Positions 1 through 64,000 of a stretch of 64,000 nt of DNA are shown piece by piece (the first letter of the stretch is position 1; every line of letters starts with the position of its first letter). The notes under the pieces were generated by a model, which was not told where the DNA came from, made no database searches, and was given only the letters and a program-made list of their open reading frames with translations. A program made the position numbers and the translations under genes. Origin of the DNA: Lytechinus variegatus (Eukaryota > Echinodermata > Echinoidea > Temnopleuroida > Toxopneustidae); assembly GCF_018143015.1 (NCBI RefSeq), contig NC_054758.1, forward strand, positions 6,798,501 through 6,862,500. Reading direction: 5' to 3'.

Positions 1-555
1 TATTCCTACCACCCCCCATCCCTGTGCGAATGACGTATCTGAAGAACGAATTTAGAAATTAAAAATTGCTAATGGTTTTGTTTAATATTTTACAGATGAA
101 ACGACCCAGGTTCTATGGAAATGTTGAATATCTGTTATGAAAGTCTGCTTTGATTGACAGAGCCGATAATTGAGGAAATTTCAGGGTTTGTCAAATGGAA
201 ACAAATTGACATGTTACCTTGTTTCAGAACAAATACGTATATAATCAGCCAGTCTTCATATGAAACTCTTTCGTCGATGTTTGAGAGTCAAGTGATACCT
301 GAGCCATTACCACAATTTGGAGACCAAATTTCAAACCGGAATCGTCATAAGACAGAATACGTCATCGAGTGTATACTGACTTTGATATCGACTGAAACCC
401 TGCAGATCGGCAGAACATTGAAAGCGTGCATGTCCTGGCCTGTCATAGTGTTCCATACCGGACAAAAACAAATAAGCTAGTGAGAACTAAAGGGATAAAG
501 TAAGTCCAGTATCGATTATTTAATCTTAAATCCCTGATTTGATAGCTTAATCGAG
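1..555 (+). promoter_or_regulatory. Conserved 5' flank of receptor copy 1
   Basis: This stretch has no convincing gene. It aligns with 6,430-6,955 and 22,560-23,088, the flanks of receptor copies 2 and 3, including a near-identical block of about 60 bases just before each ATG. The open frame starting with TTG at 154 is not preserved in the other copies, which carry small indels, so it reads as 5' UTR or promoter rather than coding sequence. The duplication therefore carried the upstream region, and the copies probably shared expression control. No TATA box or splice site could be assigned with confidence. Confidence 0.5.
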
Positions 556-1866
556 ATGGAAAACACGTGTGATATTCATCAAAACACCTCCAGCTGTTGC
601 AAAGACCAAGATTTGTATGATATAAGTGAACATCCCATGCATTCGATTGCGTGGCTAGCCACTGTCCCTTTGACTCTTTCGATAATAATCGCAGTCACTA
701 TAGTGGGGAACGCGATGGTGATTGCAGCTTACTTTCGGGACAAACGCATCAGGAATAATGTAGCGAACATCCTCATCCTAAACCTTGCAATAACAGACTT
801 TGTCGTCGGTGCTTTCATCATTTCCATTAACACTGCCTGGATCATCAAGGACGTCTGGACCTATGGAGAAGTGTTCTGCAAAATCTGGATAGACGTTGAT
901 TTCGTAGTCACCATGATGTCTACGCTCACCATGGTTCTTATCAGCTGGGACCGTTACTGTCTCCTGACGATGGGGATGCGGTACAAAACATTCCAGACTA
1001 AAAAGCGCATATGCGTGATCCTTGCCATTTCTTGGACAATTCATATTCTGATATACACATTCCTTGCTTTCGGATGGAGTCCTATAACCGGTGAATATAA
1101 CGTAGATTATTCACAAAACTGTGAAATGGAGTTCACATACAACGTGGCTGCAACGATCGTCATCAACATTTCCGGATTCTTCATTCCATTTGTTATCTTA
1201 ATTATACTTAACATTGCTGTGTACAGTAACATAAAACGGAGGTCTAGGGGTACCGTCGGTCAAAACCCTTCAAGTTCAATAAATACGTCGGCTAGGTCAC
1301 CAAAGAAAATCTTTGGACCTAGATCTCCAGGGAGGGTAAACTACCGCCATCCCGACGGTCCATCTGTACCAGTAGCAGTCTCACCTAGCCGCGGTGATAA
1401 TGGTGTTGCAGCAAAGGTAACCACCGAGTCTACTGACAATCGCGCTTGTTTTAGTGGAGAAAAACCCCTCACAAGAGAACTGTCAATTGAAAGAACCTCG
1501 ACTTCAAAGAAAGAAGGTCGAACATTCGCTAGGCATCGAAAAGCAGCATTCGTGTTAGCCATCCTTATCGGCTGTTTCTTGCTCTGTTGGTTACCCTACC
1601 AAGTAACAAGCGTAATGTATGCAGTCTGTGATACCGATTGCGTATCCACTCGTTTGTGGGAGGTCACGAATTTACTTCTTTGGTGTAACTCAACCATTAA
1701 TCCCTTTATCTATGCTGCTACTAATGTCCACTTTCGTCGGAACTTTAGGACGTTTTTGTTGCTTGATCGTTGGGCTTGTGACTTTAAAAATTGTGAATTG
1801 AAATGTCAAAATGCCAATCAGATTCAGGTTGCCACTGAAAGCCTTAATGGCAGCACGGTTACCTAA
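556..1866 (+). CDS. Amine-type GPCR, histamine H3/H4-like, tandem copy 1
   Basis: An intronless 436-residue class A receptor, expected at the plasma membrane and coupling to G proteins. Seven membrane segments are visible: TM1 has G51-N52 (N1.50), TM2 D81 (2.50), TM3 C108 and D115 (3.32, the amine-binding Asp) then W-DRY at 131-134, TM4 W160, TM5 P211 (5.50), TM6 CWLPY at 344-348, and TM7 W376 (7.43) with NPxxY at 382-386. C108 can pair with C189 in loop 2. Loop 3 is about 100 residues and Ser/Thr/Arg-rich; an N-terminal NTS sequon fits glycosylation. W7.43 is typical of H3/H4 receptors, but position 5.46 is G207 rather than their Glu, so histamine as ligand is unproven. The ATG has G at -3 and G at +4 and is shared by copies 2 and 3. 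A muscarinic or other monoamine role is the main alternative. Confidence 0.9.
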   Translation: MENTCDIHQNTSSCCKDQDLYDISEHPMHSIAWLATVPLTLSIIIAVTIVGNAMVIAAYFRDKRIRNNVANILILNLAITDFVVGAFIISINTAWIIKDVWTYGEVFCKIWIDVDFVVTMMSTLTMVLISWDRYCLLTMGMRYKTFQTKKRICVILAISWTIHILIYTFLAFGWSPITGEYNVDYSQNCEMEFTYNVAATIVINISGFFIPFVILIILNIAVYSNIKRRSRGTVGQNPSSSINTSARSPKKIFGPRSPGRVNYRHPDGPSVPVAVSPSRGDNGVAAKVTTESTDNRACFSGEKPLTRELSIERTSTSKKEGRTFARHRKAAFVLAILIGCFLLCWLPYQVTSVMYAVCDTDCVSTRLWEVTNLLLWCNSTINPFIYAATNVHFRRNFRTFLLLDRWACDFKNCELKCQNANQIQVATESLNGSTVT

Positions 1867-2154
1867 TATCTGCAAAACGGCCGTCTTCGATCTAGAGAGT
1901 TTCCTTGGAAACATGTCGGAAGCTAGGCCCAGACACAAAACTTTTGTCACTACAGTTATCAGACTACTGCACATCTTGCGCCTGTGACCCTATAAGGCAT
2001 GTGGTAAATAAATATTTTAAAAATAATGCATTGGCACCAATGGTTCGTATAACGTGTATCAAGGCACAGGTTAACAGTGATATATGACTTTGAAAAAAAT
2101 GGTAGCAGCTGAAAGATCCCACTTATCACCTGTGATGTGTTATAATAATGAATG
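1867..2154 (+). other. 3' flank of receptor copy 1, shared with copy 2
   Basis: Noncoding sequence just after the stop codon. It aligns closely with 8,261-8,545 downstream of copy 2, and its first part with 24,365-24,515 downstream of copy 3. It probably holds the 3' UTR. I see no coding exon here. Confidence 0.55.
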
Positions 2155-2279
2155 CAGTGGCGGACCGTGACCCCGAGGAGACAAAGCATTTTTTTTTTTG
2201 GGGGGGGCACGGCATTGTTCACAAACAAAATCAGTGTCCCCCCAATGCTTTGTCTCCTCCGGGTCACGGTCCGCTACTG
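2155..2279. mobile_element. hAT-type MITE with perfect 8-bp TSD
   Basis: A 125-bp foldback whose two ends are near-perfect inverted repeats of about 36 bases beginning CAGTGGCGGACCGTGACC. It is flanked on both sides by AATGAATG (2,147-2,154 and 2,280-2,287). The 8-bp duplication and CAGTG terminus are diagnostic of non-autonomous hAT elements. The middle holds a T run followed by a G run. It has no coding capacity. It lies in the 3' flank of receptor copy 1, and no equivalent was seen downstream of copy 2, so it inserted after the duplication. Confidence 0.9.
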
Positions 2280-3600
2280 AATGAATGAATCCCAGACAAG
2301 AAATCGTACCTGAGAACTGCTTCAAAAGGGTGAAATTTAAATTGACCGCTATCTGTTGAAAAAAATCATTTCAGAGGTGTCAGCTCCCCGATATTTCACA
2401 CATTATTCCAAAAGTTGCTCGAAAAGAAGGGTCTTCATCATGTTCATTGCAGATGTGAAAGTCTCAATGTTGTCACATGTCATCCCATACAATAACATTC
2501 GCTGTATTGATTTCCTCAGGAGATCAAAGCTTGGTCCAACTCCACTAACGGATGCAGAGAGGATGTAAAAAAGAATATAGTCTTGCCATCCATTGGAAAA
2601 CGTTATGTATCCGTTATGCACCCTTTGCTTATGTGTTTCATACGCTCTATATCCATCGACCATCCGTCCACTGTGATGTCATTGTTCGACCATTTTGCAG
2701 GGTTTTTTCCAACATCTAGAGCGGATAAAAACGGATGGAAGCACTGTGAAATTTTGCTTGTCCGCTGTATCCGTTATGTATACGTTTTGTGCCCATCGGC
2801 CAGTTACTTACGGATGCAAATCGGATGTAAAGCGTAAACAAATCTTGCCATCCATTGGAATACGCTATGTATCCGTTATGTACTTATTGTTTACGTGTTA
2901 CATGCGCTCTACCCATCGAGCATCCATCCACTGTGACTTCATCCGCATACAAAGTTTTGAGCTGGACAAAACTTTTAGAACGGATGAACTTTCGCCGTGT
3001 ACGACGTAACTCCGCAACATTCATGACATCACCAGAAACAAACGTCCCATCTCCGTTATCATCCGTTAAATGTCCGCTGTTTCCTCTCTGTATCTTCTTG
3101 GAATCCTTGAAGCTCATATTCGTTGCAGCGGAACAACGGAAAGAGGGAGTAAAGATAAGGTAAATGGAACGTCTTTATATCGTTAGTAGCGCCGAAATAG
3201 AGAGGATGTTAAAGCGTATGCATCTCGTATAAAGTATTCAAACCTCCCCGGTAACGCATTCGTAGGAGCCACCGACTTTCATCTCCTTTCATAACATCCT
3301 CGCTAAATTATACCAACGTCTGTTATTTTCCGTTATGTTTTCGGCAAATTTTCGCTTATATTGTCCATTTCTGGAGCGGATGGAAACGGATGAAGCCCCC
3401 CCCCCCCCTCCCCGAAAGTCTGCTCGTCCGCTTTGTCTTTTATAGATACGGTCTGCATTCATCGAAGAGTCCTTTAGTAAATAATGATTTTCAGTATATC
3501 CATGTAGATATCTTTAAAGTGTCTGCAGGTATACATGTATCAGTGCATGTATGCATTTTTTTCTCCTTTGTGTATGTTTTTTTGTCAATAAGAACAATAA
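2280..3600. repeat. Noncoding part of duplicated receptor unit
   Basis: No supported gene. From about 2,810 to 3,550 it aligns with 35,230-35,960, in the same order and orientation, marking it as part of the unit that was duplicated with the receptors. Several short, diverged internal repeats share words such as 'ccgttatgtatccg' and 'gcggatg', so older tandem duplication is likely. Open frames here overlap on both strands and are not conserved with the second copy. Confidence 0.5.
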
Positions 3601-5236
3601 CTAGATTTTAATTCGTCATGTGGACGAATTAGGTGGTCTGTCCTTATTCTTGCCATCATGATCATTATCACCATGTTCATGCAGGTCAATATGATCTTCA
3701 TGATGACTACGGAATGTTCATTATGGATGGAATACTTACGAAAGACGGAGATGATATAGCACTGTGAAAAAGGTCGGTTTAATATATGGCAATACATGTG
3801 ATATGAAAAAAAAGTAATTATAATCTGTTTTATCTTGCTAAATTTTAACTTTTATACCTTTGAATTGGCATAAAGGATCATGCACGAGGTGGTAAAAAGA
3901 AAAAAAAAATCATCTTGTTCGCCCCAGGACTCGAACCTGCGCCCCCGAGTACGCAAGTCAAGTGCGTTATCCATTCAGCCACGATATTCCCCATAGAGAT
4001 TACACTAAGAAAATTTGAGAATTACAAATCCAATTTTGCAAGCGAAAAACGGGCATGATCCCGGCATCTGATAAAAAATGAAGGCAACACTTCTGACTAA
4101 AAATCTCAGCTACAACATATAAAGAAAGCTCATGTATAACTCACAAGGAAAAAATGGAGATATAGCACACGAAATAAAGGAATGTAGAATCTAGTTTTGA
4201 GAAAAAGTCATGTCCCGTAGAGATAACACGCAAAATGAGGAAAAATGACATGCCTCTTTTCGTCGCTGTTTTACGCCATGATGCGTTTCTCAAAATGAAA
4301 ATTTATGTTAACTGTGGAGAAAGAGTACATTCTAAACTAAATTACAGTGAAATATGGGCGAAAAATGATCAATATTTACGGAGTTATAATAAAATTTGCA
4401 TATTTGATGACGTTATTTTTGAAAAAAATGACATTTTCAGCTATTTGATTTTCAGCCTTTTGATTACGTCATAATCAAATTGAGGGATAATGTTGACATG
4501 AAATGAAATCTACAACTTATCGATATATGAAAAAAAAATTGGGGATCAACCGACTATTTAAAGAGCTACAATGTACAGTGAATTTTCAATAGGCATGTTT
4601 TTGCCCATACATGGCCTATAGTGAGAACTCGCGCGCACACTGCTGCAAACTTTAACGGGTGTTAATTTCCTCATTAATGGTAGTAGGTTGATCAAGGTAT
4701 CAAATTGCTCAAAATTATATCATCAATGCTTTGATATAAAATATAACGGTTTTTCTGCGTTGCATTAAGGCGTTACGCGCGGAAATTAACGCGCGCGCAT
4801 ACGTGTGTGCGCGCAAATTTTTGAAATGCTTAAAATTACCTGAAACGTACTCTACTTTGGTCAAAAAGTGAACTGAGCATTTTAGAATTTTGACGCTCGC
4901 GTACGCGTGCGTCGTGACCTTCTGGTGACCTTTGTTGACATGAATCGTCCCTTCATCTGAAGTTGATGTGATGTTAATATTGTTAATTTTGGATAATTGA
5001 TAATGGAGATATGATTGATTATGTGATTTTACAAAATGGCGTCTAGATGACGTCATTATGGTCTGATGACCTTGAAAAGCTTATTTTGGCGTTTCCATGA
5101 CAGATGCTATTGATGACATGAAATTCAATAAACTTGACACTGTCAAATTCGAGATATCTTGGCGACAAACATGTTGCCATTAAAAAGAAAGAAAATTCTG
5201 ACGAAATTAAGAGGTGATCTGTCACAGACAGACCAC
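3601..5236. mobile_element. About 1.6 kb insertion in copy-1 3' flank
   Basis: Aligned with the undisrupted version near 35,990-36,020, about 1.6 kb of extra sequence sits between 'aacaataa' and 'taaattc'. AGGTGGTCTGTC near its left edge (3,631-3,642) is repeated inverted at its right edge (5,227-5,238), and TAA may be a 3-bp target duplication. No transposase is recognisable, so it would be non-autonomous. It includes a tRNA-like segment on the minus strand and a GC-alternating stretch near 4,785-4,815. The family is unknown to me. Confidence 0.5.
3920..3992 (-). repeat. tRNA-like (SINE head or pseudo-tRNA) segment
   Basis: Read on the minus strand it has an A-box-like TGGCTGAATGG (3,971-3,981) and a B-box GGTTCGAGTCC (3,927-3,937) at tRNA spacing, the internal RNA polymerase III promoter. 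The expected acceptor stem does not pair and the T stem has a mismatch, so it is unlikely to be a working tRNA gene. A SINE head or tRNA pseudogene fits best. No isotype is assigned. Confidence 0.55.
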
Positions 5237-5332
5237 CTAATAAATTCAACATGAATTAATGTTCAGTATTATTTTTCCCAATATAACGTTTGTAATGTTA
5301 ACGTGCGCCTTTAATCAACAATAAAATGTCAT

Positions 5333-5400
5333 ATTGTACCCATGGGAGCCACTTCAGTTCAAAAAACTGTTCTCCCGGCGGGGCCTATTAACATGATTAC
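5333..5400 (-). repeat. SINE 3'-body fragment
   Basis: This matches the same SINE body segment seen at 36,108-36,180, 55,990-56,050 and, inverted, 63,445-63,505. The shared core contains 'ctgttctccc' followed by 'gcggg'. It lacks the tRNA-like head, so it is truncated at the 5' end. Confidence 0.5.
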
Positions 5401-5591
5401 CCGGCAAAGATCGAAATTCCACTACTCAAACGTGGAAAATGAATGATCGCTCTCTGAAATTGATCCGCCATCAAGGTCCTCGAATATGGAATTCTTTGAA
5501 TGTCAATGTTACATCATGTAGCTACTTAAGTTGTTTTAAACGAAAATGTACGTCAAGCTTGCTATCTTATAGTCATTAATTTGTTTTCACA

Positions 5592-5921
5592 TGGGCGGAA
5601 TTCCCAGGAAGGACAGGGGACGTGTTGCCCTACCAAAAATAGTAGAGGGACACAATATCAAATGTTCCCCCTACTATTGATGGTCTGTTATGATGGAGAA
5701 AAATACATCATTCACAATCGAAATAATATATTTTGCTCTAAATTTACCTTACATTTTGGGTGAAAACTTTAGCTTTTTTTTCGGGGGGGGGGGGGTTGCT
5801 TGTAAATTTTATTAGGGTTAAAATGACCTTACATTTTGAGTACTACCCTTTTTTGCTTCTTCCTTTTTTTGGTCAAATTTTCCAGCCCTGGTCCCCTACC
5901 CTTTGGCACAGATTTCCGCCC
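5592..5921. mobile_element. MITE-like repeat with GGGCGGAA ends, copy A
   Basis: About 330 bp bounded by GGGCGGAA at the left and its inverse at the right. It shares its body (a 'tactatt' stretch, two 'accttacatttt' segments, and 'cagatttccgccc' at the end) with 6,106-6,413. No coding potential. A poly-G run sits in the middle. Family unknown. The pairing of two copies within 200 bp in the same orientation suggests local duplication rather than two independent insertions. Confidence 0.5.
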
Positions 5922-6105
5922 ATGTTCCTTCAATGCATATTTGATATTCTTAACCCCCCCCGCCCCGGTCCCTGTGTGATTGATTTTGTGATGTGAATTC
6001 ATTTTCTTATTTGTTATTATCAATCCCCGGGCGCCAAGCTAGAAAACGACCAGACCATTTGAATAAATGTTTGGAATGATTTAGTCAATTTGTTCTTTTA
6101 TTCAT

Positions 6106-6413
6106 GGGCGAAAAATCCCAGGGGGGGGCGACGTGTCCCTCTACCTAAAATAGTAGGGACACAATAGGCCTATCCCTTGTCCCCATACTATTTTCGGTCT
6201 TTTATGATGGACAGAATGAAATTGAAATAAAACATGTATTTTGGACGAGATAACCTTACTTGTTGGGTGATAACCTTTTTTTTTTCTTCGTTTTTTTTGC
6301 TTTCAAAAGTATTTTGGTCGAAATGACCTTACATTTGGGGTGATAACCTTTTTTTTTGCTTGTCAAACTTTCCAGCCCCTGGTCCCCCTACCTTTGGAGA
6401 CAGATTTCCGCCC
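6106..6413. mobile_element. MITE-like repeat, copy B
   Basis: Second copy of the element at 5,592-5,921, in the same orientation and just upstream of the 5' flank of receptor copy 2. The ends and internal blocks agree, with small indels and a differing poly-T/poly-G middle. It encodes nothing. Confidence 0.5.
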
Positions 6414-6429
6414 TTGCTTTTATCATCAA

Positions 6430-6955
6430 GCATTTCCCGCCATCCGACATATCGCGTGCCTGAAGAACGAATTAAGAAATGTAAAAATTACTAATGGTAG
6501 TGTTTAATATTTCATAGATGCAACGAACCATTTTTGATGAAAATTTTGAATATCCATGAAGAAAGTCTGCTTTGATTGACAGTGCCGATAATTGAGGAAA
6601 TTTTACAGTTTGTCAAAAGGAAACAAATTGGTGGGTTCAGAACAAATACGTATAAGCAACCAGTCTTCTCTCTCGTCGATGTTTGATAGTTAAGTGACAC
6701 CTGAGCCATTACCACAATTTGGAGACCCACTTTCAAACCGGACTCGTCAAAAGACAGAATACGTCTACTGACTTCATGACTTTGATATCGACTGAAACCC
6801 TGCAGATCGACAGAACGTTGAAAGCGTGCATGTCCCGGCCTGGCATTCTGTTCAATACCGGACAAAAACAAATAAGCTATTGAGCTGTAACGGGATAAAG
6901 TAAATCCAGTATCGATTATTAAATCTTAAATCCCTGATTAGAAAGCTTAATCGAA
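6430..6955 (+). promoter_or_regulatory. Conserved 5' flank of receptor copy 2
   Basis: Aligns with 1-555 and with 22,560-23,088. Copies 2 and 3 also share an extra block further upstream (about 6,010-6,080 and 22,410-22,490), so the duplicated unit starts at least 900 bases before the ATG. It probably holds the promoter and 5' UTR. No coding frame is kept among the three. Confidence 0.5.
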
Positions 6956-8260
6956 ATGGAAAACACGAGTGATATTCATCACAATACCTCGAGCTGTTGC
7001 GTAGATCAAGATTTGTATGATATAAGTGAACACTCCATAAGTTCGATTGCGTGGCTAGCCACTGTCCCTTTGACTCTTTCGATAATAATCGCAGTCACTG
7101 TACTGGGAAACGCGATGGTGATTGCAGCTTACTTTCGGGACAAACGCATCAGGAATAATGTAGCGAACCTCCTCATCTTAAACCTTGCAATAACAGACTT
7201 TGTCGTCGGTGCTTTCATCATTTCCATTGACACTGCGTGGATCATCAAAGACGTCTGGACCTATGGAGAAGTGTTCTGCAAAATCTGGCTAGACGTTGAT
7301 TTCGTAGTCACCATGATGTCTTTGCTCACCATGGTGCTAATCAGCTGGGACCGTTACTGTCTCCTGACGATGGGGATGCGGTACAAGACATTCCAGACGA
7401 AAAAGCGTATTTGCGTGATCCTTGCCATTTCTTGGACAACTGTAAGCCTGATATACACATTCCTTGCTTTCGCATGGAGTCCCATTACTGGTGAATTTAA
7501 CGTAGATTACTCTCAAAACTGTGAAATGGAATTTGTATACAACCTGGCCGCAACGATCGTCATCAACATTTGCGGATTCTTCATTTCATTTACTATCTTA
7601 ATTATCCTTATTATTGCTGTGTACAGTAACATAAAACGAAGGTCTAGGGGTACCGTCGGTCAAAGCCCTTCAAGTTCAATAAATACGTCGGCTAGGTCCC
7701 AAAATAAAAGCTTTGGGCCTAGATCTCCAAGGAGAGTAAACTACCGCCATCCCGACGGTCCTTCTGGCCAAGTCGCAGATTCACCTACCCGCGGTGGTGA
7801 TGCTGCTGCAGCAAATGTAACTACAGAGACTTCTGACAACCCTGCAGATGGAGAAAAACCCCTCACAAGAGAACTGTCAAATGAAAGAGCCTCTTCTTCA
7901 AAGAAAGAAGGTCGAACATTCGCCAGGCATCGAAAAGCAGCCTTCGTGTTAGCCATCCTTATCGGCTGTTTCCTGCTCTGTTGGTTACCTTACCAAGTAA
8001 CAAGCGTAATGTATGCAGTCTGTGATACCGATTGCGTCTCCACTCGTTTGTGGGAGGTCACGAATTTACTTCTTTGGTGTAACTCAACCATTAATCCCTT
8101 TATCTATGCTTCTACTAATGTCCACTTTCGTCGGAACTTTAGGAAGTTTCTGTTGCTTGATCGTTGGGCTTGTGACTTTAAAAATTGTAAGATAAAATGT
8201 CAAAATGCAAATGAGATTCAGGTTGCCACTGGAAGCCTTAATGGCAGCACGGTTACCTAA
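6956..8260 (+). CDS. Amine-type GPCR, histamine H3/H4-like, tandem copy 2
   Basis: An intact, intronless receptor of 434 residues, close to copy 1 through the membrane core and differing mainly in the N-terminus, loop 2 and the Ser/Arg-rich loop 3. D115 (3.32), the W-DRY motif at 131-134, CWLPY in TM6, W7.43 and NPxxY are all kept. The striking difference is TM5: the near-universal Pro5.50 is Ser (residue 211), which could change helix geometry or activation. Position 5.46 is Gly, not the Glu of vertebrate H3/H4. The lack of frame damage implies recent duplication or selection for function. The ligand is unknown. Confidence 0.9.
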   Translation: MENTSDIHHNTSSCCVDQDLYDISEHSISSIAWLATVPLTLSIIIAVTVLGNAMVIAAYFRDKRIRNNVANLLILNLAITDFVVGAFIISIDTAWIIKDVWTYGEVFCKIWLDVDFVVTMMSLLTMVLISWDRYCLLTMGMRYKTFQTKKRICVILAISWTTVSLIYTFLAFAWSPITGEFNVDYSQNCEMEFVYNLAATIVINICGFFISFTILIILIIAVYSNIKRRSRGTVGQSPSSSINTSARSQNKSFGPRSPRRVNYRHPDGPSGQVADSPTRGGDAAAANVTTETSDNPADGEKPLTRELSNERASSSKKEGRTFARHRKAAFVLAILIGCFLLCWLPYQVTSVMYAVCDTDCVSTRLWEVTNLLLWCNSTINPFIYASTNVHFRRNFRKFLLLDRWACDFKNCKIKCQNANEIQVATGSLNGSTVT

Positions 8261-10540
8261 TATCTGCAAAACGACCGTCTTCGATCTAGAGAGTTTCCTT
8301 GGAAACATGTCGGAAGCTAGCTAGACCCAGACACAAAACTTTTGTCACTACAGTTATCAGACTACTGCACATCTTGCGCCTGTGACCCTATAATGCATGG
8401 GGTAAATTAATATTAAAACAATAATAATGAATGCGTTGGCACCAATGGTTCTTATAACGTGTATTAAGGCACAGGTTAACAGTGATATGACTTTGAAAAA
8501 AAAATGGTAGCAGCTGAAAGATCTTACTTATCACCTGTCTTTGATTTAGATTTTCCTTGGAAACATGTCGGAACTCAGAAGGCCCAGACACGACTTTTTT
8601 TTCAATACAATCAGACTACTGGCGACTACTGCACATTGCGCCTATGACCCTGTCATGCCTGTGGTGGATATAAAATTCTAAAAAATTAATGCTTTGGCAC
8701 CAATGGCTCTTATCCTGCACTCCTCTTTCCCCATTTCTATGAGTAATGTGACACAGGTAAACAATGACTGGACTTAAAAAAAAAATTAAAGCAGCTTAAA
8801 GATCCCACCTATTACCTGTGTCCGTGATATGTTAAACAATGAAGCTCCGAAAAAGAAATCGTACCCGAAAAGTGCTTCAAAAGGGTAAAATATAAATTGA
8901 CCGGAAACACAATCTTTATTTCATGATGATGGTGGTGAGAACAACATTTTTGTACAGCGCCATTTACCTGTAAAAAACGGCATTCAGAGGCGCCAGCTTC
9001 CCAATATGCCACACGTTATTCCAAAAGCTGCTGGAAAAGAAGGGTCTTTATTTCAGATTTGAAGGTCTCAATGTCGTCACATGTCATCCCATACAATAAC
9101 ATTCGTTGAATTGATTTCCACAGGGGGGGGGGTTCGATTTATGTTTTCGATTTGTTCCCCAATTTTGTGAGCGAAATTCTGCCGTCTTTCCCTACCGCTC
9201 CACGACCGCTCCAACAACGCTCGGGCGGTGTGACCATGCCTTTACATACGCTCTACCCATCGAGCATCAATCCACTGTGCTCTCAGCCTCTTTATGAATC
9301 ATTTAAGCTCATATTCACAGCAGCGGAATAATGTGTGATTGACTTTGTGGTGTGATTTTTTTCTTCTTTTTCCTCTTCTGTTTGTTGAGGTTCCATTTTC
9401 TTTTGTTCACACAGGTCAACTATTTTTCTTACTTCGGTAGCGTTTTATCGCACAAGCGTTGCCCTTTAATTCCCCCTTTTCCACATCTACTTTGTAAATC
9501 AATGCTTAATGGAATGCATCTGTCATCTACTGTATTTAAATATGCTTATTTCTAATTATTTGAATTGCATTTATAATGATCTCATGTGTTGTGAATTTGT
9601 AAATTCTGAATGTGTTGGAAATAAAGACACTGAATTGCATTGAAATTATTGTCCCGGCTTTAGCACGGCTACCGTGATCGGGCCGCTCGAGCATTCGAGG
9701 AATATTTTTTTACCGGGTGCACATTCACTTCACCTGGGTTGAGTGCAGCACAATGTGGGTAATATATTACCCTTATCTACGCATAGGGGAATAAAATAAG
9801 ATAAGCATTCTGCGTTAGATATTGATGTGTGATTTCCACCGGGTGGTAGAAAAAAATGTACTCTTTTACAACAATATTGGTCAATTTAATCAGATATATT
9901 GTCATCAATAAAATAAATATTACGTGTCCGGAATGTGTTATTTCTCCTACATGTCTTGTATAATGTGTAACAGTTACGCTTTGATATTCAAGAGATATCC
10001 AAAGGCTTGATATCATCAACACTCTAAAAAAATTACCCAATATTGGGTAAAATGGGAATAATGTTTGTTGGGTGAAAAGACACCAAATATTTTATAATTT
10101 TTGTTGCAATGTTGCGTTGAAATTTACCCTTCAAACATGCATTTTACCCAATATTATGAATATTTGGGGAAAAATTACCCAGTATGCCTAAACATGCATG
10201 TTGCCTTTCTACCCAATATTGGGTAATTTTTCAATTTCTTTTTAGATTGAATCGACTGGTACAAACTGTCATGAATAAATTTCGTCGACTGTCAACGAAA
10301 CCACAATCGGAAAAGAGCTGAAATACAATTCATTGTAAATTCTATTTTCAATGACATTTATGTGAGAGGTGATAGTGATAGTGTAAAACAATTTTGTATT
10401 CCCCTAATTCAAAAGTTATTTCAAAGTTGAAAATCATTTTGCAATGATTTTCTGCAAATCTTTTAGGATAACGGCTTCATAGGAAACAGATTCATTGCAG
10501 TGCACTGTCTGAGGGGGGGGGGGGGTGCCAGGTCTCCTAT
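8261..10540 (+). other. 3' flank of receptor copy 2
   Basis: No gene seen. The first 800 bases match the flank of copy 1. From about 8,640 it matches 34,824-35,230, and 9,340-10,510 matches 36,410-37,560. The middle section present at 35,230-36,400 is missing here, being replaced by a short stretch with a G run near 9,122-9,131. A polyadenylation-like AATAAA lies at about 9,619 in sequence resembling a retroposon or gene 3' end, and the same sequence recurs near 36,685. Confidence 0.55.
10026..10232. mobile_element. Small foldback element with ACCCAATATTGGGT ends
   Basis: About 207 bp with an inverted AAATTACCCAATATTGGGTA at each edge, itself nearly palindromic, and further 'tacccaatatt' words inside. 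The related block at 37,105-37,275 sits at the matching place in the duplicated flank, so insertion predates the duplication. No coding capacity. The TSD is not clear. Confidence 0.55.
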
Positions 10541-12394
10541 TTTATCTGGTATCACTTAGATAATTCATCATTCAGGCATAAGTGAGCAAAGGCGATTTGA
10601 AGAAAAGATACCAAAAATCACTTGCTGGGCGGTCTCTTACAGATTCAAGACAAATATCACATGTTTAAAATAATTGAATACTGCTCTTTCATTTGATAAC
10701 TCAGTCACAGAAAAAAAGGTCAAGAAATAAGAAAGTTCTGTTTATTTCAAATATTAAAGGCTTTTATTCCAATATTTTTGTATAAAATGAAGAGGTTGTT
10801 CAGGTTAGCTGTCCGTTTTGTTGACGATCGGTCATGGCAAAGTTAGTCACGTTAGGAAATCCAAGGAAACACGTTTGTTTATTACATGTTGGAAATACAA
10901 GCATTAGTTCAAAGAAATAGAATTTTGTTTTTCATGACTATTTTGTGTGAGTAAGGTCTCAAATTAAAGAGCAGATATTGAACTTTGTAGACATGATGAT
11001 TATCTGTGGAAACTCAGATACAGCCCGCCAAGAAACTTTTTGTATTTCTTTTTGTCAATTTGTTCTTACTTATGCATGAATTAGGAATTTAAGTTACATG
11101 TATACAAAATAAAAGATGAGACAATAGGCTTTACAATAAAGGACATTCGTCAATTATTTTTTGTGATTGATTTATGATTAACCATTGAAAATCCTCGGCT
11201 TCGTTTTTTTAGGAACCACTGTATTACGATTCTGTTCATAAGTCTTATCGGATAGGCCTATGCAATGATTTTTAAATGGTTTATTATTTTTTAATGCAAG
11301 CTACTCCAAGATACCAACAATTTACTCTTTTATTTTGTCGAAACGTGCCACATATTCTTTTTTACCTGTGAAGTGCTACAAAACCAAATTTACCAAACTT
11401 GTGGCTTTTTTACGCTCCAGTATTTTTTATTTACATAGTATGCCGTCTCATTCTCTTCTTTTCTATTTTTGGGGACACGTGACCTTGCCCACCCCTCCAG
11501 TAACGCTCGCTGTACAAATACGCTTTTATGTGTCGTAACTTAATAAAGCATGACAAGTCACAATACATTCAAGGCAATCGCATTAATTTTCTCACGCTAA
11601 AAAAATCCTCAAAATTGATGTGCATAATTGATTTTATACAAATTCATTTATAGATAAAGTCGATTACGTTAGGGGAAACTCCCTTATATGTCCGGAACTA
11701 TAATGGTTATGGAGCTAACATCGTCTTCTGAAATTACATCAAACGAACTTGTTGAATTACTACCAGATCAATGGAAGACCGGTGGCATGTCGCGGAGTCG
11801 AATCTAACTGAAAATTTGACAAAATTAATATGACTCCAACGCTGGACGAACATAAGGCATTTCCACAGACCATTTGAGTGCTCCTTAAAAGTAAGTATAT
11901 CATCAGAAATTTATCTTGTTAATTATTCACTCACCGACTCTGACACCAACAGTTCCATGAAAGGATTCAGAGACTATTTTCATCAAATGTTCACCAGGAT
12001 AGCCAAAAAAGGGTCGTCGGAAGAAACGATAGCTATCAATATTTACCGATTTCCAATTTATTTGGAAAAGAAAATAATACGAATAGTTACACATAGCCAA
12101 TATATTACTATGCCTCTCTTTCGTAAAATGAAAACTCTGAGAATGCCTGGTTATAATACTTATCAAGTTGCAAAGTTTATGAACTTATGTTATAAAACAT
12201 CCAACCAGGTACTCTGTTACAATATTTTCAATTGAATTAAATGTTCATGAATTTCAAACCGGGTATTGAGATATTTCACATTCCCTTAGCAATTGGTGGG
12301 TTTCCAAAATTTGGAATTCTATACCGTTAGAGATAGAACTAAATCTATCATGACTTTTTCAAACGGAATATGAAATTTTATTTACTTCGAAACT
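10541..12394. other. No recognisable gene
   Basis: AT-rich sequence. Short open frames near 11,335 and 11,957 show no known domain, no codon bias and no splice context. One poly-G run occurs at about 10,512-10,525 just before it. Nothing further can be assigned. Confidence 0.5.
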
Positions 12395-12402
12395 ATTCAC
12401 AG

Positions 12403-15369
12403 CAGTGTTGTAGTCAAGGCTCAAACCTCCAAGGCCAAGGCTAAGGCCAAGGCTTTATTACCCAAGGCGAAGGCTTCAATACCCAAGGCTGAGGCCAAGG
12501 CATGGAAACCCAAGGCCAAGGCATTTCAAACTTATGATATACAGAACAATGAGCTAACAATGCTTATAGGCCGCCGCTGCTAGACATCACACATGGCAAA
12601 AATGTATGTGAGCGAGCGGACTGAGCGAATAAAGAATTTCACCCTTGTACATTTAAAAAAAAAAATGTCATGATAAATTTAGACATAATATATTATATAT
12701 ATATTTTTTTGGGGGAGTGGTTCAGAGCCAAAAAGGCACTTACTTGTATTTACCAAAATGGGAATTTTTGGTGCTAACAGATACATGTATTTTCAAAATG
12801 AGATTATCAACTGCGTGAAGTAGTTGTTTGTTTTGTAGAAATCAAGTTGAGCAAAGCCTTTTTAAATTTATTTCTTATTGATAAGATAGATATTTTGATT
12901 TAGGTTTTACTTCTCAGCGAGAAAGTGTAGCGAGCAAGCAGTTTTGAAAAGAAAATCAATTCTGAAGTTGTAAAACTCGATTTTTGGTCAATTATGGGTT
13001 TAATGACTGTTAAATCACTGTTACGTGATGTTCCCGGTACGAACCACGATCTCAAACTTCTGGACATGTGTAATAAGACATGAAAATTAAATATTCTGAG
13101 CTGTTTTTGTAATCATGAAAAAGATGTGTACATTTAATTAAAGAAATAATGCTAGATAATGTACAGATCAGAAAAGGAAGCATTTGAGGACTGCATTTTT
13201 AATAGGATACATAACTCACCAATCAAAGTAATGCGAGCGCAAAGTGCGAGCTAAAAAACATTGTGATATTCCAACCTGAAAACTGAACATTCTAAGCATT
13301 TTTTGTGTGTAAACAGGAAAAAAATTACTACAATAATTGATTCGAGTGCAGAAAGCGAGCCAAAAATTTGTGATATTCCAACCAGAAAACACCATTCTAC
13401 ATTTTTGTAATCATGAACAGGTTTACATGTAGTACTGTACTAAACAATAACTGATGTAAGCATGATTCAAAATTTGTGATTTTCAAACATGTCAAACCTA
13501 AAATGTATCATTTTTACTATTAAAGAAGGTATTTCTTTTTGAAAAAGGGCAAAATCATTCCGAAAAAAGAAGTCATTTTTTACTATGGAAAAAGAGGCAT
13601 TTTTCCTACAGGATTTTTTTGTGGGGAGGGGGGACAAGAGAGCACAGAGCACAAGCTGAAATTTTCAAATGCTGACTTGAAAATGTGTCATTTTTAGGAT
13701 TCTTTCCAGTTTTCATGTTTTTTTCTGCTTACAACCACTTTCAAATTTCAATTCTCATTTCTTGTATCTTCTACACCTATTTTACCTAAAAAAACAGAGT
13801 AAAGAATACTTACAAAATAAAGTTTTATTCAAAAGGATACAAAATAAATGGGGCGCACCCCATACCCTTAGTTGGGGGGGGGTAAATCTTGATTATATCC
13901 TGAAACATTTAATTATTAATAATTATTAATAATATTAATAATTATTCATTATATATCATTATTTTAATTAATCATTATTTCTTGAACCCATATTGACACA
14001 AACACAAATACGTTATTTCATTGATTTTTTTCCCTTTGTTTTGTCAATCTGAGACACCAGACCCAAAACAAAATGTATACAATTTAGAAAAGATGTACTG
14101 CCTATCATCATTAACTAATTCTGCAGTATGATCTGCCTAACCAGCCACCCCCATCTTTCTTGCGCCCTTATATGTTTCTCCTTACAATTTAGAAAAGATA
14201 TACTGCCTATCATTAACTAATTTTGCAGTTTTTTCTGCCCAACCAGCCACGCCCATCTTTCTCACCCCCTTACATATTTCTCTCCCTTATCCTCTCTCTC
14301 TCTCTCTTCCAATTCCTCTTTCTCGTCTGTTTAAAAATATATCAGACCCCCCCAAAAAAAAAATGAGAGAGAGAGAGAGAGGAAGAAGTTCCACCACCAA
14401 GAATAAACTTAAAATAAGGGGATAAAGGAAAGGAAAATGTGGAGTAAATTTGATATTAATTTCTAAACATACTGTCACAGTTTTTCAAAAAAAGCTTTTC
14501 TTATAGCAAAAGGGTGACAATTTTTTTTCGCTCGCTCGCTTCAATCGCTTTCAAATTTTTTGGCAGAAATTTTGTTCTATATGCCATGCTTGGCCCCTCT
14601 AAATTTTTGGCTCATCATGCCATTGACATAGCCAATTTGGATATTACAAACTTAAAGTCTGTGAACAAGTTTTCCAAATCTTTTCAGAATATAATTAAGA
14701 CTTAAATCATTCTTGTTGGCTAAAGAAAATAATACAAGGAAAATCCTAATGGAATAGAAATCAACCTTGTTGTTGTTATAAATCATTCCTTAGAGTTAGC
14801 TATGTTTAAAGTATGAAAGTTGTTGTCAAAATTGCAGTCAGATCTGTCAGAATTATTCCTTTCATCAAAGCACTATAATCTTGATCATAATCATTATTAC
14901 TGTCATTATTATCATTATCAATATTGTCCTTATCATCATTAGTCATGATTATAACACATTACCAATTAATAGTTATTTTTCATTACTGCTGTTTTCTTTG
15001 TTACAATGTGATGATAATTCTTAATAAGATGATTTAATAACAATTACAATCGATGACACAGCTATTACACTTACTGCTGTTGCTACTGTTACTGGTGACT
15101 GGTAGTTTTGACCATTAGTGTCATTACAGAACAATTGAAAAATGTATAATTACTTATATAAAACAAATGAAAGTACAAAATACAAAATGCCTTGAAAAAG
15201 CCTTGAAAATGCCTTGAAAATGCCTTGAAATTTCAAGGCTCAAAATCCTCAAGGCCAAGGCCAAGGCACTCTCAAGGCCAAGGCTTGAATGTTCAAGGCC
15301 AAGGCTTTGAAAAAATAGGCCTTAAGGCGCCTTAAGGCCAAGGCCGAGCATCAAGGCACTACAACACTG
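12403..15369. mobile_element. hAT-type element, 2.97 kb, perfect 8-bp TSD
   Basis: Begins CAGTGTTGTAGT at 12,403 and ends with the exact inverse at 15,358-15,369. ATTCACAG occurs directly on both sides (12,395-12,402 and 15,370-15,377). An 8-bp duplication and a CAGTG end are hallmarks of hAT transposons. Just inside each end lies a block of repeated CCAAGGC/GCCTTGG words (about 12,415-12,530 and 15,185-15,355), possibly transposase-binding subterminal repeats. No transposase frame is recognisable, so this is a non-autonomous or badly decayed copy. The interior includes low-complexity CT/GA and AT stretches near 13,910-14,400. Confidence 0.85.
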
Positions 15370-15519
15370 ATTCACAGGTGCATTTACTCTAATCATTAAC
15401 AATATATGTAGTATGTATGAAGGTGTGTGTGTGTTTTCAGTCACACTTCCGGAAATAGCGCATACGATGGAGCATATTATTTGCACTCAGATATGGCCCA
15501 TCAAACTGGTTTTTGTAGT

Positions 15520-15671
15520 AGCAGAAGAACTAATAGTAGTAGACGTATTAGCAGTAGAATTAGTAGAAGTAGTAGATCGAAGCAGCAACAGCAGTATTAG
15601 TAGTAGTAGTAGTAGCAGCAGAAGTAGTAGTAGTAGTAGAAGTAGTAGAAGTAGTAGTAGTAGTAATAGTA

Positions 15672-15725
<54 letters not shown>

Positions 15726-15790
15726 TATAGTCACGATAGTAGTAGCAGAATTAGTAGTAGGAGTAGTAGCAGTAGTAGAAGTAGGCATGG
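15520..15790. repeat. (AGT)n trinucleotide microsatellite
   Basis: A long imperfect run of AGT/TAG triplets with AGC and AGA variants, densest at 15,595-15,725. The apparent poly-Ser and poly-Tyr frames are by-products of the repeat. Its length makes it likely to vary between individuals. Confidence 0.9.
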
Positions 15791-16194
15791 TAAGTGCCGA
15801 AAAAAAGGCATCGGAGGTCCCTCGTACCGAATCGCTGCTTCACATGAAGAGGCTGCACTATCGTTAATCAAAGAGTATGCATACTTGTTTCATTACACAC
15901 AGGAATGATACCAGTGCCTGCCAATATTGTGTTATCGTAGAAATGCGATCATCAGAAATTATTATCATAGAAGGTTTACCTTTTTTATTGCAACTTAAAA
16001 CATGATTTGCGCTATAGCGGAGAAGGGGATACCTGTACCGTTCCCTTTCAGTAAAGTTTTGTTTTAAGAGAGAGAGAAAGCAGAAATTAGGTATGATGAT
16101 GGCGAATGACAAAGATATAGTATTATAATGAGAGAAATGAGTTCGTGAACTAGTACCCCCTCAGTACCTATATCAACTCATAGATGATCTAAAT

Positions 16195-19100
16195 TAGTCC
16201 AGTCAATATATGGTTTGACCCACCACTAATTGCAACACGAGAATTTCTAGTGCAATGCATTGTAGTAAGGTCCTCTTAACACCATACTAAAAGTCCCAAG
16301 AAATCCAAGTAGTAGAAATTTATCAAATTTGCATATTATGCAAATTATCCTTTGTTACAGGGGAAATTTTCATATTTCATCCAAAAAATGGAAATTACTA
16401 TCTATTTAAAATGATTTGAGTGTTTAAATTGATAGCTTGAAGGTCAGAGATTAAATTCGACATAATTAGGAATTGTTTGTCTAGATGAAACTTGCATAAT
16501 TTGCATAATATTATGCAAATTAGTAGTTATAATTCTGAAAAAAGGCATAATCCATATCTTTTTGGGGAAAAAAGATATCTGAACCAAAGTAATTTGAATG
16601 AAAATTATGATGGAACATTATAAATCTGTTGTAGATTGAATCACGTGACCACATTTATCTAATTTGCATAATATGCACATAAGCATCCGTCATTTTGGAA
16701 AATGTAAGTAATATGAGATTTTCCACTTAAGCATTTGTGTTAGACTCTCGTGAAAGAGAAAGCAATAGGATGGGATTACTAAGAAAGCATGACAGATACT
16801 TGCATATTCAGCTTTTATGTCTGAAAAATAATTTGCATATAATGCAAATAACTATTATTGTTGCTGATCATTATAATATGGAAATGGAAGTCAGAACAAA
16901 TGGTTCCAATGTCACTGTAAAAAACAGGAAAAAAATGATGTGTAAAAGGGTCATCTTTTTCTTCTGAAAACCTTTTAGTTATTAATTTGTTCCAAGAAAT
17001 ATATTGTTTAGAAATATGACATTATTGCAACAGAATATGATAAATTACTACCATTGTTAAGTGGAAAATCAGGACCGGAAGTGTTAATATCCATAAACAA
17101 AACAAAATTTGTCCTGAATTTTCGAGCTAGACCTTATTAGTCCTGTTGTGTTCACTTGAAGGATATTATCAGCCCAAACCATTCAGTAGCCAGAGGTAGC
17201 ATTGCTGTTTTTAGAGAGAAAAACTTGGGAGCAATATGGAAACTTTCACAGGTTCATGCACATCCACATCTTCTGTAGCAGGTCATCAATGGAAACCTAC
17301 AAAACAATGAAAGTACACATTTTGAAATAATTGTATTCGTATTTGTAATGATGATATCTCTTTCATATTTTGAGACATGAAATATGAGATGCTGTAAAAT
17401 GCATGATAGTTTTCCAGAGTTAGGAGGAAATTTTATTTTATTTTATTTAAAAGTCAACATTAATGTGGTTGTTTATCTACTCTCGGATGAAGTGTTATGG
17501 TAACTATAACGAGTATAGCAAACTTACTCAGAAGATTACTCACATACATCATCTTCTATCTCAAGCCGAGAGGAATTACCACAGCTTTCACCTTTACACA
17601 CCCCGCACATCCATGAATATGGTATGGGGATTCTTTTGCATGAGCATCGGCTTGTGCTACATCCAGTCTTACAGTTGCACCTGAATATCTTGGTCAACTT
17701 ATCTGGAGCAGCAGGGAGATGTGTCTGTACTGGAAGCATTTGGCCATTCTTAATCTCCCATCCCCATTCTTCAGGTTTCAGATTTCTCGTGGTTTCCTTC
17801 CAAGTCTGTACCTGATAATACACCTTCAATGTATGATATTCTGTTGCGGCAGATGTTGGGGGTAATGTCTTCGGTTCAACAAAGGTGCTACTTTTTGTCA
17901 CCTTTTCACAGAATCTTCTGTACCGCAATTCATTTATGCTGTCACCCTTCTTGCCTTTATAGAGGTAAACAAGACTTCTTTCGCCAGCACTGACGATGTC
18001 TTCCTTTGAGGCATCCTCGCTGGTGAACAGGTCAGCAAGCTGCTGGAAATCACCATTCTTCTGGACTTCTTTCAAGGCAACCGGTTTGCCTATTCCAAAC
18101 ACTCTTGATGTTGTGTCACACCCAAGCAGCGCATGGACAAAGAGCAGCCGGGAACATAGTGGCATTCCCAAGATCTCCCTTGTTTTCCTTATGTTCCATA
18201 TCTTCTGCTTCCTTGTATTAGCCTTCATTTCGGGTTTCAAGTACAACTCTTTCTCAATGGCACTTCCATAAAAGCACAAGAAGATTAACAGATCAGTATC
18301 ATCACCAATGAGGACAGTGTTTGCGACCTTGCTTGACTCTATTGTTGTCTTGGCAATCAAAATGTCAGCGTCGCCCCTGGCGTGAATTGCTGTACAGTCT
18401 GCCTTCTCAAGGTAAGAGCTTAGCATTCTGAGAAAGCGTTGCTTGTTTGACTTGTTACAGACAAACTCCTGTTTCTTCAACCTCAGTGAAGTTTCTCCTG
18501 TGAACACAACATCTGGTCCTTTGGAACTACTCGTGCGTCTGCAGTGTGTAGCATCTTTGATTGCCTTCCCATACAGACGTGTGACATACGTAACATACAT
18601 ATTGCATATGCTATCAAAGGTTTGACCCCTGGACCAAGGTAGACGGTGCAAGAGTGCACCACCATCAAGCACATAGCGTAGATTATCATATGTTGGCTCT
18701 GACTGATTATGCTTCACAATATCCCACAGAGCATCACCAAGCGTTGCTTTGTTTGCCTCTCTTGGCAGACCATCATTGTCGAATAATGATGTTGGGTGAC
18801 TGCAAAGCTCATACTTGAACAGAGCTGCGGAATCTTCCTGCTCATCCCGGGGTAGCAATGATGCTCAGTCTTTGGAAGAGTAATTCTGGATCCACGTGAA
18901 CTTTGTCTCCATTGACATCAACAGTTCTGGTCTGGAAAGTAACCACCTGGTGTTTCCTTTGGAATGAGTACTTACATCTTTTCCTACCATTGACTGAATG
19001 ACGGCCTGGCCTACATCTCTTGCTTGGTCGACATTCACTTTCTTGTGTGCTGTTACCCCACTCACTATATTATGGAGAGATGGGTCAGGTCCAAATGGGT

Positions 19101-21944
19101 CCCATTGCTTGAATGATTCAATGAGCTTGTGGGTATCATTCAAGTCTGTTCTAGAGCTTGAAGAATCTTTATGCTGCTCGCTGGTGATGTAGTTGATGCC
19201 AGCGAGCTCTTGCATTGCCAAGTTTATCTCAGCACACGATGGCATGCTCAATATCCATGTTAACCTTTGAGCTTCCGCCATGCCCTTGCCTCTTGTGAGA
19301 CCTCCACTTGTCTTAATACTTCGCATGAGCACTTGCTCGATCACAAGATCTGTTGACAAGCCTGCCCAGTAACGATCGCTCCTCCTCACAACATGGAAAC
19401 CACTCATGAAGGCATGATAAACATCTGCGTGCGTCTCACTAAGATGGGACATCTTTTGTAGATACAGATATGCTGATTTGACATACATGTTGTGCCCAGC
19501 TGCTGCAAAGTATGGCAACATGCCCTGTATTGCTGAAAGATGGAGCATCCAGTTGCCAGTTCGTTCTGCTTTGATGAACCTCTTCAAGATGACAACCAAC
19601 TCCAAATATTGTAACCATAGCTTAGCGGTCCTTCGGTCACTTATTCTATCACGCTCCTCTTTAGTTTTAACAGCAACTCTTGAGAGCACACCCAGAGAGG
19701 ATAAGTCAGTACTAACATCGCTATCTATCATCAGGCGATCGAATATTTTTCCATTATCTATTTCCATCTCCTCTGGTAGCTCTGATGTTTGCAAGCTTTC
19801 AGAACATCCAGTATCTTGTTCTTCGACATCATGGTGATTTGTAGGTATCTGAACATTGTATGCATTTGCTACAAGTATCGTGTTAAGGGCTGCATCAACC
19901 AAGCTTCTGCTTCTTAGCAGCACTACTTGGTGAGCATCTAGAAGAATAATGTTGTGGAAGCTGCTTTCCTGTTCTAAAGTTGACACTACAGCTTTGATGA
20001 TACACTGCATCTACTGCTACGAGATCATGAACAGATGCTATGCGACTAGCAACTGATGTAGACCATTCATCTTTCCTTTTAGCACATGAAATTAGTACAC
20101 TTTCTTGAAATGATGTACTTGTGACAAGATGCACATCCATCTATCCAGGTTTATTTTCACAAGCGGCTGGTTTGCCGCAAAACAAGCAATCCTCACCAAA
20201 ACTAAATGTTGGACTCTCTGAACGAAGAACACACCGTGGAGAGGTGTCCTCTCCTACCTCTTTTCCCTGTGCTCTTAAAACGGTATTTGGTTGGGTAAAT
20301 ATCCGTCGGCATTCGGTGTGCACTCGCTGCCCTTTCTGAGTTCTTATAGTACTTTTTTGTTGCTCACTGGCCCTGTTGATACTCTCACTTCCCTTTTCTC
20401 TCAAGATTACAGTTTCTTGGCCATTGTCACAACTCTCTTTGCAGAAAACACATTCAGCCATAGTTATCTGTAATTCAAGGAAGGAGAGCAGAAGCAAAAT
20501 TAGAAGCGGCATAAGACCAAGTTAATTGACATCAACTGGAAATTTTTGGCATAAAAAAGCATTATCAAAAAATCTATCACTATTTTTATATTTCCCTTTT
20601 ATATAATTTTTGTTCCTCTGATATTCTATTGATCTGATCCCGGCCATTACAATTTTTACATATAACAATTCATATTTCTTTACAATCAATTACAATTAAT
20701 CTTTAATAAATTAGAAAGCAAAAGAGAGATTTCTGAGTTTTCATTAAACATAGGATTGCCAGGCATAGCAAAATATTCAATAGCAATTTGGTTCTTAAAT
20801 CCTGATAGAGAATTGCTATCTGGGCCATTGCTATTATAATAATCCACCAACTCATGATTTATAGAAAGCTCAAATTTCAGATTTTACAGTGACAGAAAGT
20901 GATACTGGTAAACACGTGTCAAGCAAAAAGGTTACACTTTCACTTACCAAAACAGCAAAGCTTTCAGTTCAGATGAAATGTGCATAGGTTTCTGAGTTGA
21001 CTAGTCTGAATACCATACATGTGTGCTGTCAGAACTTTTAGGCCTCATAAAATTTTATAAAATACACTGCATTAATGTCATGTATACATGTACATGAGAG
21101 AGTGGATGAGACAACCATGTTATATAGCCACAGAACTGTAGAGACAGTACTGCCTTTAATTTGGTACTCACAAAGAAGAACAAAAACACATTCAATTGAT
21201 TATGCAATGAGTCATGGGTGTTGCAACATCAGTGGATTATCCTTTGTTAGGTATTTTAAGCTTCTAAGGCAGAACCTAAAAAATATCAAACACTATCCAA
21301 AACTTGTTGGTCTTAAGTATTCTTTCTCAAAAAAGCAATTTTAAATGTTTTTATTTGAAATCACATTTTCTTCAATATGAGAAATCTGCTAAAAGAGTCA
21401 TTGTAAAAAGGGAAGTTTTCCATTCGGTATTTGAACTTCTGATTGAAATGGAAAATATGCTGTATGTATTTGTCACATTTTTCTCAAGAGAATTATTTTT
21501 CAATTTATCATGTTTAAAATCTTCTGATCATACTGACAAAAATGATTGAAAAGTGTGCCCATATGTAAATATTATCATTTAACTATTTTGTGTACAATAT
21601 TGAAGACAAAAAATTGCATAATGTGCAAAATTAGCAAAGTTTATCCAGAAAAAGTCTATATACTTGTGTTCATCATACTCTCTGACCTTCAAAGCATAGG
21701 TATGAACACTTAAATCATGTAAAACGGTTAAGTATTTCCATTTCTGTGAGGAAAATTGATAAATTCACATACAACAAAGGATTATTTGCATAATATGTAA
21801 ATTAGATAAATTTCCACTTCTTGGATTTCTTGGGACTTTTTATATGGTGTTTTGGGGACCTTACTAAAATGCATTGCGGTGAAATATCACTTGTTGCAAT
21901 TAGTGGTGGGTTACCCCCTCATTTTTACTAGATTGACTGGACTA
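16195..21944. mobile_element. Academ-like DNA transposon, about 5.75 kb
   Basis: The ends are inverted repeats beginning TAGTCCAGTCAAT, alignable with gaps for about 270 bp (16,195-16,465 and 21,670-21,944). AAT flanks both ends (16,192-16,194 and 21,945-21,947), a plausible 3-bp target duplication. The single gene, on the minus strand, has paired Cys/His zinc-binding motifs and an XPG/FEN-like nuclease region. That combination, with 3-4 bp TSDs, is known from the Academ superfamily (XPG-bearing branch). Copies of a palindromic ATTTGCATAATATGCAAAT-type word crowd both ends (about 16,330, 16,500, 16,665, 16,835, 21,615 and 21,790). The stretches 16,466-17,245 and 20,469-21,669 are AT-rich and show no other gene. 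Confidence 0.75.
17246..20468 (-). pseudogene. Academ-type transposase with XPG-like nuclease (broken)
   Basis: Minus-strand gene starting at ATG 20,461, just after a strong splice acceptor (long pyrimidine tract ending at 20,469). The N-terminus has two CxxC...HxxC pairs, around C4/C7 and, past the first break, the 'YHQSC' segment. The C-terminal half has 'GDADILIA', 'IGDDTDLLIFL' and 'ALLGCDTTS', resembling the acidic I-region and helix-hairpin-helix of XPG/FEN nucleases, then a Cys-rich zinc cluster near the end. Three lesions: an in-frame TAG at 20,141-20,143, a frameshift near 19,896, and an in-frame TGA at 18,865-18,867. A GTATGT donor after 17,548 and an acceptor before 17,296 give a small last exon (17,246-17,296) in phase. 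This copy cannot make a full-length enzyme; the family role is inferred from motifs. Confidence 0.7.
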
Positions 21945-21947
21945 AAT

Positions 21948-22410
21948 GGCGTCAGCTCAATGTGCTTAATTTGTAACACCCCCCCCCCCCCCCCAATTAA
22001 ACGAATTTATGGTGTTTCTCCGGCGATTTCAGGCCATAGAATTTCTCATATCAACGCAATCGTTGTTTGTATTACTATTAGGTTGATTAAGATTGGTCGT
22101 AGAGCGGTCGTAGCGGTAATATTATTTGACATTTTATCACGAATGGAAATTTGTTCATAAAAAGTCAACTCGTTTCTTGCTTCCGCCCATGTCCCGGCAA
22201 TCAATTTAAAGGTGTTTAAAGCGTGGTCGGTAGTAATTACATCGATGATTACCCTCAAAGTGAACGTGTTTTAGATAATCATGTAGGATTAGCTTAATTT
22301 ACGTGCTATTTTTTTTATTTATGATGATACATTAATGAAATCTGAATATTACCATGACAGTAATTTCATTTACAAAACCGCTCTGGTAGCGGGATCTACA
22401 TCATGATAAT
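21948..22410. other. Spacer without recognisable gene
   Basis: Noncoding-looking sequence between the Academ-like element and the 5' flank of receptor copy 3, with a long poly-C run at about 21,979-21,995. Confidence 0.4.
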
Positions 22411-23088
22411 TTGTTATTACCAATCTCCTGGCGCAAAGCTTGCTAGGAAACGACCAGACCATTTCGATAAATGTTTCGAATGAACCAGCCTCTATTTGAT
22501 CCAACCGACCTCCCGTTAATGAGGTCGGCGATTACCTTTTATCATTAAGCATTTCCCCCATATCAAATGTACCTGAAGGACGAATTAAAAAAATAAAAAT
22601 TGTTATGTGTTTTGTTTAATATTTTACAGATGCAACGAACCAAGTTCTATGGAAATCCTGGATATCTATCACGAAAGTCTGCTTTGATTGACAGAACCGA
22701 TAATTGAGGAAATTTCACGGTTTGTCAAATGGAAACAAATTGACATGTTACCTTGTTTCAGAACAAATACGTATATAATCAGCCAGTCTTCATACATGTC
22801 ATATGAAACTCTTTCGTCGATGTTTGAGAGTTAAGTGATACCTGAGCCATTAACCACAATTTGGAGACCAAATTTCTTACCGGACTCGTCATGAGACAGG
22901 ATACTGATTTTGATATCGACTGAATTAAGCCATGTAGATCTGCAGAACGTTGAAGGCGTGCGTGTCCTGGCCTGGCATGGTGTTCCATACCGGACAAAAA
23001 CAGATAAGCTATTGAGCTGTAAAGGGATAAAAATAAGTCCAATATCGATTGTTTAATCTTAAATCCCTGATTTGATAGCTTAATCGAA
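22411..23088 (+). promoter_or_regulatory. Conserved 5' flank of receptor copy 3
   Basis: Aligns with the flanks of copies 1 and 2 up to the ATG. The last 60 bases are nearly the same in all three. Start of homology with copy 2 is about 22,411, giving the left limit of the duplicated unit. Confidence 0.5.
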
Positions 23089-24364
23089 ATGGAAAACACG
23101 AGAGATATTCATCAAAACACCTCGAGCTGTTGTGAAGATCAAGATTTGTATGATATTCCCATGCATTCGATTGCGTGGCTAGCCACTGTCCCTTTGACTC
23201 TTTCGATAATAATCGCAGTCACTATAGTGGGGAACGCGATGGTGATTGCAGCTTACTTTCTGGACAGACGCATCAGGAATAATGTAGCGAACCTCCTCAT
23301 CTTAAACCTTGCAATAACAGACTTTGTCGTCGGTGCTTTCATCATTTCCATTGACACTGCCTGGATCATCAAGGACGTCTGGACCTATGGAGAATTGTTC
23401 TGCAAAATCTGGATAAACGTTGATTTCGTAGTCACCATGATGTCTACGCTCACCATGGTTCTTATCAGCTGGGACCGTTACTGTTTCCTGACGATGGGGT
23501 TGCGGTACAAAACATTCCAGACTAAAAAGCGTATTTGCGTGATCCTTGCCATTTCTTGGACAATTGTTATCCTGATATACACATTCCTTGCTTTTGCATG
23601 GAGTCCCATTACCGGGTGAATATAACGTAGATTATTCTCAAAACTGTGAAATGGAGTTTACATACAACCTGGTCGCAACGATCATCAACAACATTTTCGG
23701 ATTCTTCATTCCATTTGCTATCTTAATTATCCTTAACATTACTGTGTACAGAAACATATATCGGAGGTCTAGGGGTACCGTCGGTCGAAGCCCTTCAAGG
23801 TCAATAAATACGTCGTCTAGGTCACCAAAGAAAAACTTTGGGCCTAGATCCCCAAGGGGGGTAAACTACCGTCATCCCGACGGTCCTTCTGGCCCAGTAG
23901 CAGTCTCACCTAGACGCGGTGGTGATGCTGCTGCAGCAAATGTAACTACCGAGTTTACTGACAACCGCGCAGGTGGAGAAAACCCCGTCACAAGAGAACT
24001 ATCAAATGATAGAACCTCTTCTTCAAAGAAAGAAGGTCGAACATTTGCCAGGCATCGAAAAGCAGCCTTCGTGTTAGCCATCCTTATCGGATGTTACCTG
24101 CTCTGCTGGTTACCCTACCAAGTAACAAGCGTAATGTATGCAGTCTGTGATACCGATTGCGTCTCCATTCGTTCGTGGGAGGTCACGAATTTACTTCTTT
24201 TGTGTAACTCAACCATCAATCCCTTTATCTATGCTGCTATTAATGTCCACTTTCGTCGGAACTTTAGGAAGTTTTTGTTGCTTGATCGTTGGGCTTTCGA
24301 CTTTAAAAATTGTAAAATGAAATGTCAAAATGCAAATCAGATTGGTTGTCACCGGAAGCCTTAA
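23089..24364 (+). pseudogene. Amine-type GPCR, tandem copy 3, frameshifted
   Basis: The third member of the array keeps the ATG, TM1-TM4, Asp3.32 and W-DRY. One extra G in the 'accgggtga' stretch near 23,615 (copies 1 and 2 read a single Gly-Glu codon pair there) then puts a stop after 176 residues, in loop 2. The remaining TM5-TM7 coding sequence runs in another frame to 24,364, and a second indel (two bases lost near 24,344) alters the C-terminus. Several otherwise conserved positions also differ, for example Leu for Arg in the first intracellular loop. As read, the product lacks TM5-TM7 and should not work. A base-calling error could explain the first shift, but two separate indels favour a real pseudogene. 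Confidence 0.8.
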
Positions 24365-24515
24365 TGTCAGCACGGTTACCATGGTTACCTAATGTCTGCA
24401 AACGATCGTCTTCCATCTAGAGAGTTTCCTTGCAAACATGTCGGAAGGCCCAGACAAGAAACTTTTGTAAATACAATCAGACTACTGCTGACTACTGCAC
24501 ATCTTGCGCCTATGA
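24365..24515 (+). other. Start of copy-3 3' flank, cut by insertion
   Basis: Matches the sequence after copies 1 and 2 up to CTATGA at 24,510-24,515, where homology stops. The rest of the same flank begins with CTATGA at 34,824. Confidence 0.7.
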
Positions 24516-25028
24516 TCTCCAGGGGGGTGGGGCACTCGACCAAAAAAGTAGTGGGTATGTGCCGCGGGCGAGACAAAAAAACGGGGACCTTGGAGCGGGC
24601 TTGTTGTAAAAAGGAGGGTCCTCGGAACGGGCTTCAGAACGAAAAATTTGTGTGGAAACGGGGGTCCTTGCACGGGTCGCCTGCGTATTCATCCCTATGG
24701 AAGGCGCATACGTGCATGCAGGTAGCCCGGCGGCACGGGCGCCGGGTGCGCTCGCGGAGAGGCGATGGTCGGACAGCGCTTTGCCAAAATTGCGGCTCAT
24801 TGTAGCGCAGATCAATACGGCCAGAACGGCGTCACGGAAAATATGCGAAGCTTTGGAGCGGATTTTTTTTTCTTCTTTTTCCTCGATAAGAAGAAAATAC
24901 TGTGCTTTTTTCTTTTTCTCAATTAGACAAAAATACTATGCCTTGGAACGGAAATTTGAGTGTAAAAATGGGGGTCCCCTCCGCGGCACATACCCACTAT
25001 GCATTATATACTGAATGCCCCCCCCCCC
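24516..25028. mobile_element. Foldback element with G-run/C-run ends
   Basis: The left end is TCTCCAGGGGGG followed by GGGGCA; the right end is GCA complement followed by a C run. GTGGGTATGTGCCGCGG at 24,551-24,567 is exactly inverted at 24,981-24,997. The body is unusually GC-rich for this window. Open frames on both strands are by-products of that composition. Its left edge abuts one copy of the CTATGA duplication, but the other copy lies 9.8 kb away at 34,824, so this is either the left end of a larger element or one of several nested insertions. Confidence 0.6.
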
Positions 25029-25650
25029 ACGCTGTTTCAGAGTGAAAATAAGCTTAGCGCCCCCTCGCGGCCCAAGTGCGCATATGCATTTAACGTTGTT
25101 GTGCTGCAATCTCATACAGGGGCGATGAAAAAATCTTTGGCGAATGTGTGGCATCTGGCGCTGACACGACCAACTCTCTCTGTCTGTCCCCAACAGTTTA
25201 TTTATTTCGCAAGAATTCCGTGGAGAAACATTTTTTTCCATGTTTGAAGTCGTAAGTATGGCAATGGGATTATACGTTTTCTGTTTTTTTCCATTTTGTG
25301 ATGTTGTTTGCGTTTGCATAATCCAATGTTAACTCGCAAATCTGACCTAATTATGGAACTTTATAAGGTCCAAAATGTAAAAAGTCCGGTTTGTCAGCAT
25401 TTCGTATTTATTTTAGTTTTGTTTTCATTGCACTTAAGATTCATCTGGCGCATTTTTTCGTGGACCCAACATTAGAATTTACTTTAGGTTCATTTTTCGA
25501 TACAGCACATTCTGTTTGTACAGGATGTGGGCGCCGCTATATACCTCGGGTGAAGCCGGGCAGGGCCGGGTCGCGGGCCGCCTGGCTGTGTGGTCAGACA
25601 CCGCTCATGTACACAGCAGCTCAGCTGCGCTTCGTGAGCTGAGGCAGAGC

Positions 25651-26093
25651 TAACCCAGGGAACTCCCGTCCGCGTACCGGGCGGGAGCCCAGGAGCTTAC
25701 CGTGTAATTGACCATACTCAATGGTCTACAAGGGTAGATTATGGTCAAAATATCTAGCAAGATAAATTATGAAAACAGAAATTATGCACTTACCACGATT
25801 AGGCCTATATGGATGATGGTCTAACGAGTGGCAGTTTTTCAGACATCTGGGCACAGACTGGAACCTCAAAAAAACGAAAAGTTGCCCCCGTCTCGATCGG
25901 CCATTTTTGTTATGAATTGCCACGCGTTAGACCTTCATCCATATACCGTAATCGTGGTAAGTGCATAATTTCTGTTTTTCATAATTTATCTTGCTAGATA
26001 TTTTGACCATAATCTACCCTTGTCCCGTGAGTATGGGTCAATACATGAGCTCCTGGCGTCGGACCGCTCTGCGGGCCGGCGCTCCCTGGGTTA
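25651..26093. mobile_element. MULE-like palindromic element, 9-bp TSD
   Basis: A 443-bp element whose arms (about 25,651-25,825 and 25,925-26,093) are extended inverted repeats, beginning TAACCCAGGGA and its inverse. The direct repeat AGGCAGAGC stands on both sides (25,642-25,650 and 26,094-26,102). Long TIRs plus a 9-bp TSD are typical of Mutator-like (MuDR/MULE) elements. It has no transposase. The outer parts are GC-rich and the inner arms AT-rich. On transcription it would fold into a long hairpin. Confidence 0.75.
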
Positions 26094-26383
26094 AGGCAGA
26101 GCTAGCTGAGCCAGACTGCCTGAGTGAGACTGAGAGTGCATTTGCTGTACATGTAATGATTTGGCTGCGCCTAATGCTGCTGAGTGCTAACTTTGACTCG
26201 TAAAAAAGGGTATTTCACAGTCTTGGTCTAGACTCTTATTTTCACAATCATGACAACACTTGCAATATTTTTGGCCATTTGTTTTTTTTTTGCATACAAA
26301 TTTACAGTCAGTGTTAGCCATATCTGTGATACTGCGGCTATATTGACTACACCGCACTAGTAGTGACTAGATTCAAGGCCAGC

Positions 26384-26521
26384 AGTGCTACTGCTAGTTA
26401 GCCTGGAGGACTCGGTGATCATATTTTTTTATGATTTTGATATTGCCATTTGATCAAATGACAATATTATCAAAATCATAAAAAATATCACTGAGTCCTC
26501 TCGGCTAAGTGGTAGTACTAG
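26384..26521. repeat. Near-loopless hairpin palindrome
   Basis: About 138 bp of nearly perfect inverted repeat centred on TGATCA at about 26,451-26,456, with arms containing 'gaggactc', 'atgattttgat' and 'catttga'. It could be a tiny MITE. The short loop and long stem could also yield a precursor-miRNA-like or siRNA-producing hairpin if transcribed. No clean TSD is seen. Confidence 0.65.
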
Positions 26522-26534
26522 TAGGCCCTATAGA

Positions 26535-26873
26535 TTCTAGATTTTTTAATTGATTTTTTTAGGGTGGGTTAGATTCTGCTTGAGGTCTGAGGTTTTTCCC
26601 AGATACATGAGGGGGTATTGCATTAAAAATTTTGTACTGCATAGAGTCTATACGGCGGGTCTGGGGATTGGTTTGAAATAAAGGATTTTGTGTTTTTTTA
26701 TTTCTTTATTTTTTTAATTGATTTTTTTAGGGTTAGATTCTGCTTGAGGTTTTTTCAGATACATGGGGGGGGGGTATTGCGTTAAAAATATGCTGTACTT
26801 CATAGAGTCTATACGGTGGGTCCGGGGAATTGGGTCTGAAATGAAGGATTTATGTTTTTTTATTTCTTTTTTT
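26535..26873. repeat. Two-copy tandem repeat of about 170 bp
   Basis: Two direct copies (about 26,535-26,705 and 26,706-26,873) share 'attgatttttttaggg', 'gattctgcttgaggt' and 'catagagtctatacgg'. They differ by small indels and poly-T/poly-G length. No coding meaning is apparent. Confidence 0.65.
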
Positions 26874-27618
26874 TCTCAATTTTTTAGTTTCAATGAATCA
26901 ATAACACACATTGCTACATTTATTCACAAGAAACTATACACACATAGGTCAGGTAGGCCCTAAATTTTAATTTTCTATTGTATCAGACCAAAATATACAT
27001 TTATTATTATAGTTCATACATGATAGTTTATCTCTGCGCACGCGCTTCTTTTTTGGCATTTCTTGTTTACTAAATTTCATCATAAGATGACTTTCATTTT
27101 TCAAAGATCCTTTTATCTTTAATATAACATGTCTTCTGTGTGCACGTTTTGTACAGGGAAGATTAGCATAAATTCTGTTCGTCTTTTTTATCATCATGAT
27201 AGTTGTTCTCTGGTGAAACATGTATTCAAAGAATTTCTTCTTTTGTTGATTTGAGTGTTGATACGTCATATTTAACTAATGTCACCAACATAATCTGAAA
27301 AATCTAATTTCACACATGAAAATGACATTATTACCAATATATTTATAGGTCTTTTTATTTTATGTATCCTTTCAACTAGTTCCCCTAGTCTCAAAAATTG
27401 AAGGAAAAAATATGTATGTTTCATCAGAGGTTAAATCTAAATCATACCTATATTACATCAGATAAAATAAACATCTAAAACAACTGCCAGCTATTTTACT
27501 TTTTATATAAAAAATTAAAAAATTATATCACACAATTTTCAGTAATAATCTACACATCTGTGACGTTACAAAATAGAATAATTTGAAATTTATGTCTCCA
27601 ATAACCTGACTTCTACAT
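26874..27618. other. No recognisable gene
   Basis: AT-rich noncoding-looking stretch. A basic open frame on the minus strand (26,967-27,269) has no recognisable domain or splice context. Confidence 0.4.
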
Positions 27619-29570
27619 TTAATCCTCTTCATTTGTCAGTTGCTTGGTGATGGAATGAGTCATTTTCTGAAGCAATGAGATGGAAGGAACCTTCATAGCA
27701 TCCAACAAACAAGGATTTCTATGAGGCATTGTGTTTTTCCACATTGCAGACCTCTGTATCACCAACTTAAATGAGCCTCCACCTGTCCACCATGATCTCC
27801 CCCAAACTTAATCCACACCTCTTCTTCAGGAATTGCCCCATCGTGAGTTGTGAGAAATCCATTCCTGTGGAAAGATGATGGAACATGAACATACGGTAGT
27901 TTTTGATGATTTCTACCAATTAATAGCTTTAGCTATGAAAAAAAAGGCTGGCCTCCCTCAACATTTTTAAAGATATTTCTATTACTCTTTTTCGTTTGAG
28001 TCTTCTGGTGATGCAAAATTTGAGGCCACACTGGTGACAATCAGCACAGTTTAAAAAAAATAATACAATTATGCAAGTGCATATCACATCAAAATTTGCT
28101 CAAAAACTTGTTTTAGTACAAATCCAATGCTTTATTCTGTCTCCAGGAAAGATTTATGATTGTATATATTATTCTCACTTTTGATGAATTTAATCATGAA
28201 TCTGGTGGCAGATTATAATATCTATTGTCATTTAAAGGTGCAAATGAAATGATCATGAAAATCCTTTTTGGCAATGTCCTTGAGATGAATTTATTGATTT
28301 CACATTCTTTATGATCATTAAAACTATTCAAAATAAAGCAATATTCTGGTGCTAACTTTTCTTTCTGTTTCTGTTGTCTAACCACCTCCAGTCTGTGACT
28401 CTGCTATGGACCTAGTGAATCACTGTTGACTGTCCATGGTTCAAGTGAGGATTGGCAAACCTGGTCATTTCTTGATTACCTACAGAATGCAATTGCAACA
28501 TATGCAAAATCTTATGCAGGAATGGGGCTATAGCAGTGATGGGACACTACATTTGACTGTGAAGATCAGACGATGCAATTCCCGTTGGTCAGCCCCCCCC
28601 CCCCCCACCCCAAGGAGCCATGCACTGCCAGAGATCTTGAGCCAGGTCTTCAGTGGTTATCCATTGATAATAAGAACAGTGAGGTCAGTATGACATTAAT
28701 TCGCAGTGAAAATTACCTATTCATCTGTCTGTACTGTGGACCAATTAAGGTGCCCATCATTCATCATGGCCAATGTCTTTGCTGCATCTTGTTATGTAAA
28801 TCTCTTTGAATGACTATTAAACAAGAAGAAGCTTTCTTCACATGTATAAGCTCTAAAGCATATATACATAACAATTTTGATTTAATATTTTGATGGCCAT
28901 TCATTAGAAGACACCCCCCCCCCCCCGCAATTCAAATTTGGTGCTTTTAAATTCATCTGCCACTATACAGGTTGAAAGAAAATGCCCCCACTCACTTGCA
29001 TGTACACACTGGTTCATGGCTCCCAAAATTTTCACCACAAAGAAAAGGGGATAAGAAAAGGAAAGTAAAAGGGTGAAACATATTACTTTCTGAATATTGT
29101 GTCAATTTCTATCACAGTTACTATTATTTTAAATGTAAAAATTAGTCAATATGGAAGAAAATGCTTGAAGATGAGAAATCAAAGTGATTTGGATATCATA
29201 AGGAAGGGGATATATACTTTTTTTCCAACTATAAGTAGATCAACATCTATACTTGTAAACCATTCTTTAAAAAATTATGTTTTATCTATATTTCAAAGAA
29301 ATAAACAAGTAGTATGTTGCATTTGTACAGGTGATGAGCTTTGAATTAAGATAATTCTCTCATTTAATTCACAGTGCTAAGAATTTGCGTTACTTACTGT
29401 TCCAGGTATCTTGTTGATTTCGACGTGACCATCTTCCTAACGCTTCTTCCAAACAATGAACTGGAGGCTCTTTCCACGAATGAATGTTTAGCTGCTTCAA
29501 GTGTGATTCCAGCTTTTTCAAGAGCTTCTTGTTGTTCTACTTCTACTGCCTTTATTGTAGTTAACATGTC
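27619..29570 (-). pseudogene. Decayed multi-exon gene, probably transposon-derived
   Basis: Three phase-compatible minus-strand exons. Exon A (29,398-29,570) has an AG acceptor and strong GTAAGT donor and encodes a helical, charged segment containing 'AVEVEQQEALEKAG' and 'RSVRKMVTSKS'. Exon B (28,357-28,392) adds 'LEVVRQQKQKE'; its donor GTTAGC is weak. Exon C starts at 27,864 after a pyrimidine-rich acceptor and encodes 'GFLTTHDGAIPEEEVWIKF' then 'GGDHGG'. There an 8-base duplication (GGTGGA repeated) shifts the frame before 'GSFKL'; the shifted frame runs to a stop at 27,619-27,621. The HDG and GGDHGGGSFK words recall a multi-copy protein of invertebrate mobile elements, from memory. No 5' exon could be joined: upstream sequence has an in-frame stop. 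Role unknown. Confidence 0.5.
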
Positions 29571-32500
29571 CTGTGAATGTTTTTAGGAGCCCAGTTTTGC
29601 TACAAACACAGTAAACCTCAAGTTCACATATAGTTAAAAAACGGTCTACTTGTAACATTATCTAGGAAAAAGTTCTACAAATTGGACATGGTGAAACTTT
29701 TCATTCATTATGTTTTCAGTATTTACTGAGGTACTCACTACAAAAGGAAGTTGGGGTCAAAAGGTCAAGTTTTTGTTCAACTTGGTCACATTCCTTTATT
29801 TCTGCATCAATTATGTTCACACTACATCTGATCCTTGGGTAATACATGTACTTTCATTAGGATAATGGGTCAAAGGCCTAATGTTAATAATCAACTGCCT
29901 AATGTTAATAATCAACTGAAAATTACTTAGTCAGAAAAGTGGTTTTTATTGGATTCCCTATCTTTTGCTTATAATTATTTTTTTTTCAAATTTAGTATTT
30001 CTCCATCAAATCTGACAAATTCATTATTTTTTTATCAATAATTATTAAACGATGTCAGTAATAAGAGTTTTGAGAAACATGTGCAAGTATATGTACCAAT
30101 ATCCATGTGCAGAATATTTGCTGCAAGGTTAAATGCTACAGTGAAATTTTAAAGTCCGCAACCATAGGATACGGGAAAAGAGTTCTTGCAGCCTTTGATG
30201 TACTTATAAAGATCAAGATAGAATTCACCCAAAACATCTATTAGGTGTTAGTAGCTGAAAATATCGTAGATTAGTTCAGAACTATTCATCTGGAAGAAGA
30301 GACAAGTCAAAGCATTTTAAACAATTTCAAAACTTACCTGCGCTATATTTGTTTTTAATTGATATGCAGTTAGAATTGATCAAATTCTGATTGCAAGCTG
30401 ACAAATTTATTTAAAAGGAGGGTATTAACATGAATGTATTTCAATACAAATAAGACATCTCTGGCAGTCTTGCCTGCATTATTATGCAATTCAATATGGT
30501 CAGAAGTTCGGTATGGAAATGGGTGGATAATGGAAAAAGTATTTGTCGAGTTAAATGCCAATAATTGAATAATATTAAATTCAATTATCAATAAAAAAAA
30601 GACTTCTGGAATGTCTCTCTACAGTTATTATTCATGACATGTCTAATTATACTACACTAGTAGGAAAATGTCATAATAATCTAATATTCAAATTGAAAAA
30701 AAAATTTAGTTCCAATAATTTAGATATATTTCACTTCAAACTTTAATTCAAAGACTACAGGCATCACTTTTTATACGCCCGTCTTGAATGAATGAGGAAA
30801 TCAACTCTTTTTAATATCCATATATTTTTATTGATCTTTTACAAACGTTTACGTATTTTATTTTTTATTATTTTTAATTTACTATTTCCTCATTATCTTA
30901 TGTACATGTATATAAATTTTCTTTGCCAAAGTATTCTTGCCTATACACATATTTCTCATGTCAGTTTTTACAAAGGTTACTGTTTTTTAATGTTTGAAAT
31001 ATGTAATGAGTCTTTTTATTGTTTTTACTTTGTATACATGAACAATTCAGCCATTTGGCTGCGACTCATGTTTCTAATAAACCTTGAATTGAATTGAATT
31101 GTATGTTAAATAGTAGGTTAAAAACAACTGAAAATATGTATTATAATAGCAATGTATTATATTGTATCATATGAATTATGACTATGGTTTACATTTCTAG
31201 TCACTTAAAATGCAGAGAACAACGAGATTCAGATTATTTTACAAATTCAATAATTTTGAGAATATAAAGGAATGAGCTACATGTGCATGTCATATCCAAT
31301 CTAATCAATTACCAGTAGTCACTTATCTGATTTGTAATTTATATTTATTGTATTTTTAAGTCTTGTATCATTGCATAAAAAAATTTATCCACGGGGTACT
31401 GAATTTGCCAGGCATGTGAAGGTGAAAGTATTTTTTTCAGTGTTTTTTTTAATTGTTATGTACACTGTAATTGATATGCATACAACAATGATAGATAACC
31501 AATTTTTATGGCTGTGTGAGTGGTAGATCACATGAAATTTGCAAATATATTGTTTTAAAATGACTGATTTTTTCATATTCATATTAATTCTTTTTTTGGG
31601 AGGGGGTAGATAATGCAGACCTGACAAGTGACCATTGTTTTCATTTAGGAGTTCAATCCCTTCTCCTTTCATCCATATTTCATAGCTTTTATAAAGTTAC
31701 GAGGGTTTCATTAACCCAACAGACATGTAGAGATTGAACTTTAGCTCCTACCTCAGTTGTTATACATGCTTATTAAAATAATATTTTATTGGAAGGTTTC
31801 TTTCAAGTAAAATTATTGTCTTGATGTTTATTTATATATATATCTGTGCATGTAATGTCACTGGAGGGCAAATTTTCAAATGTGGTTCAATAAATAGTTG
31901 AATGTGAATGAAACTCTATCCGTATCTAAACTTCCTAAAATATGTAGTAATTCACTGCAATTTTATTGTAAATTTTGAATGAAATTCGTTTATATAATCT
32001 TACTCTTTTTATAAGCAAGGGATGACCTGCCATGACTACTTGAGACATCTAACATTCTGCTGTATAATCAAGGATAAAGGCACAAGGGTGAGGCACATGT
32101 ACTTGTATGCTGCCTGGCATGCAATATTTTGAGAATGACTCCTTGATTAGGCAGCCTTATCCAAATGAAAGGCCATTGTCATTAATACGCCACCCCTTCC
32201 TCAATTTTGCCTTCTCCAGTGCCCCAATTGCATAAAAGTTAGTATTATGGTAACCTTGTTATCAAATGGTAACTACCATGTTAACACTAATCAAAGCCAA
32301 TCAAGATCAAGGACTCCATACAAGTTGTATTTGCATGGTAAATCATAATTGTAACTTTTTTATGCAATGGGGCCGATGTATATTAAATCCTTGATCACTG
32401 ACAACAAACAATTAATGAAACGGGACAAAGGCAGTATTGATGAACTGAAAAACCAGAGTCAAAGGCAGGGTTGGAAGGGATGTCCCCCCCCCCCCTCCTC

Positions 32501-34739
32501 ATTTTGAAAAAAAATCTCAATTGAACATACTGCTAATATAACTATAGGCCTATAGCCAGTTTTAGGAAATTGCATAGAAAATTGTCATCTGCACCCACTC
32601 AATTTTCAGTTTTGCTCTTTGCACCCTCTTGATTTTAAAAATACTGGACCTTCCTCTGAGGTATTGTGGGGTTGGATTGGCTTGGGTATTTATGACGGTG
32701 GGGGGGGGGGTAATATTTCACCTCCACAATAAGAAAAAACATAGTTTCCATTTAAAAAATTTAACAAGTAAAGTTATTTAAAAAAAAATCAGTGACAATG
32801 ATACTAGTCAACACCAGGGGCTGTGAGGGGGGGGGTGGCTGTGAGGGCTTTCTAAAACCATGTACAAAAACATAAAAATTACCATATAAATATGATTATT
32901 GCATGGTCAGCCCCCATTTTCAAAACTTCCACGGCACCTAACACCACTTTCCAGAAGGGGCGGGGGGGGGGGACTGCCTTATCCTCAAAAGTAAGATGGC
33001 CCCGTGGCCGGCCCCTGTCTCTGGATCTGGTTCGGTATTAACAAGTCAGTGGCATACACAGGGGTGGGGGTTACAGGGTTAAACCCCCTTCAATTTTTTT
33101 AACCCTCCCACCCCCACCACAATTAAAAAAAACCACTATTTTTTATATTCAAGTTTTTATTGAAGTAAATCATAACAATCACAATATTTACAAATGATTA
33201 GCATGATGGAAAAGCATAAAATCATGAAACATTACAAATAAAAAAGGCAGATTTAAGATTAAAATGATCTATAAGTTTTCAAGAGGGAAGCGCCGAGATA
33301 GAAAAAAAAGACCGCCCTTACTAAATTTTTTGAAAGACCCCTTTTTATTCAATTATTTATTTATTCATTTATTTCTTTTTTATTTTTATTTTTTTTGGGG
33401 GGGTTAGGGACGACCAAAAATTGAAGGCTAAGACCTGTTTTTTTTTTGGGGGGGGTCATCAACATTTCATTCAGCTTGACCCATCCCTCTTAAATATTCC
33501 TACTTAGGCTACTATAACAAGTTATTTATTTTTTTCATTTTTTTAATGAGAAAGAGTTTGCCTATTTTTTTAGAGGACCGCCAACTTAAGCAATTCATGC
33601 CATTGAAAAAATAGGCCAATGTACTCTCATGGCTTATATGATGACAGCTAGTTAGAAGAAATAATTTTTTTCCATGATCAATCATGATCCGGGTACATGT
33701 ACTTGGTATCGTCGATCGTCGATCTCCCATTCTAAAATAGGCTCTCCCCAGATCAAGTCTAAAAAGGATCACAAAATGCTGTCAGACGAACGTGAATCGT
33801 TTTAGTTGCAACATTTCTCTCAAATTTTAATTATGAGAAGAGTAATGGAATAATTCAAGTAGAATTTTCCTCTAAAACAAATACATTTGTTCAAGTGGTC
33901 TCGCTGTGTTTGGTCCGGTCTTGGACCTAACGTTAGATCTAGACCCATTTCCGCATTCAAAGTGTGATCGATGACGTCCAGATAGTTTTGTTTACAAATA
34001 AATCGTAAATCGTTAGCGGTGAAGGATCGATTGCCAATTGGTATTTATAAATTTCAATGATTCAAATCTATATATAAAGTAAATTCAACATATCGTCATA
34101 ATTTTTCTGACAAAACTTAAAAAAAAATATCTAAAACTTCTAACAAACTTATTTTATTTGAATTTGTTACTTTATTCATGAAATATACACCTTCCAAATC
34201 TTATAATGAAACAATGATCGTGTTATAAGTTCCCAGAAGAAACTTGGCAACGTCAAAGACCGTATAAGGTATTTGACGTGCATTAGTCGTACTGGTAAGC
34301 AAAAGTAGAAGTAAAAGACAACTAATGATGGGTTATTGATGCCGATCGGATATATTAATTAAGCAAGACATTATATCTTTGAGACGTTGAGAACACCAAA
34401 TCGGAGTAGTGTTTTTCAAGATATTATATGCCTGAAATGGTCGCTCTCTGCGAGTCCCAGGGGCCAGGCTCATTCGCGATTGCACTGAAAATGTCACTAA
34501 TAAGAGTGGAACTTTCAGGATTTATGTGAATATCATCAAAATGAAAAGGATTTTAGAAATTTGGAAATGTGATTTCTCGTGAAATTTTGGAGATACCATA
34601 TGACGATGGAAAGGAATAACCTTAAAAGGTAAGGCAAACCTCCAAAAATGTAGCTTTTTAACACATGTTGAATTGAAATCTTACAGTTGATCGTCGAGTA
34701 GTGTAAAAGTTGAAATAGCATATCAGCTGGCTGGGCAGC
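29571..34739. other. Long stretch without recognisable gene
   Basis: AT-rich sequence with many poly-G/C and poly-T runs (for example about 32,485-32,496, 32,700-32,710, 32,828-32,836 and 33,411-33,457). Open frames such as 30,792-31,097 lack domains. That one ends in 'ataaacc' followed by repeated (GAATT) words at 31,083-31,101, which looks like the 3' tail of a LINE or other retroposon. No transposase or exon with splice sites was found. Confidence 0.4.
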
Positions 34740-34823
34740 GCGCGAGGATTTCGTGCGCGCGTACTTGAAAGGGCTTATTTGTACATAGCCTATGGAGTGA
34801 AACAGCCGTGCCCCCCCCCCGGG

Positions 34824-37565
34824 CTATGACCCTGTCATTCATGTGATGGATATAAAAATTCAACAAAATAAATTCGTTGGCACCAATGGCTCTTAAAACG
34901 TGTATAAAAGTACAGGTTAACAGTGATTTGACTTTGGAAAAAAATGAAAGCAGCTGAAAGATCCCACTTATCACCTGTTTACGTGATGTGTTATAACAAG
35001 GAATCCCAAACAAGAAATCGTACCCAAGAAGTGCTTCTAAAGGGTGAAATATAAATTGACCGGAAACACGATCTTTATTTCATGATGATGATGATGAGAA
35101 CATTATTTGTATAGCGCCATTTATCTGAAAAAAAAACGACATTCAGAGGCGCCAGCTTCCCAATACGTCACACGTTATTCCAAAATTTGCAGCAAAAGAA
35201 GGGTCTTTTTCAGATTTGAAGGTCTCAATGATGGTCGTATTGCACTTGCGGATGCAAACCGGATGTAAAGCGTAAAAAATCTGCCAATCCGTTGGAAAAC
35301 GCTATGCATCCGTTGTGTACTCATTGCAAACGTGTTACATACGATCGAGCATCCATCCACTGTGATTCCATCCGCGTACAAAGTTTTGAGCTGAATAAAA
35401 GTTTTAGAACGGATGAACTTTCCGCCGTGTACGACGTAAATCCGTAACAATCCGAGAAACAAACGTCCGATCTCCGTTTTCCGTTAAAAGTCCGCTGTTC
35501 CTCTCTGCATCTTTTGGGAATCCTTGAAGCCTCGGCTTGAAGCTCATATTCACTGCAGCGGAACAACGGAAAGGAGGAAAGATAAGGTACATGGAATGTC
35601 TAGATATCATTAGTAGCGCGGAAATAGAGAGGATATTAAAGCGTATACATCTCGTGTAGAGTATTCATACCTCCACGGTAACGCCTATGGAGGAGCTATC
35701 TATTTTCCTCACCTTTTATCTGATATAGGCATCCGATAGACATCCTTTTAACATACCCGCTAAATTCTCCCAACGTCCGTTATTTTCCGCTATGTTTTCG
35801 GCAAATTTTCGCTAATTTTATCCATTTCTAGAGGATGGAAACGGATGAAGCCCGCCCTTAATTCCCCCGTCCCGAACGTTTGCTCGTCCGCTGTGTCCTG
35901 TGTTTCAGTATATCCATGGAAATGTCATACCTTTAAAGTGTCTACACGTATACATGTATGCATTTTTTCTCCTTTGTATATGTTTTTTTTTGTCAATAAA
36001 AACAATAATAAATTCAGCACGAATTAAAGTTCGGTCCTATTTTTTTCCAATATGACGTTTGTAATGTTAACATGCGCCTTTAATCAATAATAATAATAAT
36101 GTCATTTATACCCATGGTAACCACTTCACTTCCGAAAACTGTTCTCCCAGCGGGCCCTGCTTAACATGATTACCCGGCAAAGATAGAAATTCCGCTACCC
36201 CAAAGTAGAAAATGATGGCTTTCAGAAATTGATCAGTCATCAAGGACCTCGAATTTGGAATTCTTTGAATTTCAATGTCACACCATGTAGCTACTTACAC
36301 TGTATTAAAGAAAAGTTTACATGTAAGTCAAGCTTGCCATCCACTTATAGTCATTAATTTGGTTTCCTACAATGTATACTTATGCTAATATTTGATATTC
36401 TTATACCCCCCATGTGTTATTGACTGGTGTTTTTTTTTTTCTTTTTTTCCCTTCTGTTTGATGAGGTTCTTTGTCTTTTGATCACACCGGACACCTATTT
36501 TTCTAACTAGGGTAGCGTTTTAACCCACAAGCGTTGCCCTTACTTCCCCCTTTTCCACATCTACTCTGTACACCAATGATTAATGGAATGTATTTGTCAT
36601 GTACTGTATTTAAATATGTTTATTTCTAATTATTTTAATTACATTTATATGATCTCATGTGTTGTGAATTTGTAAATTCCGAACGTGTTGGAAATGAAGA
36701 CATTAAATTGCATTGAAATTATTGCCCCGGCTTTAAGCACGGCTACCGTGATCGGGCCGGTCGAGCATTCGAGGAATTTCCTCTTATACGGGTACCCATT
36801 CACTTCACCTGGGTTGAGTGCAGCACAATGTGGGCAATAAATTAACGTTATATAATCATAGGCGGAATATAATAAGATTACGCATTCCGCGCTAGATATT
36901 GATATGTGGTTTCCACCGGGTGATAGAAAAAAATGTACTCTTTACAACAATATTGGTCAATTTAATCAGATATATTGTCATCAATAAAATAAATATTACG
37001 TGTCCGGAATGTGTAATTTCTCCTACATGTCTTGTATAATGTGTAACAGTTACGATTTGATACTCAAGAGATATCCAAAGGCTTCATCAAACCTCTTAAA
37101 TAAAATTTACCCAATATTGGGTAAAATGGAAACATGCATGTTTGTTGGGTAAAAAAATACCAAATATATTACCCTTCAAACATGCATTTTACCCAATATT
37201 ATGAATATAGTTAGGGGGAAAAAAATACCCAGTATGCCTAAACATGCATGTTCCCTTTCTACCCAATATTGGAAAAAATTTTAATTTCTGTTTAGATTAA
37301 ATCGACTTGAGCAAACTGCCATAGATAAATTTCGTCTAATGTAAACGAAGCCATAACCGGAAAAGAGCTGAAATACAATTCATTGCAAATTCTATTTTCA
37401 ATTACATGTATGTGAGAGGCGGTAGTAATAATGTCAATTAAACAGTTTAACATTCCCCTAATTCAAAAGTTATTTCAAAGTTGAAAATCGTTTTGCAATT
37501 ATTTTCTGCAAATCTTTTAGTATAACGTCTTCATGGGAAATAGATTAATTGCAGTGCACTTACTA
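34824..37565 (+). repeat. Orphan 3' flank of the receptor unit
   Basis: Starts with CTATGA at exactly the point where the flank of pseudogene copy 3 breaks off. It aligns in order with 8,640-9,060, 2,810-3,550, 5,250-5,590 and 9,340-10,510, so it is the most complete version of the duplicated receptor 3' flank. It includes the SINE fragment at about 36,108-36,180 and the ACCCAATATT foldback at about 37,105-37,275. No receptor coding sequence adjoins it. Open frames on the minus strand (35,175-35,610) are not conserved with the matching sequence. Confidence 0.7.
36108..36180 (-). repeat. SINE 3'-body fragment inside duplicated flank
   Basis: Same segment as at 5,333-5,400 and at the same place in the duplicated unit, preceded by 'ataataataat', the likely SINE tail read in reverse. 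It was therefore present before the duplication. Confidence 0.5.
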
Positions 37566-38275
37566 GGGGATCTTCAGGTTTTGTAGCTAAATTTATAAGT
37601 TCCAATATGGATTACATGAAAAAACAGCAGCTTATCACACATATTGGAGAGGGTTTTTTCTTAAATTAGATGTTGTATCTCCTTTCTCGAAATTAATAAT
37701 AGTTTAACATTCCTTTCAACTAAATAAGTAGGAACTATATCAATCAGGATTTAGCTCTAGAACTGTGATCAAAGCAGAATAAGATTTTTGTATTTTTCTT
37801 GATTTCACTTGTGTTGAATTTAGTACTATATATTTTCGTAATTATACAAGATATGTAAGTGGGCTAAAATTCAAAGCTACAACTGTATAATCTTTGTTAA
37901 CAAGGAATTAAAAATTTAAAAATATATTTAATCGGAACTTAACTATACATCCAGGATATTGGAACGTTAGATAATCTTTCAACCCTTACCAGCATGAGTG
38001 GGTAGGTGAACGTGTTTAATACGATATGCAAACATCTTATTGCTAGTTTGACACTTTGAATCATCTCTCACTGACAAAAGGTGGCGACGTTATATTTAAA
38101 GAATTATGTGGGTTGAGTTACAGATGATTCGAAAACACAATTTTAGGACAACGCGCTCCGAAAATCAAAGAGGGCGCTTAAAAAACCGCATTTACAATCA
38201 TGTATAACCCTGCAGAAATGGAGGTACAGTATGAATACCAACATTCACACTTTTTGCGAGTCTTATATCTGCAGT
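37566..38275. other. No recognisable gene
   Basis: AT-rich sequence following the end of homology with the receptor flank. Nothing assignable. Confidence 0.35.
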
Positions 38276-39063
38276 GTCGGGAAAGGCAGGGTAAGTTGAC
38301 AATATAGAAGCAAGTTGAGCCATTCGCCCAAGGCCAATAATAAATGAGTTAGACATTGTGGTGGTGTCATGTATTGATGACATAGTCCATAACCCCACCA
38401 CATTGCTTTCAACTTTGAAACAAAAAGTAATAATGTACAGGGAAAATAAAAATTTCAGCCAAAATGTATAAACGATAAAAGGGTGTGAAATAGATAAGTG
38501 CTTTTTACACACACACGTCTTCAAATACAGACATAAGAACAGCATTGTTAGTCCAGGTATGGATCTTCATTCTTGTCATAGTATTTTACATGATGGATGC
38601 ATAAGAAATGTGTTGATGTAAAATTATCGCATTAAGTTCGGACTGGGGTAATTTGATCCAGCCAACATGGGGCAAGTTGAGCCACGGTAATTCTTATGGT
38701 AATGTATATAATGAAAAACATATCCTTAAAAGCTATCGAGAGAATTAGCAAGTGAAACACTTTAAATAAAAATACGACATCATGGTTTCTTCCCCGTACT
38801 TATTGTACATAGATTTTGTGGCTCAACTTTCCCAGAAGGTGGCTCAACTTACCCCACAACTGGGACAAGTTGAGCCATTTGACATCTCTTTCTTTCAAAG
38901 GTGACAATGACTTTCAGTGTGGGGGTAGAAAGTTATACATAGGTTTAAGATATTTCAGAAGAATTGAATTTGAAGGCAAGGTACTTATTTCTACAAGATT
39001 AATCATATCAATTCTAACACGCAAAAGGCAAAATGTGTCACAACTTACCCCGCCTTCCCTGAC
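38276..39063. mobile_element. TIR element with 'GGGGTAAGTTG' ends
   Basis: The left end GTCGGGAAAGGCAGGGTAAG is matched by the inverse at 39,041-39,063 with three differences. Inside, words like GGCAAGTTGAGCCA and their inverses recur (38,310, 38,670, 38,820, 38,840 and 38,865). Open frames overlap this repeat on both strands and carry no domain. No TSD was identified, so the class is undecided. Confidence 0.45.
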
Positions 39064-39828
39064 GCCTTCAAGATATAGAAAATGTATTATTGAATACATG
39101 CCATGCATGTTCATCAAAAAGAAGTCTTTGTCAAAAATTTGTGAATGAAAACAGCAGTTTCTTCTGTGACTCGACCTGGAAAACCGACACTTGAATCATG
39201 TGTTATTTTTTTTCCTCAGCTCCGAAACGTAGCACCACTGCTGTAATTGGTTCACCAGTTTTCAGCAAAGACCGCCCAGCTCAGTGTCGATTGTTAATTG
39301 ACAGTAATTTAAATACATTTCTGTGTTCTTGAATGCGTCACCGTTGCAGGTGCCAGAACTTTTTTGTCTATTTTATAGTCGACCTTTCACTATTGGTATG
39401 TTTTCGCACAACGACGCGAGCGGCCTCTACGACGCAAGTTGATTTAGGAAGAGACTTTTGACCCTGTCGTAAAAGCTGTTGAATAACCATTTCGCAAGCC
39501 CTGCAACGCAAGCTGTGTGACATGTAAAAACTAGTCTTTCTTTCACATACGACCGCTCAAGCCAGCAGCCCGGAACTGCACCGGACTGGATATGTCCTCA
39601 GAAGCGATCATGATGCATTATGGCATAGATACGAAAGTGATTCTTCAAACAAATTGAGTACATTTCAACGGAGAAACAAATGATTAAGGCTCGTATCGAT
39701 ATTACATCTAACGTGGATTATTGGTGGGTACCTGGCAAATAAATTCGTGGGTCCCAGTCACCCGCCCAGCTAAACCGTATCGCATGCGCTGATCGACACA
39801 TTTGAAATCCGTCTGACTCCGATCGTCG

Positions 39829-40150
39829 TGTACGGACTTTTCGCATTTACTACGGATACACTCACTACACGCACCAATTCCTTTGAAAATGCAAGTTAAA
39901 TGACAATGGAGAGTTGTGAGGCTCTTTTGTCGAAAGTTTTGGGACCTGAACAGCATCGGAATCTCTTGACTCTGGAAAACGACATATTTGCAATTGTTCG
40001 TTCGGTGCAAATTTCCGATGATCTGTTGTACCTGTCCATCAACTTTCGACAAAAGCCTCTAAGCTCTCCATTGTGATTTTAATTGCATTTTCAAAGGAAT
40101 TGATGCTTTGTAGAGAGGCCGGGTCTCCGTAGTAAATGCGAAAACTCTGT
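39829..40150. repeat. Imperfect inverted repeat
   Basis: Sequence around 39,833-39,950 ('ttcgcatttactacgga', 'aattcctttgaaaatgca', 'ttttgtcgaaagtt') returns inverted at about 40,030-40,150, forming a hairpin with a loop of about 80 bases. Open minus-strand frames cross it (39,708-40,236) without known domains. A MITE or gene-fragment inversion are both possible. Confidence 0.5.
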
Positions 40151-41480
40151 AAAATCATATTTGTGCCACAGAGCAATTGAAGGCAGCCATGAATGGCGCG
40201 GCCACAAAAATTTGTGCCCAAGCCCCAGATCGACAAAATCTATTTTAGCTTTTTCGAATGGCATGTAATCCATCGGTTCGGAATCGATTTCGTTCGCGTG
40301 GGTGGTGAGATTTTAGCAGCTGGAGGACTCCGATGTGGAACGTTAAGCTGCGTTGCGGCCACTAGCGTGCACAGGTGGCCTATGGAGGGGGGCAGACTGC
40401 CCCCCCCCCCCTGACAAGTCACAACCCATGCAAGGGACGTATTCCCCCCCCCCTGACGAGTCACAACTGATCACTGACGAGCCACCATTGGCCCCCTCCT
40501 GTTGAAGTTGAAGACTTTTCTTGTCATTCTTTTTCTGGTACGGGATCCTTTATTTGTGGACGATTGGCGGAAGCAGAGTGTCGACATGGTGTAACTTGTT
40601 TCGCCACTGCGACTGACGCCAGGGTAATAAATAGTGCGCCATGAATCATAATTATTTAGTTACTTGATTGGTTGAGGATGAACTTCTCCGAGGATCGTAT
40701 CATGTTCGTATTGAAAATAAAACTGGACGATAAGGGGCATTGATTAGGCGGAGTGGGCATAAATCGCAAGTACAAATTTGATATTGCCGACCATGGCGGC
40801 AAAATGAACGATCTTACACCGATTTTCATCTTGCTGATCCTACATGTACCCCTCCCCTTCCCTTAATTATGGCACTGCTGTATTCTATTTTGAAGCAGAG
40901 ATCAATACATTCAATTCGAGCAATTCAATCCAGTTAAATGAAAGAATATTTTCTAGCAATGAATTTAGGTATTTTTTATATCTATAAAGACCAATAAAAA
41001 GCCTGTTATCGTACATAACATAATTCAATTAAACAAACATTTAACAAGACGAAATATTGAGCAATGCTAAACTAATGAAACTAACTCGTTACAAAAAAAT
41101 CTTCCTAAAACAAGTGAACGACCAAAACGTTCTTATTATTACTTTAAGTATTATCATTATCATCATCATCATCATCATTACTATTATGATTATTATTTAG
41201 ACCGAAACTTGTGTAAATTGTTTAACTTAATAATCAAATAATGTAGTAATTTTTCATTAGCCTAACACTAATGCAGATTATACTCGTGTAAATTGGTCTT
41301 TAGAAAGCATAATCTATCAGAAATACGTAAGAGCATTACTTTTTTTTCTTTATATTGCAACTTGCAGTCGAAATTTTTAATTAAAACAATATTAGGTATG
41401 ATGGCAACCATTTAATTAGAAACCAATGTAAACAAATTTGTAAATTAGATGGTCATCCGGGAATCTGTGCCATGAGTCTG
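40151..41480. other. No recognisable gene
   Basis: Contains poly-C runs at about 40,400-40,411 and 40,444-40,453 beside a repeated 'ctgacaagtcacaac'/'ctgacgagtcacaac' word, and a short TCA repeat near 41,158-41,178. No exon or domain. Confidence 0.4.
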
Positions 41481-41481
41481 G

Positions 41482-42816
41482 TAGGGAGATAGGGTTCCCA
41501 TGCACCCGAATGATATATTTTTTTAAACTACATTTTTGTAATCCGTAAGATGTCTAGTAAATGAATTTTGATGTTCCCAAAACGAAATATTGTCCCATGG
41601 GGTTCAAATTCAAGATGGCGTCCAAAATGGCCGCCATATTCATGGGATTTGGATTTTCGTACATAGATTCCGCCACAAACATGCATTTGCCACAAAATTA
41701 GTGTCATATAAAAGATAAATAAATTTTCTACAAGTTGATACTATTCATGGGTGATGAAAAGGTAATTTGGCTGAGATTTTAATAAGAAAAGTGCAATTTT
41801 GAGATTTTTTTCCAAAAAATTGAAAATTTGTGAAATACATAATTTGCCATAAATCTAAAGAAAATAGCGGAATCGCGTCGAAAATTTCTAGAGAACTTTC
41901 CTAATATACAATTATTAAGTGGACGAAATTCCAAATTAATATCATTTTTAGTCACAAACTTACAATGTCTCAAACTCGAAAATTCAATTTTCAGAAATTT
42001 AGCTTTTTTACTGCATGTCGGAGACTTGGATATACTAATGTATATTGTCACATTTTCAACCCAGAAAATGGAAATAGGCCTTAATAAAATGAGAAATTAT
42101 GTATTATTTTGTTGGTAGAATTTACTACAATCCCTTTATTCTTCGATTTAAAGTCGGTTGATATAGTTTTTAAAAGAATTAAGACTTTTTGCCAAAATTT
42201 GTATGTTTTTGGTAAAAGAAATTGCACGTGCACTGTTATTGATCAGATTTATTATGAGTATAAGTAATAAATGCACAATCTCAACATTCGATATGAAAGA
42301 GGATGTATCAACGAGAATATTGACAGGCCTCATGCCAATATAAGTATCTTCATTTGCTTCAGATAGAAGGAAAATAAACTGAATGTATTAAGCGATTTTG
42401 CGCTAAAGTGAGGCCAAAAAGCAACCTCAGTGTGGCAGTCACACCCATGAAAACGATTGCAAAGTGATGAATGGTATGTCATTCAAATAATACAATAGCT
42501 TGGATCAGCCTCTCGCATCGATTGTGTTAGTATGACTAACACACCGTAATGTACAGTATGTATTGTGCATGGTAATAGAAATGTATCTGATTCAGAAGAA
42601 TGCAAAGACAAAAAAGGTGTTTCTGTTACATTATAAAGAAATTTATTTAATGAAGTCTCTTGGAAACAGTAATAAGATACATTAGCACTGCAGGTAATAG
42701 AGATGAAGTTCTGACACATCAATACACAACTCAAAAGAACATGTCAAAGCTACCCCACCTTATCTGTATTTTTAATCTATGGCCTGTATTCCAAAATCAG
42801 GTTTATTTTCCAACAA
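41482..42816. repeat. Left arm of large inverted repeat
   Basis: About 1.3 kb that recurs inverted at 47,080-48,412, from 'ggttcccatgcacccgaatg' at the outside to 'aatcaggttta' at the inside, with high similarity. The arms share open frames (for example minus 41,779-42,051 and plus 47,911-48,105), which is expected from nucleotide identity alone. The pair could be very long TIRs of a roughly 6.9 kb element or two opposed copies of one repeat. Confidence 0.75.
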
Positions 42817-43239
42817 GTTCTAACTCTTTTCTAAATTTATGAAGAGCCAAAATTTGAAAATTCTGTTTATTTTATATCTCGTATGTTTACAACTCTGTAC
42901 CTTTTGCTTTCATAACGAAGGAAAAAACCCTCAATTATCATTCTCAGACAACTATAAACCATTTGGGGGTCAATATTAATTGAATCGGCTCTCCACAGTG
43001 AAAGTCATTGGGGGTAATTCTGTCGTCAATCAAAAAGTGATCATAGTCGAAAATCATAACATAGTTCAGGTAACCGAAGATCTGACATATCTGATGATCG
43101 TTTACCAAAACAAAAGAAATCACGATCAAAATCAAAAGGTCGAAAGAACTAACCAATCAGCGAAATGGACACAGCACACGATACTATCACAGATCATGAT
43201 CATTATCAGTTGGAAAGCAGTCTATCTAACTTTACATAA

Positions 43240-45190
43240 TTTGACACAATACACACCAATAGGCCACACACAGTTGTAAGTTTAGAAGGTACAGTAGCAT
43301 TTGCTACCATTGACATATGTCCACAGAGTCGGTCAACATAAGCTCTACCTAAGAGTTGACTCAAGTGCAAGTACTAACACTATCATAGTACGTACGCCAA
43401 GAAAATATAAAGTTCAAAGTGCGAATCATTAGTGAAACAAACATCAGTAAAACTTGAAGCTTATGGTGAGATTCCAATCAAATTTAAAGGTACACTTGAC
43501 ATAAAATGTTATAGTCCAAAATGGTCAACACAGACATTCTATGTACCAGGTTGTTAGGTTACACTGACCTTGGAATTATCAAAATTCACTCAATGTACAA
43601 TTATGACCCTACACCTTACCCTAAACCTAAACAAACACTTATCAAAAGTGATAAGGATCTCGAACAAGCATTTCCAGAGCACTTCGATGCTATTGGTAGT
43701 TTCAAAGGAAAAGCGATGCTTCGTGTCAAGGACATCGCTAAACCTATCATAGACGCACCACGCAAGTGCAGCACACTAATTGAAGGACAAGATCAAGATC
43801 AACGTGGAGGAACACGACAAGAATCTGTACTTGTTCATGGAGACAGCAAAGCAAGAAGGCTTAGTGTTCAACAGCTCCAAGTGCACAATCAAGAAAGAAG
43901 CTATCAACTTCTTTGGCTCAAAGTGCACTAAATCAGATATCTACCCAGATCCTAGCAAAGTAGAAGCCAACACATTACCCAAGTACTATTACCCAAGGAC
44001 AAAGAGGATGTTCAGAAATGCCTAATATTGTTCAAATACCTAGCAGCATATATTCTTAATTTGTGGGAAAAGTCGGCACCACTTCGATAACTTCTCCACA
44101 AGGAAGTACCGTTCATCTGGGACGAAGATCATGAACATTCCTTGAACAGCCTGAAATGTTCAGAATCATCAGGTGCATGCCTACAGTTCTATGACCCAGA
44201 GAAAGAGAGAACTGTCAAGATAGATGCATCAATGAAAGATCTAGGAGCATGCCTGCTTCAGGAAGGTCACCTGCTGCATTTGCATCCAAAGTCTTTCCAC
44301 TGCACAGTCCAGCTACTCAAACATAGAGGGAAATCTTAGTCCTAATGTTTGGTATCAAACGCTTCTATAATACCTGTTCGGGAAGGAATTCACAGTCATA
44401 ATCAATCACAGACCACTGGAAATTATATGAAAAAAAAACTATTACAAGTGCACCGCCGCATCTACAGGGATCGCTTATCAAAGTCCAAGGAAACAGGAGT
44501 CAAGTCAAGTACCGACCTGGAAACTACATGATTCTTTCCGATACGTTGAGTCGACTTCCTAGTCCCAAGGAAGCATGCGATGTACCGTTAGGTGTCAAAG
44601 TTAAATCCATCTGCTCTGAGGAAAAAGATTCGCATATGCGATCGACTTTTTACTCTTCGGACAACTCAAGAGGACATAACTTCAGAGAGAAACGGCTAAT
44701 AAAGTACCAGACAGATTGCTCGTGAGACAGTGTTCTTGTCAAACATCAACAAGGACATCGACCAGTTGATAAAGCAGTGTGAAACATTCTAGAAACATCA
44801 GGCAAGGCAGCAGAAGAAAAGAAGTGGAATATCAAGCACATTACTTCTTCTCCACACTATCCAAGATCAAACGGATTAGCTCAGAGGATGGTTCGTACCG
44901 TCAAGAATCTGTTGACAAAATGTCCTCAGACTGGCCAAGACAGTCAACTAGCAATGATGAAACTGAGAGCAACACCAGTCGAAAGTAACTTGAGATCACC
45001 AGCAGAAATGTTATTTGGTAGACCCATCATAACCACATTATCAAGTCACTATTTCTCGAGAGATTCTACTGCCACTGATTTTCTCTTGAATAGGCAAGAC
45101 AAGGTGAAGGAAGTGAATTATCGACATGCAAGTTCTGATCTACTACCTCTGCATTTAGGACAGCCAGTGAGAGTTATACACCCAAGATAA
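43240..45190 (+). pseudogene. Decayed Ty3/Gypsy-type pol
   Basis: Fragments in retroelement order across all three frames. A retropepsin-like segment near 43,340-43,560 has 'RVDSSAS', where the family has Asp-Ser/Thr-Gly. Reverse transcriptase remnants include 'DIAKPIIDAPRK' (about 43,730) and 'EEHDKNL...SSKCTIKKEAINFFG' (about 43,800-43,920); the intervening palm with its YxDD motif is deleted. An RNase H-like 'VKIDASMKDLGACLLQ' lies at about 44,215-44,260. Integrase remnants lie at about 44,720-45,060, and its C-terminal catalytic Glu position reads Gln in 'NGLAQRMVRTVK'. Many stops and frameshifts make it inactive. Direct LTRs were not found; instead it lies between the arms of a large inverted repeat. 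Confidence 0.75.
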
Positions 45191-45287
45191 CATATTTGGA
45201 TACTAGCTAAAGCATCCAAAGTCCGTGAGGAACCCAGGTCTTACGAAGTATCAAAGCCAAAACGGAGGAATCTTGAGAAGGAACATA

Positions 45288-45964
45288 TCCCCGGGGGCCA
45301 CTTACATTGACGAGTGGATACCATGCGTGACCAAAAAACACGTAAAAGGATGTCTTTTTCAAGATAGGGCACGTTACGTACGTAACGTGATAAGGGTGTC
45401 AAAAACACAAAAATATTGAAAAAAGGGTATCTATTTCGCTCAGAAAAATATACGTGTTTAGGGTAAAAAATGCGGGGATAATAAAACAAAATCAAAATGT
45501 TTTATAAAGGATGTCCTTTTTGCCCCAACACTACGTGTTTAGAGTCCGATTTCCGCGAGGCGTGGAAGTTGGGGGCCACACTAAACCAAAATAATGGTGT
45601 CTAAAAAAGGTAAAACCGACGACCGACGGGTGCGTGACATAACAATAAAATATCTCTGTACTTGTTTAGGGGTTCATTTCAGGGAATACTTGCTAAGTTT
45701 ATCGTTTTATTTCCAATACTTGTTAAGGGGTGCATTTTCAGGATATGGAAAATACATCGCTCTTCTTGTTTAGGGGCTCAGTTCTGGGAATACTTGCCAA
45801 TAGTATTTGTTTCCAATACTTGTCAAGGGTAGGGTTTCACACGCCAATACTTGTTAAGGGGTGCATTTTCAGAATATGGAAAATACGTGTTTAGGGTGCT
45901 TTTCAAGACCCCGTGATCGCGCATGATTTTCACTCGTTAATGGAAGTGCCCCCCCCCCCCCCGG
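45288..45964. mobile_element. C/G-run TIR foldback element, 6-bp TSD (imperfect)
   Basis: Left end TCCCCGGGGGCC then 'acttacattgacgagtgg'; right end the inverse, with 'gaagtg' and a long C run closing in CCGG. Flanks AACATA (45,282-45,287) and AACAGA (45,965-45,970) agree at five of six bases. The body has CACGT-centred palindromes and repeated 'atacttg' blocks also found at 59,713-60,710. It is non-coding and inserted just after the Gypsy remnant. Confidence 0.65.
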
Positions 45965-46639
45965 AACAGATCACACGTGAGGGAAATTCCATCCACCATC
46001 CCCACTCCAAAGCAGGGCTCGAAATTAGCGGTTGCCCGGATTACGTTGGCAACCGAACTGCCATCATGGTTGCCCAGAGGGCAACCAAGAAAATTCTGTT
46101 GTTTTTTCTCAAAGACAATAAAATACCCCAGAATTTTGCAGCAAGCAAAATTGCTTTTCCAGTCCAAAGCTTACAACTTCTGGATCAGGAATATATCTTT
46201 CAAGATCACATTGGCACAAAGTTTTAGCTCAAAAAGATCGCCCAAATCTAGCACATGAGCCTGCCAGTAACTTCTAAGATTGACTGCCTGTCTGTCAAAG
46301 TTTGGCTTAGTCCTCCCTAAGAAATATAAAGCTTACATTTTGACATGACAAGTTGTAAAATTTAATTTACAGCAGGCCTTTTCCGTGGTACTGATTCGTC
46401 AACACATTTTCTACTTTCGAAAAAATTAATTAGATTAATAACACAACCAAACACATCTCAATGTACCAAAAGGATCCTCCCCTTCTTTACATTGGTCAAC
46501 AGAAAGAGGCTTTTGTCATTTTTGGCACTTTGATGTATCAGAATTGTTTAATCTAATTCGTAAAGAATAAAGATAACCCACTCAATTAATTTATCATACT
46601 CAGAATACCCTCAAAACGTTTGTAATTTGTTTTCCTATG
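45965..46639. other. No recognisable gene
   Basis: Includes 'cagggctcgaaattagcgg' at 46,013, resembling a hAT-type terminus, but no matching right end was found. Otherwise unassigned. Confidence 0.35.
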
Positions 46640-47075
46640 ATGCCGCATTGAAAAGTTCGTCAAGGTGGCGGCCAAGGGACAATATTCAAGTTTTCAGAAC
46701 ATCAAAATAAATTCATTCAGTATACGACTCCATGATTGAAAAGGTGTAGGTTAGAAAAACCTATCAATATGGTGAAAAGGGTGGTAAAGATAATGACAAT
46801 ATTGTACATTTGAAACTGTAAAATGCAGTAAAAAACAACAACTAAATTTCTTAATAACTGTATATGAGGAAAGTTTTCTAGAAAGTTTCAAGGCAATTCC
46901 TTTAATTTCCTTAGATATATGGTAAATCAAGTATTTTGCAAATTTTCATTTTTGGGGGAAACATTTTCAAAAATGCATTTTTCTTAAGATCTCAGCCGAA
47001 TCACGTTTTCATCACCTATGAATAATATCAACTTGTAGAAAATTTATTCATCTTTTATATGACACTATTTTTTTG
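46640..47075. repeat. Extra diverged copy of part of the inverted-repeat arm
   Basis: Shares 'gggacaatatt', 'atgcagtaaaaaa' and 'atcaacttgtagaaaattta' with 47,860-48,340 in the same orientation, so the right side holds a direct partial duplication of the arm next to the full arm. Confidence 0.6.
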
Positions 47076-47079
47076 TTCG

Positions 47080-48412
47080 AAGATAAACCTGATTTAGGAA
47101 TACAGGCCATAGATTCAAAATACAGATAAAGTGGGGGTAGCTTTGACATATTCCTTTGAGTTGTGTATTGATGTGTCAGAACTTCATCTCTATTACCTGC
47201 AGTGCAAGTGTAACTTATAACTGTTTCCAAGAGACTTCATTAAATAAATTTCTTTATAATGTAACAGAAACACCTTTTTTTGTCTTTGCATCCTTCTGAA
47301 TCAGATACATTTCTATTACCATGCACTGTACATTACGGTGTGTTAGTCATACCAACACAATTGATGCGAGAGGCTGATCCTAGCTATTGTATTATTTGAA
47401 TGACATACCATTCATCACTTTGCAATCGTTTTCATGGGTGTGACTGCCACACTAAGGTTGCTTTTTGGCCTCACTTTAGCGCAAAATCGCTTAATACATT
47501 CAGCATATTTTCCTTCTATCTGAAGCAAATGAAGATACTTATGGTGGCATGAAGCCTGCCAATGTGGTCGTTGATACATCCTATTTCATATCGAATGTTG
47601 AGATTGTGCATGTATTACTTATATTCATAATAAATCTGATCATTAATAGTGCATGTGCATTTATTTTTACCAAGAACATACAAATTTTGGCAAAAGTCCT
47701 AATTCTTAAAAAAAAACTATATCAACCGACTTTAAATCGAAGAATGAAGGGATTGTAGTAAATTCTACCAACAAAATAATACATAATTTCTCATTTTATT
47801 AAGGCATATTTCCATTTTCTGGGTTGAAAATGTGACAATATACATTAGTATATCCAAGTCTCCGATATGCAGTAAAAAAAGCTAAATTTCTGAAAATTGA
47901 ATTTTCGAGTTTGAGACATTGTAAGTTTGTGACTAAAAATGATATTGATTTGGAATTTCGTCCACTTAATAATTGTATATTAGGAAAGTTCTCTAAAAAT
48001 TTTCGACACGATTCCGCTATTTTCTTTAGATTTATGGCAAATTATGTATTTCACAAATTTTCAATTTTTTGGAAAAAAATCTCAAAATTGCACTTTTCTT
48101 ATTGAAATCTCAGCCAAATTACCTTTTCATCACTCATGAATAGTATCAACTTGTAGAAAATTTATTTATCTTTCATATGACACTAATTTTGTGGCAAATG
48201 CATGTTTGTGGCGGAATCTATGTACGAAAATCCAAATCCCATGAATATGGCGGCCATTTTGGACGCCATCTTGAATTTGAACCCCATGGGACAATATTTC
48301 GTTTTGGGAACATCAAAATTCATGCACTAGACATCTTCCGGATTACAAAAATGTAGGTTAAAAAAATATATCATTCGGGTGCATGGGAACCCTATCTCTC
48401 TCCCCTACTACA
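47080..48412. repeat. Right arm of large inverted repeat
   Basis: Inverse of 41,482-42,816 across its whole length with scattered substitutions and small indels. The outer boundary is near 'ctatctctctcccctac' at about 48,390-48,412. A convincing target duplication outside the two arms was not seen. Confidence 0.75.
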
Positions 48413-51349
48413 TGATTACCAAAAATTGCTTCGTTCCTTACAATGGGTACCTCGCTCAAATTCTAATTAAAACGCTGGGTCATTACATAGGCCTAGTTTA
48501 GTTTGTAATAGGTTTGGGGCTCTTCTTCAGAATGACAATAATACTTGACCGATTTCATATCTCTGGGGACTCTTTGTAAAACTCTTCCGATACACGATTG
48601 ACGAACAAGAGCTTTGCCCACTACTCTGCTTGCTCAATTTGAGTGGTCACTTTTGCCTTGAAAGCTGATCTCAGATGTATTGAATTGATGTCATTCTTCA
48701 TATCCATGGATTATAAAAAGCAATAATACTATCATCTCCCTCACACGTCATATCCTTAGAATCAAGGTGACTCCGGTGATCCACATCAAGTAAAGTTCGA
48801 CAGAAGAGCTACACTATATACGCTGAAAATGATCAAACATTTACATTTAATCGGTTTATCGCAAAATAACGAAAACAATATCATATTCTGTTGGTCAGTG
48901 AATATTGGAAACGTGTCATGTATGCATTTTGACAGTTGTAATGCCGTGTGAAGGATGGCAAGATGAAAAGCATACAACAAAACGCCTGGGAGACATGTTT
49001 TCCATTAAGACGAAATTCAAGGATTGCCAAGAGAGTTGATCGAGACTTTAGCATTTCTCTAAACTTCTGACCTAAGAATTATTTACTTTAAAATTTAGAG
49101 AAAAACTATGAATACGAAATAGAAAATATTGGAAACTATATAAATTACTACAGACACCGCATTAATGGAGTATGCCGTATTTTACGTTCTTGGGAGGAGT
49201 TTCGTCTTAATAACTTCTAATAAATTCTTATGTATCACTTATTCATTGATAATCACAAGATACGTGATAAAATATGAATTATTTCCACCCTTTCCCAAGT
49301 GAATGAGGGGAAATAAGCCAATCCGAAAGTAGGTCAATATTTCTGAGGGTTTTTTTTTACAGTTATTAAAAGTCATGGTACAATTATACGATCCTTCAAT
49401 AAATAAGTTGTCTGAATTTGGACCGGTGTATCGTACTCTTTTAACAAACACCCGAACAAATAATCGACGAAACAATAGGTATTTAATAACGAGGTTTTTC
49501 ATTAAGCAAGTGCAGTCACATGATTAATAGGCAATGAAATGAACATTTAGTCGAAGCAAGGACTCAATAATTTCCTGTTTCTTTTTATCAAGGTTTTATT
49601 GGATGTTCACGTTAAGCAAAATATATTCGACAATATACAAACGCTCATAAGTCCGGATCGTTATTTTGATTCGTCGCATAAAACGGATTACTCTTTAATC
49701 CCAAAAAAAGGACAGAGAGAAAAAAACCAAGACGAATAAAATGTGTGAAAGATCTTTATTGGATACTGGAGAAAGGTTATTATATATGAATTAAAATGAT
49801 AAATAATTAACACTAATCACGGCTATTATATGTAACCCACGTTTGCATTAGCCCCCCCCCCCCCATCCCCCACAAACACACACGCACTGACTCGTTTGTG
49901 TTGAGAGAGTAAATATCTTAGATGTCACCAGTTACATGAGTTATCAGTCTGAGCACTCTAAAAAAAAATTATTCTCTCCGAATTTCTACGTAATAAATGA
50001 GTTGACAAACACATACCCGTTAACATGGTTAATATCCATAATTTTCCGGGCGCAAACAAAATGAATTGAACATTGCTTAATTCTGGCATTTGGCATTATA
50101 ATTTAGATACCTACCTAAGACCCTTTACACTGTATCTTATCAAATTAAAAATTCTTCTTAATTGCGATTTGCACAGAGAATAGTCATTTGATAAATGCAA
50201 CAACGAGCATGCATCCCTCCCATAGAGAACAAAGTTTTCTGAGTCGGTTATGGTTGGAATTCAGTGGATACAGTAAATTTCATTCCAGGTCGAATTTCCG
50301 TCACTATTAATGCAAAATGAGATGAAAGATTACTCTTAAAATAAAGCCCTACGTGGAGATGTTCGAAATCTAAGAAAAAAAAACTCGATGAACTTTAAAA
50401 CTCTAATAATGAATCAAATCTGAATAACAAAAATAATAAAGGAATAAAGAACTTTGCATCAGTTTCTTAGTTTTGGTCCTGTTCTCGCGTTAAGATAATA
50501 GGCCTTGTGGCAATATGAGGTTAATCGGATTAGAGTGGATTCTATCCATATTGCTCCATTCTTTCTTTGTTGTACGCAACGTAATAAAATGATATTAATG
50601 AAACCGATGCTATGAAATAAGCTTTTAATGGGCTCAAGCTTTTATTCAACTTGACATTTGGTCTCAACGTAGATGGATACCTTGCCCTTAGCTATAGTTA
50701 AACAAAAACCCACCTTGATGTGGTATAGAACACCTTGAGAATGAATCATATAGCTTTTGAATAGATTCAAAGTAGTTGATTGAAGTTGAAATCCAGATAT
50801 GAAGAAAATCCAAGAGTTGGATATAGCACAAGATGGCTTTGGAATTGATTGGTCAGCCGAAGGTTCCTTTCATCCATACAAACCCCTCCCATATTGCTAT
50901 CAATAATTTTCGCGCGCAAAGCGGTATCTTCATGAGCAATATTAACCTAGTGCGCTTGACATGACGCTGACAAAACTCGTGGGCATCAGGTTGACACCAA
51001 AGCTCGGATGCGAACTGGGAATGGGTGTTTCAACAGAATAGGAGGAGTTGGAAATTTCGCTTATGACAGATATTTTTTTTCACTCAGACTCTTCAAACCT
51101 GTCCAAGGAAATAGAATTTCCTGTTTAAGTTGCTCGTTTTTGTTTTAATTCTTCATTGAATACTACGAACTGTCGTAGCTGTATAAATATAACCCCGGTG
51201 TCTCCAGAAGCTACACATGCTGGCAGAGGTAAGTTAGGGTGTTTAGAACATATGGTCATATTTCAAATCTTTCACCCTGTCTTGGACCCTCTTCTCCCTA
51301 TAGAACATACAAATAAACTCCTTAAAAAGAAGTTTGGAAATCTGACTTT
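48413..51349. other. Long stretch without recognisable gene
   Basis: AT-rich sequence with short open frames only. One poly-C run lies at about 49,852-49,864. No exon with splice sites, domain or transposon end could be supported. Confidence 0.4.
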
Positions 51350-52070
51350 TGATCAAAAATCCCTCCTTGGTTTTAGTAAATATGAATGTGTAATAGAGCA
51401 TTTATTTCTCTTTAAAAATGGTACCCGACATGATATGATTACGGTTCACATGGAGGTGCAGTGCCTTGAAATATGGGGCAAGGTCAAAATTCAAAAGTTG
51501 CAAAATAACACAATATTGAAAGTCACTGTTTTTCCATGGTGATGAGTGAGTTTCTCAGCGTTTTTTCTTTTTACTTTGATCGATAATTCCTCAGCGGTTT
51601 TAGTAAATATCAATGTGTAATTAATATCAATGAATAGATCAATTGATTCTCTTTAAATTTATACCCTTACAGGATATGATTATGGTTCACATGGAGGTGC
51701 AGTGCCTTGAAATGTGGGGCAAGGTCAAAATACAAAAGTTGCAAAATGACAGAATATTGAAAGTCACTGTTTTTTCCATGGTGATGAGTGAGTTTCTCAG
51801 CGTTTTTTCATTTTACTTTGATCGATAATTCCTCAGCGGTTTTAGTAAATATCAATGTGTAATTAATATCTATGAATAGGTCATTTAATTTTCTTTAAAT
51901 TTATACTCTACAGGATATGATTATGGTCCACATGGAGGTGCAGTGCCTTGAAATGTGGGACAAGGTCAAAATTCAAAAAGTTGCAAATGGACAAAATATT
52001 GAAAGTCACTGTTCTTTTTTCAGTGGTGATGAGAGACTTTCTCAGCGGTTTCTTTTAAATGTTTTCATGC
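51350..52070 (+). repeat. 241-bp tandem repeat, three copies
   Basis: 'gatatgattatggttcac' starts at 51,432 (one base different), 51,673 and 51,914, a regular 241-base period. Each copy repeats 'atggaggtgcagtgccttga', 'ggtcaaaattcaaaag', 'aaagtcactgtt' and 'ttctcagcg'. The same short frame stays open in each unit but starts are absent or TTG, so it is more likely noncoding. Copies 2 and 3 carry a pyrimidine-rich stretch ending in CAG before the repeated core, reminiscent of a splice acceptor. Confidence 0.75.
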
Positions 52071-53665
52071 ACCTTAACATCACCATTAACATGAAATCAA
52101 ACACACATCGGCACAAGCAAAAACATAACAAACAAACAAACATGCATGGGTATTTCAAACCACGACTCAAACCATGTTATCTCACAGTATCACCACTACA
52201 GAAGCAGGGGGCTTGATTTGAATGGATTTTCATATCTATTGAGACAGACAAAATAATCATGTTCTGTATTGACCCATCATGACTATTTCTGCTCGTTTTT
52301 GCAGCTTTTCAATTCAAACATCATTCAACACATTTGAATAATGCTCCTTTTCCCGATGGCATGATCATAACAAGCGGGGTATCATTTTAAAGAGAATTAA
52401 ATGATTTTTGCGCGCGCTATTTAAATCCGAACAATTAATACATTCTTCATATTAACTCTAAAAAGCGTAAAAATAACGTTTCCTTTAAAAATACGACTGC
52501 TCTGTTCTCGGTGAAATTAAACAACCTCGGTTTTTCCAATTATATATGTATGTCTTACGCAATATAATTTTTATTGAATAATTATATTATTGATTGCGTT
52601 TGAAACTGCATTTGACATTGCTGCTAAGATATTGCTGCCGTTTGGGGGACGGTCGGGTCTATTCTTGCTCATGATTAATATCGATTTTCTTATTGATAGC
52701 CTAAGTGAATCTTGAAGATTTGTTTGAAATTAGCATTTCTTCAAGCTAGATTTAATCAAAGAGATGACATACGCTCCAAGCCGCGGTGTGCTGAATAGTG
52801 CTTCAACGAACTCTCATACTGCACATAAGGAACAGAACATACGATGGAGCCTTCGCATCGACATGAAGGAAGCACTCGCTTTGTTCAGAGTGCAGTTAAA
52901 AGAGTGTGTCAAATGGCGCTATTATCATGATTATACAGGAATTTTTTTCCACCGTGCGCCATTCTCATAGAGAGAAATAGTAATAATAATAATGATAAAC
53001 TGTGAATAAAAAAAAACATAGGGGGCAGAGCTGCGTGAACCCTATGCTGAAAATATATGTCAAAATAAAATGTTTCCGTTGTTTGTTTTTTGTTACACAT
53101 ACTCATGGCAATTGTACTATTCTTTCTTTACCCCCCCCCCCCGACCCTAAAGTTAATCTAGAGACGTCTAGAAGACTTCGTACCTGCATGAGATCTAATG
53201 ACAACAATCGCAATTACGAACTTGGATTTGGAGACCAATGCATCGAAACTACTTCACTTATTTGTGTAGTGCTTGAATCATAAATTAACATTAGGAATAA
53301 CTTGAATTTCGACAATGCAAAGATATTGCAAAAAAATATATGTATAGCTGCTATACTCACGTTGAACCACTTATGTACTTTCGGAAAACTCTCCAGTGCA
53401 TGTATTCGTATGGTTAGCTAAGTATGATGGTAATTGGTACGGAAATATCGACCGCAAGATTTGCCTTCTATCAAGATAATGACTCGATGTAATTACAATG
53501 AATAACAAATGAAATGCCTTTGAATTGTAGAATTTGTTTTGTTGCGTAATGACTGGGTGCCTGGGCGTGAACTTACCACGCTAAATATATGCTTAGCAAG
53601 CTGGAATTAACCATTTAGATGCCAATTTGAAAGATTGTCCAGAGAAGTACGCACCTAAACCAACC
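52071..53665 (+). other. Upstream region of receptor paralogue 4
   Basis: No gene recognised. AT-rich with a poly-C run near 53,131-53,142. It presumably holds the promoter and 5' UTR of the receptor that begins at 53,666, but no homology with the flanks of copies 1-3 was noticed. Confidence 0.35.
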
Positions 53666-54979
53666 ATGGTTTTTAGTAGTTCAAGTGGCTTGGGAGTAGC
53701 GGGAAACGGGAGTGCCATCTCCGAATCTGTGGACAGTTACCCCTCTGATTACAACTACAGCCTTTCTTCGGACCACACTTTCGATTACTCATCAAACTAT
53801 TTCTCTTCGTACACCTACGAGTATCCATTCTCTTCAACGTGGCTTGCCATTGTTCCAATGATTGTTTCCATCATGAGTGTCGTGACGTTCCTTGGAAACC
53901 TCTTTGTCATCCTTGCTTACATCCGGGACAAACGCATCCGGGCGAGCGTGGCAAACCTCTTCATCCTCAACCTCGCAATGACTGATATCATAGTAGGAGC
54001 GCTGGTCTGGACGATCAACCTATCATGGCTCATAAAGGACTCCTGGATACTTGGCGAGATCTTCTGCAAGCTTTGGTTGGTGTTGGACTACTCGGTGGTT
54101 CTCATATCCGTCTGGACAATGGTCCTGATAAGCTGGGATCGCTACTGTCTTCTGACAATGGGCATGAGGTACCAGACTTTCCAGACCAAGAAGAGAATTG
54201 GTGTCATACTTGGCTGCGTTTGGGCAGCTACATTCATATGGTACTTCATCCTTGCTTTTGCATGGGATTCTATCGCAGGAGAAAACAAGATAGATTATAC
54301 TGACAACTGTGAGATGGGATTTGCGCTTAGTTTCTTGGGGACAATGCTCCAGAACGTGATCTCATTCTTTATACCGTTATCAGTTCTGATATTTTTCAAT
54401 CTGGCGGTGTATGCTAACATCAAACGTAGATCGAGGGGTGTCGTAGGGCAGAGTCCTCCGTCAAACAAATCAAACCAAGCAACACAATCTACCGTGCTCA
54501 GTCAAGAAGGAACTGGCTCATCGGAAGGTCAAGGAAACCATCCACTCACGGATATGAAAGCCGCCGAGTGCTCAGAGCCAGGCCCATCAACTGCTAGCTT
54601 TCGTACAACTATCCAACATATCCAGCTCCCAGAGTACAAACCAGTCAGTGGTCGAATCGCAGTTGAGCCGAATACAGAAGAAAGAAGTTTTGCAAAGCAT
54701 CGCAGAGCGGCAATCGTCCTGAGCATTCTCGTGGGTTGTTTTTTGATCTGTTGGTTACCTAGCCAAGTGTCTACTTTCATGTACGCAATCTGTGGAACCG
54801 GCTGCGTCACCGATTTAACATGGGAAGTCACAAGTTCATTTGTTTGGAGTAACTCGACTATAAATCCCTTTATATATGCAGCTACGAATAAGCTCTTTCG
54901 TCGTAATTTCGTGCACAGTTTATGCCTTGATCGATGGATCTGTGACTTGAAACGGTGCAAAGTCAAACGCAAACGTTAA
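53666..54979 (+). CDS. Amine-type GPCR, histamine H3/H4-like, divergent paralogue 4
   Basis: Intronless receptor of 437 residues. I place the start at the ATG in 'accatgg', an excellent Kozak context; the frame stays open 13 codons upstream but only from a TTG. The N-terminus is long, Ser/Tyr-rich and has N-glycosylation sequons at N14 and N30. N78 (1.50), D107 (2.50), C134, D141 (3.32), W-DRY at 157-160, P5.50 in 'FFIPLSV', CWLPS in TM6 and W7.43 with NPxxY are visible. Ser replaces the aromatic 6.51 and also occupies 5.46, so the amine pocket differs from copies 1-3 and from vertebrate H3/H4. Loop 3 is long and Ser/Thr-rich. The TFQTKKR loop-2 segment is shared with copies 1-3, confirming common descent. 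Ligand unknown. Confidence 0.9.
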   Translation: MVFSSSSGLGVAGNGSAISESVDSYPSDYNYSLSSDHTFDYSSNYFSSYTYEYPFSSTWLAIVPMIVSIMSVVTFLGNLFVILAYIRDKRIRASVANLFILNLAMTDIIVGALVWTINLSWLIKDSWILGEIFCKLWLVLDYSVVLISVWTMVLISWDRYCLLTMGMRYQTFQTKKRIGVILGCVWAATFIWYFILAFAWDSIAGENKIDYTDNCEMGFALSFLGTMLQNVISFFIPLSVLIFFNLAVYANIKRRSRGVVGQSPPSNKSNQATQSTVLSQEGTGSSEGQGNHPLTDMKAAECSEPGPSTASFRTTIQHIQLPEYKPVSGRIAVEPNTEERSFAKHRRAAIVLSILVGCFLICWLPSQVSTFMYAICGTGCVTDLTWEVTSSFVWSNSTINPFIYAATNKLFRRNFVHSLCLDRWICDLKRCKVKRKR

Positions 54980-55984
54980 TACGTTCAGCAGTATGACTTT
55001 GAAGAAAGAGGTGAAAACACTTCAAGCAAAATACTGAACAATTTCCCGATTAACCAATTTTCATTCTTGGTTAAAGTAACTGGTAAGAAGTTAACGTTTC
55101 TAATTAGATAAATACATGCCAACTCCAATATTAGTTAAATAATTATTAGATTTTTATGCTAGATGATACCCGAAATCTAATTCCCTTTATTGACAGAACC
55201 TGTATAAAAGTATCTTTTTAAGCACTGAAAATGCTCGATTTGGTGTTGTTTTGGGGACGGGGTACCTGTTGCAAAGAGGAATAACTAAATGAAAAAAAAG
55301 ATGTAGGTAATGGGAAAAATGCATTATTGTAGCTTTATTTACCCCATCTGTATATGTACAAGTATGTGTAATATACTGTTTATTTCTCAATTTTTAGATT
55401 ATCGTTTATTTGTGAAGTTGATGTGGGCAATTTTAGTAATAGAATGCATTCTTGTTGGCCGTTAGCTTTGTTTAATTTGTACATCTATTAGCTGACCACC
55501 CCCCCCCCCCCTTCTCTCTTTCTCTCTCACTCTCTTTATATTTCTTAAAATTTAGCTATAGCTATGCTATAAGATGATGATAAATTACTGTGATAGATAT
55601 ATTTTGTTATTTTATTGTAATATTAAACGTAGCCATCAATAGCTTGCATTTCAAAATTATTGGTTTTGTAAATAATTCGATTTTGTTAGAAGAACAATAC
55701 AAAATAATCAGCTTTTACCTCCAACATGTCCAACGAAAGTTGTATCAAGGATTTTTTTTTTTTTGGGGGGGGGTTGCATAAATTTTGTTTTAAATATACA
55801 ATGTTTCTGTCCGTGTTGTTTGATTTTATCTGGTCTATTTAAATTGCGAATCGTATCGCATATTGATATTTAAAGATTAAATGCAAAAAAATATTTAGAA
55901 ATGTTTTAAACGTATTCGATTTCAGTCAAATCGGTCACCATGAAAATAACAGTCTAATCGGGATAATAATGATAATAACGTTTT
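54980..55984. other. 3' region of receptor 4, no further gene
   Basis: AT-rich sequence with a C run then CT-rich stretch at about 55,498-55,535. No exon recognised; it probably contains the receptor 3' UTR. Confidence 0.35.
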
Positions 55985-56207
55985 ATTTACCCAGGTTAGC
56001 CACTTCAATCACAAGACTGCTCCTCCAGCGGGCCTTGCATAACATAATATGTTATTATTACCCTTCTCCAGTCTAAATGCTGAGCGCCAAGCAAGAAGGC
56101 AGAAGGTCTCATTTTTATAAGTCTTTGGTATGACTCAGCCGGGGATCGAACCCACGACCTCCCGTTCATGAGGCGGACGCTCTACCACTGAGCCAACATG
56201 CCTGGGA
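55985..56207 (-). repeat. tRNA-derived SINE with Met-type anticodon head
   Basis: On the minus strand a tRNA-like head has A box TGGCTCAGTGG (56,185-56,195), a CAT anticodon triplet (56,168-56,170) and B box GGTTCGATCCC (56,142-56,152). The acceptor ends do not pair. The body continues to about 55,985, where an ATT-rich tail follows. The body is shared with 5,333-5,400, 36,108-36,180 and 63,445-63,505. This is the only copy here with head and body joined. Confidence 0.75.
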
Positions 56208-58137
56208 TGATATCTTAATGTGAGAGATTAAAGGCATTTTGTAGTTCTTAAACGATAAATCAATATGAAAAGGATATTTTTCATATTGTTTCGTGCAATA
56301 AAACAAACGAATCTATATCCCACGAAAGGAAAAACACCCCATACGTCGAGAAAAATTGGTTCATAATCATATTGGTCGTTATGGCTTCCTGAGTACCTGT
56401 GGCTGTTGACCAGGGTTTTTTATTATTATTTTCATAGTCCACAAAAATTTTGCTCTTAGCATGTTTGGTAATTGGTAGTCTATTCGTGGTACGTTTGAGT
56501 ATTGCAATTTGTACATTTGAATATATAGTGCGTATCCAAAAAAAGTTTACACTTTGAAAAAGTCCTGGGAATTAAAAAATACACAACACGTGGGTAAATT
56601 TTTCACATACAATCTTGGGTTTGGGTCTCATCTATCCAATGAAAGTAAAAGTTTTGTCAGAATGTTACACTTGAGTGAGCACTGTCCATTTCTGTAAAGC
56701 TCGCAGAAAAATGATTGCGCAGAAATGCTTGTTTTTATGCTGTGTCAAGTCGAAAGGACGAAATCAAACTGACACTACAAAAGATTTATCATACATTTCC
56801 CTTGGACTTTTAGTCAATTGGAATAAAACGGATACATTCAAGTATTTTGTGACAATTTTGCCACCCAAATTTTGAAATTTCAACACTCAATAAGCACAAC
56901 CTTTACCCTATTTGTGCCATTTGGATCTGATTACATAACTGAATCTGAACAAAAGTTTATATCACACATCTCCAGCATTTTTTCACTAAGGATTTATCAT
57001 TGAAAGTTGGTTTACATTTCATTTTTTCATTTAATACTTGTTTCTCCACACTTTTCCCAAGCTTAGCAATGATTAACAAAATGAAAATCAAGCTTAAGCC
57101 ATTTCATGTAAATCACAGCTCAGTGTAAAGCAAATATCGTCACGATGGCCTCGGTGTGTGGGGGAGTGGGTGGGGCAAAATGCACTCTTCGAAGTGTTTT
57201 GGGTAAGGAAACAAGTCAAACAATGTTGAAGATATCTTGAAATCAATTTTACTAGCTAAATTCCGTGTGTTCTTCATGATTAAGCACTACTTTTATTCGC
57301 ATGATTATTTCAAATTTCCGCGCAAATCATTTTCCACTAACTTTCCAAAAGTAAGTGATGCTCACTCAAGCGGAAATATTTTTCGACAGTTATATAGTCA
57401 TTTGCTTCAATGGACCTGTACCAATGTTAAAATATGGAACAATCTTCAGGATATTGCAAATGTATAATTTTATAGAATTTTTTTCAAAGTCTAAACTTTT
57501 TTTGATACGCATTGTAGAGCAACTATACTGAATAACAAGCGAATATTCCCAATAAAATATGGAATTTAATCACAAATATCGAAATTATCAAACCAAAAAC
57601 GTCAAATCTTGATTACCATCTGAAAGAAGGAAAGTAAAGTAATTCCATGGATAGAGTAAACGCAACTATCATTCATCAAAAAAAGATAAAAGAATTTAAT
57701 GAATACAAAAACTGAAATTCTGTCAATTTTCTTTTAATTCAACGGGTCAAATATTGTGAGCGATACATCGTGTAGTGTGTCTAGACTCCTCCTTGTTAAG
57801 GGTTTAATAATAGAGATTAAAATGATGTTAAATGCATTACGTAATTTCAGTTCATTGCATTAGAGCCATCGTTATACCAATCACCTTCTCATATGATTGG
57901 AACACTAATTGCCATGGAAGCCATCTTAACCATGAAAACTATTTTTAAGGTAATTGCCAGCGGTTTAATTACCTCGATTTTGTTGATGACATGCTTTTAA
58001 GCTGAATTCGAGTAAAATTTCACCCAAAAAGGTACGCTAGACAAAAACAATCTGTTGTTGTTTAAAAGTATAGTGAATAAGGGGACCTCAACTGTCGATG
58101 ACCAACACTATAACCGTCGCTCTAAAATGTGCAAAAA
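56208..58137. other. No recognisable gene
   Basis: AT-rich sequence with short unconserved frames only. No exon, repeat array or transposon end supported. Confidence 0.4.
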
Positions 58138-58150
58138 CATATTTTGTCAT

Positions 58151-58380
58151 CTGAAGGTTTCCATGGCGAAGAATAGTGTAGTAGGTTTTACGGTACACCA
58201 TGTTTCTTTCTTGGGCAAGTGTTGGTCCTGAAAAGGAACACCCGATCTCGACGTTTCGACAAGTGTGTTCTTGTCGTCCTCAGGATAACACACTTGTCGA
58301 AGCGTCGAGATTGGGTGGTCCTTTTCAGGGCCAATACTTGCCCAAGAAAGATACATGGTGTACAATGAAACCTACTACTC
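58151..58380. mobile_element. Palindromic element with 13-bp flanking repeat
   Basis: A near-perfect palindrome at 58,178-58,378 (arms run from 'gtagtaggttt' to a centre near 58,275). The direct repeat CATATTTTGTCAT flanks it at 58,138-58,150 and 58,381-58,393. The left side has 27 extra bases before the palindrome. Thirteen bases is long for a DNA-transposon TSD, so either a coincidental extension or another mechanism is involved. All frames across it are mirror images and not genes. Confidence 0.7.
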
Positions 58381-58393
58381 CATATTTTGTCAT

Positions 58394-59044
58394 GCAAACA
58401 CCAGCGCGAACTTTACGGTCCGTTTGCAATAAGCAGTGTGAAGATATAAGTATACATTATATATATATATTCATAGTGTATATTGCAAAATATCCATGAA
58501 ATTTCGCTCGATGAGCGCTCGATCGCCATGATCGCTCCGCTCTAAAATATTGTCCCATATCGCAATGGCTTACCCCATCAGATTGTTTCACGCATTACGC
58601 CTCTGTAGCTGGAGAATAGATAAACGCCGTTTAATGTTGTTTCCATACTAAATCGGACCATAAATTCTCGAAAGGTAAAAAGATTGAACAGTGCGTGGTA
58701 GTCTCATTCATCGTGAGCAGCGACCTGTAACATGGTAAACCAAGCATTTAGAAATAAGGTCTGAAAACATAAATTGTGTCCCACTTGTCTTGTTCGTGTA
58801 TCGATCTTTTAACCTATGGACCTAGGTCCATGGTTAAACGTAGGTATTTATCAGGCGTATCAGGAACCATATACAGTGTTATTGATCTCGAGATATTAGC
58901 TTAGCGATAGACTTTGATACAAAGCAGATCATTTCGTAACGAATATCCAGGTAAATGTTACTCGTTTTGTTGCCTACCCGAATAAAGGCCTACCATACAT
59001 TGGTTGTACGTCCTTTGAGTTACATGAATATACACATTTAGATT
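58394..59044 (+). promoter_or_regulatory. Upstream region of the PhnZ-like gene
   Basis: Noncoding stretch before the ATG at 59,045. It probably contains the promoter and 5' UTR, but no core promoter motif or upstream exon could be fixed. Confidence 0.3.
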
Positions 59045-61884
59045 ATGGCGGGAAATGTGGACGTTGAATCTGTAGTCGACCGTATCTTCAAGCTGTTTGA
59101 TGACCATGGCAGTGAAGATTACATAGGGGAGCCGGTTTCGCAGACTGAACACATGATTCAATGTGCTATGCAGGCAGAGCAGGGCGGCTACGGAGAGGAG
59201 GTGAGCGAGTTTTTATATTATATAGTCAATTGCTGTCTGTATGGTTTAGAACAGTACAAAGTGTACATTTTATTTAACAAACAAAACTGCAAATTATTAT
59301 GCAGGCGCAGACCCTATACCATCAGAAGAATATGAAATTTTAATGACGGTTTAACAAGAAAAATAAATAATATAGCTACTGATATTCAATATTTGGTTTC
59401 GTGACGTCATGTTTTTCTCAAAAAAAGTGTGCATGACTTGTCACAATTACAAAGTCCTTCTTTCATGAAAAAAGTCCTTAATCTAATAAAAACCTAAATG
59501 TCCCGTGGTATTTGTGTTATAATTATTGGTTACAAATTTGAAATTCTAATTATATGTACATTTCATTAGCCTAGCTCGTGTTTAACTGCATTATCACAGG
59601 TTCGATGCAAAATTGTGATGTTTTTCAAATGAAATTACTTTGAGTTTGTGATTATTGTTATTTTTGTTGTTGTCTTAGTATAGTTCGATGAATCCATGAC
59701 CTTGCATTGAAGTCCTCGGGGGATACATTGACGAGTGGATACCATGCGCGACCAAAAAAAAAACACGAAAAAGGATGTCCTTTTCAAGATAGGGCACGTT
59801 ACGTTACGTAGGGGGGGGGGGCACTTCCATTCACGAGTGGATACCATGCGCGACCATGTGGTCTCGAAAAGCACCCTAAACACGTAATTTCCATATTCTG
59901 AAAATGCACCCCTTAACAAGTATTGGCGTGTGAAACCCTACCCTTAACAAGTATTGGAAACAAAACGATACTCTTGGCAAATATTCCCCGAAATGAACCC
60001 CTAAACAAGTACAGGAATGTTTTATTGTTACGGGTCCTTTCGTCGTCGGCTTTACCTTATTTGGTTTAGTATACGACCCCATCTTCTACACCTCGCGCAA
60101 ATCGGACTCTAAACACGAAGTGTTGGGGCAAAAAGGACCTCCTTTATAAAACATTTTAATTTTGTTTTATCATTCCCGCAAATTCGACCCTAAACACGTA
60201 ATTTTCCTAGCGAAATAGATACCCTTTTTTCATTATTTTTGTGTTTTTGACACCCTTATCACGTTACGTACGTAACGTGCCCTCTCGTGAAAAGGACATC
60301 CTTTATACGTGTTAATTGGTCGCGCATGGTATCCACTCGTCAATGTAAGTGCCCCCCCCGGGAATATTTTATGAAGGATGTCCTTTTTGCCCCAACACTA
60401 TACGTGTTTAGAGTTCGATTTGCGCGAGGTGAAAGGTGGGGCCGTACTGTACCAAATGGTGTGTAAAGGTAAAACCAAACCGACGTCGACGGACATAACA
60501 ATGTACTTGTTTAGGGGTTCATTGCAGGGAATACTTGCCAAGAGTATTGTTTTGTTTCCAATACGTGTTAAGGGTAGGGTTTCACACGCCAATACTTGTT
60601 AAGGGGTGCATTTTCAGAATATGGAAAATACGTGTTTAGGGTGCTTTTTGAGACCCCTTGGTCGCACGTGGTATCCGCTCGTCAATGGAAGTGCCCCCCC
60701 CCCCCCGGGATTGAAGTAGAACTGCAACAGCTTTCACCTGGGCGTTTAGTGCGCCGTTTTCCTCGACTTTGCCATTGTGTATTGGTTGCATTTATGGCCG
60801 ACTTGTTATTCGAATACATTCGTATATCTATTTTGTTAAGTAATCCAATTATTCTCAAAATTTTTAAAGGTCATATTAGGTGCACTGCTCCACGACATTG
60901 GGCATCTCGTTGGCATGGAGCAAGGCTCATCTCGCATGGAAACAGGCGGGGTTGCTTTGGGAGCAGCGAATCATGAGATCTTGGGAGAGAGGTTCCTGCT
61001 CGACCTCGGTCTTCCGGAAACAGTTTGCAAGCTGGTCAGAGGTCACGTGGACGCCAAAAGATACTTGGTTTACAAGAACGAAGAATATAGAAAACGTACG
61101 GATTTGATAGCATTGTCTATTGACTTTATAACAAAAATTATTGTGGTAAAACTAGGAATGTCACATTGTTATCATGATACATCCCAGTTTGGTTTAGTTA
61201 CAAGATCTGCAAGAAACTTCTTTTCTTATGAGGCCTTCAACAAAATAACATTCATTGAAGGTTGAATGGAAGAGAAATAAAGCAGAAGAAAAATGCGAAA
61301 AGGAATGAAACCATAAGCGCATATGCTGCTCAGACCTCTTCGGATTCTCTTGAAAATATCGTCATGGAAATGTCCTCTTGTGTATTCTTTATAAAATAGG
61401 GCCATATGTACTTTCTGATGTATTAAGTAAATCTGAATTCTTACTTCATAAGAAGTATTCTTCCTTGCAAAAAAAAAATGAGTAAAACAACTATAGTGAA
61501 GGGCCGAACGTCCATGACGCCGTATATTTTAAACACATAGGTGGGTCTTACCATTCCTGTTAATGTTACGACATTTCAAACTTTATGTAAAATTGGAAGG
61601 CTGTCGTTGTGTGCTTCAAATTATACATCTTCATACTTCGCCTTTGTACCTGTTTTATTTTCACTCTAGAACTGTCAGAAGCAAGTAAGATGACGCTTGT
61701 ACACCAAGGTGGCCCCATGGATGCTGATGAAGCGGCCTCCTTTGAGGCGTCCCAATACCATGACCTCATCCTTCAAATGAGACAATGGGATGAAAGGGCA
61801 AAGGTCAAGGGGTTACCGATTGACCCACTCCAGAAGTACAAGGAAATGTGCAGGAGAGTTGTTGGAAACTGTGGCAAAGTGTGA
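59045..61884 (+). CDS. PhnZ-type HD-domain di-iron oxygenase (three exons)
   Basis: Exons 59,045-59,200, 60,870-61,095 and 61,670-61,884 join in phase through GT-AG introns (GTGAGC and GTACGG donors) into 198 residues, close to bacterial PhnZ (about 190). PhnZ cleaves 2-amino-1-hydroxyethylphosphonate to glycine and phosphate using a mixed-valent di-iron centre. Its known ligands and lid residues have counterparts here: Y26 and E29 in 'DYIGEP' (PhnZ Y24, E27), H36 (H34), H60-D61 in 'LLHDIGH' (H58-D59), H87 (H80), H111 (H104) and D168 (D161), with constant offsets of 2 then 7. The Glu lid residue favours an aminoethylphosphonate-type substrate over the trimethylated one of TmpB. No signal peptide, so probably cytosolic. 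Activity is inferred, not shown. Confidence 0.85.
59713..60710. mobile_element. Nested C/G-run TIR elements in intron 1, 6-bp TSD
   Basis: The outer element begins TCCTCGGGGG and ends in a C run plus GGGA; TTGAAG flanks it at 59,707-59,712 and 60,711-60,716. A second copy, inverted, occupies about 59,811-60,362 inside it, with 'gcacttccattcacgagtgg' and its inverse at the edges, and replaces part of the outer copy's body. The sequence is the same family as 45,288-45,964. It is noncoding and wholly within intron 1 of the PhnZ-like gene, leaving the splice sites intact. Confidence 0.75.
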
Positions 61885-62120
61885 ATGACTTAATGGATTT
61901 TTTTTATTGGAGAGCAATTGATTGCCGTTTTCCAGTAAAGATCAACCAAGCCGTTTGGGTTTATCTGACATGACGATTTCTTGCCTTTAAACGAAGTTGG
62001 GATTGTTTGACGTCATCAATTACCGTATTTGCATTATAGTCTTATCAATCCCAATGATGTGTTTATCACTGCTTTTTACAAACAAAAAAAAAGCGTGACA
62101 TAAAAATTTCATAAATGGAT
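61885..62120 (+). other. 3' region of the PhnZ-like gene
   Basis: Noncoding sequence after the TGA stop, likely 3' UTR. No clear polyadenylation signal was fixed. Confidence 0.35.
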
Positions 62121-62124
62121 TGTA

Positions 62125-62308
62125 CGTACAGTGCCGGCCGCGGGAAACGTCACGCCCGAGCACGCAAACAGCCTAGGGGGCTTTCGCGTCTAACCGAGGG
62201 TATTCAAGGGGAGCAGTCTAGGGCGTTTAGACGGGCCCCCGTTTCCCGCGTGCTATATAATATTGGCCGTGCCCGCACTTACCCTCGGAAATCCGAGGGT
62301 ACGTACAT
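62125..62308. repeat. GC-rich block with inverted repeats
   Basis: A sharply GC-rich island in AT-rich surroundings. GGGAAACG (62,142) returns inverted at about 62,240, and CCGAGGGT (62,194) returns inverted at 62,282. GTACGTAC stands near both edges (62,122 and 62,299). It may be a small transposon or a foreign insertion. The open frame across it has no domain. Confidence 0.4.
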
Positions 62309-62399
62309 TGCACTATGTTTACATGTACATGTACTTCGATTATCTTGTGATAGACCATTATGTTTTTAAACTAGCGTGATCGGGATCTATTGTAGGTTG

Positions 62400-62860
62400 A
62401 ATTTTTGATTTAAGATGTTATTTGTTTTCTTTTCTTTTATTCTTTAATTTCTGTTTCCCTTTTAATTCTTTTCCCTTATTATTTCTTTCCCTTCTTTCCT
62501 TCCCTGTTTCCTTTCCGTTTTTCTTCTGTCTTTGTTTCTTTCAAATAATGAAGGAATTATTTTTCTTTCGTTCTTCCCTTGTTTCTTTCTTTCTCATTTT
62601 TCTTACTTTTCTCTTTTCTCTCAATATATATTTTTTCTTTCACACATTCATTCATCTTCCCTTCCTTTATTTTAATTATTTCTTTCTTTATTCATTTCAA
62701 GTAATGACAGAAACCGTTTTCTGTCCTTTATTCTTTCTTTCAACGTTTTAATCATACTTTTTCCTTTGAATTTTCCTTAATTTTTTCTTTCTTTCCTCTC
62801 AATTCATTTCTTGCTTCCTTCTTTCTTCCACTAGCCCTCCCTTCCCTTTCTTGATATATT
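62400..62860. repeat. Pyrimidine-rich (TTTC/CTTT) low-complexity tract
   Basis: Long run dominated by TTTC, TTCC and CTTT words on the plus strand. The hydrophobic frame across it is a compositional artefact. Strand asymmetry of this size could favour triplex or unusual DNA structure. Confidence 0.8.
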
Positions 62861-63439
62861 TTGTTAACAAGTCTAACATTGTGTGGCCTTTTTTTGTTGT
62901 TTTTGGGGGCCTGGCTCGGTCGATCCTATGTAGTGCTTTGCCGATTGTCCCGTATTTAATTTTGTGAAATCTGGTCACCCCGGCTGGAACGTCGAAGCTA
63001 TTATCGCAATGAATCTAAACTTATCGACATATAGATACATGCATATACTCTCGGACGAAGGCCTTCCCCGAGTCTTGACATTTTTTCAGTGCTCATTTAT
63101 CATTTCCTTTCGCTGGAATAGATACAATGATCGTTGATTACGATACAACGTTATGACGTGTTTGTGACATCGGTCATGCGCGAGGTCGACTCATGATATT
63201 TCACCGCCTCCTTTTTGTGCCACGATCTTTCTTTGATTTCTTTAAAGGGGTTGTCGATTACGATCCGACGTTGGTGTGTTCTTTCGACATCACATCATGC
63301 ACGGAAGGCAAGAGCCCCACTTATTATCATTTTATCTCATTTCGGTATTGATATTTTATAAACCTTTATCATAATAAGGCAGGAAGTAATTCCTCAAAAA
63401 GCTGTGTGCACCGAGAAGGTAGCCTAGCTTAGCCGGGTA

Positions 63440-63505
63440 ATAATAGCAGGGCCCGCTGGGAGAACAGTTTTCGGAACTGAAGTGGCTACCCTGGGTAAAT
63501 ATACC

Positions 63506-63541
<36 letters not shown>
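63440..63541 (+). repeat. SINE 3' end with (ATT)n tail
   Basis: Plus-strand copy of the SINE body seen inverted at 5,333, 36,108 and 55,990, here ending in an uninterrupted run of ATT triplets (63,508-63,538). It shows which end of the SINE is the tail. No head is present. Confidence 0.6.
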
Positions 63542-64000
63542 AAGCGGGGTATATAGGGGGCTGGGGGAGCAAAAAAACCCTCTCATATCGGGGAAAGTTG
63601 TTCTTTCTCACATCATAAAAAGTAGACGCGCAAAAAGCGAACCCCAGCAAAACTGGTTGTGCTCATCGATTTTTTTAGTTGGTTCTTTTGTTATTGTGCA
63701 GTCTGGGAGAGTCTTGCTCCCCGTCCACGCCGACCCCTCTCCTTTGATCACATCCGCTTCCCAATTTATGACAGGATGTTCTTAGAAATGGGGGGGGTAT
63801 TAATTATCTGATGCATCAACAACAATGAATAAGGATATTCTTTTCAATTCGGTTCAAATCGGGTCTTTAAAACCCCCACCTGTAAAAAATATAAATTTAC
63901 CCCAATGTTGCAGATTTAACAAGTTTGTCTTTTTGCTAAAACATCTGATTACATTATCTGCTCTCGATTGCGGTGTTAGTTACATCGGTAGATATTCGGA
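63542..64000. other. Window end, no recognisable gene
   Basis: Noncoding-looking sequence with short poly-G and poly-A runs. Nothing assigned. Confidence 0.35.

Follow-up and report, generated by a model that had tools for sequence, protein, structure and literature searches.

A predicted PhnZ/TmpB-type oxygenase gene in the genome of the sea urchin Lytechinus variegatus: a candidate for carbon-phosphorus bond cleavage in an animal

Can an animal break the carbon-phosphorus (C-P) bond of phosphonates with an enzyme encoded in its own genome? Animals are described as carrying aminoethylphosphonates (PMC6994554; PMC6429109), according to a review some marine invertebrates store much of their phosphorus as phosphonates, one sea anemone as much as half (PMC6429109), and candidate genes for the entire route to 2-aminoethylphosphonate (AEP) are reported from a coral (PMC3640398). 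Given this occurrence and these candidate synthesis genes, an enzyme for C-P cleavage in animals would close an evident gap. We analysed a window of 64,000 nucleotides, the whole stretch of Lytechinus variegatus DNA considered here, in which an earlier note had proposed an animal gene for a PhnZ-like oxygenase. The note called this family best known from marine bacteria, a description that needs an addition, since a fungal fused PhnY-PhnZ protein, PhoF, is known as well (PMC10574752).

The gene lies on the forward strand. It comprises three exons, and removal of its two GT-AG introns yields a single intact frame of 198 codons plus stop. Exon 1 (59045..59200) holds codons 1-52 and ends in phase 0; it carries the lid pair Y26 (59120-59122) and E29 (59129-59131) together with the metal ligand H36 (59150-59152). 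About half of the phase 0 intron 1 (59201..60869) is made up of a fold-back repeat element without assigned strand (59811..60704), the 203-nt arms of which (59811-60013 and 60502-60704) are 94% complementary. Exon 2 (60870..61095) spans codons 53-127 plus the first base of codon 128 and encodes the ligands H60 (60891-60893), D61 (60894-60896), H87 (60972-60974) and H111 (61044-61046). After the phase 1 intron 2 (61096..61669), exon 3 (61670..61884) supplies the remainder of codon 128 through the stop, including the ligand D168 (61789-61791). The start codon has an A at -3 and a G at +4, and an in-frame TAG lies two codons 5' of it. Further 5' of the gene, at 58157-58399, there is a palindrome with 113-nt arms, 86% complementary and 17 nt apart.

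The spliced product behaves as a coherent family member. Against a profile of the 89 other sequences of our tree it scores 243.3 bits, whereas the best of 200 shuffled versions reaches 8.2 bits against the same profile, 146 of them being listed at all. Across the joint formed at intron 2 (EYRK/QLSEAS), bacterial relatives align gap-free and exactly in register. Among 35 in-frame GT-AG combinations (donors 61000-61200, acceptors 61500-61720), the proposed intron 2 splice is the top scorer, followed by a runner-up at 226.5 bits; read-through of exon 2 and the 34 other choices were rejected on their lower profile scores. The three-exon, phase-consistent protein of 198 residues thus stands as first described, both in its open frame and in its second splice.

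The relatives we found sit in bacterial, phage or viral-contig records, the collections searched being without animal genomes, and this pattern could also be expected of contamination or of a non-functional insertion of bacterial DNA. The chance of this is negligible in our view. The frame is intact, intron 1 harbours the fold-back repeat, and there are two GT-AG introns, of which the second is exactly in register with the homologues. Moreover, an intronless receptor gene (53597-54979, forward strand; histamine H3 receptor match at E 8.3e-46, Pfam 7tm_1) is located 4 kb upstream on the same contig. On the strength of the introns, the fold-back repeat and this nearby receptor gene we reject bacterial contamination, and the histamine-receptor-like genes identify the contig as animal.

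This receptor gene is the last of four intronless histamine-H3-like receptor genes on the forward strand, the others being found at 538-1866, 6938-8260 and 23071-24364. The first three are 82-92% alike and the fourth shares 41-56% with them; the gene at 23071-24364 is split over two frames and is therefore probably broken. Elsewhere in the window, three successive open frames of 442, 381 and 126 aa on the reverse strand (17536-20521), which have no Pfam match at E 0.001, may represent a repeated or mobile-element gene. Fragments at 43515-45190 on the forward strand resemble a retroelement integrase by eye, by a motif that we take to be that of an integrase; one of them (44783-45187) has no Pfam match. 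Finally, a reverse-strand segment (56131-56202) matches an Rfam tRNA model with 34.7 bits, ARAGORN with the bacterial code makes no call there, and it is perhaps a tRNA-derived repeat.

To which family does the protein belong? Among NCBIfam models, TIGR03276 (phosphonate degradation HD-domain oxygenase; E 1.3e-58) ranks first, and because the score of 197.4 bits falls below the curated cut-off of 214.6, the protein is not filed under that equivalog. The models for TmpB (NF049941; E 2.3e-44, 151.4 bits) and for the hydroxymethylphosphonate dioxygenase PhnZ1 (NF052439; E 3.8e-33, 114.6 bits) match as well, each far under its 300-bit cut-off, and Pfam recognizes an HD domain (E 1.8e-08). Up to E=1, the protein sequences of the PDB return three PhnZ sequences (3.8e-35, residues 10-189), TmpB (5.8e-32, residues 9-192) and one chance hit (E 0.47). 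Homology to members of known function hence covers the full length. Neither myo-inositol oxygenase (MIOX) nor a known phosphohydrolase is among these matches up to E=1, and a MIOX-like identity was rejected on this ground. Judged by its sequence, the protein belongs with the HD-domain oxygenases of PhnZ/TmpB type.

The active site points in the same direction. Each of the six metal ligands (H36, H60, D61, H87, H111 and D168) has the identical letter in 89 of 89 other alignment rows, and the YxxE lid is present, with Y26 shared by 87 of 88 and E29 by 88 of 89 other rows. This lid is described as setting PhnZ and TmpB apart from MIOX, its glutamate contacting the substrate amino group (PMC8177086). 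All eight residues occupy the positions given to them in the earlier note, and its proposal that an animal genome encodes an HD oxygenase of PhnZ type is supported; the constant offset to PhnZ that it claimed does not hold. The numbering differs by +2 through D61 and by +7 from H87 onward, since the segment from D61 to H87 is longer by five residues (25 versus 20 in PhnZ). Among the 38 columns conserved in at least 93% of the other rows, the animal protein keeps 37, including the six ligands, the lid pair, H64, K115, S133 and Q140, and departs solely at L100, where 86 of 89 rows carry F. The counterparts of PhnZ H62, K108, S126, Q133 and R158 are likewise kept.

It could be argued that such a protein has abandoned phosphonate chemistry and uses its diiron site on another substrate, in another C-C or C-N cleavage, or acts as a hydrolase. 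The HD superfamily is described as spanning oxygenases through phosphohydrolases (PMC8177086), and the animal branch, with a length of 1.42 in the tree, is long and comprises a single predicted sequence. We consider this improbable in view of the 37 retained family-conserved residues, lid pair included, the absence of MIOX and known phosphohydrolases from the PDB matches up to E=1, and the observation that relatives from either side of the tree are often found among phosphonate genes.

In our preferred reading, which we hold to be likely, the product of this animal gene is a diiron oxygenase with an HD domain, of the PhnZ/TmpB type. Its substrate would be an (R)-alpha-hydroxy-aminophosphonate, with (R)-2-amino-1-hydroxyethylphosphonate (R-HAEP) as the most likely one, and cleavage of the C-P bond would give glycine and phosphate. 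Bacterial enzymes of this type are described as holding a mixed-valent diiron center on HD residues, with a lid tyrosine capping one iron until the substrate arrives (PMC8177086), and PhnZ as specific for (R)-alpha-hydroxyphosphonates and otherwise somewhat tolerant (PMC10574752). By analogy, the six His/Asp residues of the animal protein would bind one Fe(II) and one Fe(III), and Tyr26 would cap one of these irons in the resting state. Upon substrate binding, Glu29 would take the amino group of the substrate and Tyr26 would release the iron; O2 could then bind at the freed iron and abstract the alpha hydrogen, ultimately breaking the C-P bond. R-HAEP is a natural compound (PMC8154272), and the conserved lid glutamate suits an amino substrate, which makes glycine and phosphate the most likely products. 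The same glutamate occurs in families that act on different substrates, so this residue does not decide the matter. The substrate might be delivered by a PhnY-like hydroxylase encoded elsewhere in the genome or come directly from the diet, from symbionts or from the phosphonoglycans and phosphonolipids of the animal itself.

C-P cleavage by the animal protein is well supported by inference, better than either its exact substrate or a PhnY partner, and the presence of an intact, intron-containing gene in an animal genome suggests that the animal can degrade phosphonates by itself. We regard the gene as solid and its predicted chemistry as likely. It provides a concrete and assayable candidate for C-P bond breakage in animals.

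Placement in a tree could narrow down the subtype. The earlier note had proposed an alignment with PhnZ, TmpB and MIOX and a tree with other animal homologues; among PDB sequences up to E=1 the protein matches PhnZ and TmpB and not MIOX, and with regard to the PhnZ or the TmpB side the approximately unbiased (AU) tests allow either. In the tree of 90 rows, the animal protein falls on the PhnZ/Bacteroidota side of a split supported at 100/99 and adjoins a Bacteroidota/Pseudomonas clade (99/48), a placement that is not significant by AU. Moving it to the TmpB side gives p 0.597 and a likelihood 2.63 above that of the free tree; grouping it with PhnZ and the two neighbours of PhnZ gives p 0.225. 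After removal of eight long-branched or partial rows, it still stands beside the Bacteroidota/Pseudomonas clade (92/75), and the AU test returns p 0.37 for the TmpB side and p 0.481 for PhnZ alone. In this reduced tree, for which a long-branch warning was raised, PhnZ itself groups with the TmpB side. Seven columns distinguish the Bacteroidota/Pseudomonas clade from the TmpB clade; of these, the animal protein follows the former at four, TmpB at two and neither at one. Since the AU tests leave several placements possible, they settle neither source nor subtype, and a Bacteroidota origin is not established.

This latitude bears on the possibility that the enzyme is of the same type and acts on a different phosphonate with a different partner, either an N-methylated hydroxyphosphonate, yielding sarcosine or betaine as for TmpB, or hydroxymethylphosphonate, yielding formate as for the PhnZ of G. 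maris (GmPhnZ). The matches to both corresponding models (2.3e-44 and 3.8e-33) and the compatibility of a TmpB-side placement with the AU tests of both trees speak for it, as do marine snail glycans that are reported to bear N-methyl-AEP (PMC6994554). GmPhnZ, moreover, is described as cleaving R-HAEP in addition to hydroxymethylphosphonate (PMC10574752). However, both model scores are far under their 300-bit cut-offs, and among the best 80 of 203 confirmed genomic loci plus 7 plasmid loci, members of the Bacteroidota/Pseudomonas clade show higher identity to the animal protein (39.8-50.8%, mean 45.7, n=52) than do the loci on the TmpB/C-P-lyase side (34.8-41.9%, mean 39.2, n=33). We therefore judge another phosphonate unlikely, and retain R-HAEP as the favoured substrate.

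Where would R-HAEP come from? Reasoning that PhnZ acts downstream of PhnY, the earlier note had expected a PhnY-like partner in the genome, an expectation that is weakened by the gene neighbourhoods of the relatives. These were drawn from the same best 80 of 203 genomic loci plus 7 plasmid loci, the latter hand-picked from 28 hits, so that the counts below are not a census. A gene counted as a neighbour when tblastn matched it to reference proteins from these very loci, the names being those given to the reference proteins by NCBIfam or Pfam, and the counts hardly differ between E 1e-12 and 1e-3. Loci shorter than 12 kb, cut by contig ends or by the chosen flank, make up 10 of 52 in the Bacteroidota/Pseudomonas clade and 10 of 33 on the TmpB side, and clade labels were assigned after the tree was known.

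Within this sample, hydroxylases are rare near the relatives of highest identity: in the Bacteroidota/Pseudomonas clade, PhyH occurs at 1 of 52 loci and TmpA at none of 52, unchanged at E 1e-12, 1e-6 and 1e-3. The same clade has a PbfD/TIGR03364-like FAD oxidase at 32 of 52 loci (best identity of the matches 28-100%), a PhnX-like hydrolase at 26 and a DUF5690 protein at 26; neither oxidase nor PhnX-like gene is found at 14. On the TmpB/C-P-lyase side of the sample, 23 of 33 loci have a TmpA-like hydroxylase, 2 PhyH and 2 a TIGR03364-like FAD oxidase. Two sampled loci group with PhnZ, one of them a PhyH fusion. Close to the HD gene, phosphonoacetate hydrolase and phosphonoacetaldehyde dehydrogenase genes are found at three Sneathiella loci of the TmpB side, where the names were established at one of the three, and at one Chitinophaga-labelled locus in the Bacteroidota/Pseudomonas clade.

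Several individual loci in the sample deserve mention. A SAR86 contig (L054) encodes an HD-PhyH fusion and a gammaproteobacterial contig (L070) a TauD-HD fusion; in these uncultured gammaproteobacteria the PhyH and TauD parts are likely the hydroxylases of the fused HD oxygenases. At L017, also from uncultured gammaproteobacteria, a PhyH gene adjoins the HD oxygenase and is likely its hydroxylase. At L005 and L006, HD oxygenase genes lie within (Nostoc) or next to (Variovorax) C-P lyase genes carried on plasmids.

Published clusters add to this picture. PbfD enzymes, one of them annotated as TIGR03364, are described as converting AEP and N-methyl-AEP to phosphonoacetaldehyde (PMC10590968). Furthermore, phnZ is reported from 15 of 1,186 phnWX and 24 of 75 phnWAY clusters, compared with 7 phnY*Z clusters, and pbfA, the gene for the R-HAEP lyase, accompanies it in none of the phnWX and phnWAY clusters (PMC8154272). 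Because hydroxylases are rare at the Bacteroidota/Pseudomonas loci and such published clusters contain phnZ, a PhnZ-type enzyme may, by analogy, serve as a hydroxylase-free side entrance for R-HAEP. The animal enzyme may resemble these systems, or PhnY may be encoded elsewhere in the genome. Within the 64 kb window, tblastn with neighbour clusters 1-29 matched the HD gene alone. The queries responsible were the fused proteins of L054 and L070, through their HD portions, and a frame antisense to the L024 HD gene; short exons could escape such a search. We tentatively speculate that the animal enzyme works without PhnY, in a salvage of aminoethylphosphonate that is already hydroxylated in nature and stems from food, from symbionts or from the animal's own phosphonoglycans and phosphonolipids. 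If true, the C-P-cleaving step of a hydroxylase-independent salvage would be encoded by an animal genome. The relatives also hint at partners to be sought besides PhnY, namely a FAD oxidase of the PbfD type and a hydrolase resembling PhnX.

As to novelty, automated RefSeq names of the PhnZ-type kind exist for some invertebrates, and the gene family itself may thus already be catalogued. In our literature search, no title or abstract start among the matches listed names an animal PhnZ. The kind of enzyme is already known from PhnZ, TmpB, GmPhnZ and the fungal fusion PhoF (PMC10574752). PhnZ of the bacterium HF130_AEPn_1 (PDB 4mlm, 4n6w, 4n71) shares the six His/Asp ligands and has the lid pair as Y24/E27, whereas the animal protein is five residues longer between D61 and H87 and is encoded by a gene with introns, and tblastn, which could miss short exons, showed no PhnY in the 64 kb window. 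TmpB of Leisingera caerulea (PDB 6npa) has the same metal motif and lid, but is described as working with TmpA on a trimethylated phosphonate (PMC10574752), and the animal protein reaches 151.4 bits against the cut-off of 300 of its model. MIOX is likewise an HD-domain diiron oxygenase, described as having no YxxE loop (PMC8177086). The HD oxygenases of Bacteroidota and Pseudomonas (Hymenobacter, Cyclobacterium, Runella and others), one of which is annotated as a phosphonate degradation HD-domain oxygenase, show the highest identity in the sample of the best 80 of 203 plus 7 plasmid loci, up to 51%, and differ in residing in bacterial clusters, often with the TIGR03364-like FAD oxidase, the PhnX-like hydrolase, the DUF5690 protein and SusCD. 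PhoF of the fungus Fonsecaea multimorphosa likewise provides a PhnZ-type domain in a eukaryote; its description as a PhnY-PhnZ fusion (PMC10574752) sets it apart from the animal protein, which stands alone.
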